Below, in pieces: positions 1 through 64,000 of a stretch of DNA of 64,000 nt. The DNA comes from an uncultured Nitrospirota bacterium (GTDB lineage Bacteria > Nitrospirota > Nitrospiria > Nitrospirales > UBA8639), in assembly GCA_937139405.1 (NCBI GenBank), contig CAKZPV010000025.1, positions 1 to 64,000 of the forward strand. Direction: 5' to 3'. Below the pieces are notes generated by a model, which did not search any database, was not told the DNA's origin, and saw only the letters and a list, made by a program, of their open reading frames with translations. Both the position numbers and the translations under genes were made by a program. Position 1 is the stretch's first letter, and each line of letters starts with the position of its first letter.

Positions 1-368
1 TCTCCGTAATTATGTGGCACCTTCTCAAGGGGAACGTCCATTTGTTTGGCAAGACTCTGCCGTTCTCGCTCGGGTAACCCAGCTCGGTCTAACGCCGTAC
101 TGTCGGAACGGAACAGGTTATTGACCCACCCAAACCCCTTGGTCACCGAAGTCACGGCACTGGCATCCACCAATATGGTGACTTGGTGCCCGGCGTTCGT
201 CATAGCCCAAACGACATTCGGGACGGCACAAATTTGTGCGTCGTCTTCCGCCAACGCGGTTTTCATATGAACCAGGATTTGGGCGGCCTCTCCCTGGGAG
301 GTGGGACCCAATAGAGCAAGACAGATCAACCCCACGCCTACGATCAATGACCGGAATTTTCTTCTCAT
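1..368 (-). CDS. DsrE-family-like secreted protein (partial)
   Basis: The gene runs off the left edge, so only the N-terminal 122 residues are visible. They begin with a basic start and a hydrophobic stretch ending near GEAA, a likely signal peptide. The following segment (ILVHMKTALAEDDAQICAV, then a hydrophobic strand VTILVDASAV) resembles the DsrE/DsrF-like fold, which in other proteins handles sulfur or acts as a small oligomeric binding domain. The ATG at 368 follows a purine-rich AGGGAG site. It is the last visible gene of the mercury-type cluster on this strand. Family assignment is from pattern only; function is unknown. Confidence 0.6.
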   Translation of the reverse strand, partial: MRRKFRSLIVGVGLICLALLGPTSQGEAAQILVHMKTALAEDDAQICAVPNVVWAMTNAGHQVTILVDASAVTSVTKGFGWVNNLFRSDSTALDRAGLPERERQSLAKQMDVPLEKVPHNYG

Positions 369-424
369 GTGGCTCCCTCCCCTCTCGCCTGGGTGTTGCT
401 CGGTCCGTGTTCTCTCATACCTGC

Positions 425-796
425 TCAATGGCTACAACAACTAGCTCCCTTTAAGACTTGTTGGCCTGTCACATGGTCCTTGTAGGCTTTAAAGGCTTTT
501 ACTGCCCATTCCTCCCCAGGGCATCCTTGCATGGTAATCGCGACATCTAAGAATTCCACAAACTCCTCTTGTGATATGCCTTTGTCACAGGCCATTTTTA
601 CGTACGCTTCGATACAGGGCTCGCACCGAAGGGCAATGGAGATACTCATAGCCGTCAACAGTTTATATTTGGCCGGCACGGCTTTATCTCGGTAGGCCTC
701 CTCACGCATTCGCATGACGCCACCGGTTACCTTGGGGCTTAATCGCCGCAATTCTTCGAAGGTGGACTGCAGCGTGTTCGTCTCGAGATCATTCAT
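425..796 (-). CDS. carboxymuconolactone decarboxylase / AhpD-like protein
   Basis: A 123-residue all-alpha protein of the CMD/AhpD type. The core segment ALRCEPCIEAYVKMA holds the CxxC pair followed by a conserved helix, as in the redox-active AhpD-like subgroup, and the C-terminus ends in a second cysteine pair (GASCCSH). Such proteins reduce peroxides or act as thiol-disulfide proteins in the cytoplasm. The ATG at 796 is preferred over one nine bases upstream because GGAAAGGA lies about nine bases before it. It follows the merP-like gene after a gap of about 165 bases. The vicinal cysteines may bind metal, but that is inference. Confidence 0.8.
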   Translation of the reverse strand: MNDLETNTLQSTFEELRRLSPKVTGGVMRMREEAYRDKAVPAKYKLLTAMSISIALRCEPCIEAYVKMACDKGISQEEFVEFLDVAITMQGCPGEEWAVKAFKAYKDHVTGQQVLKGASCCSH

Positions 797-961
797 GGGC
801 GTCATTCCTTTCCATGTATTTCGGTTTTATATTGAATGCCCCCTCCCAACTCAGCGGTCTGGGAACTCGTCACTCCATCAGACAGGATTCTGTTGTCGGT
901 CTTTTGAAATTTGTTGCATGACCTTTCGAATAAACAAGCAATCCTCTTGGTAGTAATAGAG

Positions 962-1375
962 TCAGTTAAACAGTGAAGACCAGGAATTCCAGAACCCACT
1001 GCCCTCGGTTTGTTCAATCGTTAACGACCCGTTAGGAATGATCCTGGCCTGATAGGTATCAAACACATTACTCGCACCCCGAATGGCTTGAACCAATTGA
1101 TCAGCACTGACCTGTCCCGGTTCAACCTGGACTATCGCTCCACCACTTGGATAACTCACTTGGGCAGATTGAACCCCAGACACACCAATCAGCGCGGCAT
1201 GCACATCTTTTTCACAGCTCGCACAAGTCCATCCATCGATTTTCATGGTAATGGTGTCCCCAGGTTGGGAACTGGTCTGGAGGTCTCCTGCGATCGCCAA
1301 AGAGCTCCCGCTCCCTATACCTCCAATAAAGAGAAATGCCGCTAGCAGCATCAACACTAATGGTCTTGATCTCAT
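962..1375 (-). CDS. merP: MerP-like periplasmic heavy-metal-binding protein
   Basis: A 137-residue protein with a signal peptide (hydrophobic to about residue 29) and one heavy-metal-associated domain. The metal-binding pair is C51 and C54 in GWTCASCEKDV, which matches the GMTCxxC loop of MerP and copper chaperones. MerP carries Hg(II) in the periplasm to MerT. About 45 residues follow the HMA core (ending SFWNSW-like, aromatic-rich), so it is longer than the usual 91-residue MerP. It lies 14 bases downstream of merT in the same operon. A mercury role is inferred from merT and merR; a general thiophilic metal is possible. Confidence 0.8.
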   Translation of the reverse strand: MRSRPLVLMLLAAFLFIGGIGSGSSLAIAGDLQTSSQPGDTITMKIDGWTCASCEKDVHAALIGVSGVQSAQVSYPSGGAIVQVEPGQVSADQLVQAIRGASNVFDTYQARIIPNGSLTIEQTEGSGFWNSWSSLFN

Positions 1376-1389
1376 GATGTGCCCTTTCC

Positions 1390-1836
1390 TTATTTAAAGA
1401 TTCCCAGCCAATAGGGAGATAAAAGAAAAATGAGTGTGAATCCGGTCGCCATCCAAAGCCAGACAACCGATTTCGATCGTGCCTTCCCATCGGAACAAGA
1501 CGACTCTGCAGAACACCCGGCTTGAGGCTTACGATAGACCAGATAAAAACCGGTTCCTATCGCCACTATGGCGACAACAATGAAAAATGGTCGGTAGGGC
1601 ACTAAGCCCTTCAGAAACCCCGCCGTACTCGCCAACATGCCGGTCGCCCCCACCCCTACTCCCAGAGCGCTAAACACCACGGGACCGATACAGCAAAGAG
1701 AGGCGAAAAAGGCGGCGATGAGCCCTCCAAGAGAGGCCAGGGAGGCTGGCTCTTTGACACTGTTATCCCCCTCACGTTTTTGTAATGACGAGTCTTCTGA
1801 TAGGGTCATGGTTTCAGCATTGGTGTTCTTATTCAT
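1390..1836 (-). CDS. merT: mercuric transport protein MerT
   Basis: A 148-residue inner-membrane protein with three predicted helices. The first helix carries the vicinal cysteines of MerT (FFASLCCIGPVVFSALGVG), and the cytoplasmic loop carries a second cysteine pair (CSAESSC), the known relay for Hg(II). The N-terminal 30 residues are charged and extend beyond the canonical MerT start, though a start nearer the helix is possible. It is followed closely by the merP-like gene. MerT imports Hg(II) for reduction by MerA; no merA is visible in this window, so the cluster either continues to the left or lacks reductase. Confidence 0.88.
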   Translation of the reverse strand: MNKNTNAETMTLSEDSSLQKREGDNSVKEPASLASLGGLIAAFFASLCCIGPVVFSALGVGVGATGMLASTAGFLKGLVPYRPFFIVVAIVAIGTGFYLVYRKPQAGCSAESSCSDGKARSKSVVWLWMATGFTLIFLLSPYWLGIFK

Positions 1837-1883
1837 AATCTCCTCTCATCTTCGGCCAATCGGCTCGATGGTCAATTCTCAGA

Positions 1884-2267
1884 TCAAACCCTCGCAGGGA
1901 AAAACTTGCCCCAAACTCTTTCCGTGAAAACCCACAAGAAACCTCCACCCGCAAATATCGCAAGGCCTAACCAAATCCACCCATTTGCACCAAGGTCTAC
2001 GATTCGGAATCCGTGCAACACCGTCCCGACTGCCAGCAGGAGAAAATACGGTCCCGTAAAGTAACAGTGCGTCCGTCCACACCGTGCGGCATTTGCCAGG
2101 CAGGCTACACCTTTCCACAGAAGAGCGCCCGTCCACATCACCGTTCTCGTGAATGGGTCCAGAAACATTCCCACGATCAGGAGCGCCCCCGGTAATCCCC
2201 ATACGATGGCATAAGTGCGGGAATCACTTACCCAATCTTTCGACTCACAACATTCGCTGCTTGGCAT
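1884..2267 (-). CDS. mer-operon conserved membrane protein
   Basis: A 127-residue protein with four likely membrane helices, first gene of the leftward mer-type operon. It carries an early Cys pair (SSECCES) and a striking central segment AARCGRTHCYFTGPYFL, where Cys and His sit just before a helix. I recall similar proteins of unknown function near merR genes, but I cannot name a family. The Cys/His positions would suit metal contact. Its start lies just upstream of the mer-type promoter and 46 bases from the -10 element. Confidence 0.7.
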   Translation of the reverse strand: MPSSECCESKDWVSDSRTYAIVWGLPGALLIVGMFLDPFTRTVMWTGALLWKGVACLANAARCGRTHCYFTGPYFLLLAVGTVLHGFRIVDLGANGWIWLGLAIFAGGGFLWVFTERVWGKFFPARV

Positions 2268-2312
2268 GGCCTGGTCCTTAAAGAAGTCTAGATTTCCTCA
2301 TGTGTCTACCCT

Positions 2313-2343
2313 ATGATAAATCCTGTAGCCACTACAGATGCAA
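2313..2343 (-). promoter_or_regulatory. MerR-type promoter/operator with 19-bp spacer
   Basis: Reading leftward, a TTGCAT -35 element (2338-2343) and a TATCAT -10 element (2313-2318) are separated by 19 bases (2319-2337). Inside the spacer lies the perfect dyad CTGTAG-TGG-CTACAG (2323-2337). Over-long spacers with an internal dyad are the hallmark of promoters activated by MerR-family regulators through DNA untwisting. It sits between merR (rightward) and the merT operon (leftward), so it most likely controls the operon and perhaps merR itself. Confidence 0.85.
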
Positions 2344-2369
2344 GAGGTTTTTTATAAAGGAGCAAACCC

Positions 2370-2759
2370 ATGTTAATTGGAGCCTTTTCAGAACGGACCG
2401 GCTGTCATATTGAAACGATCCGGTATTACGAGCGAATAAAGCTGCTTCCGAAACCCGAACGAACGGGAGGAGGACACCGCCTCTATGACAGGGAGCAAGT
2501 CAAACGATTGGTGTTTATCCGGAGAAGCCGAGAACTAGGGTTCTCCATTGAGGAAATTCGGACCCTTTTACGGCTGGTTGACGGTAAGCGCTACACGTGT
2601 CAGGAGGTCAAAACGATTACAGAAACCCATTTGGAAGATGTCAAAAGAAAAATCGCTGATTTACGGCGGCTGCAAAAAACACTCGGCGCCATTTCTGGGC
2701 AATGCGAAGGAGGGTTGGTACCGGATTGTCCTATTATCGATGCTCTTTTTTCAGAATAA
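2370..2759 (+). CDS. merR: MerR-family metal-responsive regulator
   Basis: A 129-residue MerR regulator. Residues 1-70 form the winged helix (IETIRYYERIKLLP, then GGGHRLYDREQVKRL), followed by the long dimer helix. C77, C112 and C120 have spacings of 35 and 8, very close to the Hg-binding triad of Tn501 MerR (C82, C117, C126), which supports mercury sensing. It is read away from the merT operon with the MerR-type dyad between them. An AAAGGAG site lies before the ATG. Confidence 0.9.
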   Translation: MLIGAFSERTGCHIETIRYYERIKLLPKPERTGGGHRLYDREQVKRLVFIRRSRELGFSIEEIRTLLRLVDGKRYTCQEVKTITETHLEDVKRKIADLRRLQKTLGAISGQCEGGLVPDCPIIDALFSE

Positions 2760-2824
2760 TGGTTATCATACCAATTCACATTCTTTGCACATTCTAAAAA
2801 TTGCGGCCCTGCCGAAATCCGGTG

Positions 2825-3118
2825 TCATTCCTTTTCGGTGAACGTCCACGGCAACTTTCCTCTTCCCCTACGCCCCGTCTTTGATGTCGCAAATTGCGAT
2901 ATCAAAGAATCAAACTCATCTTGGGAGAGTGGAACAGCAAATTCCCGAGGGAAACGGTTGAGATTGCGTTTGACTTGTTCGTTCAAGCGGGCAATGGGCA
3001 CCTCGTACAGCCCAGCCAAGTCACTATCCAACATCACCTTTTCCTGACGAATGAGATATATCGAACGGGCAATCCGTTCAACGGGGATCATGGATGGACT
3101 TGATGGTTTAGAAGGCAT
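2825..3118 (-). pseudogene. truncated ORF6N-domain protein
   Basis: The 97 residues match the start of ORF6N/KilA-N-associated DNA-binding proteins (IYLIRQEKVMLDSDLAGLYEV, then LNEQVKRNLNRFP and LSQDEFDSL). In intact members the domain continues past LPYAFTEQG for 80 or more residues; here it stops at PWTFTEKE, exactly where the family motif is under way. It is therefore probably the N-terminal remnant of a longer gene. Such genes are common in prophages and mobile elements; their targets are poorly known. Confidence 0.75.
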
Positions 3119-3202
3119 GGTTCATTCTTGAGTGGTAGGTATGCCAGAAATCGTCCATAAAGACAATATCAGATAAACTGTTTAACAGGATCGTCCTCCT
3201 TT

Positions 3203-3643
3203 TCATAACAGTCCTTGATCAGCAAAGCTCCAAAAGGATCCTTGGTCTCCAAGCACGAGATGATCCAGAAGAGGAATACCTAAATTTTTCCCAACTTCTT
3301 GTAAGCGTTTCGTGAGCGCATGGTCCTCCGGACTTGGCGTGGTGTCGCCACTCGGGTGATTGTGGCCCACAATGACTGCTGCAGCATTTAACAGAATGGC
3401 CGGCTTGAAGACTTCACGGGGATGTACGATAGAGACGGTTAATGACCCCACTGAAACGACATTGATTCCAATCGCTTGATGCTTGGCATCTAATGCCATC
3501 GTGACAAATTGTTCACGGTCAAGCCCATCAAACAACGGCGAAAGAATATCCCGTGCGGTGGTACTATCACGAGCCATCTTGTTTTCCACACCAACAGAAC
3601 CTTCACGGACTAACGAAATGGTGTAACGCGGAACCTGATACAT
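3203..3643 (-). CDS. radC: RadC-like JAB-domain protein
   Basis: A 146-residue protein with the JAB/MPN core of RadC. The metal site is GHNHPSGDTTPSPED, with the two histidines near 94-96 and the aspartate near 107 (JAMM pattern). The N-terminal helix-hairpin-helix of chromosomal RadC is missing, as is usual for the short RadC proteins carried on plasmids and integrative elements. Despite the name, a role in DNA repair is not established for the family. It lies alone on this strand beside the ORF6N remnant. Confidence 0.88.
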   Translation of the reverse strand: MYQVPRYTISLVREGSVGVENKMARDSTTARDILSPLFDGLDREQFVTMALDAKHQAIGINVVSVGSLTVSIVHPREVFKPAILLNAAAVIVGHNHPSGDTTPSPEDHALTKRLQEVGKNLGIPLLDHLVLGDQGSFWSFADQGLL

Positions 3644-3883
3644 ATTGTCTCTCCTTGGTTAGTTGATTAAAAAAAGAACTTCTGCTGAACCTCTCAAAAA
3701 GACCGAGGTTCAGCCCAAGAAGGAAGACACGGGTGAGAAGCCCAAATCACACGGCCCTTTCAGACGGCATGCCTGAGCGCGGTATCAAGGCATGAGGGAT
3801 GACCGGGCCGTCACGACCCCGCCCGTCTCCGAGATTCCACACGCCACAACACCCACCGACTCTGAGAGGAACCACGGACGGAC

Positions 3884-3917
3884 AAAAAAAAGCCCTCGAC
3901 CCGTGAAGGCCGAGGGC
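3884..3917 (-). terminator. Rho-independent terminator
   Basis: Reading leftward, a GC-rich stem GCCCTCG...CGAGGGC (arms 3911-3917 and 3892-3898, loop 12 bases) is followed by a run of eight T residues (3884-3891). It begins 16 bases past the stop of the 79-residue gene at 3933-4172 and so terminates that gene. Confidence 0.85.
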
Positions 3918-3932
3918 GGTGGAGGAGGGAGG

Positions 3933-4172
3933 CTACTCGCCCGACTGATCCATGATCCATGTCCGAGCATTTCTCACAACCATTTCGATCTTCGTCAGAT
4001 CATACAGCCCAAAGGAATTAGTGTTCTTAGGGTTGCCCTCTTCATCCTTAAACGTCCGTGAGAGCGTGACGTTGTAAAAGTCTCCGTTCTCGCCGTGGTT
4101 GCGCCAGATCGTGGCTTTCACATCGGCTTCGCGGATGCTGTGAGCGGGTTTGGTTTTTGTGTTGGTGTCCAT
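3933..4172 (-). CDS. small conserved hypothetical protein
   Basis: A 79-residue cytoplasmic protein starting MDTNTKTKP. The start at 4172 is set by a perfect AGGAGG six bases upstream; longer readings to 4241 lack one. The body (KATIWRNHGENGDFYNVTL, then SFGLYDLTKIEMV) has alternating hydrophobic residues consistent with a small beta-rich fold ending in a helix. I recall similar small proteins on conjugative elements and phages with no assigned role. It has its own strong ribosome-binding site and terminator, so it is probably highly expressed alone. Confidence 0.75.
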   Translation of the reverse strand: MDTNTKTKPAHSIREADVKATIWRNHGENGDFYNVTLSRTFKDEEGNPKNTNSFGLYDLTKIEMVVRNARTWIMDQSGE

Positions 4173-4750
4173 GTGAACCTCCTGATTGAATGTTGTTGAA
4201 CCCTCTTTCACGACGGCTGAAGAGGGCGGAGACAACACCACAGGAGGAAGAAGCGGAGAGGAGAGGGCCGACCCGAGGCACGTTCCTCAGCAGGCATGAC
4301 TGAAGCATGAAGGCGTGGACGGTGAAGTGACGAGGGCAGAAGGCTCTTCCCGAACGCGCGACAGGACACCCCACACACGACCCAGCTCACGAGACAATAC
4401 GAGGGGAAGAAAAGGTTTGAGCCGGCAACCACCGAGATAGACAGGGCTAACGAGAACGTCGCCCCTCACAGCGCACGATGGCGGGCCGCTAGAGACACGT
4501 TCATGGGGATGAGATGATGAAAGCCGAGAGGGAGCAAGGAAAGGGTTGGGGAGATTCGAGGGAAGATCCGGCCAGCCCCCTACCCGACTAGTTCGAGGGC
4601 GAGTGCTTTTTGATATCTACGATTTTCTTGATGTACTCAGACAGGTCATGGAAGCAATAGGATCTCCGCGTTTCTTGAATTTTCTTCTCAATGACTTCTT
4701 ACCATGGAAGTCAATTGCACTTGAGTGTCCTGACGAATCAACCAAAGGAT
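4173..4750. other. gene-poor stretch with a possible C-terminal remnant
   Basis: No convincing gene. On the minus strand, 4588-4698 is an open run of 36 codons ending in TAG with protein-like content (KKIQETRRSYCFHDLSEY, then IKKIVDIKK). It has no start codon and could be the tail of a lost gene. Short minus-strand frames at 4208-4469 have unnatural composition and no ribosome-binding site. Confidence 0.4.
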
Positions 4751-5491
4751 TCAGGGCACCGCAAGGCGAACACTGATCGCGCCACCAAGCTGCCCCAGTT
4801 GCCCACCTTCCTTCGCATGGCCCGTCTTGTCGAGTTCGCCCTTCGGCCCGCCATGACACACCAGGCAATGATCTTGGTAATACAACGGGACCATCACCCG
4901 GATTTTCTGTCCGTCGTCCACGGTTTCGGCTAATGTCTTCCCATGCGGATAGTCCTCGGATGCAAAGGTCTTGAGATTTGCTGTTTCATACATATCGGGG
5001 GTATTGCGGCGATTACGCACGATTGCCGCAGTTTGTTTCACGTACGCTCCGGATTCGCGCCGGAAGCGTAACGACACTGTGGTGCCGAACGAGGCGGGAA
5101 TAAAACCTTTGAAGCCCACTCCCATTAAGTTAATGAGCGATTGCCTGTCTTTGATGACGGCCTTTTGCACGTCGAGTAGCTCCGGGAGAAGCCGCTTCGC
5201 TTGTGGCGGCGTCGAGGATGCCGCAAGCTGCGCCCACACGAGCCCGGTCTCTTGTTCAAACTTCTCGATTACATGCGTGGCAAACACCTCAGGCGTAAAC
5301 CCCTTGTCGCCCTTGGCGGGATCATTAATCGTGCCTTGAAACTCACCTACGACCACACGCCCCATGTCAAAGAATAACGCGAGCAGCTTTGCCGATTCGA
5401 CCGCTTCGTCCACGGATGGAGAGCGATCAGCCTCTCCACTGCCCATAAGCAGCGGCGTGAGGAGAAGTAATCCAATGAGAAAAGGTTTCAT
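4751..5491 (-). CDS. DUF3365 (Tll0287-like) c-type haem protein
   Basis: A 246-residue exported protein. It opens with a clear signal peptide (MKPFLIGLLLLTPLLMG), continues as the sensor-like domain of DUF3365 (segment GFKGFIPASFGTTVSLRF) and near its end has a single c-type haem site, CLVCHGG, followed by the GHAKEGGQLGQLGGAISV tail typical of the family. Related proteins bind one haem in the periplasm and are thought to act in redox sensing or electron transfer. The ATG at 5491 has AGAGGTG upstream; an upstream start would bury the signal peptide. It stands alone at the end of the mating-pair block. Confidence 0.85.
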   Translation of the reverse strand: MKPFLIGLLLLTPLLMGSGEADRSPSVDEAVESAKLLALFFDMGRVVVGEFQGTINDPAKGDKGFTPEVFATHVIEKFEQETGLVWAQLAASSTPPQAKRLLPELLDVQKAVIKDRQSLINLMGVGFKGFIPASFGTTVSLRFRRESGAYVKQTAAIVRNRRNTPDMYETANLKTFASEDYPHGKTLAETVDDGQKIRVMVPLYYQDHCLVCHGGPKGELDKTGHAKEGGQLGQLGGAISVRLAVP

Positions 5492-5604
5492 TACAACACC
5501 TCTTTCATGGTGACGTGCGACGCGAGAAATAGCCTTCTGTGAGCCGCCTGCCACCTGGTATGGGTTTGACCTTAGGGTTCGACTGCGGGTATGTTCCCTT
5601 CATA

Positions 5605-5970
5605 ATGACGGACACGGATGTCTTTCTGTTACAGCTGTTGGCGACGTTGGAAAGTGAATTGGTGCGAGAATCCTCTGAACGTGGGAAGTCTGCGCTCGAT
5701 GAGTACACTGCGATGGTGAGCCAGGTGATTGGCGAAAACGTAGGCAGCTTCTCCGACAAGCAGTTTGTCGCGTACAACCAGGATTCCAGCTATCCCTACT
5801 GGTTTGCGGCCTATCACCATACCCATACCGACATGACCCTCGAGTATCACTTCGTGCGCCCGAAAGATGACTGGTATCAATCGTACTTGACGGTCCAGGC
5901 TGAGTTTGCGGACCTCTCTGAAGAGGACCGCAAGGCGCGTATCCACCAATTTGTCCAAAACTCCCCTTAG
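5605..5970 (+). CDS. hypothetical protein
   Basis: A 121-residue acidic, soluble protein (MTDTDVFLLQLLATLESEL, later PYWFAAYHHTHTDMTLEY). I do not recognise a family. It has no signal peptide or membrane helix. The ATG at 5605 has only a weak ribosome-binding site; an in-frame start at 5539 is possible. It is read divergently from the DUF3365 gene and against the flow of the surrounding block. Two antiparallel frames overlap it, but their composition is less protein-like. Confidence 0.55.
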   Translation: MTDTDVFLLQLLATLESELVRESSERGKSALDEYTAMVSQVIGENVGSFSDKQFVAYNQDSSYPYWFAAYHHTHTDMTLEYHFVRPKDDWYQSYLTVQAEFADLSEEDRKARIHQFVQNSP

Positions 5971-6063
5971 TACTGCTCACTCGATCACCTTCCCGTTCAA
6001 CAAGACTCACGCCCGACCGTTCCTTCACTCACACTCCATTACCCACTCGTCTCCGCGCCCTGG

Positions 6064-7059
6064 TCATTTGACCGTCACGCCGCCTTCAGCCTCATGAGAA
6101 CCAGTGACGGATACCTTCTCATTGGAGATGCGCGCGGCTGGCGCCTCAAAAGGCTTGATCACTTGTCCCACCTCTGGGACCAACGCCGGGCTGGGGCGTG
6201 TGGGAAGGTCCTCGATCGGTAACGAAGGAGGCGTAGAAAAAATCGCGTGCTGCTCCTCTCGTGCTGTTTGCTTCAACCCATCCCTACCTGGCGTTTCGGC
6301 TTGCCAGATGGCGACCGCGTGGCGAAGATCTTTCTGCACTTCATTCACATACCGATGTAATTGGGTCATCCGTTTTTGAACATGACCTAAAGCGGAGGAT
6401 TTCGACTCTAATCTTGTGAGCGTCAGACCATGATCCTTCATGGTCTTGCTCATGGCTGTCTCGGCTTCCTTCGCCCGAAATTCTTCATCAAGAACCAGCG
6501 TTTCTAACTTCACCATCAAGGCATGAAACTCTACCAAGGCATCACGATAGTTCTTCAAATTATTTCGAAGGAGTTGTCGATCTTGGTGGGTTTCCTCCAC
6601 AATCGCCAGCATCGATTCCTTGAGATTCGTGAGTTCACTCGCCTGGGTTTCCGCAAGGGCTTGCACGGGTGCCCATTGCGCGTCTATTTCCTCCCGCGCC
6701 AACAACGCCTGGCTTTCAACGGAAGCGACCCTGTCGCGTAGCGCCTCGGTCTCGCCGTTGAGTCGTCCAATCTCTGTCTCCTGAATCGTATGAATCTTCT
6801 CTTCCAAATCCGCCCGCATCTCAAGAAGGTTGCGAACTTTCCCGTCTTGTTCCTGTAAAAACTGTTGCGCGTCCTCAACAGCCGTCCGAATCCCTTCGGC
6901 ATTGGAAAGGTCGGTGGGGTGGGGGGAATATCCTTGTGAGCTGTCACCCTCTGTAGCTGTGGCTGGACCCTGCCAGCCCTGAAATCCGGCGCATCCGGAT
7001 AGAGCCAGACCGCACACGACAGTGGCAAGTTGAACACTGTTGAACATTACACGAGTCAT
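6064..7059 (-). CDS. coiled-coil lipoprotein of the mating-pair block
   Basis: A 331-residue predicted lipoprotein: hydrophobic leader with a lipobox (LALSGCAGF, Cys near residue 22), then about 200 residues of heptad-rich coiled coil (for example VEDAQQFLQEQDGKVRNLLE, RLNGETEALRDRVASVESQ) and a proline-rich C-terminus. The start follows AAGGAGAT. It is last of the long leftward type IV secretion operon, 19 bases after the OmpA-like gene. It may be a periplasmic spacer or scaffold for the transfer apparatus; that is inference and the family is not recognised. Confidence 0.75.
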   Translation of the reverse strand: MTRVMFNSVQLATVVCGLALSGCAGFQGWQGPATATEGDSSQGYSPHPTDLSNAEGIRTAVEDAQQFLQEQDGKVRNLLEMRADLEEKIHTIQETEIGRLNGETEALRDRVASVESQALLAREEIDAQWAPVQALAETQASELTNLKESMLAIVEETHQDRQLLRNNLKNYRDALVEFHALMVKLETLVLDEEFRAKEAETAMSKTMKDHGLTLTRLESKSSALGHVQKRMTQLHRYVNEVQKDLRHAVAIWQAETPGRDGLKQTAREEQHAIFSTPPSLPIEDLPTRPSPALVPEVGQVIKPFEAPAARISNEKVSVTGSHEAEGGVTVK

Positions 7060-7078
7060 CGATGTATCTCCTTTTCAG

Positions 7079-7741
7079 TTAATCATGAGCATGTGGTGTC
7101 GTCGGAACGTATGTGGCTCTATCCGTGAAATCGGTCAAAGAAGAGAGGAGAGGATGAGCCTTCCGTTGTGAGACAAACACCGCCGCTCGTCGATTCATGG
7201 TATCGCAATACGCTGAAACCTGATGGCACACGGGCGCATCCTCACCAAAGCTGGTGGGGACCATGGACTGTTGGTCAGCCCCAAGATTGACCAAATAGCG
7301 TATCACCGTATGGGCACGGCGCAGGCCAAGGGCATAATTGTACGAGGTCGTGCCTTTTGGATCGGTGTGCCCTTCAACGCTGAGTTCCCCATGTCTGTAT
7401 GTCCGTAACCATGCTCCCGCCTGTTGGAGGGTCTTCTTCGCCCGTGGTGTCAGCGTCCAACTGTCATACGGAAACAGGACCAACGGAAGATGACGCCCAT
7501 CTACATGCACAGAAGGAATGTTATGATCCTTCCCGTTTGCGACGGCGACTGGCAACGGGAGAATGTCATCCTGTTCAAGTAATTGCGCCTTTTCAATTTT
7601 CACTATGGTTCCCGAATCTAGTCCCTGTGGAACCAACAAGGGGCTGACTTCATCTGCGACACTCGTGACTGAATGGTGTTGTGGGCATCCGGTCAAGACG
7701 AAGAGGGCAAGACCAAGAAGGGGGAAGACCACACCGCGCAT
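7079..7741 (-). CDS. OmpA/Pal-like peptidoglycan-binding lipoprotein
   Basis: A 220-residue lipoprotein with lipobox LFVLTGCPQ. The C-terminal half carries the OmpA-like domain: LFPYDSWTLTPRAKKTL, then LSVEGHTDPKGTTSYNYALG and RRAHTVIRYL, the signature that binds meso-diaminopimelate of peptidoglycan. It should anchor the outer membrane or the transfer channel to the cell wall. It lies in the mating-pair operon between trbM and a coiled-coil lipoprotein; a second OmpA-like lipoprotein is four genes upstream. Confidence 0.85.
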   Translation of the reverse strand: MRGVVFPLLGLALFVLTGCPQHHSVTSVADEVSPLLVPQGLDSGTIVKIEKAQLLEQDDILPLPVAVANGKDHNIPSVHVDGRHLPLVLFPYDSWTLTPRAKKTLQQAGAWLRTYRHGELSVEGHTDPKGTTSYNYALGLRRAHTVIRYLVNLGADQQSMVPTSFGEDAPVCHQVSAYCDTMNRRAAVFVSQRKAHPLLSSLTDFTDRATYVPTTPHAHD

Positions 7742-7757
7742 CGTTTAATCCCTTTCG

Positions 7758-8513
7758 TCAGTAATTGAATTCTGAATATTCCAAGACCAGGACAATTTCT
7801 GCGTCTATTCGCTCCACTTCGCCAACCAATAGAGCGTCTAATTCGTCCAATGGCGCGGCCTCGACCGGATCATGCCACCGGCTAACACAAATCGGGGTGG
7901 GGTGGTTGGCCTGAAGGCGTTCTTTTTGTTGATACGCCTCGATTTCTGCGGCATTGAGAAGTGGCGGCTCATCGGAATACCCGTCATATACCACCCAGTC
8001 AAAAACCCGCCTGGGCTCAGGCCCCAGATCCCCAAGATGGTCCGTCGAGCAGTGTTCCACCCGAACAGGAAGGTCATACGCCGTCGTGTATTCATGAGAG
8101 ACCAGCGTCGAACAATACGTGGGTATGGCTTTCGTATACGGAGGGGAGGCCACATTCAATTCGCCCAAGAGTGAGTCCATGTCACATCGTCCTGCGCCCT
8201 CCGCCAAGGCCGTCAGATGCGTCTGACGATTTTCATAATCACCCGATGGGCACAATTCGAGAAAATTTTTACGCTTCTTGATGGTCTTCCATGGCTTTTT
8301 GGCCTTAATCGAGAAAAACTTCTTGAGAGGGGCATCGCATTCATGGGGTCGTTCACCACTCGACAGGCACATCACCGCTTCACATGCCGTGCGTGTATCT
8401 CCAGTGAATGTGTCGATCTCGGGACCCTGGGCTTTCACAACGTGTCCGACCGCAGCCACGAACAGCACAAAGGGGATGACGAGGCACAATCTAATAAGAA
8501 ACGTAGAGTACAT
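7758..8513 (-). CDS. trbM: conjugal transfer protein TrbM
   Basis: A 251-residue exported protein with a signal peptide (to about residue 28) and the TrbM signature ACEAVMCLSSGERPHECDAP followed by LKKFFSI. Six or more cysteines in the mature part suggest disulfides. TrbM proteins occur in IncP-type and related transfer operons; their exact role in the periplasm is unclear. The ATG at 8513 follows AAGGAGG six bases upstream, and the previous gene's stop lies inside that region, so the two are translationally coupled. Confidence 0.88.
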   Translation of the reverse strand: MYSTFLIRLCLVIPFVLFVAAVGHVVKAQGPEIDTFTGDTRTACEAVMCLSSGERPHECDAPLKKFFSIKAKKPWKTIKKRKNFLELCPSGDYENRQTHLTALAEGAGRCDMDSLLGELNVASPPYTKAIPTYCSTLVSHEYTTAYDLPVRVEHCSTDHLGDLGPEPRRVFDWVVYDGYSDEPPLLNAAEIEAYQQKERLQANHPTPICVSRWHDPVEAAPLDELDALLVGEVERIDAEIVLVLEYSEFNY

Positions 8514-8514
8514 A

Positions 8515-8751
8515 CTAGGCCTCCTTACTTGTGGTCTTTTCGGTCATCCGCCGCTTCCACTGCTGAAAGACTCGGTCTTTAGAAATCTGATTCAGAAGAA
8601 TGGCTGTGAGGACCATGGCATCAGAAATTCCCGTCTGTTCACTGTTTGCAGCCTGGACATATTCATCAAACAACGCCCAGTGCTCCTCAGACAGTGCGAG
8701 AGTCCGCTTGGCAGTTTTGGCGGGTTGGGCAATTTGTAAGCTCGTACTCAT
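8515..8751 (-). CDS. small hypothetical protein in transfer operon
   Basis: A 78-residue soluble protein (KRTLALSEEHWALFDEYVQA, then ISDAMVLTAILLNQI). The beta-strand-like opening and the two helices with LSEEHW loosely recall small ribbon-helix-helix proteins, but the family is not certain. GAGGAG lies ten bases before the ATG. It overlaps the ribosome-binding site of trbM. A role as accessory or regulatory factor is only inference. Confidence 0.6.
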   Translation of the reverse strand: MSTSLQIAQPAKTAKRTLALSEEHWALFDEYVQAANSEQTGISDAMVLTAILLNQISKDRVFQQWKRRMTEKTTSKEA

Positions 8752-8779
8752 ACGCTCTAAACTCCTCTCTTTATAAAAA

Positions 8780-9388
8780 TTATGATGATGTTTCGCCCTT
8801 GTGAGCGACCCCTAATCGAATCTCCGTGGCCTCGGGCGAGAGCAAGAAGATCTGCGCCCCCAGTGATGGCGCGAACGGTTCACGTTGTGCGGACCAGGAC
8901 GCCATCCGATGAATCTGGTTCAGGGGAAACCCAGCCTTGTGCAACAAGCTGGCAATATACTCGGCCCGGCGCTGTGCCAGAAGTGCTTGTTCCTGCTCCC
9001 CCACACCATGGGAATACCCCACGATCAGATAGTGCGCGAGTGGATCAAGCTGCTGAATGACGGCTGACCAATCTGCATGGTCTGGTGGGATGTGCCACTC
9101 TTCCTTCTGAAAGGCCACGAACAACGGTTTCGTAAATGGAACAGACATCGCCACCGGGACAGAAGACTTCGGCCCGACGGGTTCAGAATCCGTGGCTACC
9201 CGAGATGTCGAGTCGATGGGTGCCAGAGGTGGACATTGCTCAACGACTGGCTCCGAGGGCAACAAGGACTGATAGACAATACGCGGGTGTTCATTGATTG
9301 CCTTGATGGGATCAGCAAAAGGGGGAGGATGAGAACAGCCTAACGGCAGCCACACCAGCACGATCAACCACCACCAAACATACGTCAT
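8780..9388 (-). CDS. OmpA-like lipoprotein of the transfer block
   Basis: A 202-residue lipoprotein (lipobox VWLPLGCSH). After a proline-rich linker, residues from about 95 resemble an OmpA-like domain: HYLIVGYSHGVGEQEQALLAQ, RRAEYIASLLHKAGFP. This matches the G-x-T/S-D/H-x-x-G loop plus RRA-helix layout, although the usual GHTD is changed to GYSHG. It may tether the secretion channel to peptidoglycan or act in place of VirB7. AGGAG precedes the start and overlaps the stop of the PilL-like gene. Confidence 0.7.
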   Translation of the reverse strand: MTYVWWWLIVLVWLPLGCSHPPPFADPIKAINEHPRIVYQSLLPSEPVVEQCPPLAPIDSTSRVATDSEPVGPKSSVPVAMSVPFTKPLFVAFQKEEWHIPPDHADWSAVIQQLDPLAHYLIVGYSHGVGEQEQALLAQRRAEYIASLLHKAGFPLNQIHRMASWSAQREPFAPSLGAQIFLLSPEATEIRLGVAHKGETSS

Positions 9389-9391
9389 CGA

Positions 9392-9766
9392 TTACTCCTG
9401 CCCTGGCGGTGGTTGATACGGCATTAAGGCAATCAACTTGTTCTCACGATCAATCACCAGGCTCCATGCCTCAGGTGTTACCGCCAACAGCGCTTCCTTC
9501 ACCGTCAGCACTCGCTGAATCGGCAGTGGAAATGGTAACGCCGCGCGAAGACCTTCCCTCGCCTTCGGAGAAGCGGGCGGAAGGGTCGTGAGACGATACT
9601 GGGAGGGAGCCAGAAAATAGGTCAGGGCTTGGCCCACCGTTTCGACAGAATCGGGCAAGCTAAATCGGACCTGGGCATTGAGTGGATCGGTGATCGCCCA
9701 CCCTGTCAGTGGGTAAACCCACAGGCTCACGACAAGAATAAAAATGATTCGAACAACCTGTGTCAT
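9392..9766 (-). CDS. PilL/TcpQ-like secreted protein
   Basis: A 124-residue protein with a signal peptide (MTQVVRIIFILVVSLWVYP). The mature part (VETVGQALTYFLAPSQYRLT, then LTVKEALLAVTPEAWSLVID) matches the C-terminal PilL/TcpQ-like domain found in conjugative-element proteins, which resembles the STN domain of secretins. The ATG at 9766 is set by AAGGA eight bases upstream; a longer reading to 9841 would overlap virB10 and bury the leader. Probably a periplasmic part of the transfer or pilus machinery. Confidence 0.7.
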   Translation of the reverse strand: MTQVVRIIFILVVSLWVYPLTGWAITDPLNAQVRFSLPDSVETVGQALTYFLAPSQYRLTTLPPASPKAREGLRAALPFPLPIQRVLTVKEALLAVTPEAWSLVIDRENKLIALMPYQPPPGQE

Positions 9767-9786
9767 GCCATATATCCTTGTGAGGG

Positions 9787-11085
9787 TTAGGAACGTCCCG
9801 CCACAAACCGATGCCCAACGGGCTTCCAAGGGGTTATCCACATTTCCTCTTGCAAAAAGATTCGCATGGGCGTTCCAGGAGACAATGTGATCGTGGGTAC
9901 CAAGGAGAGATACCGTGCCACAAGCGGTTGAAATTGCTGCCTGGCACTCGCGCCCACATCCCCCGCAAAGGTATTGTCATTGGCAATGCCCGAGCCCTGG
10001 CGACTCGTCCCAGCCGACAACAGGGCATAGGCGGCAACACCTAAAAATTGTTCGAGCAAATGATAATCCGTACTGCCCTCCACAGCGGCAATGCCCTCAC
10101 GGTCCAACGCCGCCTGCCTAGAAAAATCAATGGATTTCCCATTGGGCAAGACCATCTGTCTCACGGTAATCCCCATCCGGCTTTGAATGGGTGCATTCAC
10201 GTTTCCGACCAATAACGATTCAGCCAGCACCTTCGACCCCTTGGGAATTAACACCTGGTGGCGTTTGACATCGTACACATCATCCACGACGAGCAAGCGC
10301 AACGGCCCTACGTAGTCACTGATGACTGTTTGATCCAACGTGGCCCGAATGACGGTGGTCAACGGCAGGAGCCTTTGCCCTGGAAGGGGCGTGGCCCGTG
10401 TAGACTGTGGCTGTCCTACCACCGATGAGGTGACAGCCGAGCGTGGCTGTAAGGATAGAAGCGATTCACCGGGCAAGGCAGAAGATGCCAATACCGAGAG
10501 AGGTGCGCCGCTCCCCCCTGAAGGACCTTTTGCGAGAAGTTTGTTCCGTAATTGTTGGACTCGGGCGATTTCGGCGTTGATAGTTCCGGCAGGTGATTGA
10601 GCGGGTCGGGGCTTCGCTGGAGGAACCGTCCCCGACGATGATGCAAAACCCAGGTTCACATTCAAGTCCTCCACCCGCGAGGCATAGACCAAATCCTCCA
10701 TCCGCTTGTTGTCCTGTGAAGAGGTGGATGGGGTATAGGCCTTGGGCCATCGAACCCCTTGGGTGGACACCGGCGCGGTCGTCAACTGAACAGATGGCGG
10801 CGTGGCCAGTTTCGGGGAAAGGCCTTCGAGCAACTTTCGTTTCGCCTTGGCTACGTCTTCCGCAAAATCCGCCGAATTTCTTTTTGGAGCCTCTTGGAGG
10901 CGGGGCTGCCGTGACTCCTCGGTGGCAAAAAGTTTTGGCGCGGTACTCGTCATTTTCGAATAGGCACTCAAGGCAAAAACCAAAATCATGAAAATCGCCA
11001 AGGCGAGTAAATAGGTTTGGGCCTTTTTGTGATGCGTGGCGGGACGCTCCTCAACTTTCGGCCCCGTTTCTTCAATCGTGGCCAT
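9787..11085 (-). CDS. virB10: type IV secretion channel protein VirB10/TrbI
   Basis: A 432-residue bitopic inner-membrane protein. A short cytoplasmic part is followed by one helix (TYLLALAIFMILVFALSAYS), a long proline/alanine-rich periplasmic stretch, and the TrbI_VirB10 beta-barrel domain (LLVVDDVYDVKRHQVLIPKG, then GSTDYHLLEQFLGVAAYALL). VirB10 spans the envelope and senses ATP use by the motor ATPases. The ATG at 11085 overlaps the virB9 end; one 30 bases upstream is possible. It lies in the expected virB8-virB9-virB10 order. Confidence 0.93.
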   Translation of the reverse strand: MATIEETGPKVEERPATHHKKAQTYLLALAIFMILVFALSAYSKMTSTAPKLFATEESRQPRLQEAPKRNSADFAEDVAKAKRKLLEGLSPKLATPPSVQLTTAPVSTQGVRWPKAYTPSTSSQDNKRMEDLVYASRVEDLNVNLGFASSSGTVPPAKPRPAQSPAGTINAEIARVQQLRNKLLAKGPSGGSGAPLSVLASSALPGESLLSLQPRSAVTSSVVGQPQSTRATPLPGQRLLPLTTVIRATLDQTVISDYVGPLRLLVVDDVYDVKRHQVLIPKGSKVLAESLLVGNVNAPIQSRMGITVRQMVLPNGKSIDFSRQAALDREGIAAVEGSTDYHLLEQFLGVAAYALLSAGTSRQGSGIANDNTFAGDVGASARQQFQPLVARYLSLVPTITLSPGTPMRIFLQEEMWITPWKPVGHRFVAGRS

Positions 11086-11089
11086 GATC

Positions 11090-11944
11090 TTACGAGGCCC
11101 CCGCCGTGCGGCCATCCCGCCGCTTCACGCCAATTTCTGACTCGTCATACCGCAACACAAAGGCCGGGAAAATCCCGGCAATGGTATAGATTTTTCTATC
11201 CTCATCGTAGGCGTATTCGATCATTTCTTCTTGTCCGTCGATCGTGGCGCTGATTTGAAGAATCGCTTTGTTGTCATGCGTCACCCGGATAAACGTAAAC
11301 CGGCCGTCGTCATACACATCCGAAATAAAACTTTCCCCAAAGAAGGAAGACCCTCCGTCGTCCCAGGTATAGCCGGTATAAATGTGCATCCGGTATTCTG
11401 CCAGCGTTTTGAGAAGTTGTTGTTGAGAGGATTGTTTCGCGGTAGTGATTTGCTGGCGATATTGGGAGGCCGCTTGTTGCGCCGCACTCAGTTGTGCGGC
11501 TAACTGCTCGGCATCCTGTTGTTGAGGGGTCTTCCATCCCTGCTGATGGCCCTCCCCAAGTGGCGAGGCATCATCTTTGACAATTTTGATGCAAATATCT
11601 GGAGCACTCGTCACACGCTCCACAAAAAAATCAAAGGAGGTATTGTCGCCAGAGATCACCGATACGGATGTTTGGGTTCCCTCTATGGCATCTTTCGTCT
11701 TGGGCTTAATAAACAGATGGACATTTTCCCCGTTCACCGCCCACAGGGTGGCGTTCCCCGCCACCGGCTTCCCTTGCATGGGTTCAGGGAGGATAATGTG
11801 CGTGGCGACATGAAGTTGGGAACGCACGGCATACACATTGTCGGGCGTCCAGCTAATTTCCTTGCACGGCTCCACCCCCGTTCCAGCCCATGCCGTGGAA
11901 CTCCATACGATTCCCACGCAGACAACCTTAATGAGATTCCTCAT
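11090..11944 (-). CDS. virB9: type IV secretion protein VirB9/TrbG
   Basis: A 284-residue periplasmic protein with a signal peptide (to AWA near residue 22). The N-terminal domain (WTPDNVYAVRSQLHVATHIILP) is the VirB9/TrbG/CagX pattern, and the C-terminal domain has FFVERV- and FISDVYDDGRFTFIRVTHDN-like strands. A glutamine-rich helix (residues about 140-185) joins them. VirB9 forms the outer-membrane core with VirB10. The ATG at 11944 sits nine bases after AAGGAG; a GTG at 11950 is too close. Confidence 0.92.
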   Translation of the reverse strand: MRNLIKVVCVGIVWSSTAWAGTGVEPCKEISWTPDNVYAVRSQLHVATHIILPEPMQGKPVAGNATLWAVNGENVHLFIKPKTKDAIEGTQTSVSVISGDNTSFDFFVERVTSAPDICIKIVKDDASPLGEGHQQGWKTPQQQDAEQLAAQLSAAQQAASQYRQQITTAKQSSQQQLLKTLAEYRMHIYTGYTWDDGGSSFFGESFISDVYDDGRFTFIRVTHDNKAILQISATIDGQEEMIEYAYDEDRKIYTIAGIFPAFVLRYDESEIGVKRRDGRTAGAS

Positions 11945-11961
11945 AGACACATACTCCTTGG

Positions 11962-12780
11962 TTACGGGCTCTCCGAGTCGCCAGAGGGATCAGCAATGTC
12001 ACTGTAGGCCAAAATTTCCAGGCCAATAGGGTTGTGATCTAACCACCGCTGACCATCACGGGTATTCACGATGGCATGGACTTCCTCCGGGATCATCAAG
12101 CGCCACCGCACACCGACAATACGTTCCTGTTCGCGTTCTATGCGCCCCTGTACCGTCACCGTGGTGGCGGTGGTAAATAGGTTGGTGCGATAGAACGTGC
12201 CTTCAACATTGGCAAACCTCCCTTTGTCTTGGTCGTAATGATCCAGCATACGCACCGCATAGGTGACGACCGGACAATCCGGACATTGCTGAACCGTGGC
12301 GGCTTGTTGCGCCGCATGAAATCCTTCTTCGCTCACAAACTCATGGGTGAGGGAGGGGGAGAGAAAGTAGTTGGCAAAGGTATAATCCGCGACCACCGTT
12401 TGCGGATTTCTGGAATACCGCGCTGCCACCCAACGTTTGAGCAAACTGTTCACCGTGCTTTGGAGAAATTCCGTTGATTGGAGATTGTCATGCTCCTCCA
12501 TGTCATAGGTGCCGTCCGGGTACATCTTCACCCACAGGACTTCCCGATGGATGTCGGCTCTCTGCGACAAACTGATGTAGTGGTACAACACAAAGCACAG
12601 TGCCATGCTTAATAACACCGTCACCAAAAACCACTTATTCCGATCCGAGGCCAAAAAGGCATCACGGGCAATCATGCTGGGATCTCCCACCCGAATTTGT
12701 TGTGGCAGCGGCAGCGCCGCGCCCGGCGTCACCCCTGATGAGTGATTGATGGTGGAATCAAGAATTGAGGGCGGCATCAT
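11962..12780 (-). CDS. virB8: type IV secretion inner-membrane protein VirB8/TrbF
   Basis: A 272-residue protein with a cytoplasmic N-terminus, one helix at about 50-70 (WFLVTVLLSMALCFVLYHY) and a periplasmic VirB8/TrbF domain with an NTF2-like outline (HREVLWVKMYPDGTYDM; ATTVTVQGRIEREQERIVG). VirB8 nucleates assembly of the channel. It is followed by virB9. An unusual cysteine pair, QCPDCPV, lies near residue 165. Two adjacent ATG codons follow GGGAGA; the second (12777) is equally likely. Confidence 0.9.
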   Translation of the reverse strand: MMPPSILDSTINHSSGVTPGAALPLPQQIRVGDPSMIARDAFLASDRNKWFLVTVLLSMALCFVLYHYISLSQRADIHREVLWVKMYPDGTYDMEEHDNLQSTEFLQSTVNSLLKRWVAARYSRNPQTVVADYTFANYFLSPSLTHEFVSEEGFHAAQQAATVQQCPDCPVVTYAVRMLDHYDQDKGRFANVEGTFYRTNLFTTATTVTVQGRIEREQERIVGVRWRLMIPEEVHAIVNTRDGQRWLDHNPIGLEILAYSDIADPSGDSESP

Positions 12781-12789
12781 TACGTCTCC

Positions 12790-13755
12790 CTAGAGGGCAA
12801 GAGCACGGGCCGCAGCCCCCGCGCCTAGCGTTATCCGAGCTAACCCTGAGCCCACACCCCCGACGCCTGAAGCAATCGACACCGAGAATTTGCCGGTGGC
12901 TAATAGTCCCACCAGCGCCACAATGGCCAGTACAATAAACCCCGAGAACTCCGCAAAGGTCAGCCCCGGCATCACAATGGGGGCACTCACACTTCCCGCC
13001 GAGAGGGGAAGGCCGAAATATTTGGTGAGCAACACGAGGCTCAAGGCAATATTCAGTCGCGCCAGCACGTCATAGACAAGGAACCCCACCATGAATCGAA
13101 ACCAGCCATCAAACAGAAAACTCAACCTGGGCACCATCAGAAAGGGGATGAAAAACCACCCAATGAGTTTGGCCACGGCATAGCCCCAGGTACCCCATGC
13201 CACAGTGAAAAACGACACCACGCTTAAGAGGCTGGCCGTGACATACACCACCACGACCGCTACCACCGCGTTCAACCCCGCGAAAATGTCGGCAGGCACA
13301 AACGAGAGATTACTCATAATGTTATGAATGTACGCCGGAGCAAACAGCACATCCGTTGTCCCAACAATGGGCTGTTGGATGGCCCCTGCTAAATCCGTTG
13401 AGAAGGTATGGAGCAGTTCGGTCAGAGTGCCGTAAAACGACTGGATGGTTTTCACAATGATAATGAGGAAGACGGCCACGCCGACATCAAACAGATCCGC
13501 TTGCTTCATCATCCATTTAGCGACGGCCATCGATAATACATAGACGGAGATAGCCAGAAATAACATCGAACTGATAGTTGCTCCGGCAGAGCCGGTGGCG
13601 GTAATGAGCGCCAAATACCCCTTGACCGCCTCCACGAATTTATCAAATGCATCATACGATTCCTTCACGTTGCTATAATCCGGTGCCGCCCACCCCACGA
13701 GTGGGATGGCCAGAATCACAACCATCCCAACTGCGAGAAAGAGAAAGGGTCTCAT
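12790..13755 (-). CDS. virB6: type IV secretion inner-membrane protein VirB6/TrbL
   Basis: A 321-residue polytopic protein with a leader and about seven helices, ending in a glycine/alanine-rich tail (SGVGGVGSGLARITLGAGAA). The central conserved zone includes the tryptophan-rich segment VAWGTWGYAVAKLIGWFFIP, as in VirB6/TrbL. It forms part of the inner-membrane pore. Its ATG overlaps the stop of the preceding gene by one base (TAATG), so it is translated by coupling. Confidence 0.9.
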   Translation of the reverse strand: MRPFLFLAVGMVVILAIPLVGWAAPDYSNVKESYDAFDKFVEAVKGYLALITATGSAGATISSMLFLAISVYVLSMAVAKWMMKQADLFDVGVAVFLIIIVKTIQSFYGTLTELLHTFSTDLAGAIQQPIVGTTDVLFAPAYIHNIMSNLSFVPADIFAGLNAVVAVVVVYVTASLLSVVSFFTVAWGTWGYAVAKLIGWFFIPFLMVPRLSFLFDGWFRFMVGFLVYDVLARLNIALSLVLLTKYFGLPLSAGSVSAPIVMPGLTFAEFSGFIVLAIVALVGLLATGKFSVSIASGVGGVGSGLARITLGAGAAARALAL

Positions 13756-14231
13756 TAGGGAGTGCTGGGCCTCCCCTCCAAGAAGTCTAGATTTTTTTTG
13801 TACTTGAACATCTCCCGCTTGCCCAACTCGACTTGTATCAGGCGAATTTCCGCTACAATTTTCTCCTCCGACAGTTCGCCAGGCTCCCGATCATACTCGG
13901 CATCGCTTTTGGGTCTCGCCTGTTCCTTTAAAGCCCGAAGCTCTTTCAATTTTTCCTGAAGCTCCGGCGTGGGTAGATCCACATAATGCAGATCCACATA
14001 ATTCCCGGTCCCGCGCACCCGCCCATCTGCATAAAATGGATGGCGAACCTTTGCTTGACAATCCGAACGAACCATTGGATTCTTGTGTTTGTCACAAGGC
14101 TTGTATTTCTCTTCAATCTCCTGTTCCACTTTGGCCAATTCAGGATCAGACGGCCACGGCCCCTTTTTCAGCTTGGCCTCAACGGGAACGGAAAGACACA
14201 CCACACACATCACTATCCATAACGTTCGCAT
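13755..14231 (-). CDS. small secreted protein of the transfer operon
   Basis: A 158-residue exported protein: signal peptide MRTLWIVMCVVCLSVPVEA, then a charged, helical mature part rich in Lys and Glu with two cysteines (KPCDKHKN, RSDCQAK). I do not recognise the family. The ATG at 14231 has AGGAGG seven bases upstream. It sits between virB5 and virB6, where some systems encode an entry-exclusion or VirB7-like protein; there is no lipobox, so VirB7 is unlikely. Confidence 0.7.
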   Translation of the reverse strand: MRTLWIVMCVVCLSVPVEAKLKKGPWPSDPELAKVEQEIEEKYKPCDKHKNPMVRSDCQAKVRHPFYADGRVRGTGNYVDLHYVDLPTPELQEKLKELRALKEQARPKSDAEYDREPGELSEEKIVAEIRLIQVELGKREMFKYKKNLDFLEGRPSTP

Positions 14232-14244
14232 CGTCATCCCTCCT

Positions 14245-15129
14245 TTACCACCCACCGCCACTCCATCGGTCGGCACCGAGCGTAAAATTGGTACTGTTGG
14301 CATGGACCTTCTTCAGACGTTCAATTTCCTGGTCCACCATATCTGCTCGGCGGTTTGCGAGGGCTGTGGACGGCGACTCATACGTCAACATCATTTGATT
14401 TAAGGCTCGTATCGTGGCCTCTTGTTGATGGCCTGCTAAGTTTTGTTGTGATGCCATCATTTGCAACGTGGCCAAGTCCGACTCATCACCAAGGCCCCTT
14501 ATGTTGTCCCCATATTCATTTAATTTCTCCTCCCGTCCCTCAATCGCCGCTTCGTTACGAGATACGATATTCATTTGCTCGGTATATTTCGCAAAATTTT
14601 TGTTGAGCCCATCGTTATAGTCCTCAATGTGCGTGAGGTCGCCCGCGCCTACCCCCAAGGCCTCGTATTCGCCCACCACATCAGCCGTCTCCTGTGGCAC
14701 CGGCCCATATTCCCCCGCCCGTTGCCTTACCTCATCTTTGTAGCCTGGGTTATCGGGTTTGAGGAGCGGGATTTGCCCTAAGATCTCCTTCCCATAGGGA
14801 CTCTGCACCACAATTTTCATCAACGCCGCCCAGTCTGGAGCCGAAATGAATTCTTGGAGGCTTCGAAGCTGATTCAGATAACTTTTATATTCCGTCAGCG
14901 TTTGCGCGTATTGCTGTAATAAAGCAGCGAGTTGAGATTCTTCGAGCCCTGTTTGAATGATTAATTCCTGAAAACCCGACAGGTCATTGATATAGCTAGT
15001 GAGGCCTTGGACAATTTGTGCAATGTCCACTGTGGGAATGCCCGACGCCCTGACCGTGTCCGGCACCGTAACCACACTGACCACCACCGAGACCACCACC
15101 ACACACAGTACACGAAACACACGATTCAT
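14245..15129 (-). CDS. virB5: minor pilus protein VirB5/TrbJ
   Basis: A 294-residue secreted, largely helical protein. The signal peptide is followed by the TrbJ/VirB5 pattern IAQIVQGLTSYINDLSGFQE with two long glutamine-rich helices and a C-terminal helix before LKKVHANSTNF. VirB5 decorates the pilus tip and contacts recipients. AGGAGG is seven bases before the ATG at 15129; an ATG six bases upstream lies too close to it. Its place after virB4 is normal for the family. Confidence 0.85.
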   Translation of the reverse strand: MNRVFRVLCVVVVSVVVSVVTVPDTVRASGIPTVDIAQIVQGLTSYINDLSGFQELIIQTGLEESQLAALLQQYAQTLTEYKSYLNQLRSLQEFISAPDWAALMKIVVQSPYGKEILGQIPLLKPDNPGYKDEVRQRAGEYGPVPQETADVVGEYEALGVGAGDLTHIEDYNDGLNKNFAKYTEQMNIVSRNEAAIEGREEKLNEYGDNIRGLGDESDLATLQMMASQQNLAGHQQEATIRALNQMMLTYESPSTALANRRADMVDQEIERLKKVHANSTNFTLGADRWSGGGW

Positions 15130-15140
15130 GGGCATTCCTC

Positions 15141-17702
15141 CTACCGCACCCCAACACGATGGGGCGCCACAATCGTTAATCCTAAGTCCTCAATGGTTTG
15201 GTCGATGCCTCGCTCAAACCCCAACGCTCGAACATGCTTCTCCCTCAAGGCGGTTTCCTGTGGAGTCGAAGTGGACACCACATATTGTTCGGGCTCGACG
15301 GTGAGATTGACTGTTTTTGCAATGCCCAATTTCCGCTGAACAATGAACGCTTCCCGCTTGGGTTGCAGGGCTTTAATGGCTTCGCATTCTCCATCAGACA
15401 GATGAAAGGTGGACTGATACAATCCACTATCCATGGCGTGATCGGCCATGAAAAAGAAGGTGCTCGCCGCAGACCGCAAGGCCCCCCATTGTGGCAACGC
15501 GGCAAATTCCAATGGGCTCTGGGACCACAAGCCCATTCCCGCCAAATACTTGCCCCATGTCCGAATGGATTGCACAATTCGGGATGACACATAGGGAATG
15601 CCCAAGAGCATATGCGCTTCGTCAATATCCAAATATTTCGGGACCTGCCTGTAGGCGGGATTTTCAAATAAGCGCGTGACGCGAAAGAAAATTTCCGCCA
15701 TGATCAACGGCAACACCACCGGGTTATCTTTGATGGCCCGTAAATTAAACGCGGTCATGGGACGATCAATCCGCCCAATGGCGTCCTCCTTGGCATCAAA
15801 ATACTTGGCATACATCCCCACATTCTCCCCGGATTGAGTCCAGCGTTGGAGCTTCACTTGGAGCGATTCAGGGCAATGCAGCGCGACCGTGCGGAGTCGC
15901 CGCAAATCAGGATTGTCCAGCGCAATGGTCGCCGCAATCGCCTCATCCAACCGAGTTTGCTCCTCGACACTCAACACCTGCATCGCCGGCGTGTCATTGG
16001 CTTGCACCATGAGCATAATTTGGCTTTTGAGATGGTGAATAAAATCGATATCCCGTGGCCCCGTACAGACCGCAAAGGGATTAAATCCAGCGCCTGATCC
16101 CACATCCATGGAGAAGACCGCCCCATCTTCGCCAAACAATTGCGCGACAGGCTGCATCCCAATATCCACGTCAATGCCCTGAAGCATGCCCCCGTATTTC
16201 ATAAAATGGCAGGCCAAAGTATTTTTGGTGAACGACTTGCCGGTACGAATCGGGCCGATGCCAATGACCAACCCAGACCCCTCGACAAAAGGGGAGTAAT
16301 GAAACGCCGTGCTATCGTCACCGACAAAGACGTATTGACATTCCTCGTTGCCCAAATCCCGAACCACGGGCTGGCCTTGGCCGGAGCGATAGAGCAAACT
16401 GGCCGCGCCCATTTGCGTCGTGGTGAGTGGAACATCACGCAAGGAACATGGTCGCCCCGCCACCATGAGCGTTTTAAACGCCTGCGATAAACCCACCGTT
16501 TCCCAACATGATTGAAATCCTGCCCCATCCATCGCCCGGCGCAAGGCCAAGGACTGTTGGCCAAGGGTGGAAGGATCGGTCGTCCATGAAGCAAAATAGC
16601 TGTGCGCCCGACCCCAATGGTCCGGCACCATTTCGGCTTCTTCAATTTCCCGCAACGCCTCCCGAATGGCCGGTTTCATGGCGTCCCGTCGCTCAGCCTC
16701 GGTGAGCGTGTTCCCCTTGATGGCTTCAAAGAGATTGAAATTTTTGTGATTGAGTTCCCGTTCTTTATTGCGAAATAACAGGCTGCGCTGCAAGACAGTC
16801 AACGGCTGATAGCGCATCATAAGAAGATAGTCTCCCGTCTGACAGACGGGGGCCTTTTTGCCTTCGGCCCACATGCCCCATTTCGGACGATCCTCACCGA
16901 ATTGGTTCACCGCGCCGATACGAACATAGCGCGGCGTGGCCCCACAACACTTCACAACATCCGTGTGCTGCGCTTCCACCAATTGCCGATCGCCATCGGC
17001 TAAGGACAGGTCCCAATGACTCAAGGGTGTTTGCCCTTGGTAGTCTGGCCCAAGATAGTACGGGTCCAGGTTCGCCACAAACTTCGTATGCCGCCACAAG
17101 TCATCTAAGGACATGATCGAGGGGGCGAACATGTTCGCCCATTTCCCCACCACATTCCCGAGTATGTCCTGCAGGAGTGCCCGTTGCCGCTCAAGTTCCT
17201 CCACATGGCACACGAGGCTTTGCTGACTGGAGAGCGCCACCTTCAGCGCGACCCGCGACGCTTCGCTATAGAGGCTCTTGGCACAATGTGCCAACAAAGC
17301 CACCGGCGAGAGCGCCGACAGGGCTTCAGCTGGGAGCAGTTCGAAGAAGAAAAACAGGACACTCGATGAGAGCGTCCGCTGATTGAGAAATGCTGCCCGC
17401 CGCTCTGACAGCATGTGGGCGATGGGATGTGCGCGCGGCTTGAGTTGAATGGGCAACCCCGCAAAATGCGCATAATATTGCGTGACAATCAGTGTGGCGG
17501 GAAGATCCTGATAGACACTTCGGGCCAAGAGCGACAACCCCTGAAAATCATCAGGGGTGAGCCCATCTCCATCTTTACCTTCCACGATCAACCCCCCAAT
17601 CAGCGACCCGCGCTTTGTCAGAAGGTACTGGTCATAGACCAGACATTCCGCATGAAGATCGGTAATGGAGGCCACTGACCCTTTGGGAAAGGAAACAGGC
17701 AT
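15141..17702 (-). CDS. virB4: type IV secretion ATPase VirB4/TrbE
   Basis: An 853-residue ATPase of the VirB4/TrbE/CagE family. The Walker A motif GPIRTGKS is at residues 483-490, and the Walker B motif YLDIDEAHML lies near 690. The N-terminal domain of about 450 residues is the usual CagE_TrbE_VirB part. VirB4 powers pilus assembly and substrate transfer at the inner-membrane base. It lies between virB2 and virB5. The start has a poor ribosome-binding site, suggesting coupling to virB2, whose stop is ten bases upstream. Confidence 0.96.
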   Translation of the reverse strand: MPVSFPKGSVASITDLHAECLVYDQYLLTKRGSLIGGLIVEGKDGDGLTPDDFQGLSLLARSVYQDLPATLIVTQYYAHFAGLPIQLKPRAHPIAHMLSERRAAFLNQRTLSSSVLFFFFELLPAEALSALSPVALLAHCAKSLYSEASRVALKVALSSQQSLVCHVEELERQRALLQDILGNVVGKWANMFAPSIMSLDDLWRHTKFVANLDPYYLGPDYQGQTPLSHWDLSLADGDRQLVEAQHTDVVKCCGATPRYVRIGAVNQFGEDRPKWGMWAEGKKAPVCQTGDYLLMMRYQPLTVLQRSLLFRNKERELNHKNFNLFEAIKGNTLTEAERRDAMKPAIREALREIEEAEMVPDHWGRAHSYFASWTTDPSTLGQQSLALRRAMDGAGFQSCWETVGLSQAFKTLMVAGRPCSLRDVPLTTTQMGAASLLYRSGQGQPVVRDLGNEECQYVFVGDDSTAFHYSPFVEGSGLVIGIGPIRTGKSFTKNTLACHFMKYGGMLQGIDVDIGMQPVAQLFGEDGAVFSMDVGSGAGFNPFAVCTGPRDIDFIHHLKSQIMLMVQANDTPAMQVLSVEEQTRLDEAIAATIALDNPDLRRLRTVALHCPESLQVKLQRWTQSGENVGMYAKYFDAKEDAIGRIDRPMTAFNLRAIKDNPVVLPLIMAEIFFRVTRLFENPAYRQVPKYLDIDEAHMLLGIPYVSSRIVQSIRTWGKYLAGMGLWSQSPLEFAALPQWGALRSAASTFFFMADHAMDSGLYQSTFHLSDGECEAIKALQPKREAFIVQRKLGIAKTVNLTVEPEQYVVSTSTPQETALREKHVRALGFERGIDQTIEDLGLTIVAPHRVGVR

Positions 17703-17711
17703 AGACGCGTT

Positions 17712-18041
17712 CTAGATGGCTTTCATGGCAATGACAAATCCCGGAATGTTAATGATGAGAATCGCGCCAATGACCACTCGCCCGACCCACCCTAGTTCCG
17801 AATCCCCACGGGTGGAGAGGGTCCAATACCCCACGGCAAATACCATCCCAAGAATCGCGACAGCCAACCCGACCGGCCCTTCAAAAAAATCCACAAACTC
17901 CTGAAGCACCTTGCCCACCTTCGCAAACAACCCTGAAGAAGGAGCCCCAATGTCAGTTCCCGCCATTGCTGGGCTCACGACCGCCACGATCAAGAGGCAT
18001 AACACCATCATGAGCACACACCACACATGAGACTGTTTCAT
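17712..18041 (-). CDS. virB2: pilin VirB2/TrbC
   Basis: A 109-residue pilin precursor. A long signal peptide (MKQSHVWCVLMMVLCLLIV to AMA near residue 30) precedes a mature part with two helices separated by a short polar loop (LAVAILGMVFAVGYWTL; GRVVIGAILIINIPGFVIA), the VirB2/TrbC layout. GAGGAG lies seven bases before the ATG at 18041, so the longer open frame to 18230 is rejected. It is followed by virB4 and preceded by virB3, an order seen in trb-type clusters. Confidence 0.88.
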   Translation of the reverse strand: MKQSHVWCVLMMVLCLLIVAVVSPAMAGTDIGAPSSGLFAKVGKVLQEFVDFFEGPVGLAVAILGMVFAVGYWTLSTRGDSELGWVGRVVIGAILIINIPGFVIAMKAI

Positions 18042-18057
18042 ACGGCCACTCCTCTGT

Positions 18058-18378
18058 TTAAGAAAGAAAGTAAATGGACAAGGGTTGGCGTTGCCCCGAC
18101 TCCCACACGAGAGTTCGCGACGACAGCGCCGCCATCCAAATCGTGAACCCCTTTGGGTCATCTTTGTGCATGGCATACATCGGCACATAATAGGCCACCC
18201 CCATGACCGGCGGGAGCCAAAAAAATCCAAAGAGCAGATAGGACATGACCATGACCACTATCCCACCCATGAAGAATCCTTGCGGAATTCCCAAGATAAG
18301 ATTGTCGTCGTGGAAGGCGCGGACATTCCTTATGGCCAGTTCGGTTTTGTCATACGGGTGATGCGAGTGAGCTGACAT
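18058..18378 (-). CDS. virB3: type IV secretion protein VirB3/TrbD
   Basis: A 106-residue membrane protein with two closely spaced helices (GFFMGGIVVMVMSYLLFGFF; WLPPVMGVAYYVPMYAM) followed by a polar tail with the conserved KDDPKGFTIW segment of VirB3/TrbD. The protein partners VirB4 at the inner membrane. It is the first gene of the main leftward run after virB11, and an AGGAGG-type site lies upstream. A gap of over 500 bases and an opposite-strand reading frame separate it from virB11, so it probably has its own promoter. Confidence 0.88.
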   Translation of the reverse strand: MSAHSHHPYDKTELAIRNVRAFHDDNLILGIPQGFFMGGIVVMVMSYLLFGFFWLPPVMGVAYYVPMYAMHKDDPKGFTIWMAALSSRTLVWESGQRQPLSIYFLS

Positions 18379-18925
18379 TGTTAGAGGCCTCCTTCAATCT
18401 CGATAAGGTCCCATGACCATTAGGCGTTATAAACCTTGGGCATCAAGTCACGCAGAAAGTTTGGACATACGCACAGGGAAACAACTCATGAACGAGCTCA
18501 CAACAAGAAGCCAAGAGTTTGATGATCGTGACACGGCTTCTCTTCACTTAATACAGGATATTGTGGTCTCTTGGCATTTATGCCGCATGATATGGTGGAT
18601 ATGGCATAGGCCACAGATTTTGGCAAGAGTGGGCGACACCCTACATCACAGGAGGATTTTGAGAATGGGAAAAACAGGAGATGGGCATTGGGCAAGACAC
18701 GAAGACCTGCGCAAACCCAATGATTTCAAGACAGACCGTCTGCCTTACAGTAGGCTAGACCAGACACTACGATAAAAAATATGACGCAACCGAGAGCTCG
18801 AAAACAAGAATTTTTCTCAAAAAGAACGACAGGCCTTCACAAAAAAAAATACAAATTTTTTCTGTGCATCCCGCACAACAGTCATGGCTTGCATTAATTC
18901 TATGCTTGGCATACCGTAGACCTCC
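18379..18925. other. intergenic stretch upstream of virB3
   Basis: No supported gene. It must hold a leftward promoter for virB3-virB10. A 120-codon rightward frame (18413-18775) has an odd composition and no good ribosome-binding site. The part at 18775-18880 is A-rich with runs of A up to nine bases. Confidence 0.4.
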
Positions 18926-19432
18926 GTGCCAAGAAATACCGGAGGTCATGCCGTCTTGATTGAACAGCCGTGCGGGGTAAAAAATTGGCATGCGCTGCTC
19001 GGTCAACTCTTTCGACCAGACGCGTTTCATTTTCTCCCACACAAAATTTTTCTTCTTGAAAAAAACGGGATCTACCTGGACAGTTTTTACCCCATCCCTT
19101 GCGAACATCTCTTCGGCGGCCCACAGATTGTGGGGCGCACCATTCGTGATCTGTTGCCTTACCACTTTTGGAAGGAGATGAAAAACGCATTGGCGTGGGT
19201 CAGCAAGCATCGCCAACCACGGGAACTCTTCTATAAGAATCATGCCCCGAACTCCTCGATCCAGACGACGTGGGTCACCATCCTGCCCTTCGGTGAGAAA
19301 TATCTGATTTTCGCCAAAGACTATACCCAGGACGGCTATCCCGTGGTGTCCTTGGATACCTGGAATCCCGCCGTCTTACATCTCCAACGGGAGGTCTGGC
19401 CTGAGAAGGTCGACTTACTTTGGCATGGGTGA
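18926..19432 (+). CDS. orphan PAS-like sensor protein
   Basis: A 168-residue soluble reading frame opposite to the transfer operon. Residues from about 45 resemble a PAS domain: NGIYLDSFYPIPCEHLFGG, VGRTIRDLLPYHFWKEM, then VTILPFGEKYLIFAKDYTQ. No output domain follows. The first possible start is GTG at 18926; a TTG near 18955, ten bases after GGAGG, is also possible. Its end overlaps the virB11 end by 18 bases on the opposite strand. If real it may sense a signal and act through a partner. The antiparallel frame 18767-19243 is less protein-like. Confidence 0.6.
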   Translation: MPRNTGGHAVLIEQPCGVKNWHALLGQLFRPDAFHFLPHKIFLLEKNGIYLDSFYPIPCEHLFGGPQIVGRTIRDLLPYHFWKEMKNALAWVSKHRQPRELFYKNHAPNSSIQTTWVTILPFGEKYLIFAKDYTQDGYPVVSLDTWNPAVLHLQREVWPEKVDLLWHG

Positions 19433-20431
19433 AATGGGGCAGGGAGCTGAGCATCGAACATGACCGTGAGACACGACGTCATAATCCCACAACGTGCGCA
19501 ATTGCCCGTGGTCCATTTCGGCCACCGTCAGCACCAGGCGCCCGCGGCCCGGCACTTTGCCCAGTTGGATGACGACATGAATATTGCTCCGGACTTGAGA
19601 GGCGACAAATTCAATTGGCAAACCCACCGACCCCAACAAGTTTTGCAGTCGAATGAGCGCATCTTCAGGATGGTTGGCATGAATGGTTGAGGCACAGCCA
19701 TTGTGTCCGGTGTTGATGGCTTGCAGAAACGCTCCAGCAGCTTCCGCATCACGGATTTCCCCCACGACAATGCGATCCGGATTCATGCGAAGGGTCGTCC
19801 GAATGAGAAAGCCCAACGAAATGGGTTGCGCCTGGGCATCCCGGCGAGTATTGGGCGAGATCAGCGACACGCGATTGGGCACATCCACCACAAGTTCTTC
19901 GGTATCTTCCACCGTAATAATCCGTTCGGTCTCTGGAATAAATCCGGTAAGCATATTGAGGAAAGTGGTTTTGCCCGATCCGGTGGAACCCGACAGGAGG
20001 ATATTACGCTTGGCTTCAACCGCTGCCTGGAGGAAGTCCAACATCTCTTGGTTGAGACTGCCCAAGTCAAGAAGATCTTGGGCTTGCAAGCGACGCTTGG
20101 GAAACAAACGAATGGTGAGGGTATGGCCCTTGGGCGAGACCGAACTCAACACGCCACAAACGCGTGAGCCATCCTCCAATCGAGCATCCACCACCGGATG
20201 GTGATGCTTGTCACAGGATTGGCCGGTGGCGTTGGCAATTTGTTGGATGGTGGTCGCCAAGTGCGCCTCACTCGGAAAGGTGGTGGGCACCCGTTGTTTC
20301 TCCCCGCGAATTTCAATGAAGACGGTGCCCGCGCCATTCACCATGATTTCACTCACGCCCTCCATCTCAAAGAGATGGGCAATGGGCTTCAAATATTCAT
20401 GGACGAGATCCCAACTGGATGACGCGCTCAT
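19415..20431 (-). CDS. virB11: type IV secretion traffic ATPase VirB11/TrbB
   Basis: A 338-residue cytoplasmic hexameric ATPase of the VirB11/TrbB/PulE class. Walker A GSTGSGKT is at 148-155; the Asp box follows at VEDTEELV, Walker B at RIVVGEIRDAEA, and the His box at CASTIHANHPEDA. The N-terminal domain (SEIMVNGAGTVFIE) is typical. It switches between pilus assembly and DNA transfer. Its ATG overlaps the stop of the upstream gene (ATGA). Confidence 0.95.
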   Translation of the reverse strand: MSASSSWDLVHEYLKPIAHLFEMEGVSEIMVNGAGTVFIEIRGEKQRVPTTFPSEAHLATTIQQIANATGQSCDKHHHPVVDARLEDGSRVCGVLSSVSPKGHTLTIRLFPKRRLQAQDLLDLGSLNQEMLDFLQAAVEAKRNILLSGSTGSGKTTFLNMLTGFIPETERIITVEDTEELVVDVPNRVSLISPNTRRDAQAQPISLGFLIRTTLRMNPDRIVVGEIRDAEAAGAFLQAINTGHNGCASTIHANHPEDALIRLQNLLGSVGLPIEFVASQVRSNIHVVIQLGKVPGRGRLVLTVAEMDHGQLRTLWDYDVVSHGHVRCSAPCPISPMPK

Positions 20432-21162
20432 CGGTACAAAGCCTCATGGGTAAAGGTAAACCGTTCACGGATAAGCGGGTCCTCCGCCTCCGCCTGCATG
20501 GGCTTTCCCTGCCCATCAAGCAGAGGGACAATCTGGCCTTTGGTTGTGCGAGTGAACATCGGCCACTGAGGCTGGGAAAACCGTGAATAATACCGATCGC
20601 GTAACGCTGCATCGGAGAAGATGTATTCCACGCGATCATAATACTGTTGTTTGAAATGATTGAGATGCGTCAGAAACCCCAAATAAATGCGTGGTGCAGT
20701 CTTCTGAGCCAACTCCACTTCCAACGCCGTCATCGTATGACCCGTGGCGACAATAGCATCCGGACGAGAGGCGGCTGGAAGATCCAGATGCCACTCACTC
20801 TGAAAGTCAAAAGGCAGCGTGAGCGTGGAGCGAGTCAGCACAGCTTGTTGAACCGACAAGTGATGAATATTAAGACCCGACACGACCGACGTTTTGCTAA
20901 CGGCATACAACTCGGCTTTTTCCGACAAACACTGAGCCAAGGCTTTACCCTCTTTGCCCAAATAGTACAAATGTTCGTAGATGAACGGCGACTTGATGGT
21001 CTGCACCAATCCTCCACGTTGGATCAGCTGAAAAAATCGACTTTGATTCGTCCGTTTCAACCCGAGGGCCTGAGACAGAATTCTGGGTGTCGACCACTGA
21101 AATTCGAGCAGCCAATGAATTACAAAATCACGCTTATCTTGATACCGACTTCGGTTCGTCAT
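20428..21162 (-). CDS. replication-relaxation family-like protein
   Basis: A 244-residue protein. Residues 1-70 form a winged helix (DFVIHWLLEFQWSTPRILS, SRFFQLIQRGGLVQT). The rest has the layout of the replication-relaxation family: a strand ending in PDAIVATGHTMTALEVELAQK, where D and the E-x-E resemble a PD-(D/E)xK nuclease fold, then FLTHLNHFKQQYYDRVEYI. In other plasmids such proteins lie near oriT or the coupling gene. The ATG at 21162 follows a purine-rich GAGGGGAG. It is first in the leftward operon, next to the candidate oriT. Nuclease activity is inference. Confidence 0.6.
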   Translation of the reverse strand: MTNRSRYQDKRDFVIHWLLEFQWSTPRILSQALGLKRTNQSRFFQLIQRGGLVQTIKSPFIYEHLYYLGKEGKALAQCLSEKAELYAVSKTSVVSGLNIHHLSVQQAVLTRSTLTLPFDFQSEWHLDLPAASRPDAIVATGHTMTALEVELAQKTAPRIYLGFLTHLNHFKQQYYDRVEYIFSDAALRDRYYSRFSQPQWPMFTRTTKGQIVPLLDGQGKPMQAEAEDPLIRERFTFTHEALYR

Positions 21163-21980
21163 CTCCCCTCCCCTCTTACGTTCATCACCGTCGATCATGG
21201 CTGCTGCAACACCAGACATTCGCCAATCAAGCTCCTGCATGGCATCAGTAAGCTGCGCAGCAAGAGGGACGGATCCCGACGACCAGCAAGAGGCAACAGG
21301 GCATCACAAATTTTGACCACATCAGCCAACACCATGAGGCCTCACCGAGACGTCCCTCATCACATGATCTTCATCTGGCTCCAAAGCCAGACACTTATTG
21401 GCGGGACGAGCTGGCCCAAGCCAGATCGAGGCCACCTGAGGCCCCCAGGCCGATGTGGCCGTGCCCGGCACGCGTCTTCGTCAGGGGCGCTCCCCGAGTC
21501 TTCGAGCTATTCCGCGCACACCCTGACCAACGGTGCTTCTGAGTGCCGTTGGTCAGGGTGTGAAGGCCTTGCGAAAGACACTGACGAAGACGCGCCGGGT
21601 GAATGGGGACACGGCAGACGCGTTCAGCAGCGCTGTGACCCCAGAGGGCAGCCCTCGACGCTGGTGGCGTCCAGCAAGCCAGTGTCGTCATAACATTATG
21701 AAAATGTTGAAGAACATGAACATTTTTACTTGGTCGTTTAGCCGCAGAAACCCTGGGCTAAACATTCGGAAAGCAATGGAAATACGACACGACATTTCTC
21801 GCATATTTTTATACATAAGATTAACAATAATTATCAACATAACTGTTACAAGTTTCTATGCATTAGACGATATGCGAGAAAGAGTCAAGCTTCCACGCAA
21901 GAAAGAGGGGACCGTGGTCACGTCACCATTCCCCTCTTTGAATCTGTCGCCCTTCATCATCAAGAGAAAACAGGAGTCCT
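21163..21980. other. divergent transfer-control region
   Basis: 818 bases without a supported gene between the leftward transfer operon and the rightward coupling protein. It holds a large nested palindrome (21464-21599) in a GC-rich part and an AT-rich part at 21690-21900 that could hold promoters for both directions. This is the usual place of an origin of transfer. Confidence 0.6.
21464..21599. repeat. nested palindromes, candidate oriT
   Basis: Inner hairpin: 17-bp perfect arms 21517-21533 (CACACCCTGACCAACGG) and 21546-21562, loop 12 bases and partly G-T pairable. Outer inverted repeat: GCGTCTTCGTCAG (21472-21484) against 21581-21593, perfect over 13 bp and extended by CCGG arms with a two-base bulge. 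The two inverted repeats are concentric with a total span of 136 bases. Such structures are typical of oriT but also of strong terminators or transposon remnants; no nick-site consensus was identified. Confidence 0.6.
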
Positions 21981-23831
21981 ATGACCGCATGGTTCAATAG
22001 CTTAGCGCTTCGATTTCTTGAACTATTTCAGGAATGGGCCAACCCCTGGTATTGGGTCATCTTGGGTGGGATCTTGTTTGCGTTTGGTCTGCTCGGATGG
22101 AACCCTATCCAACACGAAACGACAGAAAAGAATCCCACCATCAAGACACTTCTTACGGTATACCTTCGACGAACGGGGTTGAAAGCACTAACCGTTCTTC
22201 TGGTGTTGTGCCCGCTCATGCTGTTGCTGGCAGGCTATACCATCAACAAGGCGCAATTCCCCGCCTTCATAAAGCATTTGGCCGCATTCTTTTGGGAAGG
22301 ATTCGTGGGCGTCTTAGGCTTTCCGCTGATTGGATATGCTCTGGGGTTAGTCCTCTCTGTGGCGTATGCACGGTTTCTTATTCCGAAAATATCCGCGCTC
22401 AAACGGCGGTTTCGGGTGCGTCAATCGGGGGATGAATTGAGCGATATTCGAGTGGAGGCCAACCGCATGCAGGCCAAGCATTTCAATCCGAAAGACTATT
22501 ATCAGCCCAATGAAATCTTCTTTGGGTTAGGTGAAAAGGGAAAGCCGATTTCAATAAAAGAAGACATCTGGAAGGTCCAAAATCAACGCTATATTGGGCC
22601 GACCCAGACAGGGAAAGGGGTCCTCATTGGCGTCCAACTGGACCAAGCCATTCGCAAAAATCATACGGTGATTTTCGTTGATCCGAAGCCTGATCCCTAT
22701 GGCTTTTCCATCATGAAACAGGCCTGCTTAGAAACCAATCGGGAGTTCGTGGCGCTGGACTTAAACGACGAACAAGTGTTTCCCATGAAGTATGAATTGT
22801 TTGCAGGAGGGTCGTATCGTGATCGGCTTGGACGATTCATTGCCTGTGCGAAATTGGAATCGACCGGCAACGAAAGTGACTACTATCACCGGAAAGAACG
22901 AGCGATTTTGAATGAGGTCTTTCCGAAAGAACCGATCTCCCTACGGACTTTCTTAGACCTTCTCGAACAGGAACACTATCAGGAGAAAACCGGTACGAGT
23001 TGTAGCATGATTCATGAGATGCTCCATGTACAAAGTCTGGATGTGGGAATAGGAGAGGAAACCATAAATCTTAGAGACATTCTTCGGGACAATCAGGTGT
23101 TGTATGTGCGTTCGTCTTTACATGATGCGGTTGTAAAAGCAGCCTCCACGATGCTTATCACTGAACTGATTCAAGAGGTGATGCGACTCAAAGCCGAACG
23201 AAATTCCCATGTCTTTATCGTGATTGATGAAATCGCCTTTCTGATTTCAGAAACCATTGCCGATGCACTGGCTACTCTGACCAGTTTCGATGCGCATTTG
23301 TGTTTGGCCTATCAGTCGGAAGGCGATCTTTTAAATGGGCATGACACCAAAATTAACTGGAAAGCCATCGCCCAACGGGTGAAAACCAACTCAAAAATTC
23401 ATCTGTATTATCGCGCAGAAGAATATGACACCGCGCAGATCATGGCGGATAAATCAGGAACGCAAGTGAAAGCGGTTACGCGCGCTCAAAGAGTGTCCAT
23501 GGGTCGACATTTGGAGGAAACCTGGGGCGGGGAACGAGATATTCACGGAGTCGAAGAGGCCTTCATTCATCCCAATGTCGCGATGACGTTGCCCGAGCGC
23601 GTGGGCGTGTTCTTTCAGCCAACCCAAACCGCACAAGTGCTCTATACGTCCTGGGTACCAGTCGAAATCTATCCTACACCTACACTCCCCAGTAGTTCTC
23701 ACGCAACGAATTTTCCAGACCTGACCACACCCCAATCTTCTTGGCCAAGAACCCCAACGGGGGTGAAAATTTCTGGTGGGTTGTCTCCACTCCCCGACTC
23801 CCGCCCAGTACCTGAACCCCACGCAAAATGA
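21981..23831 (+). CDS. virD4: VirD4/TraG-type coupling ATPase
   Basis: A 616-residue coupling protein. Helices occupy about 25-42, 68-86 and 105-130, then a cytoplasmic RecA-like motor with Walker A GPTQTGKG (206-213), strand VIFVDPKPDPYGF, and Walker B HVFIVIDEIAFL near 412-423. It resembles the TraG/TraD branch, which brings the relaxosome to the VirB channel. The C-terminal tail is proline- and serine-rich. AGGAG lies four bases before the ATG. It is the only rightward transfer gene and starts next to the candidate oriT. Confidence 0.92.
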   Translation: MTAWFNSLALRFLELFQEWANPWYWVILGGILFAFGLLGWNPIQHETTEKNPTIKTLLTVYLRRTGLKALTVLLVLCPLMLLLAGYTINKAQFPAFIKHLAAFFWEGFVGVLGFPLIGYALGLVLSVAYARFLIPKISALKRRFRVRQSGDELSDIRVEANRMQAKHFNPKDYYQPNEIFFGLGEKGKPISIKEDIWKVQNQRYIGPTQTGKGVLIGVQLDQAIRKNHTVIFVDPKPDPYGFSIMKQACLETNREFVALDLNDEQVFPMKYELFAGGSYRDRLGRFIACAKLESTGNESDYYHRKERAILNEVFPKEPISLRTFLDLLEQEHYQEKTGTSCSMIHEMLHVQSLDVGIGEETINLRDILRDNQVLYVRSSLHDAVVKAASTMLITELIQEVMRLKAERNSHVFIVIDEIAFLISETIADALATLTSFDAHLCLAYQSEGDLLNGHDTKINWKAIAQRVKTNSKIHLYYRAEEYDTAQIMADKSGTQVKAVTRAQRVSMGRHLEETWGGERDIHGVEEAFIHPNVAMTLPERVGVFFQPTQTAQVLYTSWVPVEIYPTPTLPSSSHATNFPDLTTPQSSWPRTPTGVKISGGLSPLPDSRPVPEPHAK

Positions 23832-24017
23832 TCATCTGTCATTTTTGCAATTTGTTAACAGATCGATGCTACCCTCATCTAATGTGTTGGCCCACATAAA
23901 CCCAGAACACCCTGCTTTTTTGCACACTCCACAGGAACATACTCCCCTATCTTACTCCATTTCCTGAACAAACCTGCGATTACAATGTTTAGCACACATG
24001 ATGGGTTATGTGCAGGA

Positions 24018-24701
24018 TCAACTCTTAAGAAGTTCCTCGCGGAGTAAGGTATAGTCATTGGGACCTTGACCAGTCAACAGGAATTGAATTTGATCACGCA
24101 GGATGGTGGAAACGTCGTCTGTAAGAGCGAACGGAGTCGGATCCAAATGGGGGGTGAACACGGATTGGAGTTCATCCAGGCGCAAAAGACTATCAACCTG
24201 AAACAAGCCTGGCTTCTTGGGTAAAAACATGAGTTGCGGATATTCCATTTGGCGAACCCGATCTACAAAAATCTGACTGAATTCTGCTCGACCAGTTTGT
24301 GGATCCTCTAATCCGAAAATCTGGGCCACCGTGCATCTTGACCGATGCACTCGTCCACGAAATCCTCTATTCACTGTTGATGGAATAAAGATCTCCGGCT
24401 GAATCAGTATGACAGGCCGCCGTTTGGCGCGAATAACAAGGAATTCCTCATTCGTTTCCAATTTAGGTGTTTGCAGAGGGATGGCCCGCCTGAATGCATC
24501 CTGACCGGCAGCTTGAATCTGAAATGTTGAAGCGAAAGTTTGCGTTGGCTCGTTTGGGTCAGGAATCGGTCTCCAGAGTTCGAGATGTTCGTGCGGGTAA
24601 TAGGCGTGGGTCCAAAAAAATTGCCCGAATGAAAACGAATTTTTTTCAGAAACTGACAAGTTCTTATAAAAATAGCCGTCGAACCACTCGTCAATAAACA
24701 T
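24018..24701 (-). CDS. putative toxin partner of Panacea antitoxin
   Basis: A 227-residue soluble protein overlapping the upstream Panacea gene by one base (TAATG). The central part (FLVIRAKRRPVILIQP, later VDRVRQMEYPQLMFLP) recalls the MazF/PemK/Kid barrel, in which a KRRPV-like strand is followed by a loop with basic residues (GFRGRVHRSRCTV). It is twice the usual MazF length, and the identification is tentative. In known PanAT pairs the gene next to the Panacea gene encodes a toxin; here that would be this gene. Confidence 0.55.
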   Translation of the reverse strand: MFIDEWFDGYFYKNLSVSEKNSFSFGQFFWTHAYYPHEHLELWRPIPDPNEPTQTFASTFQIQAAGQDAFRRAIPLQTPKLETNEEFLVIRAKRRPVILIQPEIFIPSTVNRGFRGRVHRSRCTVAQIFGLEDPQTGRAEFSQIFVDRVRQMEYPQLMFLPKKPGLFQVDSLLRLDELQSVFTPHLDPTPFALTDDVSTILRDQIQFLLTGQGPNDYTLLREELLKS

Positions 24702-25357
24702 TAAGTGGGAGCTTCATTCAATTTTGAAAAAGCTTGAGAAAATTCCTCATCAAAACGCGGCGGGGTAAACGCAAAGGAATTTGCTTGATGTGGCCGAATC
24801 TCTTTTTGCTTTTGGCGAAACTGCTTGCGTAATTTGGCCAATTCTTTTGGCGTTTTTCCCGAGGAAGTCCGCTGATAGCGTTCCGGGGCCTCCCTGGGAA
24901 TCAAACCAAAATTCAACAGGGCATGCCGTATCCCCTGTTCCATAGGCTCGGTATGAAAATACACATGATCAAGGATCTCACCCAAAGACTTCTCCGCCCA
25001 GACGGATAAAACACCCCTTAAAACCATTTCGTCTTGAACGCGGGGGAAAATAGAAGAAAAGTCACAATCCTCTTTAGCCTCATAATTACATCCGTCATAA
25101 TCTACGGTGGAATAGGGTCTGGCCCGTAAGGACCCAGATTGCACAAGTCCCTCGAGCACTGGATTATATTCATTCGTCCAAGGGCCTAAGTGGAAAAATT
25201 TCCATTCAAATCCCGTAAATGTCTTGCCATGCAGGCGGTAATATTCCACATCAAAAAGATACAGAAGTTTTAAAAGCTTCGTCTTGGATAAAGGACTGTC
25301 TTTATCCTTCACATAGACTGCAATGGCAGGAATGAGTTGCTCAACGGCCTGATTCAT
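24701..25357 (-). CDS. Panacea (SocA/GepA-like, DUF4065) domain protein
   Basis: A 218-residue protein with the Panacea domain: LSKTKLLKLLYLFDVEYYRLHGK, FEWKFFHLGPWTNEYNPVLE, with the conserved K-L-L-Y-L and G-P helices. Panacea proteins serve as antitoxins for many unrelated toxins and include the Caulobacter proteolysis adaptor SocA. The basic C-terminal tail (KLRKQFRQKQKEIRPHQ) may contact a partner. It is first in a two-gene operon. Function as antitoxin is inferred from family and context. Confidence 0.85.
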   Translation of the reverse strand: MNQAVEQLIPAIAVYVKDKDSPLSKTKLLKLLYLFDVEYYRLHGKTFTGFEWKFFHLGPWTNEYNPVLEGLVQSGSLRARPYSTVDYDGCNYEAKEDCDFSSIFPRVQDEMVLRGVLSVWAEKSLGEILDHVYFHTEPMEQGIRHALLNFGLIPREAPERYQRTSSGKTPKELAKLRKQFRQKQKEIRPHQANSFAFTPPRFDEEFSQAFSKLNEAPT

Positions 25358-25565
25358 GAATTCCTCTAAATTGCCTTTTTGAAAGGGGAAGAGCCAAAGC
25401 GAACCAAAGCCTTCTAAATACCTATAGATGATATCGGCATCCGAAATGGGAAACGAGAGGTTGAAGAATTACATCTTCCAGAAAGAATCCATAGAAAGTC
25501 AATAAATCTAGCCAGTTCTCATTCCTAGGCAAATCTCCCTGTAAGCAAAAACCGCGCAAAAGGTT

Positions 25566-25691
25566 TCATAGCAAACGTTTCTGCATATCTTTCCGAACAA
25601 AATCATCATGTGGGACGCTTCGCCCTTTCTCGAGAACAATCTCCATATAGGAAAGCCTGCGTTTCCCAAAAGTTTTTTGAGCAGCTGACTC
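25566..25691 (-). pseudogene. C-terminal remnant, antitoxin-like
   Basis: An open stretch without an upstream start, ending in TGA, encodes a protein-like tail (RRLSYMEIVLEKGRSVPHDD, then FVRKDMQKRLL). The GR-x-V-P-H-D/E-x-F/V pattern resembles the tail of small type II antitoxins. An internal ATG at 25646 would give only 26 residues. The surrounding 25358-25711 gap otherwise shows no gene. It may be a decayed toxin-antitoxin gene between two accessory cassettes. Confidence 0.35.
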
Positions 25692-25711
25692 TTAATCGGT
25701 GGGTCATAGCC

Positions 25712-26620
25712 TTAAATCACTTCCCCTTGTTTTAAGACCTCACTAGCAATTTTGGCACCTGTCTGGTTTGGACCGGCCCACAAAAGGTAATACAAATGAG
25801 AGCCCTGGGTATTTGTAATGAGTCTTGGTTTGGATGAATATCCATAGGCTTGCTTTAATCTTCTCTGATACCATTTTGCTAATTGTTGTCCTGCATCCTT
25901 CTTTTTAATCCTCTGTTCACCAAAAAGACCGGTTTGATCCTCGTAAACTATTTTTTCCCAGTCTGATGATCCAAAATAATCGGTAAGCATTAGATTTCGT
26001 TCCTCGGAAAACTGGCCCGATTTTGGTAATAATCTTTGAATAGCCATTCCGACCGGTAAGTTGAGAATGATTTCTATAGCCTTTGTTTGACCTAGACCAT
26101 GAATAGTTTTCCAGGGGACTTGCATCCCAAAGGGGTCAATAAAAGCAATTGCACGGCATTTTTTCCAATTATATTTGGTGTTATTTAGTAAATTTTGTTG
26201 AAGTTGTTCATTCGCCTCGCCCTGAAGAATTGCAACTTTTCTCTTATCCCCATAGCTCCTGCGAAAGGCTTCTAATTCACTTATTCGCTGTGTGTCTTTT
26301 TCAATGAAAATGTACTCTGTAAAAGGAATTTGAATATCTAAGGCAACTTTTGGAGAACCATGGATGTAGATTTCTGTTTCTTGTTCCTGTTCTCTAACAA
26401 AGTCAGCTACGTCGAGTAACGGATGTTGATAATCGGCTTGGTTTTTGTACTGTCTGAGAGGAGCTTTCCCAGATCCGGCAAATACATCAACATAGATAAA
26501 AGCTTTGCACCAGCGTTGTTTTTGGAGGATAGTTGTATAGGCACGTAAGTATTTATCCAAACAATCAAGTTTTTCACGTGCCCAGGGTCCTACCGTGCCA
26601 TCAGTAACATAACTGGTCAT
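25712..26620 (-). CDS. tcmP: three-Cys-motif partner protein TcmP
   Basis: A 302-residue protein of the TcmP type: KLDCLDKYLRAYTTIL, then IYVDVFAGSGKAPLRQY, AIAFIDPFGMQVPWKTI and LYYLLWAGPNQTGAKIA. The GSG loop after an acidic strand and the DPFG motif give a methyltransferase-like Rossmann outline, but no activity is known. Its ATG overlaps the TGA of the upstream three-Cys-motif gene (ATGA), a pairing that defines the family. Local base composition is more AT-rich than the transfer block, suggesting separate acquisition. Confidence 0.88.
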   Translation of the reverse strand: MTSYVTDGTVGPWAREKLDCLDKYLRAYTTILQKQRWCKAFIYVDVFAGSGKAPLRQYKNQADYQHPLLDVADFVREQEQETEIYIHGSPKVALDIQIPFTEYIFIEKDTQRISELEAFRRSYGDKRKVAILQGEANEQLQQNLLNNTKYNWKKCRAIAFIDPFGMQVPWKTIHGLGQTKAIEIILNLPVGMAIQRLLPKSGQFSEERNLMLTDYFGSSDWEKIVYEDQTGLFGEQRIKKKDAGQQLAKWYQRRLKQAYGYSSKPRLITNTQGSHLYYLLWAGPNQTGAKIASEVLKQGEVI

Positions 26621-27375
26621 TTAGCAGTTACATTAGGGTGGTAAGATTCTTCAATGGTAAATGGATATTGATCCCACGTATGACCATCGAGTTTTCGGCC
26701 GCCAGATTTCGGTCTGGGACCACCCCATTGCTTAAAGAAGAAAGGAATATGTTGAGCAATACATTGGTCTCGAACAGAGCGAACCCATGAAAGCTGCATT
26801 GGCCGTGCCTGGGGCCCGCTTTCCCCTCCAACAATGACCCAGCGAATGCCAGTTAAATCCAAATCTCCTGGCGGACCAATGAGGGGCTCAATGGAAAGGA
26901 AGCGCACGCTGGCATTCGTATCCTGAATATGCCTAATTCGGGAACGTTTTGTATGATCTTCCAGAGAAGTGCCTAACCAAATGTGTTTTGGGGAAGATTT
27001 ATTTTTATAGCGTTCATTAATGAAGGTTCGCATTAAGGAGCTACGTTTGGTTAAGACCTGAAAAATATGCCAATCGGCCTTCTCCATGGTTTCAAAAACA
27101 TTAATGATAAAATCCATTGGTATATCTTTATGAAACAAATCACTCATGGAATTCACAAAAATCAGTTTTGATTTTTTCCATGTTAGAGGTTGTTCAATAC
27201 GTTCCGGTCTAAGTGTCAGGTCAAAACCATTTTCAAATGGATGGTCCTGAACTCCTCGAAAGCGCTCAGAAAATCGCTCTGCATAGCAATTATCACATCC
27301 AGCACTAATCTTCGTGCATCCAGTCACAGGGTTCCAAGTTGCATTTGTCCATTCTATTGTTGAAGCTTGCGCCAT
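26617..27375 (-). CDS. phage Gp37/Gp68-like three-Cys-motif protein (DUF5131)
   Basis: A 252-residue protein with the motif WNPVTGCTKISAGCDNCYA: C20-x6-C27-x2-C30, as expected for an iron-sulfur or zinc site. Later family blocks are KLIFVNSMSDLFHKDIP, WHIFQVLTKR, HIWLGTSLEDH, WVIVGGESGPQARPM and FFFKQWGG. The alternating beta/alpha layout with a three-cysteine start resembles a radical-SAM-type barrel, though the spacing is not the canonical CxxxCxxC. It is cotranscribed with tcmP. Substrate and biological role are unknown; a DNA- or nucleotide-modifying role is speculation. Confidence 0.9.
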   Translation of the reverse strand: MAQASTIEWTNATWNPVTGCTKISAGCDNCYAERFSERFRGVQDHPFENGFDLTLRPERIEQPLTWKKSKLIFVNSMSDLFHKDIPMDFIINVFETMEKADWHIFQVLTKRSSLMRTFINERYKNKSSPKHIWLGTSLEDHTKRSRIRHIQDTNASVRFLSIEPLIGPPGDLDLTGIRWVIVGGESGPQARPMQLSWVRSVRDQCIAQHIPFFFKQWGGPRPKSGGRKLDGHTWDQYPFTIEESYHPNVTAK

Positions 27376-27647
27376 ATTTTGTCCCGTAACAATTTCAGAA
27401 AAAAGCCATCATTTATCCCTTATGAAAGCCAAAACTATTCTAGCTTTTTTTTGAAAAAAGAGATAGCCGTTGAGGTTAAAAGGATCTCACAAAGACCTGA
27501 ACATTCCGTTTGAATTCCTGGGGTACTGAGGGAGAAAGGCTTGTTTAAAAAAATAACAAGTAAGGAAAGACGCCATCACTGAACTTCAATATTCTATACA
27601 GATTTGGTGCCCACCTAAGTCCCCTGTCATACTGAAGGACAGTATAG

Positions 27648-28877
27648 CTACGCTTTCAATGCCCACGGCAACTCGCGTTTCTTGGCTTCGAGTTTCATGA
27701 GGGTGAGGAGATAGCTGCCCTTGTTTTTGATCTTTTCGCCTTTGATTAAGCGTTCTCGAATGCCTCCTAATGCCTTATAGATGACACTGCGTGGTAGATC
27801 TCGCACCGCCTGTTTCCAAAATGGGAGATACTTGCGGTCGGTCGAGCCGACTACTTCCAAGATACTGACTAGTGTTCCCTCTTGGCTTACTTGGTCCTGC
27901 TCCGCTTCGGCTTGATCTTGTTTGGCTTCAAGAAATAGGAGGGATTCATTCGGCTGCTCCATGGGCAGACCATACTCGGATTTCTGCACCTGTTCGACTG
28001 CCACCCACTGGGGCCCTGCGTGCCACCGAATTTGATACACCTTTTTGCCTGCGCGCTTGAACGGAAGATAGTCCCACGACTCTATAAACCCGACCCTCTT
28101 TAATTCCTCATGTGAGGGATCTAGTTGTTGTTTAATGCGACTTAAGGCCGAGTACTCTTTCATCCGCCAATTCTTGGCGATGTCGGCATACCACTCGTTG
28201 GCCACACCTTGATGAAAATGAAATTGCGCGTGCAGAAACTGATGGAGGAGTTTGGACAGCGATAGGGAGAGTCGTTGAAAGAGGGCATGGTCGATAACGA
28301 GACAATTTCCGGCCTGCAAACTTTTGAGATACCATGGGGCCACTTCAATTTCATTCATCTCCGTGATCGTGCCATCCTCACGTTTTTCTCCTTCATGAAA
28401 CATGGCATGAAACAGATGGAAGCGACCCATTTTGTGTTTCGGACCTTGAGTTCGTTCTACCTCAAAGGATAAGGCATGGAGTTTCCCAAAAAACCGGCGG
28501 AGTTCACGATAGCCGGTACCACCTGGAGCTCGGTGTACCGCTGCCAACATTTCTCGTCCCGTTACTCCAATGGGATTCTTGAGTTCTCCTTGCTGATGCA
28601 AGCGTTCGGTAAGAATGTCTTCAAAGGCTCGAAAGAACTCCAAGTCGGTGGTATTCGGAAAGCCATAATCTCCACCAGCTAAGACTTTGAGCGTTAACTT
28701 GATCGGCTCTCCCTGAATCATGCTTGTCAGGGCTACTACTTTGACGTTAGATGTTTCTTTTCGTCCTTTCTTCTTGGGTTCCCAAAAAGGAATGGAGGCT
28801 AATTGCTTTTCAGCTAGGAGATATCGCGGTTCAGTAAAGAGTTCTGTTTGAGAAGAAGTTTTAGAGAGTTTACCCAT
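27648..28877 (-). CDS. repA: plasmid replication initiator (RepA-type)
   Basis: A 409-residue protein matching the replication initiator protein A family. Conserved segments are TSMIQGEPIKLTLKVLAGGD, YGFPNTTDLEFFRAFEDIL, VTGREMLAAVHR and LSKLLHQFLHAQFHFHQG, forming winged-helix domains that bind iterons. It is read away from the iteron cluster 120-230 bases upstream. An ACGTTATAACGT palindrome in its leader suggests self-repression. The ribosome-binding site is weak. Its presence with parAB shows that the element is, or derives from, a plasmid. Confidence 0.85.
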   Translation of the reverse strand: MGKLSKTSSQTELFTEPRYLLAEKQLASIPFWEPKKKGRKETSNVKVVALTSMIQGEPIKLTLKVLAGGDYGFPNTTDLEFFRAFEDILTERLHQQGELKNPIGVTGREMLAAVHRAPGGTGYRELRRFFGKLHALSFEVERTQGPKHKMGRFHLFHAMFHEGEKREDGTITEMNEIEVAPWYLKSLQAGNCLVIDHALFQRLSLSLSKLLHQFLHAQFHFHQGVANEWYADIAKNWRMKEYSALSRIKQQLDPSHEELKRVGFIESWDYLPFKRAGKKVYQIRWHAGPQWVAVEQVQKSEYGLPMEQPNESLLFLEAKQDQAEAEQDQVSQEGTLVSILEVVGSTDRKYLPFWKQAVRDLPRSVIYKALGGIRERLIKGEKIKNKGSYLLTLMKLEAKKRELPWALKA

Positions 28878-28914
28878 AACGTGCTCTATACGTTTATATT
28901 AATTAAAACGTAAA

Positions 28915-28926
28915 ACGTTATAACGT
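28915..28926. promoter_or_regulatory. palindrome upstream of repA
   Basis: A perfect 12-bp palindrome, ACGTTATAACGT, starts 38 bases upstream of the repA start. Further ACGT cores occur at 28879, 28890 and 28908, so the repA leader may hold several contacts for a repressor, possibly RepA itself. Confidence 0.45.
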
Positions 28927-28997
28927 AGGGAGTAACCAAATCCAACAAGCCACAAGAAATTTTGAAATATTTTCAATGAGTTATTCATTAATGGGTT

Positions 28998-29134
28998 TTC
29001 CTTCAACCGACGTCGGTTCCTTCAACTGCCTTATTTCTTCCTTCAATGGCCCTCTTTTTCTTCCTTCAAGAGCCTCTTAATCTTCCTTCAGCCGCCCTAC
29101 CCGTTCCTTCAACTGCCCCTACCCTTGTGGATAA
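28998..29134. other. iteron replication origin (oriV)
   Basis: Six direct repeats of TTCCTTCA start at 28998, 29017, 29038, 29061, 29083 and 29104, spaced 19-23 bases (two helical turns); four continue as TTCCTTCAA, and several add a GCC-rich tail. A perfect DnaA box (TTGTGGATAA, reverse of TTATCCACAA) lies at 29125-29134. AT-rich sequence follows toward 29340. The order iterons, DnaA box, AT-rich part beside a RepA gene is the classic layout of an iteron-controlled plasmid origin. Confidence 0.8.
29005..29018. repeat. 14-bp palindrome, first copy of ACCGACGTCGGT
   Basis: AACCGACGTCGGTT is a perfect palindrome overlapping the first two iterons. Its 12-bp core recurs at 31642-31653, on the far side of parAB. 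Confidence 0.7.
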
Positions 29135-29343
29135 CCTATCTGATTTATTCAACCTTACCTGCGATCTATTGATAATCGGCATACTTTTGCCAGTATATTC
29201 AAAATATTTTAATCATTGTGTTTTTCTGAACTTCGAGAAATGACCCAAGAGTTCAGGCTCAAGGAGGCGATAAAAGTAAGTTTTGAAACTTTTAAAAATT
29301 TGTATGGGAAAATTTCCTCCAGGTTAGGGAAGAAATCACGGAA

Positions 29344-30465
29344 TTATTCGGGAGGAGAAAAATGGGATGAAGCCGAGTCAGCAGATGGTAAAGACGAATG
29401 ATTAAATCCTTGGACCTTTTGAATCAATTCCTTCTGCGTAATTTTTTGGTCCAAAAAATCTTGGAACAGCGTTAAGGCAGAGCGAATTGGTTCATGATCG
29501 AATGGTCGATCCGGTCGAAACTGAATCAACAGGGTATAGCCCTTTTCCTGTGTTTTCCCCAAAAAATTATATCGGACTGGCTGGAAGCTACTATGCGTCC
29601 GACGTTCCCCGGAAACTTCTTTGCGAATTTGTTTCACGGTGAGTTTTTTTGTCACGAGTTTCTCTACGACTTTTTGAAGACGAGAAGTATCTTTGCTTAA
29701 TGGTAGTAAGGCTTCCGCATGGCCCATTGTCACGTCAGAACCAGGAGCAAACAATCGTTCCAGGGTGGGCTGTGGGATTTCTAGAATACTCACCGCATGA
29801 CTGACGCGTCTATGACTAATGCCCAATCGTTTGGCCAATTGCGCTTGGGTCAATCCTAATTCGTTGACCAATCTGGCATAGCCCTGTGCTTCTTCATAGG
29901 GCGTAAAGTTTTCTCGCTGAAGATTTTCACCAAACGCTGCGACCATGGCTTCTTCGTCCGTTTGCGTTCGAACAATGGCCGGAATGTTCTCTCGACCCAA
30001 CTTTTGGAAGGAACGCAACCGTCGCTCTCCGGCGATCAGTTCATATTTCCCTGAGCCTACTGGACGGACGATAATGGGTTGATGCAATCCGCTTTGTTCA
30101 ATGGATTCCATCAACCCTCCTATTGAATCTTCATCAAAAAAGACTCGTGGTTGATAGGGGCTGAGTTGAACGTCTTGGAGAGAAACTTCGGTGAGGGTGC
30201 CCAGATGAGAATGTTCGCTCAGATCAAGGGTTGGAGGATGAACGACCGTGGGCGAAACAGAAGGCGTTGGAGGAGTCTCCTGAGTGAGAACGGTTAGCTC
30301 TGGCTCATTGTCTTCTTTTTGTAGAACGTCTTCTGAGGGCCCGAGTGTTTGATCAATAATTTGATTTTGCACTTCAGGATTCAAGACGGCCAATCCTTGG
30401 AGGGCTTTTCGTGTTTGTTCCTCTAAGAGTTGACGATCTTTTGAGACCTTCCCTTTAGCTTTCAT
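29344..30465 (-). CDS. parB: partition protein ParB
   Basis: A 373-residue ParB/Spo0J-type protein. The CTP-binding domain has LSPYQPRVFFDEDSI, LIAGERRLRSFQKLG and GENLQRENFTPYEEAQG; a helix-turn-helix follows (LTQAQLAKRLGISHRRVSHA). The C-terminus should dimerise. It loads at a centromere and stimulates ParA. Its ATG overlaps the parA stop (ATGA). A long N-terminal arm of about 90 residues is plasmid-type. The binding site is not known; the ACCGACGTCGGT palindromes on both sides of the operon are candidates. Confidence 0.95.
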   Translation of the reverse strand: MKAKGKVSKDRQLLEEQTRKALQGLAVLNPEVQNQIIDQTLGPSEDVLQKEDNEPELTVLTQETPPTPSVSPTVVHPPTLDLSEHSHLGTLTEVSLQDVQLSPYQPRVFFDEDSIGGLMESIEQSGLHQPIIVRPVGSGKYELIAGERRLRSFQKLGRENIPAIVRTQTDEEAMVAAFGENLQRENFTPYEEAQGYARLVNELGLTQAQLAKRLGISHRRVSHAVSILEIPQPTLERLFAPGSDVTMGHAEALLPLSKDTSRLQKVVEKLVTKKLTVKQIRKEVSGERRTHSSFQPVRYNFLGKTQEKGYTLLIQFRPDRPFDHEPIRSALTLFQDFLDQKITQKELIQKVQGFNHSSLPSADSASSHFSPPE

Positions 30466-31319
30466 TTCACTGGAGCCTCATGGTCCGCCACGCCTTTTTC
30501 AATGACTAACTCTGGGGCGGGAAGTTTAAAGTTGAGCCGTTCCAGGATTTCACTGGCCACATCTGCGTAATCTGTGGCCCCACTCGCCCGAAGATCCTGT
30601 TGAAAAATGGTTTTATTCAACATAATCGCTTTATCAAAATCAGTATTGCTGCGAATCGCTGTCCGAAACACTTGGTCGCCAAAGGCCTGTCGGATGGCGG
30701 TCGTCATGGTCTTAGCAATATTCGTTCGCATATCGCATCGTGTAATGAGATATCCTAACGTCTGAGTTTTTTGTCCTTGTTTAAAGACATTGACGTCGTT
30801 CACTTTTTTGAATAGGGATTGAATGCCATCAAGGGCAAATCGATTCGAGGCTTCAATGGGAATGATTACATGGGAAGCCGCATACAGTGCGTTCGTCATA
30901 AAGGTCCCAAGATTGGGAGGACAATCAATCAGGACGAAATCATAATTGTTGAGGACTTCTGATTTTAATAAGGCAGAATGAAGTCCTAATACAGCCCCAG
31001 CCCCGTTTTGAATATTCGGTTCCTGTTCAAACAGATCGATATGGGAGGGAACTAAGTCCAGCCCTTTGACGTTGGTTGGCACAATGGCATCATCAATTAG
31101 GGCTGAACCACCTAGAACTTGGGCAATAGTTGTTTGCCCTTTATAGTCTCGGCGGTCATGTGGGAAAAGGTTTTGCGTTAAATTGCTTTGCGGATCTAAA
31201 TCAATGACCAGCACTTGCATTTTTTTACTTTTCCGAACTAACCCTGCTCCGGTATTGGCCACGGTTGTGGTTTTTCCAACCCCACCTTTATGATTGGTTA
31301 CTGCAATGATTATAGCCAC
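30462..31319 (-). CDS. parA: partition ATPase ParA
   Basis: A 285-residue Walker-type ParA with deviant Walker A KGGVGKTT at 11-18, switch region VLVIDLDPQSNLTQN and Walker B FVLIDCPPNLGTFM. It lacks the N-terminal helix-turn-helix of P1-type ParA, so it is the short (type Ib-like or chromosomal-like) form. With ParB it segregates the element. It is preceded by a long AT-rich regulatory region. Confidence 0.95.
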   Translation of the reverse strand: MAIIIAVTNHKGGVGKTTTVANTGAGLVRKSKKMQVLVIDLDPQSNLTQNLFPHDRRDYKGQTTIAQVLGGSALIDDAIVPTNVKGLDLVPSHIDLFEQEPNIQNGAGAVLGLHSALLKSEVLNNYDFVLIDCPPNLGTFMTNALYAASHVIIPIEASNRFALDGIQSLFKKVNDVNVFKQGQKTQTLGYLITRCDMRTNIAKTMTTAIRQAFGDQVFRTAIRSNTDFDKAIMLNKTIFQQDLRASGATDYADVASEILERLNFKLPAPELVIEKGVADHEAPVK

Positions 31320-31437
31320 CGTGCCACCTTGTAGTTATGATGATTTAAGCCCCCTACTTCCGGCTGCTTTTTAAAGAAAACAGGCGTAAATGTCAAGCGC
31401 AATCCACAATATGTCGTATACTTGGCTTGATAGCACC

Positions 31438-31464
31438 AGACTTATGGTCTTTGACCACAAGTCT
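31438..31464. repeat. inverted repeat upstream of parA
   Basis: Arms AGACTTATGGTC (31438-31449) and GACCACAAGTCT (31453-31464) match at 11 of 12 positions with a three-base loop. The site lies about 120 bases before the parA start, a likely operator position. Confidence 0.6.
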
Positions 31465-31640
31465 ATTTAGCTATACATACGATAAACATAGAGTGATGTT
31501 TCACGAACTGAAGCACTCTCATAAGTGTGGTTGTGTTGGCCTATTAGTTGGACCTTGTGCCTTGCTCTAAGACTATTCCTTCTGAAGTTGCTTGTTTCCA
31601 CTCTCACAAGTCATTGATAAATATAAGAAATAATGGCCAT

Positions 31641-31654
31641 TACCGACGTCGGTA
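31641..31654. repeat. 14-bp palindrome, second copy of ACCGACGTCGGT
   Basis: TACCGACGTCGGTA is a perfect palindrome standing alone in AT-rich DNA about 320 bases upstream of parA. It shares the exact 12-bp core with the copy at 29006-29017 in the iteron origin. Confidence 0.7.
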
Positions 31655-31985
31655 TAAACACTATGCCTTTAAATTATTTTTAATATTTACTTTATTTATA
31701 ACATATCTATTTAAGATTAAATAAATATTAATGCCATGTTTATTGTAAAATTTAATTTTAAATAAAATTTCAATGTAAATTGTATTACTATTGAAAATTT
31801 TGTGTGTGCTGGTGTAAAAATTATAAATAATAAAATATTAAATTTCTGAAACTATATTGGTTTGAACTTTTAATTAGTATTTTTAATTTTCTAAAAAATA
31901 ATAGGCTTATGAAGTTAAATTATTTTAAATAATATAAAGCTAGGGAAGAGGATTTTTTGAAAGATAATTAGAAATTTTTTAATTA

Positions 31986-32642
31986 TTAAAAAATGTGAGG
32001 ATGGATATCTTTGATTGAATGATACATTTTTTCCTCGAGGACTTTAAAAAGAAAGGCCTGGTGTTGCATAAGCGGGGAGGGGAGGAGGCCTAGGGCTTGG
32101 AATTGTTCCTTGATCTCGCTATCAATTCTAGCACGATCATCGGGTTCTAAGGTTCGGGCCATCTGATGAAGTTTTGATTGTTCGTCTGTAGAAAGCTGTG
32201 ACAAAACGGTTTCGACGCTGGGTTTGATGGATTTTTTGGCAATGGGGTAGGGAGCTAAGGCTCGAAAAATTTGATATTCAGTGGCGATATGGCCATGGCC
32301 TTTACTCAACACGCGAATCAGCCCGTAATGCGTGAGTCGTGTCAAGCCCTCTTCCACAGCCCGTTTACCTAAGCCCGTTGTCCTTCCTAGATCTTTCATG
32401 GTAATCGAGGCGGTCTCGCGTCCTCGGCCAAAACTTTCTCGAAACATTTTTAAATAGAGCAGTTGATCGCCACTCCGCAGATCCCCTAATCCACCTTCAA
32501 TCAGCCGATGCAGAAAGGTAAAATAGGGAAGAGGGTCCCAGAGGGAAGCGGGGTTGTCTTCATAGATGACGGATGAATCCGGCTTGAGGAAGCCATCTGG
32601 CTCCGACTCACCCTCTTTTTCGCTACCTAGGTAATCAGTCAT
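31986..32642 (-). CDS. winged-helix protein of the replication region
   Basis: A 218-residue soluble protein. Residues from about 45 form a winged helix like the N-terminus of phage or plasmid replication proteins: LPYFTFLHRLIEGGLGDL, SITMKDLGRTTGLGKRAVEE, GLTRLTHYGLIRVLSKG. The C-terminal half is helical (VETVLSQLSTDEQSKLHQMA) and unassigned. It lies by the AT-rich region and parAB, so a role in replication or its control is likely, but the family is not named with certainty. Confidence 0.7.
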   Translation of the reverse strand: MTDYLGSEKEGESEPDGFLKPDSSVIYEDNPASLWDPLPYFTFLHRLIEGGLGDLRSGDQLLYLKMFRESFGRGRETASITMKDLGRTTGLGKRAVEEGLTRLTHYGLIRVLSKGHGHIATEYQIFRALAPYPIAKKSIKPSVETVLSQLSTDEQSKLHQMARTLEPDDRARIDSEIKEQFQALGLLPSPLMQHQAFLFKVLEEKMYHSIKDIHPHIF

Positions 32643-32830
32643 TTTCTATTAAGTTTCAATTAGTTAGGTAATGTTACTGACGATTGCTTATTTACCCTCT
32701 TATTTATATGTATTTATTATAGGGTTAATATGGAGGACTAGCAAGATGTGAAAATAGTTTATACTGCTGGTAAAGTTCCCTTACCGGTTGTTTGACAATT
32801 TACTTGGGGAGGGGTATCCTGACACTCACG

Positions 32831-33868
32831 ATGAGTAACGGCCCCCGAAACAATCCTCCTGAAGAAACCCTCCATCCTCTTGTTCCTGAAGTCCTCGACT
32901 CCATTTCCAATTCCCTTCTTAGTATAGGGAAACAACCGGGGTCCCTCACATCGCTCCAACTCAGCAACTATATGACGGGTTTTTTGGCAGAGGCCAAGGA
33001 TCTGAATAAAGGCACGGATTCCATCCGGGGCTATGAAAAAGCCTTCGCCCGGTTTCTTGGCTATTGGCAGAAGGAAGGCAAATCGTATTCTTTTAGTCAA
33101 AACCTCTGTGTCGCGTTTGCCATATTTTTAGACAAAGAAGGCCTCTCGGCTAATACCCGTCAGGTGTATCTCAGTGCCATCCGATTATTGGGGAAATGGT
33201 TGGTCTTTCGGGGGGTCGTCCGTGGCAATCCGATGGAGGGCATCCGTAGCCCGAAGATTACCCCCCTGTTTCGGAAACAACCCCTCAGCTTGGAAGGCGT
33301 CACGCAAGTTTTACAGACCTTGAAAGAAGAAACGCTTCAGCAGCTCCGCGATAAAACTATCCTCTATCTGATGCTCAAAACTGGGGTCCGCGAGATTGAG
33401 GTCATTCGGGCCACGGTCGAAGACTATTTCACGGTTCCGGAAGGACAGATCTTACGTATTCATGGAAAAGGTCGGGAGGAGGCAGATAACTTTGTGGTGC
33501 TCATGCCGGAAGTGAAGGCCCTGCTCGACACGTATCTCGCACGGCGTGCCCAGGCCAGCGGCAAAAACTGGCCAGCACCTGAGGAACCGTTATTTCTCAC
33601 CCTCGGCAAGCGCCAGGGGCATGCGATCAAACCCCGGACGATTCAAGGATTGGTACGATGGTGGCTGACGGCTGCTCAGGTGAAGAGCCCGGTCATCACT
33701 GGGCATTCCCTACGCCATACGGCCGCGACCATGGCCTTAGAGGGTGGCGCGCCGATTACGGCGGTCAAAGATATGTTGCGGCATAGCTCCCTCAAGCAAA
33801 CGAACATCTATGTGCATACGCTCGATCGAATGAAGCGCGGCGGAGAACGCTTTATTACGCAGTATTAG
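32831..33868 (+). CDS. tyrosine recombinase/integrase
   Basis: A 345-residue XerC/D-like recombinase. The N-terminal SAM-like domain (YEKAFARFLGYWQKEGKSYS) is followed by the catalytic domain with Arg in LKTGVREIEVI, Lys in HGKGRE, HSLRH in TGHSLRHTAATMA, His in LRHSSLKQ and Tyr in TNIYVHT. It may integrate the element, resolve dimers or move a cassette. The start is uncertain: ATG at 32831, or TTG at 32792 which would add 13 residues. It is read rightward, opposite to parAB, and is followed closely by a Uma2 gene. Confidence 0.92.
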   Translation: MSNGPRNNPPEETLHPLVPEVLDSISNSLLSIGKQPGSLTSLQLSNYMTGFLAEAKDLNKGTDSIRGYEKAFARFLGYWQKEGKSYSFSQNLCVAFAIFLDKEGLSANTRQVYLSAIRLLGKWLVFRGVVRGNPMEGIRSPKITPLFRKQPLSLEGVTQVLQTLKEETLQQLRDKTILYLMLKTGVREIEVIRATVEDYFTVPEGQILRIHGKGREEADNFVVLMPEVKALLDTYLARRAQASGKNWPAPEEPLFLTLGKRQGHAIKPRTIQGLVRWWLTAAQVKSPVITGHSLRHTAATMALEGGAPITAVKDMLRHSSLKQTNIYVHTLDRMKRGGERFITQY

Positions 33869-33900
33869 GATCATTGACAGGATGAGAGGAGCTTCCTAGA

Positions 33901-34428
33901 ATGATGAACATGATGGATACGCCAACCCTTGTCTCCCCTGAAGAGTTAACCCAATGGTGGACCGAGCTCGCCCAAAATGAGCAGTCCCCGGATCATTTTG
34001 AATTGACCGAATATGGAGAACTCGTTTTGAGTCCCAACCCAACGAACCGTCATCAACGACTCTGTACCCAAATTGCCTTTCAACTACAGGCTCAATTAGG
34101 AGGAGAAGCCGTCGTAGAAGCTGCGGTCCTCACGACGACGGCTGGGGTTCGTGTTCCAGATGTCGTCTGGATGCCAGAAGCCAAATGGGAGGTACTCACC
34201 ACCAAACAAGATTTACTCCAAGCCCCGGAGCTCGTTGTCGAAGTCCTCTCACCAGGCAACCGCCAACCAGAAATGACCCATAAGATCCAAGGCTACCTTG
34301 GTTCCGGTGTCAAAGAAGTGATCGTGGTCGGCCTCACCGGCACCATTGAGTACATCCGCCAAGATGGAGTGCATACCACCTCCATGTTCAATCTCAAGCT
34401 GCCCCTTCCTTCTCACCTCTTCTCCTAG
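33901..34428 (+). CDS. Uma2 family (DUF820) putative nuclease
   Basis: A 175-residue protein of the Uma2 family with a PD-(D/E)xK-like core: GELVLSPNPTNRHQRLC, VRVPDVVWMPEAKW, LVVEVLSPGNRQPEM, GVKEVIVVGL. Such genes are abundant in cyanobacteria and other phyla, often in multiple copies, and their role is unknown. It follows the recombinase by 32 bases; GAGGAG lies upstream of a run of ATG codons. A second, damaged copy lies 217 bases on. Confidence 0.85.
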   Translation: MMNMMDTPTLVSPEELTQWWTELAQNEQSPDHFELTEYGELVLSPNPTNRHQRLCTQIAFQLQAQLGGEAVVEAAVLTTTAGVRVPDVVWMPEAKWEVLTTKQDLLQAPELVVEVLSPGNRQPEMTHKIQGYLGSGVKEVIVVGLTGTIEYIRQDGVHTTSMFNLKLPLPSHLFS

Positions 34429-34644
34429 TTGAGTTCGTTCCCGAAACTTGGCGACACTCCCCATAAATATCTCTGACCGATTCGCTCATTAGAAGCAACA
34501 CAAATTTATACGCTCTCTCAAGGGAAAGAGGGTAGGAACTGCTTGATGGTCCCATATTGATGGCCAATCCAAGGGTTTCCACATTGCGAGTTCCGAAACA
34601 ATCTTTTATGCTGAATATTATATGGTCTCAATGAGACCTCTTTC

Positions 34645-35076
34645 ATGACCACGACACCTACGACTGTCAAACTGACCTATGAGGATTATGTGAGCTTCCC
34701 AGATGATGGGAAACGCCATGAACTCATCGATGGAGAGCACTACGTAACCCCAGCGCCTCTGACGAAACATCAACGCATTTCTATCAATCTCGCCGCCGCT
34801 TTGCATCATCACTGTCAACAGACCGAAGCCGGGCGGCTCTTTGCCGCCCCCACCGACGTCAAGTTGACCGAAACCGATATCGTGCAACCTGATCTGCTCT
34901 TTATTGCGAAAGATCGGGACCACCTGATCACACGTGAAAATATTCAAGGGCCTCCCGATTTCATTGTGGAGATTCTCTCCGATTCCACACGACGCCGGGA
35001 CAACGCCCCAAGTCAGACCGGCTCGCACCGAAAGTCGTTGCGTTGGTCGATGAGGGCCGTATCTATCGTTGGATAG
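34645..35076 (+). pseudogene. truncated Uma2 gene
   Basis: The first 115 or so codons encode a Uma2 protein (YEDYVSFPDDGKRHELIDGE, IVQPDLLFIAKDRDHLI, PDFIVEILSDSTRRRDN). At that point homology stops and the frame reads into unrelated sequence, losing the last conserved block. The break coincides with the start of a resolvase-like fragment, so an insertion or deletion removed the 3' end. Confidence 0.75.
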
Positions 35077-35144
35077 CGCGTGATCTGGGTATCAGCAAGA
35101 ACACGGTCATGGACATTGTGAAGAGGATGCGTGACGTTGCTTAA
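35022..35144 (+). pseudogene. C-terminal fragment of a serine recombinase/resolvase
   Basis: In another frame than the Uma2 remnant, 40 codons encode VALVDEGRIYRWIARDLGIS and KNTVMDIVKRMRDVA before a stop. This is the helix-turn-helix tail of a serine resolvase/invertase or related transposase. No start and no catalytic domain are present, so it is a scar of a former mobile element. Confidence 0.55.
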
Positions 35145-36077
35145 TCGAGCACATCATATTCTCTATAGCGGACGTTCTTGTGTGCCTGCAGACGGAATCT
35201 TTCGGTCTGCAGTCGGCCAGAAGCGGTCATTCGAAAACCGCTAGTCACTCGATTCTGCCTCCCTGACTCCTGCCGCCCTTGATTGAGCCTTCACGCAACT
35301 TATCCAGAAGTAGGGTGCACCACGAATCATGTCGTGACGGGGACATACCCCCAAATTGAAGAATGGAGTGTAAATGTGAATATGTGTTTGGCACAGACCA
35401 TATTTTTCATTGAAGGCTCTATTATGGGACATAAGGGTGCAGTGGCTCTACGAGGACCCGTGGTCAGAATCAACAGGGCAATAATCACACAGGTGGCCTA
35501 TTAAAAAATGTCGGGAAACCAGCCCTGACTTTTTCCGAATGGGGCGGTACTCTATTATTGATCTTTCCCATCACATGATCCTGAATTATGATACCGGTCT
35601 CGGACCACAGGGAAGAGAGTTGGGGGTGTGGGAGACAGACGAAGCCCTTGTCAAAAACTCAAGAGGACACCATCTTCGAACCAATTCCAATAAAAGCGAC
35701 CCCCTTGATTTTGACCTTGTCAGGGAGCATGGTGTCGTAAGGAAGGAACTATCAGAAGATTCGATGGTCCAAATGAGGCCAGAACGAACCTGGATTCTCC
35801 ATGACAATCGGCCACGTTATATGTAATTCAGTGAATGGTTGGAAGCAGACAAATAGCTTCAAATGTGAGTCATCCTCATATTCAAGGTGTTGTGGATGGA
35901 AGACCAGATGAAAATGTTCATCGGACTCATTATTGGAATGAACCTAACGAGCTCAATTCCTAATACTGGTCCTGGTCATTGCCACACCGTATATCCACCA
36001 CTCAAAAACCAAGCGCCAATGGAAAATTTTAGATATCAGCAAAGACTCTTTATTGAGCGATTTGCGGAGGAGAGACG
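35145..36077. other. intergenic stretch
   Basis: 933 bases with no convincing gene. A small inverted repeat (CTGCAGAC...GTCTGCAG, about 35189-35216) lies near the resolvase scar. A 64-codon frame (35887-36081) overlaps the next gene by ATGA and begins with a leader-like MKMFIGLIIGMNL, but its composition is otherwise weak. Frames at 35283-35504 and 35539-35826 are not supported. Confidence 0.4.
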
Positions 36078-37784
36078 ATGACCCGCTTATGGGTAGTTGG
36101 GTTTCTACTCCTACTCGTCGGCTGTTCGAATGCCTCAGCGACGGATCCAGCCTTAATCGGGACATGGGAATCGGAAGCCACGCTCGAAGGTCGAAAATGG
36201 ACCTTTGTGTTTGACATCAAGCAAGAGGGTGAATTCACGTTCACTTCGAACACCAGGGATGGCACCTTCGTAGCCAAGAACGGACAATGGCGTGTGTCCT
36301 CACAAAAAGGCTTTTCGGATGGTGGAGCCTATTCATTTCCAAGCACGGATTCCATATCGATGACTGGAAAGTATGGCACCGGCATCTTAACACGCACTGG
36401 GCCAGGTGACACGAGCCGAGGCTCTCGCGTTGATCCTGCCGTCGTTGGCCAATGGCAAACGACCTTCCCTTTAGACGGAAAAGAAACCATGATGCACTAT
36501 ACATTTACCGGACATGGAAGCTACGAACTGGAATTGATCACTGAGGATGGTGACTATGAGGCCAAGGACGGCAAATGGAAATCAGTCTCGAAATCTGGTC
36601 ACGTAGAGGAAGGGCAGTATGTCTTTGTGAATGAGAACTCGGTGTCCATTAGCGGTCCAAAAGGCACCACGCAATGGAAACGTTCTGATAGCACAGCCGT
36701 TGTCATAGAAGTTGGAGATAAATCCGGTCAGCTCGCCTTACAGATTAAAAAGAATATTGTGGGCTCTACTATGACAAGCTGGGATCGTAATATGGATAAC
36801 AAAACAGTCACTCTTGTGAAGAATGTCAAATCTCAAGGAGTCAAGCAACTTGTGATCATAGAGCGTAAAGACACGTGTTTAATGCCCGATTGTGCGGTTG
36901 GACATGCTACGACCTCTGATATGATTTTAGAATTAGATAAAGTCCAGCTTACCTCGATTGAAGTTCATCATAAGAAACGATCTACAAGAACGGATTGGGA
37001 GTTTGAACATGAAGGACGTGCGGTTGGATTTCGATGCATAGATGATCAGCCATGTTGGGGGAAATTTGCTACACGAGGATGGATTGTCTGCCGCGATAAA
37101 AGTTCCTGCGTCAATGTCGCAAACGATTTGAAAGCATTAATTCGATTGGCCAAAAAGCAGAGCGCCTCATTGCCCATTGCCAAAGTGAAAGACCGGCCTA
37201 AAGATATTACGTCTAAAGTCAAATGTGGACAGGATGCCATGAAGCTCGTCCCGGATATGTTACGGGATATTCGGTTTAACGTTGCGAAATGGCCAGTGCC
37301 ATGGCGATCACCTAAGAATAGGTTGCGCGTCAAATTAAATAGATATATGGATGAATATCACATGTGCGGAAAGGGCATTCAAGTTGTCTATGGAAGAGAC
37401 GTCACAGCTGAAATTCACTACGCGATTTTTAATACATATGCGGACGCCTTAAAGCGAGACAAGGTTTTACAAGAAAAGGGTTTTGATAGTCGTCTCCTCA
37501 AAGAACATTTTTTCGGTGTGACAACGACCTTCCCTACATTATCGGATGAGGATAAAAAAATTGTCGTCTATTGCATGCGTCCCAAGAAGCCTGATCCCAA
37601 CCAGCTCCTTCGAGTGGTATGTATTAACGCAAAACCTTCAAGTCAGGTTCAGATTATTGTCAAAGGTGACTTCTTGGCAGGAACACAACCAGACCCAGCC
37701 ATTCGTGTAATGGAAGACCTATTACATATCGCTGTCAAATATTATGCTCAAGCGGTTTTAAGAACTGACTTCCTCAAAGAATGA
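36078..37784 (+). CDS. large lipoprotein with two lipocalin-like repeats
   Basis: A 568-residue predicted lipoprotein (lipobox LLLVGCSNA). Two related repeats follow: LIGTWESEATLEGRKWTFVF (residues 26-110) and VVGQWQTTFPLDGKETMMHY (120-210), each a small beta-barrel like those in DUF-type lipocalin proteins. The middle (about 215-360) has paired cysteines (DTCLMPDC, CIDDQPC, CRDKSSC). The C-terminal 190 residues are unassigned. GGAGGAG is nine bases before the ATG. It starts a run of three secreted proteins on this strand. Function unknown. Confidence 0.8.
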   Translation: MTRLWVVGFLLLLVGCSNASATDPALIGTWESEATLEGRKWTFVFDIKQEGEFTFTSNTRDGTFVAKNGQWRVSSQKGFSDGGAYSFPSTDSISMTGKYGTGILTRTGPGDTSRGSRVDPAVVGQWQTTFPLDGKETMMHYTFTGHGSYELELITEDGDYEAKDGKWKSVSKSGHVEEGQYVFVNENSVSISGPKGTTQWKRSDSTAVVIEVGDKSGQLALQIKKNIVGSTMTSWDRNMDNKTVTLVKNVKSQGVKQLVIIERKDTCLMPDCAVGHATTSDMILELDKVQLTSIEVHHKKRSTRTDWEFEHEGRAVGFRCIDDQPCWGKFATRGWIVCRDKSSCVNVANDLKALIRLAKKQSASLPIAKVKDRPKDITSKVKCGQDAMKLVPDMLRDIRFNVAKWPVPWRSPKNRLRVKLNRYMDEYHMCGKGIQVVYGRDVTAEIHYAIFNTYADALKRDKVLQEKGFDSRLLKEHFFGVTTTFPTLSDEDKKIVVYCMRPKKPDPNQLLRVVCINAKPSSQVQIIVKGDFLAGTQPDPAIRVMEDLLHIAVKYYAQAVLRTDFLKE

Positions 37785-37950
37785 TCTTTTTAAAAAAAAT
37801 AGAGAAAGGAAATTCGGGGTGAAACATAACATTGTCTCATGTTTGCACTCGCTTTGCTTCTCTCACCCATTGCACTGTCTTGGCTCACGGTAGGTATGGG
37901 CCAAGCTCAGCGCATTGCTTATTCCAACTAAAACCTGGAGAGTCGTGGTC

Positions 37951-38829
37951 ATGAGAAAGAAAATCACGCGATGCTACCCGTTCCTCATTATTAGTTTGCT
38001 GCTCATGGGGTTTTTTGAGGGAAACACGTTTGCTGTAGAAGATATTGGCGGCGGCAGCAAGTCCCCAGCTCAAGATATTGGCGACGGCAGCAAGGTGCCA
38101 GCCCGAGATATTGGCAGCGGCGGCAAGTCCCCGGCTCAAGATATTGACAGCGGCAGCAAGTCCCCAGCCCGAGATACAAAGCCATGCGTAAAGAGGTCTG
38201 AGAAGAACCGACAAGAAACAAGGAAATGTCCTTCTCAGAAGGACCTGGCGGCCTATTATAAAAACTTGGCCACTAAGTACGATCATAAAGATAGAAAAAC
38301 CCAGCATTGCTATGACACCTACCGAACCACGAAAAATTGGAAAAAGTTCGAACTATGCTTACTCCTATCCGTGGAACACAGAGCAAATCGACTTCCAAAT
38401 CTTCTGGAAGGAAAAATCGAAGCCATTGGCGTTTCAAATGACCGCTACAATTGCTATGGCTATGCACGGGACCCTGAGAACCCACGCAAAGATTGGGTGG
38501 GACCGAGGCGATGTGGTAAGAGCAGACCTGGTGATGTGATGGTGGTGTTCGTGAAAACATTCGATGACACCGCGAAAAGATTAGTTGACGGGAGTAAATA
38601 TGGTTGGCGGCCTATGCCGTGGAAACCTGGCACCCCGATGCCGGCCCTTCGTCCAAAGGAAGAACGTTTTATCATTTATCAGAATGAAAAAGGCTTTCAA
38701 CATGGCGCCTATCAGAATGCTGAAGGAATTGCTGCCAAAATGGGAGAGTTGGGTGTCTTCAAATTTGAGAGCTTCCGCCAAATGAGCGGTCCGGCCTATG
38801 GCAAACCTACAAAAATCTTTACCCGCTAG
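37951..38829 (+). CDS. secreted protein with 11-residue repeats and Cys-His domain
   Basis: A 292-residue exported protein. After a signal peptide (MRKKITRCYPFLIISLLLM to FA near 29) come four 11-residue repeats of the type DIGSGGKSPAQ, alternating Q and R at the last position. The globular part has DRYNCYGYARDPENP and later KGFQHGAYQNAEG; a Cys after Asn and a downstream His recall NlpC/P60- or transglutaminase-like cysteine hydrolases, but this is conjecture. It lies between two lipocalin-like lipoproteins. GGAG lies ten bases upstream of ATG. Confidence 0.75.
   Translation: MRKKITRCYPFLIISLLLMGFFEGNTFAVEDIGGGSKSPAQDIGDGSKVPARDIGSGGKSPAQDIDSGSKSPARDTKPCVKRSEKNRQETRKCPSQKDLAAYYKNLATKYDHKDRKTQHCYDTYRTTKNWKKFELCLLLSVEHRANRLPNLLEGKIEAIGVSNDRYNCYGYARDPENPRKDWVGPRRCGKSRPGDVMVVFVKTFDDTAKRLVDGSKYGWRPMPWKPGTPMPALRPKEERFIIYQNEKGFQHGAYQNAEGIAAKMGELGVFKFESFRQMSGPAYGKPTKIFTR
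38041..38172 (+). repeat. four tandem 33-bp repeats
   Basis: In-frame copies begin at 38041, 38074, 38107 and 38140, each starting GATATTG. Copies 1 and 3, and 2 and 4, share their last codons (CTCAA against CCCGA), so the array behaves as two 66-bp units. It encodes a hydrophilic Gly/Ser/Lys linker right after the signal peptide and may vary in copy number. Confidence 0.9.
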
Positions 38830-39026
38830 GAACCTAGATTCATTCCCCACACGTGGTACGAAACTTATGACAAAGACTGCAGACATTAACCTTAATGCTC
38901 ATGAGTTTTATTGCCTGCTCGATAAGAACATGCTGGAGATGACCAGCAAATTCGGCACCAGCGCCTGGAACCGGCGCAGAGAAACGGTTTGAGGGCATCA
39001 ATGGCAACGACGAGATGGAGAGACAC

Positions 39027-40061
39027 ATGCGAAAATTCCTGATCCAAATGATTGGTCTGATGCTGGCGATGACGACCACAGCGTGTGCGGAGCAAACCAC
39101 GCCGGTCGGTGTATGGGAGCTACGTTATCAGGACGCTGTCGGCCAATCCTATCTGAATGTGTTGGAGCTGAGAAAAGACGGTACGTACGCGACCCATATG
39201 CAAGATGCCACGCCAAGCGATACTGGACGCTATACCCTTACCGACACGATGGTCACGTTTGAGAGTCGGCTAGATCCACGTTTTTCTCGTGATGTGCCTT
39301 ATGAATTAGACGGAGACACCACACTTAAGTTGCTGATCGTGGCACCGGGCGGCGGAGGCAACGCCTTTTATGTGGATTGGACACGCTCGTCACTGACCCG
39401 CCAATTGCGCATCATCGAGATATTCGAACGACGCGTGCCGGGCGATTTGCCCTCACGGCTGGCCGCCTTCGCCAGTGAAGCCCAGAAGTGGAAAGAAGAT
39501 GCCGTGCCAACGTGGATCAGAATGACGGCCCGTCAAAACGGCGAATATGAAACCATTCTGCACTTCTTCTCCCCGTCAACCATGCAAGAATTGCGCATGA
39601 CCGTGACTGCCTATGACATCAAAACCTCGACGCATAACGGCAGTCGTACGGCCCATCGGCCGTTGCCTCCAGAATTTCTTGATCTTCCACTCCTGCTGAT
39701 TAAAGCGAATGAAAACCAGATCACTGGGCCACTGGAAAAAGCCGACCTTAGTGTCTATGAGCAGCATGGTGCAGTGTGGCAAATCACGATGACCAATCGC
39801 CAAAGAGGGTCGTTTTCCGCCGAGACCGGTGCAAAAATTGATGGGGATGTCACCGGATATAAGGCGCAATATGAAGCCGACTGGAACCACGCTGGTGAGT
39901 TATGGCGGAAGGCCATGAAGCAATGGCAGAAAGACGATTCCAATGGGGAATTCCACACATGTCCTATGGACCCAATTTTCGACCATTGCCCTGATGGCTG
40001 CTATTATCACTCGCCCAGCCCCCCAGTGGTAACTCGTGGTTGGTGCAGTATATATTACTAG
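39027..40061 (+). CDS. lipoprotein with lipocalin-like domain and Cys-rich tail
   Basis: A 344-residue predicted lipoprotein (lipobox MTTTACAEQ). Residues 28-110 read as a small barrel (VGVWELRYQDAVGQSYLNVL, KDGTYATHMQDATPSDTGRY) like the repeats in the gene at 36078. The rest is unassigned. The last 40 residues form a cysteine-rich tail (FHTCPMDPIFDHCPDGCYYH, ending RGWCSIYY), which could bind metal or form disulfides. GGAG is six bases before the ATG. It ends the three-gene secreted cluster. Confidence 0.75.
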   Translation: MRKFLIQMIGLMLAMTTTACAEQTTPVGVWELRYQDAVGQSYLNVLELRKDGTYATHMQDATPSDTGRYTLTDTMVTFESRLDPRFSRDVPYELDGDTTLKLLIVAPGGGGNAFYVDWTRSSLTRQLRIIEIFERRVPGDLPSRLAAFASEAQKWKEDAVPTWIRMTARQNGEYETILHFFSPSTMQELRMTVTAYDIKTSTHNGSRTAHRPLPPEFLDLPLLLIKANENQITGPLEKADLSVYEQHGAVWQITMTNRQRGSFSAETGAKIDGDVTGYKAQYEADWNHAGELWRKAMKQWQKDDSNGEFHTCPMDPIFDHCPDGCYYHSPSPPVVTRGWCSIYY

Positions 40062-40143
40062 AGCGTTTGCTGATCGACAGCTTGAATGTAAATTTACTCC
40101 TGATGCAGAGATGTCTGTGACCAACCCCTGAAGTCTCCAAATC

Positions 40144-40219
40144 CTCCCGGTCGTTTAGTGGCAAGACATTCCGGTTTTTGAGCCGAATTTCGCAGGTTCG
40201 ATTCCTGCCCGGGAGGCCA
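40144..40219 (+). tRNA. tRNA-Gln(UUG)-like, imperfect anticodon arm
   Basis: Acceptor stem CTCCCGG/CCGGGAG (7 perfect pairs), discriminator G, encoded CCA, D arm GTTT/AGAC and T arm GCAGG-TTCGATT-CCTGC are all intact. The anticodon arm (40169-40187) is two bases too long: TTC, bulged C, GG, loop with TTTTGAG, CCGAA. The loop reads UUG for glutamine. Compared with normal Gln tRNAs it has an extra C in one arm and lacks an A in the other. It may be a functional variant or a recent pseudogene. It is the only tRNA-like sequence seen and lies at the edge of the mobile region. Confidence 0.65.
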
Positions 40220-40365
40220 CCTCGTCATTTCCCACCATGACGAAATCCTATGGCCGTTTGGGTACCTTTGTTGGGCTAGACCCAATACCCCATCCTATTT
40301 TTGCTTTTGGTAAAAGCGAAAATTTAATAGATGCTCTAGGAGAAACTGTATGTCCGCTTTGGGTC

Positions 40366-42035
40366 CAGGCTGTGTGAAAACTTCCCTACCGCTTCATTAG
40401 CAACGTGATAGGAGGCACATCAGCCCATCTCCCCTTTCGTTGTTCGTTGAGACAAGCTTTTCCGTTTTGTGTCACCTCAAGCCACCTAATGCTTCGCAGG
40501 TGGCGCTCATGTGCCTATTTTTGTATGGATGAGGGTGGCTCTCACGTCTGGATTGCCTGAAGGAGCGGTTTCACACCGAGAATGGACAGCACCCGTTTGA
40601 AGTTGTATGCCAACACATGCAAACTCATTTCGGTGCGCACATGCTTGAGGGTTTTTGTTTGGAAGTGCGTATAACCCATCCAGGCTTTCAAGGTGCCGAA
40701 CGGATGCTCGACGGTTTCTCGTCGAGTGCGCATCCGCTCCGGTTCTTGATCGAGGCGAGCTTCGGCAGCCTCGAGCACGGCTTCATGTTCCCAGCGCGTT
40801 ACTCGCCGGTATGTACTGGTCGTGCATTGCGACTTGATGGGGCAGGTCGGACAGTGTGATGACCAGTATTTGTGGAGCGTCAAGCCTTTCTCCTGTGTCT
40901 CGAACCGCCAGATCAAGCGTTCCCCGGCTGGGCATTCATACTCATTATCGTCCGCGTGGTACATGAAGTCACGTTTGCTGAACAACCCTTTCTTCGTACT
41001 CCCTGATGTCTGCGGCTTGGGGAGATAGGTCGTGATCTTGGCCTGATCACAGGCCAGGAGTTCTTCCCCCGTAAAGTATCCCCGGTCGGCGGCCACATCG
41101 AGCGTCTCCGATCCAATAGCTTCTTTCGCTTGTTGCGCCATGTGGTGCAACTGATGCCGATCATGCCCCTCATTGATGACCTCGTGCGTCACAATTAAGT
41201 GGTGTGTCGCATCGACAGCCGTCTGCACGTTGTACCCTACCATCCCCGTGCCGCGCCCACTGGTGGCCATCGACCGTGCATCCGGATCCGTCAATGAGAG
41301 CTGTTGATCCGGCGCTTGAAGCATTTGGACTTCGAGCCTCTTGAGGCGTTTCATTTCCGTCTTCAGGGCCGTGATTTTGTCCTCCAGCCGTTGTGTTTTG
41401 TCTTTAGCCACCGCTGCTTCTTGTCGATCTGCGCTGGCGATCTGGTTCAGATACCGGGCAATGCTCTCATCAATCTGTTGCAAGCGGCGTTGCATCTTGG
41501 CCTTGGTAAAGTTGCGGTCTCGATTATTCACGGCCTTGAACTTACTGCCGTCAATGGCCACAAAGGCGTCGGCAAACAGATTGAGTTTCTTGCACAGCAG
41601 AATGAACTCACGACAGACCAAGCGGATGGCGGCACCATTGTTCTTGCGAAAGTCGGCGATGGTCTTAAAGTCTGGTGCTAAGCGTCCCGTGAGCCACATG
41701 AGCTCCACATTGCGGTGGGCTTCGCGTTCCAGGCGACGACTGGACTGCACACGGTTGAGATATCCGTAGACATAGAGCTTCAGCAGTATAGTTGGGTGGT
41801 AGGCTGGCCGACCCGTTTTCTCCGAAAGGGTTTTGAAGCCAAGCCCTGAGAGATCCAAGTCGTCCACGAAGACATCGATGACCCGCACGGCGTTGTCCTC
41901 AGCGAGGTAATCATCCAAGCGTTCGGGAAACAAGGTCGCTTGGTGGCGATCGTCGCCTTGAATAAATCCGCTCATCACTCACACCTCCGTTAGAAAGGTG
42001 TAGTATACCTTCTTGCTGAGTTTTCACACAGCCTG
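40366..42035 (-). mobile_element. complete IS1182-family element
   Basis: 1670 bases bounded by perfect 17-bp inverted repeats CAGGCTGTGTGAAAACT (40366-40382 and 42019-42035), flanked by a 4-bp GGTC direct repeat (40362-40365 and 42036-42039). It carries one intact transposase gene. Intact ends, target duplication and open gene suggest recent insertion. It lies between the tRNA-like sequence and the chromosomal-type genes. Confidence 0.9.
40542..41978 (-). CDS. IS1182-family transposase
   Basis: A 478-residue DDE transposase. N-terminal block FIQGDDRHQATLFPERLDDY, then RPAYHPTILLKLYVYGYLN, the first catalytic Asp in FVAIDGSKFKAVNNRDRNF, second in LDVAADRGYFTGEEL, and the Glu region in the C-terminal RRETVEHPFGTLKAWMGYTH. 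A cysteine cluster (HCPTCPIKSQC) is typical of this family. The gene is full length and uninterrupted. Confidence 0.95.
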   Translation of the reverse strand: MMSGFIQGDDRHQATLFPERLDDYLAEDNAVRVIDVFVDDLDLSGLGFKTLSEKTGRPAYHPTILLKLYVYGYLNRVQSSRRLEREAHRNVELMWLTGRLAPDFKTIADFRKNNGAAIRLVCREFILLCKKLNLFADAFVAIDGSKFKAVNNRDRNFTKAKMQRRLQQIDESIARYLNQIASADRQEAAVAKDKTQRLEDKITALKTEMKRLKRLEVQMLQAPDQQLSLTDPDARSMATSGRGTGMVGYNVQTAVDATHHLIVTHEVINEGHDRHQLHHMAQQAKEAIGSETLDVAADRGYFTGEELLACDQAKITTYLPKPQTSGSTKKGLFSKRDFMYHADDNEYECPAGERLIWRFETQEKGLTLHKYWSSHCPTCPIKSQCTTSTYRRVTRWEHEAVLEAAEARLDQEPERMRTRRETVEHPFGTLKAWMGYTHFQTKTLKHVRTEMSLHVLAYNFKRVLSILGVKPLLQAIQT

Positions 42036-42491
42036 GGTCGACTTGAGACCGATCAGTTCGATTGCTTGCAGCGTCCGCTTTGGCCGTGAAAACCCTTAGC
42101 GTACGATAATTTCCAAATCCTCTATCGTCCCCCAGATGTCCACGAAATCCCGGAAAGTTCACCAAGCCATGACTTTTTTCTTACCCTGCTTATTATTCTT
42201 TTAAACGGATAGCTTAAACCTGGTCGTCACCCCTTTTGTTGACAAAGAAGCTGTCATTTCGTTAAATGCAAACTGCTTGCAATTAAAGATGTGGTGGGAC
42301 TTCGCTGGGTGAAGCCTTTCTCCCGGTGATTAGCCAGAAGGTGAAAGGAAAAACACTGGATTTAGCCTTTGGAAAGCAGGATCATCAACCTCGATGATTT
42401 GCGTTGTCTACTATTTCAAACTGTTTTTCTGTCGCTTCCCTTCAAGGTCGCTCATGGCTAAATCAAATTTTTTATCCCAAACCCATCCATC
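42036..42491. other. intergenic stretch after the IS
   Basis: 456 bases with no supported gene. It starts with the right target repeat of the IS. Joining the flanks of the IS gives continuous GC-rich sequence but no open gene, so the IS seems not to have broken a gene. Confidence 0.4.
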
Positions 42492-42800
42492 ATGATTCAC
42501 TCGAGAAATTCCACGTCAAAGGTCTTACGACAAAAGCTTTTCGCTGCCATTCTTTTTTTATGTTTCGGGGTGCTGGCGGGATTCTCCCCGCTTCTGCATA
42601 ACCATGATTTTGATCTCTCGGAGGCACACGAGGATTGCTCCGCCTGCCAATGGTCCCATTCTCCAACCAATTTAGAAACCTCTGCGTCAGCCCCTTCGCT
42701 TATTCCTCTTTTCTACTCCTTATATCCCACCCGCTCTCAACTATCCCTTCAAAATGCTCTTTTCCTCATTACCAACCGCGGGCCTCCTTTCTCCTTCTAA
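42492..42800 (+). CDS. small metal-associated-like secreted protein
   Basis: A 102-residue protein with one N-terminal hydrophobic segment (LFAAILFLCFGVLAGFSPL) followed by LHNHDFDLSEAHEDCSACQ, rich in His and Cys. This His-Asp-Cys-x-x-Cys pattern resembles small periplasmic proteins (DUF2946-like) placed next to heavy-metal efflux or outer-membrane genes. The rest is low-complexity and proline-rich. It lies 119 bases before an outer-membrane protein gene, and a copper ATPase gene lies 3 kb on. Family not confirmed. Confidence 0.6.
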   Translation: MIHSRNSTSKVLRQKLFAAILFLCFGVLAGFSPLLHNHDFDLSEAHEDCSACQWSHSPTNLETSASAPSLIPLFYSLYPTRSQLSLQNALFLITNRGPPFSF

Positions 42801-42919
42801 CGTCGTTTTTTTTCGCTCACGGCCCTGCCCGGCTCTACTCCCATGGGCATCGCTATATTCAAGAAACGAATCTGGGGGCAAACCCTTAACGCTCGCAGAT
42901 GAAAAGGAAGAGCTCTATC

Positions 42920-43774
42920 ATGTCATCCAACCATATAAAGATTCTATTTCTGTCCATATTCACCTTGTTATTGGCCATCGAGGCGGGAGCCCATGAAGCG
43001 GGGGCGCCTTTTTCAGGCGCGTTTCCAGAACCAATCATGCTTCATCATGCGCACATCGAAGATGAACAACGGATCAACCTCGCCGGGTTGGATAATTTCC
43101 GTACTGGGGAAAAGGAAGTGGCTGCTTTCTCTAGTTCGCTGGAGCTGGCGGTTACCTGGTTAGATGATTTCAGTTTTGGGTCGGAAATATTTATCCCCTT
43201 CTCAAATACCGGAGCATCCAATGACCAATTCGGTCTAGGGGACATAGAAATTCAACCGATTAAATACGCGTTTTTGAACAACCCGGAAACGGTTGTCACA
43301 GGGGTTTTCAGTCTTACCTTTCCGACAGGAGACGAATCCCGAGGGTTAGGGGGAGAGCAGACAACATTAGGGGGGAACTTGTTTTTAGACCAGGCCTATC
43401 GTAACTGGTATCTGGGGATCAATACCGAATATGCAGCCAGTGTATCCGGTCCCACGTTCAGTGAATTTGAAATGGCAGCGACCATTGCCTATTCGTTTAT
43501 CCGGGAAACCGGAGAAGGCGTAGCGCCAGCCATACCCAACCAGCCACTGGTACTAACCCTCATGTTGGAATGGGCTTCGGAATCCGTTTTAACAGGAGCA
43601 GAGTCGGGAGAGAACGTCATCACCCTTTTGCCTGGGTTTCAACTGTGGCATCCAGAATCAAACTGGCAGGTCCGGATGGGAATCGGGTTTCCCATAAGCT
43701 CTCACAAGGAAAATGATTTAGCGGGCCATTTACAGGTGGGGAACCATTTCGACTGGGGGCAGTTTTTTAAATAG
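42920..43774 (+). CDS. outer-membrane beta-barrel/transporter-like protein
   Basis: A 284-residue exported protein. The signal peptide (IKILFLSIFTLLLAIEAGA) is followed by a His-rich opening (HEAGAPFSGAFPEPIMLHHA) and a repeating amphipathic strand pattern (FSFGSEIFIPFSNTG, GVFSLTFPTGDESRG, VLTLMLEWASESVL), ending in FDWGQFF with a terminal aromatic, as in porin-like barrels. Similar proteins are annotated as transporters with unknown substrate. GGAAGAG is seven bases before the ATG at 42920. The neighbouring His/Cys protein suggests a metal link. Confidence 0.7.
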   Translation: MSSNHIKILFLSIFTLLLAIEAGAHEAGAPFSGAFPEPIMLHHAHIEDEQRINLAGLDNFRTGEKEVAAFSSSLELAVTWLDDFSFGSEIFIPFSNTGASNDQFGLGDIEIQPIKYAFLNNPETVVTGVFSLTFPTGDESRGLGGEQTTLGGNLFLDQAYRNWYLGINTEYAASVSGPTFSEFEMAATIAYSFIRETGEGVAPAIPNQPLVLTLMLEWASESVLTGAESGENVITLLPGFQLWHPESNWQVRMGIGFPISSHKENDLAGHLQVGNHFDWGQFFK

Positions 43775-44141
43775 CGGGTGCTATCCAGATTGTTGCCAAA
43801 ATGCATACTTAGAAAAATAGTTCTCATTTTTTCTTTCATAACTTAGCGTGCATTTTCGCAAGATTTTTCCTGCGACCCTTACTCAATTATTAAAAATATT
43901 TCAAAGGCTGCCACTTTGATTACACTTTAATCTTTCCCCTTCTATGAAATCTTAAGCGATTCAATCAAGTTTTATGGTGTTGCCTCCGATAAGTCCGTTC
44001 AGAGAAAGAGGTATGAGACCATCACCTGTAAGATGTTCCTTACTCCTTCGACACTTAAGGTCGGTCCGGTGTATCAAGGATCGGTGACCTTTCTGGCCCC
44101 TTTAATTCTCGGCTCGGTCCAACCCTACGAGGTGGAGTCCT
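43775..44141. other. intergenic stretch before flgK
   Basis: 367 bases with no gene. It contains a candidate sigma-28 promoter (43965-43992) about 150 bases upstream of flgK; the rest shows nothing notable. Confidence 0.5.
43965..43992 (+). promoter_or_regulatory. candidate sigma-28 (FliA) promoter
   Basis: TCAAGTTT (43965-43972) and TCCGATAA (43985-43992) each match 7 of 8 bases of the FliA consensus TAAAGTTT and GCCGATAA, with a 12-base spacer instead of 11. It points toward flgK, a late flagellar gene usually read from such promoters. Confidence 0.5.
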
Positions 44142-45788
44142 ATGGCAGGGATTAGTCACATCTTCAATATTGCCCGTTCGGGGATCCAAGCCCACCAGCA
44201 GGGCCTCGCCACGACTGCTCAGAATATTTCTAACATCAATACTGAGGGCTATTCTCGCCAAGAAGTGGTGTTGGAGACTAATCGCCCGGCTGAAGGGGTC
44301 ATTGGGAGCGGAGTTCAGGTCGGACAGATTCGGCGGACGGTCGATACATTTCTTGAAAATCAATTAACAGCTGGGAATGAAGATCTTGGGTTCATTGCGG
44401 CGCGCTCTACGTTTTTATCTCAGGCCGATGGCATTGTGACCGAAACCGAAAACTCGGGGCTTTCCAATGGCGTGACGGAATTTTTTAATGCCCTCCGGGA
44501 TGTCGCGACCAATCCGGAAAGTCCGATCCAAAGAACCGTGTTATTGGCCAAAGGCCAAACCGTGAGTACAGAATTTGTCAACCAAGCTCAAGCCTTAAAC
44601 CAAATACGCTTGGATGCCAATCAAGAAATTGTTCGTCATGTCGAAACCGTGAATGGATTGGCGACCCGTATTGCATCATTAAATGATGATATTTTCAAGG
44701 CAGAATCCAGTGGCCGTAATGCCCCGGATTTGCGAGATCAACGTGCCGTGCTCATCAATGATCTTGCCGAATTGGTGGATATTGAACAAATTCAACTCCG
44801 CGACGGCATTGGCATCAATGTGGGGGGACAATTACTCGTTGGAGGCAATCATGCCAATGCCTTATCCACGATTCCTGATGCTGATAATCCTCCCATGAAC
44901 GACGTGGCATTTGTGCGGAGCGATGGAAGTGCCTTTGCCATATCTTCGAAGCTCCAAGGTGGAAAAATCGGAGGATTACTTCAGGTCCGTGATGTAGATG
45001 TGGTGGGTTTTCAAGATCGTGTCGACCGGTTGGCCGCAACGTTCATCAATGAATTTAATCAGCAACATCAGGCCGGCTTTGCGTTAGATGGGACCACCAA
45101 TAATTCCTTTTTTACAGAGATAACCCCTCCAGCTCCCGTGGCAAGCGATACCAATAGTGGGACGGCCGTGGGAACCTCTGTTGCGATTACTGACCCGACG
45201 CTGCTGACGTTTCAAAATTATGAAGTGCAGTTTTCTGGCGCCTCAGCCTATTCCATTGTGAATACGGCTAGCGGGTCAACAGTTACCACTGGATCCTACA
45301 CCTCCGGAGCGGCCATTAATTTCGAGGGAATTGATGTGATATTAACTGGTGCGGCTGCGACCGGCGATGTCTATACGGTGAGTGTCCATCAAGGTTCGGC
45401 CCAGCGCTTTGGTCTTGCCTTAACGGATGTTGACAAAGTCGCGGCATCTTCGACGGCCCTTGGTGTACCTGGAAATAATGTCAACGCGTTAGCCTTGGTG
45501 AATCTGCACACGGGTCGTCAAGCCACGCTCGGGAATTTGACCATCAATGATTACCAGACGATTACGACCGGAAATGTGGGCAATGCCACACGTGAGGCAG
45601 AATTACTCTTAAATACCACAACTCTTGAACTCGAACAAATAAAGGGTTTGCGGGAAAGTGTGTCCGGAGTTTCATTGGACGAAGAACTAACGAACTTATT
45701 GACCTTCCAACGCTCATTTGAGGCTTCTGCCAGATTGATAACGGTGGCGGATGAATTATTACAAACCGTCATTAATCTGGGTCGCTAA
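44142..45788 (+). CDS. flgK: flagellar hook-associated protein FlgK
   Basis: A 548-residue HAP1. The N-terminal rod domain (FNIARSGIQAHQQGLATTAQ, NISNINTEGYSRQEV) and the C-terminal block (VSLDEELTNLLTFQRSFEAS, ITVADELLQTVINLGR) are the conserved coiled-coil ends that join hook and filament; the middle (about 320-420) is the variable surface part, rich in Thr and Ser. GGTGGAG lies just before the ATG. No flgL, flgM, flgN or other flagellar gene is adjacent: a metal gene lies upstream and copA is convergent downstream. Confidence 0.95.
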   Translation: MAGISHIFNIARSGIQAHQQGLATTAQNISNINTEGYSRQEVVLETNRPAEGVIGSGVQVGQIRRTVDTFLENQLTAGNEDLGFIAARSTFLSQADGIVTETENSGLSNGVTEFFNALRDVATNPESPIQRTVLLAKGQTVSTEFVNQAQALNQIRLDANQEIVRHVETVNGLATRIASLNDDIFKAESSGRNAPDLRDQRAVLINDLAELVDIEQIQLRDGIGINVGGQLLVGGNHANALSTIPDADNPPMNDVAFVRSDGSAFAISSKLQGGKIGGLLQVRDVDVVGFQDRVDRLAATFINEFNQQHQAGFALDGTTNNSFFTEITPPAPVASDTNSGTAVGTSVAITDPTLLTFQNYEVQFSGASAYSIVNTASGSTVTTGSYTSGAAINFEGIDVILTGAAATGDVYTVSVHQGSAQRFGLALTDVDKVAASSTALGVPGNNVNALALVNLHTGRQATLGNLTINDYQTITTGNVGNATREAELLLNTTTLELEQIKGLRESVSGVSLDEELTNLLTFQRSFEASARLITVADELLQTVINLGR

Positions 45789-45862
45789 GACAATCGACTC
45801 CGTATCAATTAAGCTTTTTTCAAAACCTTTTAGACCCGCACAGATAAGGGTCAACCCAAGGT

Positions 45863-48355
45863 TTACAGTTGCACATTTCGTAGGCGGAGCGAATTTGTAA
45901 TAACGGAGACAGAGCTGAACGTCATAGCGGCTGCCGCAATAATGGGGCTGAGAAGGATTCCAAATATTGGATAGAGGATTCCAGCTGCCACAGGCACTCC
46001 AAGGCTATTATATATGAAGGCGAAAAACATATTTTGGCGGATATTCCGCATGGTGCCTTGGCTTAGGCGTCTTGCTCGTGCAATTCCTCTAAGGTCCCCT
46101 TTGATTAAGGTAACCCCGGCGCTTTCCATGGCCACATCTGCCCCTGTGCCCATAGCAATTCCTACATTGGCCTGGGCCAAGGCTGGCGCATCATTTATCC
46201 CGTCACCAGCCATGGCTACTACCTGGCCTTCGTTTTGCAGCTTTTGTATTGCTTGCCCTTTGTCTTCGGGAAGAACCTCTGCAATAACCTCATCAATCCC
46301 GAGTTTGCGGGCGACAACTTCTGCCGTTTTTCTATTATCGCCCGTTAGCATCACCACGCGAATCTTGTTGTCGTGGAGCAGTTGAACAGCCTCCGGTGTG
46401 GAAGATTTTATGGGGTCGGACACTCCAATTAAACCTGCAAGCTGACCATTAGCAGCGACAAACATCACCGTTTGGCCTTCCTCGCGGAGACTATCGACTT
46501 GGGCATTAATTCTTTGAAGTTTGTCGGATGCAACTCCTATGTCCTCTTCAAGAAATAGCCTGGTCCCAAGAGCCACGTCCTTATTACTCACACGTCCCAT
46601 AACGCCTTTTCCCGTAACCGAGCGGAAATTTCTGACCTCGAATAATTCAAGTTCCTTTTCTTGTGCACCAGCCAGAATGGCTGCTGCCAGGGGATGCTCA
46701 CTACTCTGCTCCAAACTGGAGCCTAGCTGAAGAACGTTTTTCTCATCCCACTCATTGAGTGGAATAAGTGAGGTCAAGCGGGGTTTGCCCTCTGTCAGCG
46801 TTCCTGTTTTATCAACAACTAAAGTGGTAACCTTTTCCATTATTTCCAAGGCTTCCGCGTTTTTTATTAGGACACCTGCTGTGGCTCCTCGGCCCGTTCC
46901 CACCATGATGGACATTGGCGTGGCTAATCCCAATGCACAAGGGCACGCGATAATTAATACGGCGACCGCGTTGACCAGGGCGAAGGTCATCCGAGGCTCT
47001 GGCCCAAACACGGACCATATGATGAAGGTCAGAATTGCAATGAACAGGACGGCAGGAACAAAGTAACTAGAGACCACATCTGCCAACCGCTGAATAGGGG
47101 CTCGGCTTCTTTGCGCTTCGCTGACCATTCGTACAATTTGAGCAAGCATCGTTTCACTGCCTATCCGCTCTGCCTTCATGACTAATGAGCCTGTCCCATT
47201 CACGGTTCCACCAGTTACTTTGTTTCCTTTGGTTTTTTCTACAGGAATTGGTTCTCCAGTAATCATTGATTCATCAACTGAGCTTTGCCCTTCCAAAACC
47301 GCCCCATCCACCGGAATTTTTACACCAGGCCGGATTCTCAATTTATTCCCAAGCTGTACTTGATCGATGGGAATATCTTCTTCCCGCCCATCTTCGAAAA
47401 CTATGCGCGCCGTTTTGGGTGCGAGGCCCAGAAGCGCTTTAATGGCACTACTCGTTTGGCTACGCGCTTTTAGCTCCATGACTTGGCCTAACAAGACCAA
47501 GACAATAATGATGGCGGCCGCTTCGAAATACACCGCGACTTCGCCACTTGGGCCGCGAAATGATGCAGGAAAAAGCTCTGGAAAAAGGGTGGCCACCACG
47601 CTGTACACATAGGCCGTGCCCGTTCCTATGGCGATAAGGGTAAACATGTTGAGGCTTCGATTGACGAGGGACGCCCAACCTCGTTGGAAGAAAGGCCAGC
47701 CGGCCCACAACACAACAGGAGTGGAAAATGCTAGTTGAATCCAGCCAAGCAATTTCCCGTCTATGAAACGCTCTATTTGGAGTCCCGGAATCATTTCGGA
47801 CATGGCCAAGAAAAATACCGGTAATGCCAACACGAGACCCACCCAGAACCGACGCGTCATGTCGACCAGCTCAGGATTATCTTCCTCTTCTAACGAAACT
47901 GTTCGCGGTTCGAGGGCCATGCCGCATTTAGGACAGGAGCCTGGCTGGTCCTGCACCACTTCTGGATGCATGGGACACACATATTCCGTCTTGGTGGCTG
48001 GTGCTGCAGCGATCTCCTGTTCGAGGGCCATACCGCATTTGGGACACGGGCTCGGTTTGTCGGCTTCGACGCCCGGACACATCGGGCAAATATATTTAGT
48101 CGTTCCTGTCGCTTCGTGTGGTTCCATCGATTGGTGGTATTGACCCTTCAGGAATCCCTCTGGATCGGACCCGAACCCTTTCATGCAATGGGTACTACAA
48201 AAGTAGTAGGTCTGTTCGTTGTGGTTGTACGTTTCCGCCGCATTGAGCGGATCCACCATCATGCCGCAAACGGGGTCCTTCATCTGCTCCATTTTTGCCA
48301 TACTCAAATCCTGTCGAAATAGCTTGGTGCTTTGGGGGTGGGGATGATGCTCCAT
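45863..48355 (-). CDS. copA: copper-translocating P1B-type ATPase with YHS and metal-binding domains
   Basis: An 830-residue P1B ATPase. The N-terminus has a YHS domain ([19 protein letters not shown]) and two short zinc-ribbon-like metal-binding domains ([14 protein letters not shown] with [22 protein letters not shown] with CPKCGMAL). The core holds the CPC motif ([13 protein letters not shown]) in helix 6, TGE in the actuator ([11 protein letters not shown]), the phosphorylated Asp in [17 protein letters not shown], and [13 protein letters not shown]. The pump exports Cu(I), possibly Ag(I). Start ATG 48355 follows AAAGG; one at 48301 is possible and keeps the YHS domain. Confidence 0.93.
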
Positions 48356-48475
48356 CTCGAGGCCTTTTCCAATCTACCGATAGTTAAAAAATGCACATTC
48401 CACATCAAACAGTTTCCTTAACCGATTCCTCAATTCTGTCTGTTACGGAGTTTTCCCCTTTTCCGTATGGGGGCA

Positions 48476-51400
48476 TCATAACTCCTCCTCGAGTGCCAAC
48501 GCTGATTCCTGCTTAAGATCTTGGCTTATTACCGGCTTTCCCCTCATTTGAAACACGCGGGTCGTCCCACCCACGAAGGTTTCGATCGTGTCGTTGATAC
48601 ACAAGGCTATCGGAGGTGCCAGGCGCTCCCGCCCACGCACCGTGAGGGAGTCGTGCGTCAGCCGCAAATCAAACGATTGCCCTCGATAGCGGATTCGCAT
48701 ATCAAGGCGCCCTATGTCTTGAGGCAATTCCGGATTGATCCGCAGCACATTGTTTTTGACCTCGATTCCCGTCGAAACGCGCTGCACCAAATCGACCGTT
48801 CCTGCCATGGCACCCAAGTGGATACCTTCGGCCGTGGAGCCTTGCTGAACATCATGCACGTCGCTTTGCAGCGCCTCTGCAAAGAGATTCATGGCGCGTG
48901 GTCGGTCGGAACGCGCTAAGACCCACGCACAAACCACACGGCACAACGTTGAGCCATGAGCCACGCGGTCAGCATAGTAGGCGACGTTGCGTGGAATCGT
49001 TTGATATTCGAACGGATAGTCCAGACGCTCGAATAGCTCCCCAAGTTCCTCGGCGGAAAACAGGTAAAACAACATGAGCACGTCGGCCTGTTTTGAAAGT
49101 TTGTAGCCATTGGGGCTGTCATTCTCCGCCTCGAGAATGAGGTCGAGCCGCTGGATGTTGCCGTAACGGGTTTGGTAGTCCTCCCAATCGAACTCGCGTA
49201 ATGTTTCGTAGCCCTCGAACTGGCTGATGATTCCATCTTTCTGTAACGGTAGGTACATCCTGCGGCTGATGACGTCCCAGCGCGCAATTTCTTCTCTGGA
49301 CAATCCTAATTGCGTGGTAAGTTCCGCCCGGCGCAGGTCAGGAAGGAGGTCGAGCACCTCCAGCGCCCGACATAGGACCCACACGGCCATCATGTTGGTA
49401 TACGCGTTGTTGTTGAGGCCAAGTGTCGGGGAATCCGGATAGCGGTCATGGAACTCATCTGGACCCATCACACCGCGGATCTCGTAGCGCCCACGATCGT
49501 TATTCAAGCTCGCAATGCTGGACCAGAAGCGAGCGATTTCGAGGATCAGTTCGGCGCCGTAGAACTGTAGAAACTCGATGTCGTGCGTGACTTGGAAGTA
49601 TTGCCACACGTTGTAGGCAATGGCGCTGCCCACGTGACGCTGCAGGTAAGTGTTGTCGCGCATCCAGCGCCGTGAGCGGGGGTTCAGGTTGAAAACTTGC
49701 GTCTCCTCTTGTCCGTCACTCCCGCTTTGCCATGGATACATGGCTCCCTTGTAGCCAGCACTTTGGGCAGCCGTACGAGCCTCACCCAGACGTCGATACC
49801 GGTACATCAACAGCGCGCGGGTGATTTCGGGCATGCGCGTGTTGAAGAATGGGAAGATAAACAATTCATCCCAGAAAATGTGGCCTTGGTAGGCCTCACC
49901 CGTCCAGCCCCGCGGAGGTACGCCTATATCGAGTCCGATGGAATTGGGTGAAACCGTTTGGAGCAGGTGAAACATGTTCAACCGAAGCAGCATGGGGATG
50001 TTCAATTTAAACTCCGACGCGGCGGGTTGGAGATGAATGTCGAAATGGCGCCACACGTGCTTCCAGGCAAGAATATGATCCGCCATCACTGCTGCAAAGT
50101 TCCCGGCACGCGCAAGGGCCTTACGGGCTTCCAGCCCGCACTCCGAAATAGCGTGATCGCGGGAGGTATACACTGAAGCCAGTTTTTCCAGCACCAGTGT
50201 TTCCCCTGCCTGCAGGTCGGTTTCCAGCTCTTGCCCAATATATCCTGGTTCTTCAATGTTGTGGCGTGGGACTTCCAGCAGTTGTCCCTGGAGGAAGGCT
50301 TGCGTGCGCGCCGCTTGTGCGACATGGAGATATGATTGGGTGGTGCGTACCAACAGGGAGACCGTATCCCTGCTCACGATCTCACCTGTCAGCGGCTCCA
50401 AGTGTTTCGGGTTAAAGTTGCGGTACAACTTGGCGCCGGCATTGATGACACGCCCTTCAATCGCGGAACGGACGGTGACGCGTTCGGACCAATTCTCGGC
50501 AGTCAGCGTTAACTCCAGTGCACCCAGGTGCATGTCCCGCATCGAGACCAGGCGTCGCTCCTGCAACCTACTACGCCGCCCTTGGTCGTCCATGAAGCGT
50601 ATGATCCGCGATAGAACACCGTGCCTCAGATCGAGTTCCTGGCGGTAGGATAGAATTTGCACTGATCTTGTATCGAACCACGCTTGATCGCCGATACGAA
50701 ACGCAAGTGCGAGCCAGTTGGGAAAATTCACCAGATCCTCGTTTTCAACCACTCGACCATTGACCTGGGTGTGCAGACGATTGTAACCGCCAGCGAGGTA
50801 GGTTCCCGGATAATGAACCTCATCCGCCCCTGCCCATGGTGCGGCCGCCCGAGTCGTGAAATAGCCATTGCCCAAGGAACATAAGGCTTCGCGGGTTCCC
50901 TCTTCTGCTGGATTAAACCCTTCGAAAACCAGCGACCACGCGGAAGGAGGCTCGACCGATACCTGAACTTGGCCCAAATTGGTCACTACGACATCGGCTC
51001 CGGCCTCACGCAGCGCCTGCGAATGCCCGCTTCGATCGACTCCGATGACACAGCCAAATTGGCCTGCGCGCCCGGCCTCAACTCCAGCAATCGCGTCTTC
51101 CACGACAACGGCCCGCGAGGGTTCGGTCCTGAGGCGCCGTGCGGCCTCCAGGAATGCATCCGGTGCCGGCTTGCCCTTAAGCTTAAGTCGCATGGTGTCT
51201 CTCCCGTCCACTCGGATGTCGAACAGCTGGGTAATACCCGCAACTGCGAGTACTTCGGCGCAGTTGTTGCTGGAAGACACGACGGCAGTCTTCATCTCTT
51301 GAGCCCGAAGCGTTCGCACCAACGCGATTGATGGTTCATACGGCTCGACGCAGTGTTGCTTCAGATGCTCGAGGAAATACCGGTCTTTACGATTTCCCAG

Positions 51401-51715
51401 TCCTCGAATGGTTTGAGCCTCAGGACCGTCTTCGGATGTGCCAAGTGGCAGCTCAACTCCTCGCGACATGAGGAAAGCGGTCACGCCATCGTAACGGGGC
51501 TTGCCATCGACGTAGCGTCGGTAGTCGGCGTCTAGGTCAAAGGGAATGAACGGTTCGCCCATCTCTGCCGACCTTTGCTCGAGAAACCTATCGAACAGCT
51601 TTTTCCAAGCCATGGCATGGATGCGGGCCGTCTTCGTCAGGACCCCGTCCAGATCAAATAAAACCGCGTCGTAGTCTCGTGGGGAGAGTGTAATGACGGG
51701 GCATATACAGGTCAT
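48476..51715 (-). CDS. fused beta-phosphoglucomutase and GH65 phosphorylase
   Basis: A 1079-residue bifunctional enzyme. Residues 1-250 are a HAD phosphatase-fold beta-phosphoglucomutase (nucleophile D21 and D23 in LFDLDGVLTKT, cap, AVVSSSNNCAEV, VVVEDAIAGVEAG). From about 260 comes a glycoside hydrolase family 65 protein (ALCSLGNGYFTTRAA, WDELFIFPFFNTRMPE; general acid Glu in GVMGPDEFHD). GH65 enzymes phosphorolyse trehalose, maltose or kojibiose to glucose and beta-glucose 1-phosphate; the mutase then gives glucose 6-phosphate. Fusion channels this intermediate. The exact disaccharide cannot be read from motifs. A phosphoketolase follows upstream on the same strand. Confidence 0.92.
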   Translation of the reverse strand: MTCICPVITLSPRDYDAVLFDLDGVLTKTARIHAMAWKKLFDRFLEQRSAEMGEPFIPFDLDADYRRYVDGKPRYDGVTAFLMSRGVELPLGTSEDGPEAQTIRGLGNRKDRYFLEHLKQHCVEPYEPSIALVRTLRAQEMKTAVVSSSNNCAEVLAVAGITQLFDIRVDGRDTMRLKLKGKPAPDAFLEAARRLRTEPSRAVVVEDAIAGVEAGRAGQFGCVIGVDRSGHSQALREAGADVVVTNLGQVQVSVEPPSAWSLVFEGFNPAEEGTREALCSLGNGYFTTRAAAPWAGADEVHYPGTYLAGGYNRLHTQVNGRVVENEDLVNFPNWLALAFRIGDQAWFDTRSVQILSYRQELDLRHGVLSRIIRFMDDQGRRSRLQERRLVSMRDMHLGALELTLTAENWSERVTVRSAIEGRVINAGAKLYRNFNPKHLEPLTGEIVSRDTVSLLVRTTQSYLHVAQAARTQAFLQGQLLEVPRHNIEEPGYIGQELETDLQAGETLVLEKLASVYTSRDHAISECGLEARKALARAGNFAAVMADHILAWKHVWRHFDIHLQPAASEFKLNIPMLLRLNMFHLLQTVSPNSIGLDIGVPPRGWTGEAYQGHIFWDELFIFPFFNTRMPEITRALLMYRYRRLGEARTAAQSAGYKGAMYPWQSGSDGQEETQVFNLNPRSRRWMRDNTYLQRHVGSAIAYNVWQYFQVTHDIEFLQFYGAELILEIARFWSSIASLNNDRGRYEIRGVMGPDEFHDRYPDSPTLGLNNNAYTNMMAVWVLCRALEVLDLLPDLRRAELTTQLGLSREEIARWDVISRRMYLPLQKDGIISQFEGYETLREFDWEDYQTRYGNIQRLDLILEAENDSPNGYKLSKQADVLMLFYLFSAEELGELFERLDYPFEYQTIPRNVAYYADRVAHGSTLCRVVCAWVLARSDRPRAMNLFAEALQSDVHDVQQGSTAEGIHLGAMAGTVDLVQRVSTGIEVKNNVLRINPELPQDIGRLDMRIRYRGQSFDLRLTHDSLTVRGRERLAPPIALCINDTIETFVGGTTRVFQMRGKPVISQDLKQESALALEEEL

Positions 51716-51869
51716 GATGGAGTCAGTCCTCGCTTATGACGTGAACAGCATTTGGAAAGATCCTGCCAGGGGATTTGATAAAATTGTAACTTCTACTTTT
51801 CAAATCCCTTGGCCTGAAGCTCATCCCATTTCAGTTTCCTTGAGGAAACTCGGCTAGGACAGGAAGCCA

Positions 51870-54236
51870 CTACGAATACGGCCACTTCCAATTTTTAATT
51901 TCCGGCATGTCATCCCCGTACTTGCCAATGTAGGTTTTATGATCGATCTTTTTATCCCGGATGGCCTGTGTGGCATAGGCCGAAAGAGATCCCAGCTTCG
52001 GCACACGATCGATGACATCTGCCACTAGATGGAACCGGTCAAGATCGTTCAGCACAACCATGTCAAAAGGGGTGGTCGTCGTGCCTTCTTCCTTATACCC
52101 CCGAACGTGGAGATTTCTATGATTGGTCCGCCTATACGTCAGACGATGGATCAACCAAGGATACCCGTGAAAGGCGAAGATGATCGGTTTATCTGTCGTA
52201 AAGAGCGTATCGAACTCCTTGTCGGACAACCCATGCGGATGCTCGTTTTGCGGTTGAAGCTTCATGAGGTTCACAATATTCACCACCCGAACTTTAAGAT
52301 TGGGAACCTGCTGACGAAGAAGGTCCACCGCGGCTATCGTCTCCAGGGTAGGAATATCTCCGGCACAAGCCATGACCACATCCGGTTCTCCGCCTTTGTC
52401 GTTACTGGCCCACTCCCAAATGCCGATACCCGCCGTGCAATGCTTGATGGCCGCATCCATGCTGAGATACTGCAAACCCGGTTGCTTCCCGGCCACAATT
52501 ACATTGACAAGATTTCGACTTCGGAGACATTTATCCGTAATAAATAACAGACTGTTGGCATCAGGCGGTAAATAAATTCTGATCACTTCGGCTTTCTTGT
52601 TGGCCACATGATCAATGAAGCCCGGATCTTGATGAGAGAATCCGTTGTGATCCTGTCGCCACACATGAGACGTTAAGAGATAATTGAGCGAGGCAATGGG
52701 TCTTCGCCAGGGGATCTCGCTCCCCGTCACCTTCAACCACTTGGCATGCTGGTTGAACATTGAATCGATCAGGTGAATGAACGCCTCATAGCAGGAGAAA
52801 AACCCGTGGCGTCCGGTCAGCAGATAGCCTTCCAGCCAACCCTGGCAGGTATGTTCACTGAGAATTTCAAACACACGCCCATCGAGAGCTAAGTGATCAT
52901 CTTCAGGAACGGTTTCTGCCACCCATCGACGTTTCGTGACTTCGAGGAGGTCGCCAAGCCGGTTGGACGCGGTTTCATCCGGTCCAAAGACCAGGAAATT
53001 TCGGTTGTTCATATTGCGTTTCATCACGTCACGGAGAAAAGAGCCCATCACCCGCGTGGCTTCAGCCACAACCTTTCCGGGCTTGGAAACCTCTACCGAG
53101 TAATCCTGAAAATCTGGCATCTTGAGATCTTTGAGCAGCAAACCCCCATTGGCATGAGGATTCGAACCCATTCGCCGTTCGCCCTTGGGAGCCAGTTCCG
53201 CCAGCTCTGGAATGAGTTTGCCGCTCTCGTCAAACAATTCTTTAGGCTTGTAACTTTTCATCCACTTTTCAAGCAATTGAATATGATCCTTCTTGGTCGC
53301 CATCTCGGCAAAAGGCACCTGATGCGAACGCCATGAATCCTCGGTTTTTTTTCCATCCACTTCCTTGGGACCGGTCCAACCCTTAGGACTACGCAAGACG
53401 ATCATCGGCCAGCATGGACGGGTGGTTTCCCCCTTTTCCCTCGCGCGATGCTGAATGGCGTGAATCTCCTTCATTACCTCATCCAGCGTGTTCGCCATGA
53501 CCTGATGCATGGTTTCGGGATCGGACCCTTCCACAAAAAACGGCTGATAGCCATAGCCGATAAATAAGCTGTTCAATTCGTCATGGCTGATTCGAGCTAA
53601 CACAGTAGGATTGGCGATTTTGTACCCGTTCAAATGTAAAATAGGCAGCACCGCTCCATCCAACTTTGGATTCAAAAACTTATTGGAATGCCAGGCGGTC
53701 GCCAAAGGACCGGTTTCCGCTTCTCCATCGCCCACCACACAAGCCACGATCAAATCAGGATTATCAAACGCCGCGCCAAAGGCATGCGACAACGAATAGC
53801 CAAGCTCCCCTCCTTCATGGATGGACCCGGGGGTTTCGGGAGCCACGTGACTGGGAATGCCCCCCGGGAAAGAAAATTGTTTGAAGAGTTTTTTTATCCC
53901 TTCAGCATCTTGGGAGATGTTGGGATAGACTTCACTGTATGATCCTTCTAAATACGTGTTAGCCACCAAACCCGGACCGCCATGCCCGGGACCGGCAATG
54001 TACAACATGTTGAGATCATGCTTTTTAATGACTCGATTCAGATGGACGTAGAGAAAGTTTAATCCCGGAGTGGTTCCCCAATGTCCAAGCAGCCGCGCCT
54101 TTAGATGGTCAAGCGTCAACGGTTTTTTGAGTAGAGGATTATCGAGGAGATAGATCTGCCCCACGGACAAATAATTGGCTGCCCGCCAATAGGCGTCTAT
54201 TGTCTGTAACTCTTTTTTTGAACAGGTCGTAGACAT
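51870..54236 (-). CDS. xfp: phosphoketolase
   Basis: A 788-residue thiamine-diphosphate enzyme, full length for XFP/Xpk. Recognised blocks: [59 protein letters not shown] (cofactor-binding GDGE), SHQVPFAEM, and [19 protein letters not shown]. It cleaves xylulose 5-phosphate or fructose 6-phosphate with phosphate to acetyl phosphate and an aldose phosphate. AGGAGAGG lies before the ATG. It probably forms one operon with the GH65 fusion, 154 bases downstream, linking disaccharide phosphorolysis to acetyl phosphate. Confidence 0.97.
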
Positions 54237-54265
54237 TTACCTCTCCTTGCATTCATTTCTAACCA

Positions 54266-55378
54266 TCAATTTGATGGGCCAGAATTACAATAACCAACGA
54301 GATCGTAACTGATCCGATGGTCCAAGGTAGTAAGCTGGTGAATAAAGTCCCCAGGGCTTACCAGCTGCTCAAGGTGAATTACACCCTTTGGCTGTCCCCC
54401 CCGCATCATGAGTTTGGCTGCCTCTGCAGCAACTAGCCCAGTCAGCTTAGCTTCCCTGTGCCCAGTGACGCTGTAATCCCGAAGAGTTTGCTCCCCATTA
54501 ATATGCCCAAGAGCTTGCACCTTGACAGAACAGATGTCTGAGCCAATTCGAAATGTTGAGAGCAGATTTATAGTCAAAGCGCGCATGATTTTTAGGCGTA
54601 CAAATGCCCCCAGTCCTATCCTCGCTAACAGAGAAATAAGTTGCGTGACGAATGAAGAATCAAAACATAGCCATGTCGATACGGACGGAATCTTCAATGT
54701 CTGAGGGATTACGTGTTGATCAGAAAAATCAAACCGAAAAGCAGTCCGCTTCTCTGAAATTCCAGGAAAGTGGCACGCTCTGCTTTCGTTAAAGCTTTTC
54801 ACCTTCCGTAACACTCCACCATCATGCACAAAGAATTCCACATCTAGATTATCAACAAGCCAGGCAATCGCGGCATGGCCATGGACGTCCCCAAGTCCAA
54901 GCATAATGAAAATGTCCACGTGAGTGAGATTGTCAAACTGCCTCCTCGCATATGCCGCTAGCACGTTCGACAATCCCGGTGCTACGCCGACACTAAGGAG
55001 GGCCGTTGCACCGTGTTCTTTAGCTATCGTATCTAGACTTTCAATCTTTTTTTGGAAGTCGTGCTGAGCAGAGAGGTCAATGTATTGGATGCCCAATTCC
55101 AGACAAGTCCTGACAAAGGACACTTCCCATTGATTCAAGCACATGATGACAAGACACACATCGTCTAGAATTTCATCCAACATTCCAGAGGCATTTACAT
55201 CGATTCGACTTGCTTGGGTCCCATGTCCAAGTTCGGTTGCTAAAGCTTCAGCCTTGGTTCGACTTCGCCCAGCGATAATCACCTGGCCAGGGAATTGAGG
55301 AGAAAGCCCATGGGCTATCACACGACCAACCTGGCCATATCCTCCCGCGATCAAAATTTTGTCTTGTTCACCAGGCAC
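54266..55378 (-). CDS. saccharopine dehydrogenase-like oxidoreductase
   Basis: A 370-residue protein with a Rossmann start (ILIAGGYGQVGRVIAHGL) followed by AGRSRTKAEALATEL and VCLVIMCLNQWEVSFVRTCL, ELGIQYIDLSAQ: the saccharopine dehydrogenase NADP-binding domain. The C-terminal half (VGVAPGLSNVLAAYARRQFD, TGHREAKLTGLVAAEAAKLM) is as in short members of uncertain substrate. It lies 29 bases upstream of xfp on the same strand and may be cotranscribed. Substrate unknown; a lysine-pathway role is not supported by context. Confidence 0.85.
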   Translation of the reverse strand: MPGEQDKILIAGGYGQVGRVIAHGLSPQFPGQVIIAGRSRTKAEALATELGHGTQASRIDVNASGMLDEILDDVCLVIMCLNQWEVSFVRTCLELGIQYIDLSAQHDFQKKIESLDTIAKEHGATALLSVGVAPGLSNVLAAYARRQFDNLTHVDIFIMLGLGDVHGHAAIAWLVDNLDVEFFVHDGGVLRKVKSFNESRACHFPGISEKRTAFRFDFSDQHVIPQTLKIPSVSTWLCFDSSFVTQLISLLARIGLGAFVRLKIMRALTINLLSTFRIGSDICSVKVQALGHINGEQTLRDYSVTGHREAKLTGLVAAEAAKLMMRGGQPKGVIHLEQLVSPGDFIHQLTTLDHRISYDLVGYCNSGPSN

Positions 55379-55491
55379 ACCAAAACCTCGGTTCCTGTTT
55401 ATAATAAAGAATACGTTGAATAGGGTTTACCTTTATCATTATTTCCGGACTTGAATAAGGCTACTGAATAACTTTTAGGACCAGCCGTAAT

Positions 55492-55635
55492 TCATCTTGC
55501 ACCAAACACGGTGGCAAACAAATTCTGACGATTGTTTTCTGATATTGGTTTCTGAAAATCATGAGAGCGTTTAACGTTTTCAGTGGCGAGAATAAGCCTT
55601 TCTTTGGTTGTAGGATCTTGACGGATGATGGACAT
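55492..55635 (-). pseudogene. N-terminal remnant of galactose-1-phosphate uridylyltransferase
   Basis: A 47-codon frame starting ATG encodes MSIIRQDPTTKERLILATEN followed by VKRSHDF, which matches the start of GalT proteins (RRDPVTGRWVIIAPERAKRP in the usual form). It stops after 47 residues; the zinc and His-Pro-His catalytic parts are missing and no continuation is found downstream. The gene is therefore a decayed 5' end in the gap (55379-55707) between the V-ATPase operon and the saccharopine dehydrogenase-like gene. The rest of that gap shows nothing else. Confidence 0.6.
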
Positions 55636-55707
55636 TGTATTGCCGCTTTTTATCTAGGCGTTCAATCTTTTTAAATTTTCTACTTGATAGCGACGGTCCC
55701 GAACTGA

Positions 55708-57549
55708 TTATTCTTTGGTCCTTAAGAATAAGAATTGATTGGTAAGAGTTTCGATCGCTTGCTGGTAACGGGTGTGTTCATCTGAACGAAAGGGGCTATA
55801 ATTTAAATTCTTGTAGAGGTCGGTCAACCGTGTAAAAAACTCTCGGGCTTCCTCTGGATTTGCAAATTGATAGTCTTTTTCGAGCAGCAACCTAATGCAT
55901 TGGAAGCTTTCTTTTTGGCGATCAAGGGAGGTGGAGCTATCCACTTCATCGAAAGCATCCTGTTGCAAATACACCATGTCGAGAAATTTGCCCTTTTGCC
56001 AAGTTACATAATCCTCCAGCGAAATGCCTTCTTCCCCTGTCACCTGCATCATTTGAAAGACCGCATCGCCCCGCCTCAGAAGATCCAGGCTAGCCTGAAC
56101 GTGTTCGGACCACTCTGAATCCAAGTGAGCCTCATACCAGGGTTGAAGTTGGTTCGAATACCGTGACCAAGAAATGAGAGGATCGACGGCTGGATAAAAA
56201 CGGCGGTAGGCACGATCGGACGATAGTCCTAAAAACGTTTTGACCGTTGAAAGAGTTGATTGAGTGACGGGTTCTTCGAAATTGCCACCGGCCGGGGAAA
56301 CTGTTCCTATCATGGTGACACTCCCAATTGACCCATCTGAGCATTTGATGACTCCGGCTCGCTCATAAATGGATTTGATGTTTGAATCCAGATATGCCGG
56401 GAAAGCTTCTTCCCCCGGGATTTCTTCCATTCGGCCCGAGGTTTCACGTATGGCTTGTGCCCACCGCGATGTTGAATCTGCAATGACCAGGACGTGGTAT
56501 CCCATCTGCCGAAAATATTCCCCCAAGGCCATTCCCGTATAAATGGAAGATTCTCTTGCAGCAACTGGCATTGATGAGGTATTGCAGATAATAATGGTCC
56601 GATCCATGAGGGACCCTCCGGTTCGGGGGTCGGCCAAGTTCGGGAATTCCGTAATCGTTTCGACAACCTCACCAGCTCGCTCACCACACGCCACGATAAT
56701 AACGATGTCAATATTAGAAAATCTGGCTATTAGGCTTTGGAGGACCGTTTTGCCTGCACCAAAAGGACCTGGAATGCAAGCCGTTCCTCCACGGGCTATT
56801 GGAAAGAACGTGTCGATAAGGCGAATGCTTGTGATAAGGGGTTCTGATGGATAGATGCGTTCCACGAGTTGTTTTTGGAGCATCGCTTCTGGCAACGGAC
56901 GACGAATGGGCCATCGTTGAATCATCGTGACATCATGGCTCTTGCCATCCACTCCAGAAATTCGAGCTACGGGGGCGTTCGCGGTGAAATGACCTTCATG
57001 AATCCAAGCCACGGTCATAGGGCCCGTCTGGTTAAAAGGAACCATGATTTTATGGGTAAACCGACCTTCTTGAACGGTTCCGATTACCTCCCCTGCCCGT
57101 AAGGTGGCACCAATACAGGCTAGTGGTGTGAACGCCCATTTTCGTTGAAGATCAACGGGGTGGGCATAGATCCCACGGGGAAGAAAAAACCCATGCTGTT
57201 GTGCCAGTACCGGCAGAGGGTTTTGAAGTCCATCAAACACTTGCCCAAGGAGCCCAGGGCTCAACGTAACAGATAACATTTCGCCTGTGAGTTCCACCGC
57301 TTGCCCAACGGCAATGCCGCCTGTCTCTTCGTACACTTGTAAATCTGCCGTCGTACCATGGATTCGCAGGACTTCGGCCTTTAGCCGCAGGTTCCCTACG
57401 CAGACATAGGCCACCTCGTTTTTCACAATGTGGCTTGCTTTGGCTTCAATGGTCACAAGGTTTTCTCGAACACCGATGACTTCGGCATGACGAGTAAGGG
57501 AACCTGCGTGTGTAGTGACCAAGTTAGGCAAAGACCCGCTTGTATTCAC
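55708..57549 (-). CDS. ntpA: V-type ATPase catalytic subunit A
   Basis: A 613-residue catalytic subunit with P-loop GPFGAGKT at 261-268 (the A-type GPFGAGKT replaces the F-type GGAGVGKT), the non-homologous region of about 80 residues before it, [20 protein letters not shown] and [20 protein letters not shown]. It hydrolyses or makes ATP in the A3B3 head. The start is GTG, seven bases after GGAG, overlapping the DUF2764 gene by 26 bases. It is the last gene of the operon, whereas in spirochaete and chlamydial operons it lies before B. Confidence 0.97.
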
Positions 57550-58210
57550 CGAGAGTCTCCATTGTTAATTTTTCGAAACGCACGATGGCGTCGCGTTTGT
57601 TATACAGTACCCATCGGTTTAGGAGGTCCCATTTGAACAAATAGGTCAAGAACACGTCGAAGGTGAAATACTGCCCCTCAGTTAACTTATTCAAATAGTT
57701 CCAAGACAAGTGCATAAGACATTTCTGCAACTCTAGCGTTTCCTCATTTTCGAAAAATTGTCGCACTGCAGGAACCCATGGGAAAAGGGGTGAAAGTTTG
57801 AAATTTTCTTCAGTCCAGTTTCGTTCAATATGACTCACCCAGGGTGCAATGCCCCACGCCACTCCTCCTGAAGGTGGGGAACGATGGCGATGACGTCGGC
57901 GTAAAGCAGCAAGAATGGTTCGCAGAGTCATTTTAAATTCGATGAAGTTCCTCAGGGTTGGTTGGTGTATGGAAGGCATGATGTGTTGGTAAAAAGAAAT
58001 AACTTCCTTGTCCGTTCGTTCAACAGGCTGGCGCTCCCACCATAAAAAATTCATCGCGACTCTCGCGGCTTCAGCATCTTCCTGGGCCAGCATGCTCATC
58101 CGAGCCTCAAGTCGTTCGAAGGTTATTGGCAACCTTCTTGCCTTATCAAAACGTGGCAAAAATGGAAGACTCGCAATGAGTGTGTAATAGGTGTTTTGTT
58201 CCTGTTTCAC
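57524..58210 (-). CDS. DUF2764 protein of V-ATPase operon
   Basis: A 228-residue soluble helical protein. The opening YYTLIASLPFLPRFDKARRL with PITFERLEARM matches DUF2764, found only within bacterial V-type ATPase operons between subunits E and A. Its length is normal. It is suspected to replace or assist the missing C/central-stalk adaptor, but its role is not settled. It starts with GTG and lies 12 bases after ntpE. Confidence 0.85.
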   Translation of the reverse strand: MKQEQNTYYTLIASLPFLPRFDKARRLPITFERLEARMSMLAQEDAEAARVAMNFLWWERQPVERTDKEVISFYQHIMPSIHQPTLRNFIEFKMTLRTILAALRRRHRHRSPPSGGVAWGIAPWVSHIERNWTEENFKLSPLFPWVPAVRQFFENEETLELQKCLMHLSWNYLNKLTEGQYFTFDVFLTYLFKWDLLNRWVLYNKRDAIVRFEKLTMETLGEYKRVFA

Positions 58211-58222
58211 TTTGGAGTGCTC

Positions 58223-58900
58223 TTATTTCACCATTCCTTCAAGCCTCGCCCGAAATCTTGGGAGTATATGTTTCAAAAGAAGGTCGGAAATTGTCTGTTC
58301 CGTTAGTTCAATTTCTAGATCTTTGTCGATGAGCCGAATCCGGATTCCCTCTGTTTGGTCACCACTAGCCTTTATCTCAATTTCTTGTTGCAGCATTTCG
58401 CTTGAGAGTTGTTGAATAAGGGTTGAAAGAGGGTCTGCTTGAGGGTCCTCAGGGTGATCAGAGAATTCATTGCCACGTAGTATCTCTGGTGAAATCAAAA
58501 TTTCTATCGGTTGGTTTTCCATTTCCTTTGTCAGGATTTTGCGTACCACTTCAAGAATAAGCTCCCGGAGACTTTCTCCATCGTGCATCGTCACGGACAC
58601 CAAATTTTTGACTTGAGCGGCAAAGCGGGAGGTGATGTCTGCTTTCAGACGTAACACCGTGTCTCGAAACGCGAGTTTCAAAGCCGCTTCAGCGGATGCT
58701 TTGTCTTGTTCAACATCCTTTTGGATCTTGGCTTTCATTTCATCAGCTTCACGGTTAGCCTTTTGTGTAATCTCTAGCGCCATCTGCCGAGCTTCGTCTA
58801 AGAGTCGGTCAGCTTCACGCTGGCCAGCCTCGACACCCTTGTCTCGCAATTGTTGGATGAATTGCTCGACCCCTTGAGCCGCTTGTTGTTCGTCAGACAT
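58223..58900 (-). CDS. ntpE: V-type ATPase peripheral stalk subunit E
   Basis: A 225-residue protein with a long N-terminal coiled coil (GVEAGQREADRLLDEARQMA, LEITQKANREADEMK) and a globular C-terminal domain (LILEVVRKILTKEM), the layout of subunit E, which ties the head to subunit I. It is followed by the DUF2764 gene. No subunit G/H gene, its normal partner, is seen. GAGGTCAAGG precedes the ATG. Confidence 0.88.
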   Translation of the reverse strand: MSDEQQAAQGVEQFIQQLRDKGVEAGQREADRLLDEARQMALEITQKANREADEMKAKIQKDVEQDKASAEAALKLAFRDTVLRLKADITSRFAAQVKNLVSVTMHDGESLRELILEVVRKILTKEMENQPIEILISPEILRGNEFSDHPEDPQADPLSTLIQQLSSEMLQQEIEIKASGDQTEGIRIRLIDKDLEIELTEQTISDLLLKHILPRFRARLEGMVK

Positions 58901-58921
58901 CCTTGACCTCTAATAGTTCAT

Positions 58922-59371
58922 TCAACTTAAAGGCACCCCAGCACCTAAGAGTAAAGCAAACACAAAGGCAAAGACTGCAAATCCCTCCACGACGGCTGCC
59001 GGCGCAATAGAGAGTCCAAAAATTTCGGGTTTGGTTTTTGCCACATTGATGGCAGAAGCACAGCAGTTTCCCTGATGAATGGCGCTCATCATTAATGCGA
59101 GCCCAGCAAGAACCCCAATTCCGAAGAGGCCAGGAGCATTTTCAAGAGTCACGGTTCGATTGAGAGAGAGCATGACCACAATTCCATAAACCGTTTGGGA
59201 CGACGGCATGGCCGAGACCCCTATAAAACGACCATGGCCACTTTCTGTTTCCAGGAGTGCTCCGCATGCAGCCTGTCCAGCGCAAGCGCATCCAACAATG
59301 CTGCCAATCGCTCCAAAGACCATAGGGCTATAAATGCCCATCCAACCTAGAATGAGGATGATTTGCTCCAC
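58922..59371 (-). CDS. ntpK: V-type ATPase membrane rotor subunit K
   Basis: A 149-residue, four-helix proteolipid. The start is GTG at 59371, seven bases after GGAGG; an upstream ATG would add a polar tail. The glutamate of the ion site is E129 (APAAVVEGFAVF) in helix 4. Helix 2 has AMPSSQTVYG (S58, Q59) and helix 3 SAIHQGNCC (Q100). In Enterococcus hirae NtpK the sodium ligands are T64, Q65, Q110 and E139, so the set is conserved here. This points to sodium coupling, by inference. The gene starts inside the end of ntpI (25-base overlap). Confidence 0.9.
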   Translation of the reverse strand: MEQIILILGWMGIYSPMVFGAIGSIVGCACAGQAACGALLETESGHGRFIGVSAMPSSQTVYGIVVMLSLNRTVTLENAPGLFGIGVLAGLALMMSAIHQGNCCASAINVAKTKPEIFGLSIAPAAVVEGFAVFAFVFALLLGAGVPLS

Positions 59372-61146
59372 TTTGGTTCCTCCTTTTTTGCAAAAGCTCG
59401 AAAGGGAGATCCTTCTTCCGAAAGGCCCCAATTAAAAAATTCAATAAAGTTCAAGCGCAATCCGTGAACAAAGCCGCTGACAATTGCAAGTAAAAGATTC
59501 AGACCGTGCCCCAACACGATAATAAATATGGCTATGAGCATTCCAAAGCCATGAAAGGTTCTGGCAGCCTCGACCGCCAGATTGTTAAAGGCCATGGCCA
59601 ACGATGCACTCGCTAATCCTAGGGCAAAGAGGCGAAGGTAGCTGAGGATATCTCCAAAGGCATTTGGCAAACGGGCCATTTCTAAAAGACCACCCCAAAG
59701 GCGTTTTGAGATGTTCGGGTGAGGGTTTTTAAACAGGAGAATGCTGAGACCTCCTACCGCCATGATCCAAGGACTTATGGCCTCCCAACTTGGGGGAAGC
59801 ACTTTTTGGGAACTTAACCATAAACCGGTCGCACCCAAAATGAGGAGGACCCAACCAACCGGTGAGAGGGCTAGTTGACTCTTCCTCTGGCGATAGGCCT
59901 CGACGAGATTAGCCGTCAGAATATGAATGACCCCTATCATTATGGATAAGAGGATCATGTTTTCGGAGTTCTTGATATCGAATATTTGTACCTTAGCCAA
60001 CACGGTTTCCGGACCAGGCTGGATTCCAAAATAGCTGCCTGCCAATACCCCCCAAACTGTGGAGGTGAGAACTAATGCCACAAATAAGTTACGATATTTA
60101 AGGCTCGTTGATGTTCGGGTGAGACGTCTCCACATAAAAAGAAGAAATAATCCTAGTAAAGCGGCATATCCCGCATCGGAAAGGATCATGGCAAAAAAGA
60201 CGGCAAAGGAAATAAAAACGGTCGTAGATGGATCCCATGACCGGTAACCCGGAGTCATATAAAAAGAGACTAAATCTTTTCCGGCGTCTACCGGTTCGGG
60301 ATTTTCAATAAGCGTAGGAGGGGTGTCATAAGAGTCAGGATCTTCGACGACTACCCCCAAGCCGTGGGTGCGGGCATAGGCTTGAAGTCGGGAAATGTCA
60401 GATTGAGGTGTCCATGCTTGGCAAACAAAAATTGGGTCTGCATCATAGGTTTGCATGAGGGCGCTCCCAAGCTGCGCGTTGTCTTCAAGCTGATTCAAGT
60501 TTTTGACAAACAAATCAAGCCATCGGGTAAGGCCTAATCGTTGAGCCCACAGGTCATCCAGTTCCACGTCGATTATTTCTAGTCTGGTTTCTAAATCTTC
60601 TAACGACCGCTCGCCGAGATTAGTTCGGCTACCTGGTAGATTGACCGGTTCCTCTTTCCCAACGACCACGACGTAGCTAAAACGGTTATCATGGTTAACC
60701 ACTTGCCAAATTTGGGTGGCCTTTTGCATCTGTTTCATTTGATAGTGGGGAATGATGTAAAACCACATCCTGCAATCCCCGAGGCTGTCCGGTGTGGGGA
60801 TGGAGAAGTTTCCCCAAGGTTGGAGAGTTCGAATTTTAGGGAGGAGGGAATCCCGTTCTGCCTGTAGAGATTGCATTCGAGCCTGAATATTTAGAGCTTC
60901 TTTTTCAATGCGCGAGGCGTCGAATCCAGCTGAGCTGTGAACCTGCCGACGCCGTCCGTGACACGACAGAAGAAACTTTAAGGCATTTCGAGCTTGTAGA
61001 GAGGAATGCCTAAATTCTTCATTGTCCCCCCTGGCCTCTAATGGGATCAGGTGGAGGCATCCAAGCTCTTGGAGTTCAGTCATGCGGCACATTTTTTCCT
61101 CAAGTAGGCCGTAAAACGTGACTTTTTTTAAAGAAACAATACTCAA
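59347..61146 (-). CDS. ntpI: V-type ATPase membrane subunit I
   Basis: A 599-residue protein: a soluble N-terminal half with long helices (residues 1-310) and a C-terminal membrane half with about seven helices (TVFISFAVFFAMILSDAGYA, LFALGLASASLAMAFNNLAV, LLLAIVSGFVHGLRLNFIEF). The LRLNFIEFF segment holds the conserved arginine that faces the rotor ring. Start is TTG at 61146, overlapping the ntpD stop (TTGA). It completes the stator part. Confidence 0.93.
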   Translation of the reverse strand: MSIVSLKKVTFYGLLEEKMCRMTELQELGCLHLIPLEARGDNEEFRHSSLQARNALKFLLSCHGRRRQVHSSAGFDASRIEKEALNIQARMQSLQAERDSLLPKIRTLQPWGNFSIPTPDSLGDCRMWFYIIPHYQMKQMQKATQIWQVVNHDNRFSYVVVVGKEEPVNLPGSRTNLGERSLEDLETRLEIIDVELDDLWAQRLGLTRWLDLFVKNLNQLEDNAQLGSALMQTYDADPIFVCQAWTPQSDISRLQAYARTHGLGVVVEDPDSYDTPPTLIENPEPVDAGKDLVSFYMTPGYRSWDPSTTVFISFAVFFAMILSDAGYAALLGLFLLFMWRRLTRTSTSLKYRNLFVALVLTSTVWGVLAGSYFGIQPGPETVLAKVQIFDIKNSENMILLSIMIGVIHILTANLVEAYRQRKSQLALSPVGWVLLILGATGLWLSSQKVLPPSWEAISPWIMAVGGLSILLFKNPHPNISKRLWGGLLEMARLPNAFGDILSYLRLFALGLASASLAMAFNNLAVEAARTFHGFGMLIAIFIIVLGHGLNLLLAIVSGFVHGLRLNFIEFFNWGLSEEGSPFRAFAKKEEPKWSKSSSF

Positions 61147-61772
61147 GGTAGTCCGCCTCTTCCGCCTTCTAACGATCCTTTGCCAAGATGCTTCCCTTTA
61201 GCGATCTTGGAGCGGACAACATCGCCGCGTTCAGTGTCTGCTAAAAATATGTGTATTTTCTTTATATGCTGTCTAGTGGCAGGAATCATCACTTTCTCAA
61301 ACAGGTTTACCCGCTGAGCCGTTCGTCTGGTCGCACGATCGAGACGCCGTCTTCGTTCTTCCTCAACTTGAATTCGGATCTTCAATTCGGCCGCTTGACG
61401 AAGCTGCACAACCAACACATCCACCCAATGAGGTTTCGCCAGTAAGGAATATTCTCGGAATTGCCAATTCACACTTAAAAGGACTGGCAATCTCACACCC
61501 AATATATTTTCCTCTCCAAGGGTCGCGTCTTGAACTTCTAATAACCCCGATAAATCAATCTCCTGATTGGCTAACATAGGAAGGAGTTCACCTGATTTGG
61601 AAACTAAACGTGCGAACTGCACATTTTTCTCCTTTATTAATTTCTTGCTCACGGCGATGAGAGCCATAAGATGTTGCCGTTTAAGCTCGAGCGATGGCAG
61701 AAACTGTTGGTAACTATTTAACTGTTTTCTCTGCTTATGTAGTTCAGTTTTATTGAGCGCCAATCGTGCCAT
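61143..61772 (-). CDS. ntpD: V-type ATPase central stalk subunit D
   Basis: A 209-residue coiled-coil protein. The N-terminal helix ALNKTELHKQRKQLNSYQ with LELKRQHLM and the C-terminal RRTAQRVNLFEKVMIPATRQ, IKKIHIFLADTE match subunit D, the rotating shaft. An AGGATATCA site precedes the ATG. It lies 7 bases after ntpB. Subunit F, its normal partner, is not found. Confidence 0.95.
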   Translation of the reverse strand: MARLALNKTELHKQRKQLNSYQQFLPSLELKRQHLMALIAVSKKLIKEKNVQFARLVSKSGELLPMLANQEIDLSGLLEVQDATLGEENILGVRLPVLLSVNWQFREYSLLAKPHWVDVLVVQLRQAAELKIRIQVEEERRRRLDRATRRTAQRVNLFEKVMIPATRQHIKKIHIFLADTERGDVVRSKIAKGKHLGKGSLEGGRGGLP

Positions 61773-61779
61773 TGATATC

Positions 61780-63117
61780 CTACTTTACTTGGGTACCCTT
61801 TTTCTGAGGAAGAAAATATTTATCGATAAGTGTTTGTTTAATGAGCAATTCCTGAGGTTCAAAACACTCGCCCAAAGTTTCCCAACAGAGGTCCAGTGCC
61901 TTCTCAATAGGGAGAGAAACATTGATGTCCATAAACCGCCTCCGAAATAGCTGACCAAATTTCAACAGTTTCTCATCGAAAGGAGAGAGATCAAAAGCCA
62001 TGGCCTGTTTTTGGGCCGTTTCCTGAGCCCCTGCGTACAGGCGAATCATGGTATTCATGATCTGGGCGTGATCCTCTCGGGTGACTTTACCAATAACCCG
62101 TTGTTTTAAACGGGATAAAGAGCCAAACGGATCAATCATGCGATCATGAAGATAAAGCTGCCCCTCAGTGATGTACCCCGTGTTGTCCGGCACGGGATGG
62201 GTAACATCATTTCCGGGCATCGTGGTAACCGTAAGAATGGTCACGGACCCTGCTCCTTTGAAATCGCAAGCTTTTTCATACCGTTTGGCAAGCTGAGTGT
62301 AGAGATCACCCAAATATCCGCGATTTGAAGGAATATGCTCCAAGGCAAGCCCGATTTCCTTCATGGCATCCGCATACGCTGTCATATCCGTAAGCAACAC
62401 CAGGACTCGTTTTCCTTCTTCCACAGCGAACCGTTCGGCAACCGCCAAAGCCATATCAGGGACGAGCAATCTTTCAACTATGGGGTCGGAGGCCAAATTG
62501 ACAAACATCACGGTTCGATGGAAAACCCCTTGTTCCTCAAAAGTCGATCGGAAAAAATAGAAATCGTCGAAGATTATCCCTAAGCCACCAAAGACCACGA
62601 TATCCGCGTCTGCTTGAAAACCAATACGGGCTAGTAGTTCATTATGGGGTTCGCCCGGGATGGTAAAGATCGGAATTTTTTGACTTTCCACCAGGCTGTT
62701 AAACAGATCAATCATCGGAATATCTGTGTGAATCATGGTTTGAGGCATCACCCGCATGATGGGATTGACTGTAGGCCCAGCGATAGTGATTTTTGGTTCA
62801 GCCAAAAGATCCGGCCCTGCATCAATAGGTTTACCAGACCCTCGAAAAATTCGTCCCAAAATATTAGGAGAATATGTAACTTGCATAGGAGTGCCCAAAA
62901 ATCGCACGGTCGATCCCGTCGAAAAACCTTTAGCCCCCGCGAACAGTTGTAAGCTGGCGACCTCTCTATTCAACTCAATCACACAAGCCATCGATCGTTC
63001 GCCGTTGATATTTTCGACGATCCCGAGTTCCCCCAACGGAATATTGGGTGCGCGTACACGCAGTATATCCCCGACAATACCCAGGATTCGTGTGTGCCGA
63101 TACAGGTCTTGACTCAA
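61780..63117 (-). CDS. ntpB: V-type ATPase regulatory subunit B
   Basis: A 445-residue non-catalytic nucleotide-binding subunit. It lacks a true P-loop (TIPGEPHNELLARIGFQ in that place), as in all B subunits, and has VLVLLTDMTAYADAMKEIGL, SVTILTVTTMPGNDVTHPVP and GYITEGQLYLHDR. The likely start is TTG at 63117, with AAGGAT nine bases upstream. It is the first ATPase gene of this operon and follows nhaA, 111 bases upstream. Confidence 0.96.
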   Translation of the reverse strand: MSQDLYRHTRILGIVGDILRVRAPNIPLGELGIVENINGERSMACVIELNREVASLQLFAGAKGFSTGSTVRFLGTPMQVTYSPNILGRIFRGSGKPIDAGPDLLAEPKITIAGPTVNPIMRVMPQTMIHTDIPMIDLFNSLVESQKIPIFTIPGEPHNELLARIGFQADADIVVFGGLGIIFDDFYFFRSTFEEQGVFHRTVMFVNLASDPIVERLLVPDMALAVAERFAVEEGKRVLVLLTDMTAYADAMKEIGLALEHIPSNRGYLGDLYTQLAKRYEKACDFKGAGSVTILTVTTMPGNDVTHPVPDNTGYITEGQLYLHDRMIDPFGSLSRLKQRVIGKVTREDHAQIMNTMIRLYAGAQETAQKQAMAFDLSPFDEKLLKFGQLFRRRFMDINVSLPIEKALDLCWETLGECFEPQELLIKQTLIDKYFLPQKKGTQVK

Positions 63118-63228
63118 CGTAATAAAATCCTTTTGAGCATCTGGTTCTTCAAAGAACGGTCTCTATAAAAAGAAAGCCCCTGATTGAAGGCATAGACCCA
63201 TATCCGTATGAACATTGCAGGCTTGGAT

Positions 63229-64000
63229 CTATCCATCATTGCTTCTTATGGTCGAACGGTAAAGGACAAACATTCCTGTTACAGCAGATAAGGTCGAACC
63301 TGTTAGGATAGCGAATCGGGAAGATTGGAGGAGGCTAGGTTCAGCGAATGCCAGTGAAGAAACAAAAAGGCTCATAGTGAAGCCAATTCCTCCCAACAAC
63401 GCGACTCCATAGAGCTGCGACCAACTTATTTCATCAGGTAGCTGTGCCAATCTAAGTTGCACGGCAATCCATGCGGCAACAAATATTCCGAGTTGCTTGC
63501 CAAGAAACAACCCAGTCATGATTCCAGCCGATGACTTGTTGAAGAGCGTTTCAAGCTGAGCACCCGAAAAAGAGACACCAGAATTGAAGAAGGCAAATAA
63601 GGGAACCACGCACAAAAACCCCCAAGGCCGCAATTGTCTCTCTGTTTCACCAAGTGGAGAATAGCCTGCTCGACCTGGAACACGTAATGGAACCGCTAGT
63701 CCGATAAGCACGCCAACCAACGCCGGCTCAATCCCGGCCTTCAACGTCGAGACCCAGAGAAATAAACCAATGAAAACGTAGCCAGCAGGTCTGACAATAT
63801 TAAAAATGTTGAGACCCACCAATGCTGTTCCCCCAATTGCAGCCAGAGTTAAAGGAAAAAGAGCCAGTTCTTGACCATAGAAAAGCCCAATGATGAAGAC
63901 GGCTCCAATATCATCAAAGACAGCCACGGCCATGAGGAAAACCTTGAGACTATGAGGTATTCGGGCATTGAAAAATGACAAGATTCCGAGGGCTAGCACG
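63229..64000 (-). CDS. nhaA: Na+/H+ antiporter NhaA (partial, C-terminal part)
   Basis: The gene continues past the right edge; 256 residues are visible, with about seven helices. The segment VFLMAVAVFDDIGAVFIIGL contains the adjacent aspartates that bind Na+ in E. coli NhaA (D163, D164). Later blocks LFAFFNSGVSFSG, FLGKQLGIFVAAWIAV and LLGGIGFTMSLFVSSLAF are typical. It exchanges internal Na+ for protons. Its place just ahead of a V-ATPase with sodium-type rotor ligands suggests shared sodium homeostasis. Confidence 0.93.
   Translation of the reverse strand, partial: VLALGILSFFNARIPHSLKVFLMAVAVFDDIGAVFIIGLFYGQELALFPLTLAAIGGTALVGLNIFNIVRPAGYVFIGLFLWVSTLKAGIEPALVGVLIGLAVPLRVPGRAGYSPLGETERQLRPWGFLCVVPLFAFFNSGVSFSGAQLETLFNKSSAGIMTGLFLGKQLGIFVAAWIAVQLRLAQLPDEISWSQLYGVALLGGIGFTMSLFVSSLAFAEPSLLQSSRFAILTGSTLSAVTGMFVLYRSTIRSNDG

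Follow-up and report, generated by a model that had tools for sequence, protein, structure and literature searches.

The ParB2 protein of Vibrio binds directly to a replication-inhibitory 39-mer, where it competes with the initiator (PMC3688505). In this 39-mer, which is not a centromere, two 9-bp initiator repeats flank a spacer with a parS-like half-site (PMC3688505), and half-site binding by ParB has been documented in Pseudomonas (PMC10419367). In repABC replicons, some parS sites have been proposed to serve partition and others, located near rep, the control of rep expression (PMC9040568). The contacts of Caulobacter ParB with canonical parS are made by the residues Q162, G170, K171, S172, R173, N178 and R204 (PMC7383237). 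The locus described here comprises a proposed site and genes of the ParABS type and, alongside, an origin-embedded site. A literature search on ParB, parS and Nitrospira did not return any related report.

The stretch of 64,000 nucleotides analysed here (the window) belongs to a contig of 140,834 bp. The two ends of this contig overlap exactly by 77 bp, which makes a complete circular plasmid of 140,757 bp very probable, and the TrbI, CagX and T4SS-DNA_transf domains encoded on it indicate that the plasmid is conjugative. On the minus strand, the gene of a winged-helix-like protein is followed by parA, parB and rep, with a DnaA box and six iterons between parB and rep, and a tyrosine recombinase gene lies ahead on the plus strand (Table 1). 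ParA is a deviant Walker ATPase, as it is in type I ParABS systems, and has no N-terminal DNA-binding domain. ParB combines a CTPase-type ParB_N domain with a helix-turn-helix, as expected of a ParABS system, and its nearest solved relatives are Spo0J and Noc. The Pfam and NCBIfam searches gave no match for the 218-aa winged-helix-like protein. The plasmid also carries tcmP (three-Cys-motif partner) and DUF5131 genes side by side (25712-27375), a FlgK-like flagellar gene (44142-45788), a GH65-HAD fusion gene (48476-51715) and a gene for the catalytic subunit of an A/V-type ATP synthase (55708-57549).

Table 1 Features of the proposed maintenance region, with positions in the window
Feature	Position	Strand	Remarks
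rep, replication initiator, 409 aa	27648..28877	-	Pfam RPA (PF10134), 1.1e-07; has relatives
Six iterons, core TTGAAGGAA, putative Rep sites of oriV	28998..29112	-	Spacing 21, 22, 23, 21, 19 bp
Origin copy AACCGACGTCGGTT, proposed secondary ParB site	29005..29018	.	In the 10-bp spacer of iterons 5/6
DnaA box TTATCCACA	29126..29134	-	Present in 4/4 clade members
parB, 373 aa	29344..30465	-	ParB_N PF02195 2.1e-27, HTH_ParB PF17762 1.5e-18, TIGR00180
parA, 285 aa, Walker-type ATPase	30462..31319	-	Pfam AAA_31 2.1e-44; KGGVGKTT motif
Probable parA promoter (TTGACA, then TTTAAA)	31370..31396	-	Kept in the L035 alignment
Proposed parS TACCGACGTCGGTA	31641..31654	.	Inside the invariant 20-bp block 31637-31656 (TATACCGACGTCGGTAATGG on the minus strand)
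Winged-helix-like protein gene, 218 aa	31986..32642	-	Fold guessed from sequence
Tyrosine recombinase	32792..33868	+	Adjoins the module in relatives too

The 12-bp palindrome ACCGACGTCGGT is present at 31642-31653, upstream of parA, and at 29006-29017, inside the iteron array between iterons 5 and 6 of six. The initial annotation had thus correctly described an identical palindrome on both sides of parAB, as well as its 14-bp extensions, which differ in their outer bases (A..T at 29005-29018, T..A at 31641-31654). The statement that there is no other exact copy in the window also holds, by motif count, for the entire 4.46-Mb assembly, and 0.26 copies per genome and 0.008 per plasmid are expected from the base composition. 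A copy with one mismatch is found at 21144 of the window; 0.04 matches to ACCGACGTCGGT at ≤1 mismatch are expected in the shuffled window. In a set of 197 genomes of Nitrospirales, TACCGACGTCGGTA is confined to the two that carry the close ParB and to G170, where there is one copy. In viral contigs, 48 stretches with TACCGACGTCGGTA were encountered, none of them near a ParB relative, which is consistent with background, and they were rejected as candidates. Relatives of ParB, ParA and Rep were also searched for in viral contigs and none was found, and all ParB matches among the PLSDB plasmids were distant (<60% identity).

The upstream copy is located between parA and the winged-helix gene, 322 bp upstream of parA. 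A scan of genome contigs revealed three close relatives of the locus, namely L034 (ParB 94%), L035 (ParB 75%; its contig is that of L005 from G016) and L036, which consists of the end of parB and rep. The upstream palindrome and the 20-bp block around it are invariant in L034 and L035, while over the entire upstream region the window shares 60% identity with L035. The contig of L036 stops short of this region. The upstream site of this clade is seen in only three sequences, two of which are closely related. A conserved cis-acting palindrome near parAB that is rare elsewhere is what a ParABS system requires. Half a chromosomal parS (GTGAAACA) between the upstream copy and parA was dropped as a further candidate, since it is not palindromic and is absent from L035. 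The adjoining segment 31655-31985 has 84% A+T, compared with 50% on average in the window, and is AT-rich in L034 as well.

Searches with Rep and ParB in other Nitrospirales yielded 14 more loci (L096-L109). The order parA-parB-rep is found in 13 of them; in the region covered, L109 has parA and parB but no rep. Upstream of parA, each of the 14 loci bears one to four copies of a palindrome of its own, the sequence of which differs between ParB subfamilies: GTTGCGTYRACGCAAC in L096-L099, GTTGCGCSSGCGCAAC in L100, L101 and L103, AATTCGATATCGAATT in L102, GTTGCGCGCGCGCAAC in L104, TGTTACGCGCGTAACA in L105-L107, AGTTCGGYRCCGAACT in L108 and TTATTAGCGGCTAATAT in L109. A palindrome of L109 (TATTAGCGGCTAATA, 204 bp upstream of parA) resembles the operator of KorB from RK2. 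A near-identical pair of palindromes lies upstream of parA in 11 of the 14 loci, and shuffled upstream regions gave such a pair in 0 of 200 trials per locus. At ≤1 mismatch, TGTTACGCGCGTAACA is confined to three of the 197 genomes, exactly those with that ParB subfamily. The GTTGCG types are concentrated upstream of parA, and the loose pattern is scattered as background; AATTCGATATCGAAT is present in G146 and two other genomes.

The question which protein reads the palindrome was addressed by Mantel tests with one locus per subfamily, in two sets of n=6 and n=7. The distance between palindromes correlated with that between ParB proteins (r 0.79 with p 0.022 for n=6 and r 0.74 with p 0.004 for n=7), to a lower degree with ParA distance (r 0.61 and 0.59), and neither with Rep distance (r -0.10 and -0.01) nor with the distance of the winged-helix-like protein (r -0.28). 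The recognition-helix region of ParB alone reached r 0.68, which does not exceed the values for the complete protein; the joint inheritance of parAB and the site therefore accounts for some of the signal. Covariation still separates ParB, as the likely reader of the palindrome, from Rep and the winged-helix-like protein, and the specificity of the site matches the cognate ParB in the manner of ParABS systems, although this match is correlational.

The position of one palindrome copy within the iteron array could also mean that the palindrome is an operator of Rep, or one shared by Rep and ParB as the initial annotation had suggested, and that the upstream copy lets Rep regulate parAB. This is very unlikely: the palindrome does not track Rep in either Mantel set, which leaves the shared operator unsupported, and, by inspection, the iterons of L096 and L102 are similar (GAGAGGGTT..ACAA) while their upstream palindromes differ. 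Furthermore, the upstream copy and the probable parA promoter downstream of it are approximately 245 bp apart, so that the copy does not overlap this promoter as a simple operator would. We regard it as similarly unlikely that the palindrome instead serves the linked winged-helix-like protein of 218 aa as its operator. Throughout the family, the gene of this protein is kept between parA and the integrase (recombinase) gene, and the palindrome is situated between this gene and parA. However, the palindrome lies on the 3' side of the gene and not at its promoter, the L034 homologue is just 74% identical and yet the palindrome is unchanged, and covariation is absent.

In view of its conservation, its rarity in the genome, the own palindrome of each ParB subfamily and the covariation with ParB, the upstream copy TACCGACGTCGGTA is almost certainly the parS of the plasmid and as such the putative landing site of ParB. 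The earlier interpretation of the palindrome as parS is therefore well supported for the upstream copy, but not for the origin copy, which is not conserved as an identical second site. To our knowledge, the parS sequence of this plasmid is not among the known parS sites.

At the positions that contact parS in Caulobacter, the alignment places Q, G, I, S, H, H and E in the plasmid ParB, which corresponds to changes of K171 to I, R173 to H, N178 to H and R204 to E. These altered contact residues fit a changed site. The chromosomal parB has two TGTTCCACGTGGAACA sites of its own less than 2 kb away, and the plasmid and chromosomal systems should therefore be orthogonal. The canonical chromosomal parS TGTTNCACGTGNAACA has no match at ≤2 mismatches in the plasmid window; its sites are on other contigs. 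The altered recognition helix of the plasmid ParB would thus provide a private plasmid site without interference with the chromosomal parS TGTTCCACGTGGAACA of the host.

The status of the origin copy, 128 bp before rep, is less clear-cut than that of the upstream copy. The series of iteron spacings is common to all four clade members, and iterons 5 and 6 are separated by CCGACGTCGG in the window, by CCGTCGTCGG in L034, by CCGTCGGCGG in L035 and by CTGTCGTCGG in L036. Since these spacers differ, the exact origin palindrome is private to this plasmid; its counterparts in the three relatives (ACCGTCGTCGGT, ACCGTCGGCGGT and ACTGTCGTCGGT) are not palindromic. The initial annotation had proposed conservation in plasmids with similar ParB as a check, and this applies to the upstream copy, which is identical in L034 and L035, but not to the origin copy, where the parS core is matched at 12/12 positions here and at 11/12, 10/12 and 10/12 in the relatives. 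The outer bases of the origin copy are opposite to those of the upstream copy, and it partially overlaps the iteron consensus (A..CGGT).

It is a real possibility, if somewhat short of an even chance, that only the upstream site is a parS and that the origin copy arose by coincidence from iteron sequence, namely from the last bases of iteron 5 and the GGCGG that leads into iteron 6, after one T-to-A change. The iteron consensus accounts for A1 and CGGT, and all three relatives are one to two bases off the palindrome, including a T at position 5. In addition, the parB-rep gaps of the 13 distant loci with rep match their local palindrome no better than shuffled sequence does. On the other hand, approximately seven positions are not explained by the iterons (a rough estimate of the chance of a match is 0.0004-0.01), and the last spacer has 10-12 of 12 positions of the parS core in all four members, compared with at most 8/12 elsewhere in their iteron arrays. 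When a null for the spacer of iterons 5/6 was generated by resampling, 0/200,000 cases reached ≥8/10; since some bases are absent from its columns, little weight is placed on this result. The origin site is degenerate yet recognisable in all three close relatives and absent from the 13 distant loci. As 1-mismatch parS-like palindromes are found upstream of parA in L104 and L107, an origin site with 11/12 matches could still bind ParB. From the sequences compared here, the chances that the origin copy is a functional ParB site appear to be about equal either way, and it probably represents a degenerate ParB site that is restricted to this clade and has at best a secondary or regulatory function. 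Only tentatively, and with more doubt than confidence, we consider that a complete parS core has come to lie between the last two iterons in this clade and that ParB loads at the origin and competes there with Rep.

Between the origin copy and rep, the promoter region of rep (28886-28926) contains ACGTT/AACGT repeats, including the palindrome ACGTTATAACGT at 28915-28926. Repeats like ACGTTA..TAACG..ACGTTACG also precede rep in the distant loci whose gaps were inspected, irrespective of parS. Repeats of the ACGTT/AACGT type in front of rep are probably a conserved rep operator.

Overall, there are good reasons to think that the recombinase, the winged-helix-like gene, parS, parA, parB, the iteron origin and rep form a plasmid maintenance unit, in which the upstream palindrome is the parS and the origin copy most likely a weaker ParB site. 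By analogy with the ParB family, a ParB dimer would place one helix-turn-helix on each half-site of TACCGACGTCGGTA, close and load as a clamp in a CTP-dependent manner and then slide onto neighbouring DNA, and ParA would drive the separation of the ParB-DNA complexes. More speculatively, ParB at the origin copy might compete with Rep at the last two iterons or dampen rep transcription. The coupling of replication to partition that was expected in the initial annotation is plausible.

The parS assignment predicts centromere sequences for a whole family of Nitrospirales plasmids, and the eight palindrome types paired with eight ParB recognition helices represent a natural data set on the recognition code between ParB and parS. 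If ParB indeed loads at the origin, a single protein would handle partition and set the replication frequency, and the mechanism would be the equivalent, on a plasmid, of ParB2 and the 39-mer in Vibrio. The origin-embedded site would make the link between partition and replication control addressable by a few base changes.

Among the known systems, the type I ParABS systems with a private palindromic parS, such as the replicon-specific systems of Burkholderia cenocepacia (PMC4948915), share with this plasmid the ParA ATPase, a ParB with ParB_N and helix-turn-helix domains, the palindrome beside parAB, an origin with iterons and DnaA box, and the presence of a separate chromosomal system. In contrast to these, there is a single upstream copy here instead of a cluster, and the host belongs to the Nitrospirales. 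The partition genes also adjoin the replication genes in those repABC replicons whose parS sites are specialised (PMC9040568), but these replicons have the consensus GTTNNNNGCNNNNAAC, oriV inside repC and a single operon. KorB of RK2 (PMC11790492) is likewise a clamp of the ParB family, and with its 16-bp operators it also controls replication and transfer genes; however, it has many operators and the partner KorA, whereas there are two sites here. Like the 39-mer of Vibrio cholerae chromosome II, which is bound by ParB2 and RctB (PMC3688505), the origin described here has a parS-like inverted repeat or half-site in the spacer of two 9-bp initiator repeats, with the true parS elsewhere. The spacer is 10 bp long here and not 19, and it can hold a complete parS core. 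The resemblance of the iteron 5/6 layout to the Vibrio 39-mer suggests that the same kind of competition between ParB and the initiator might take place on this plasmid.
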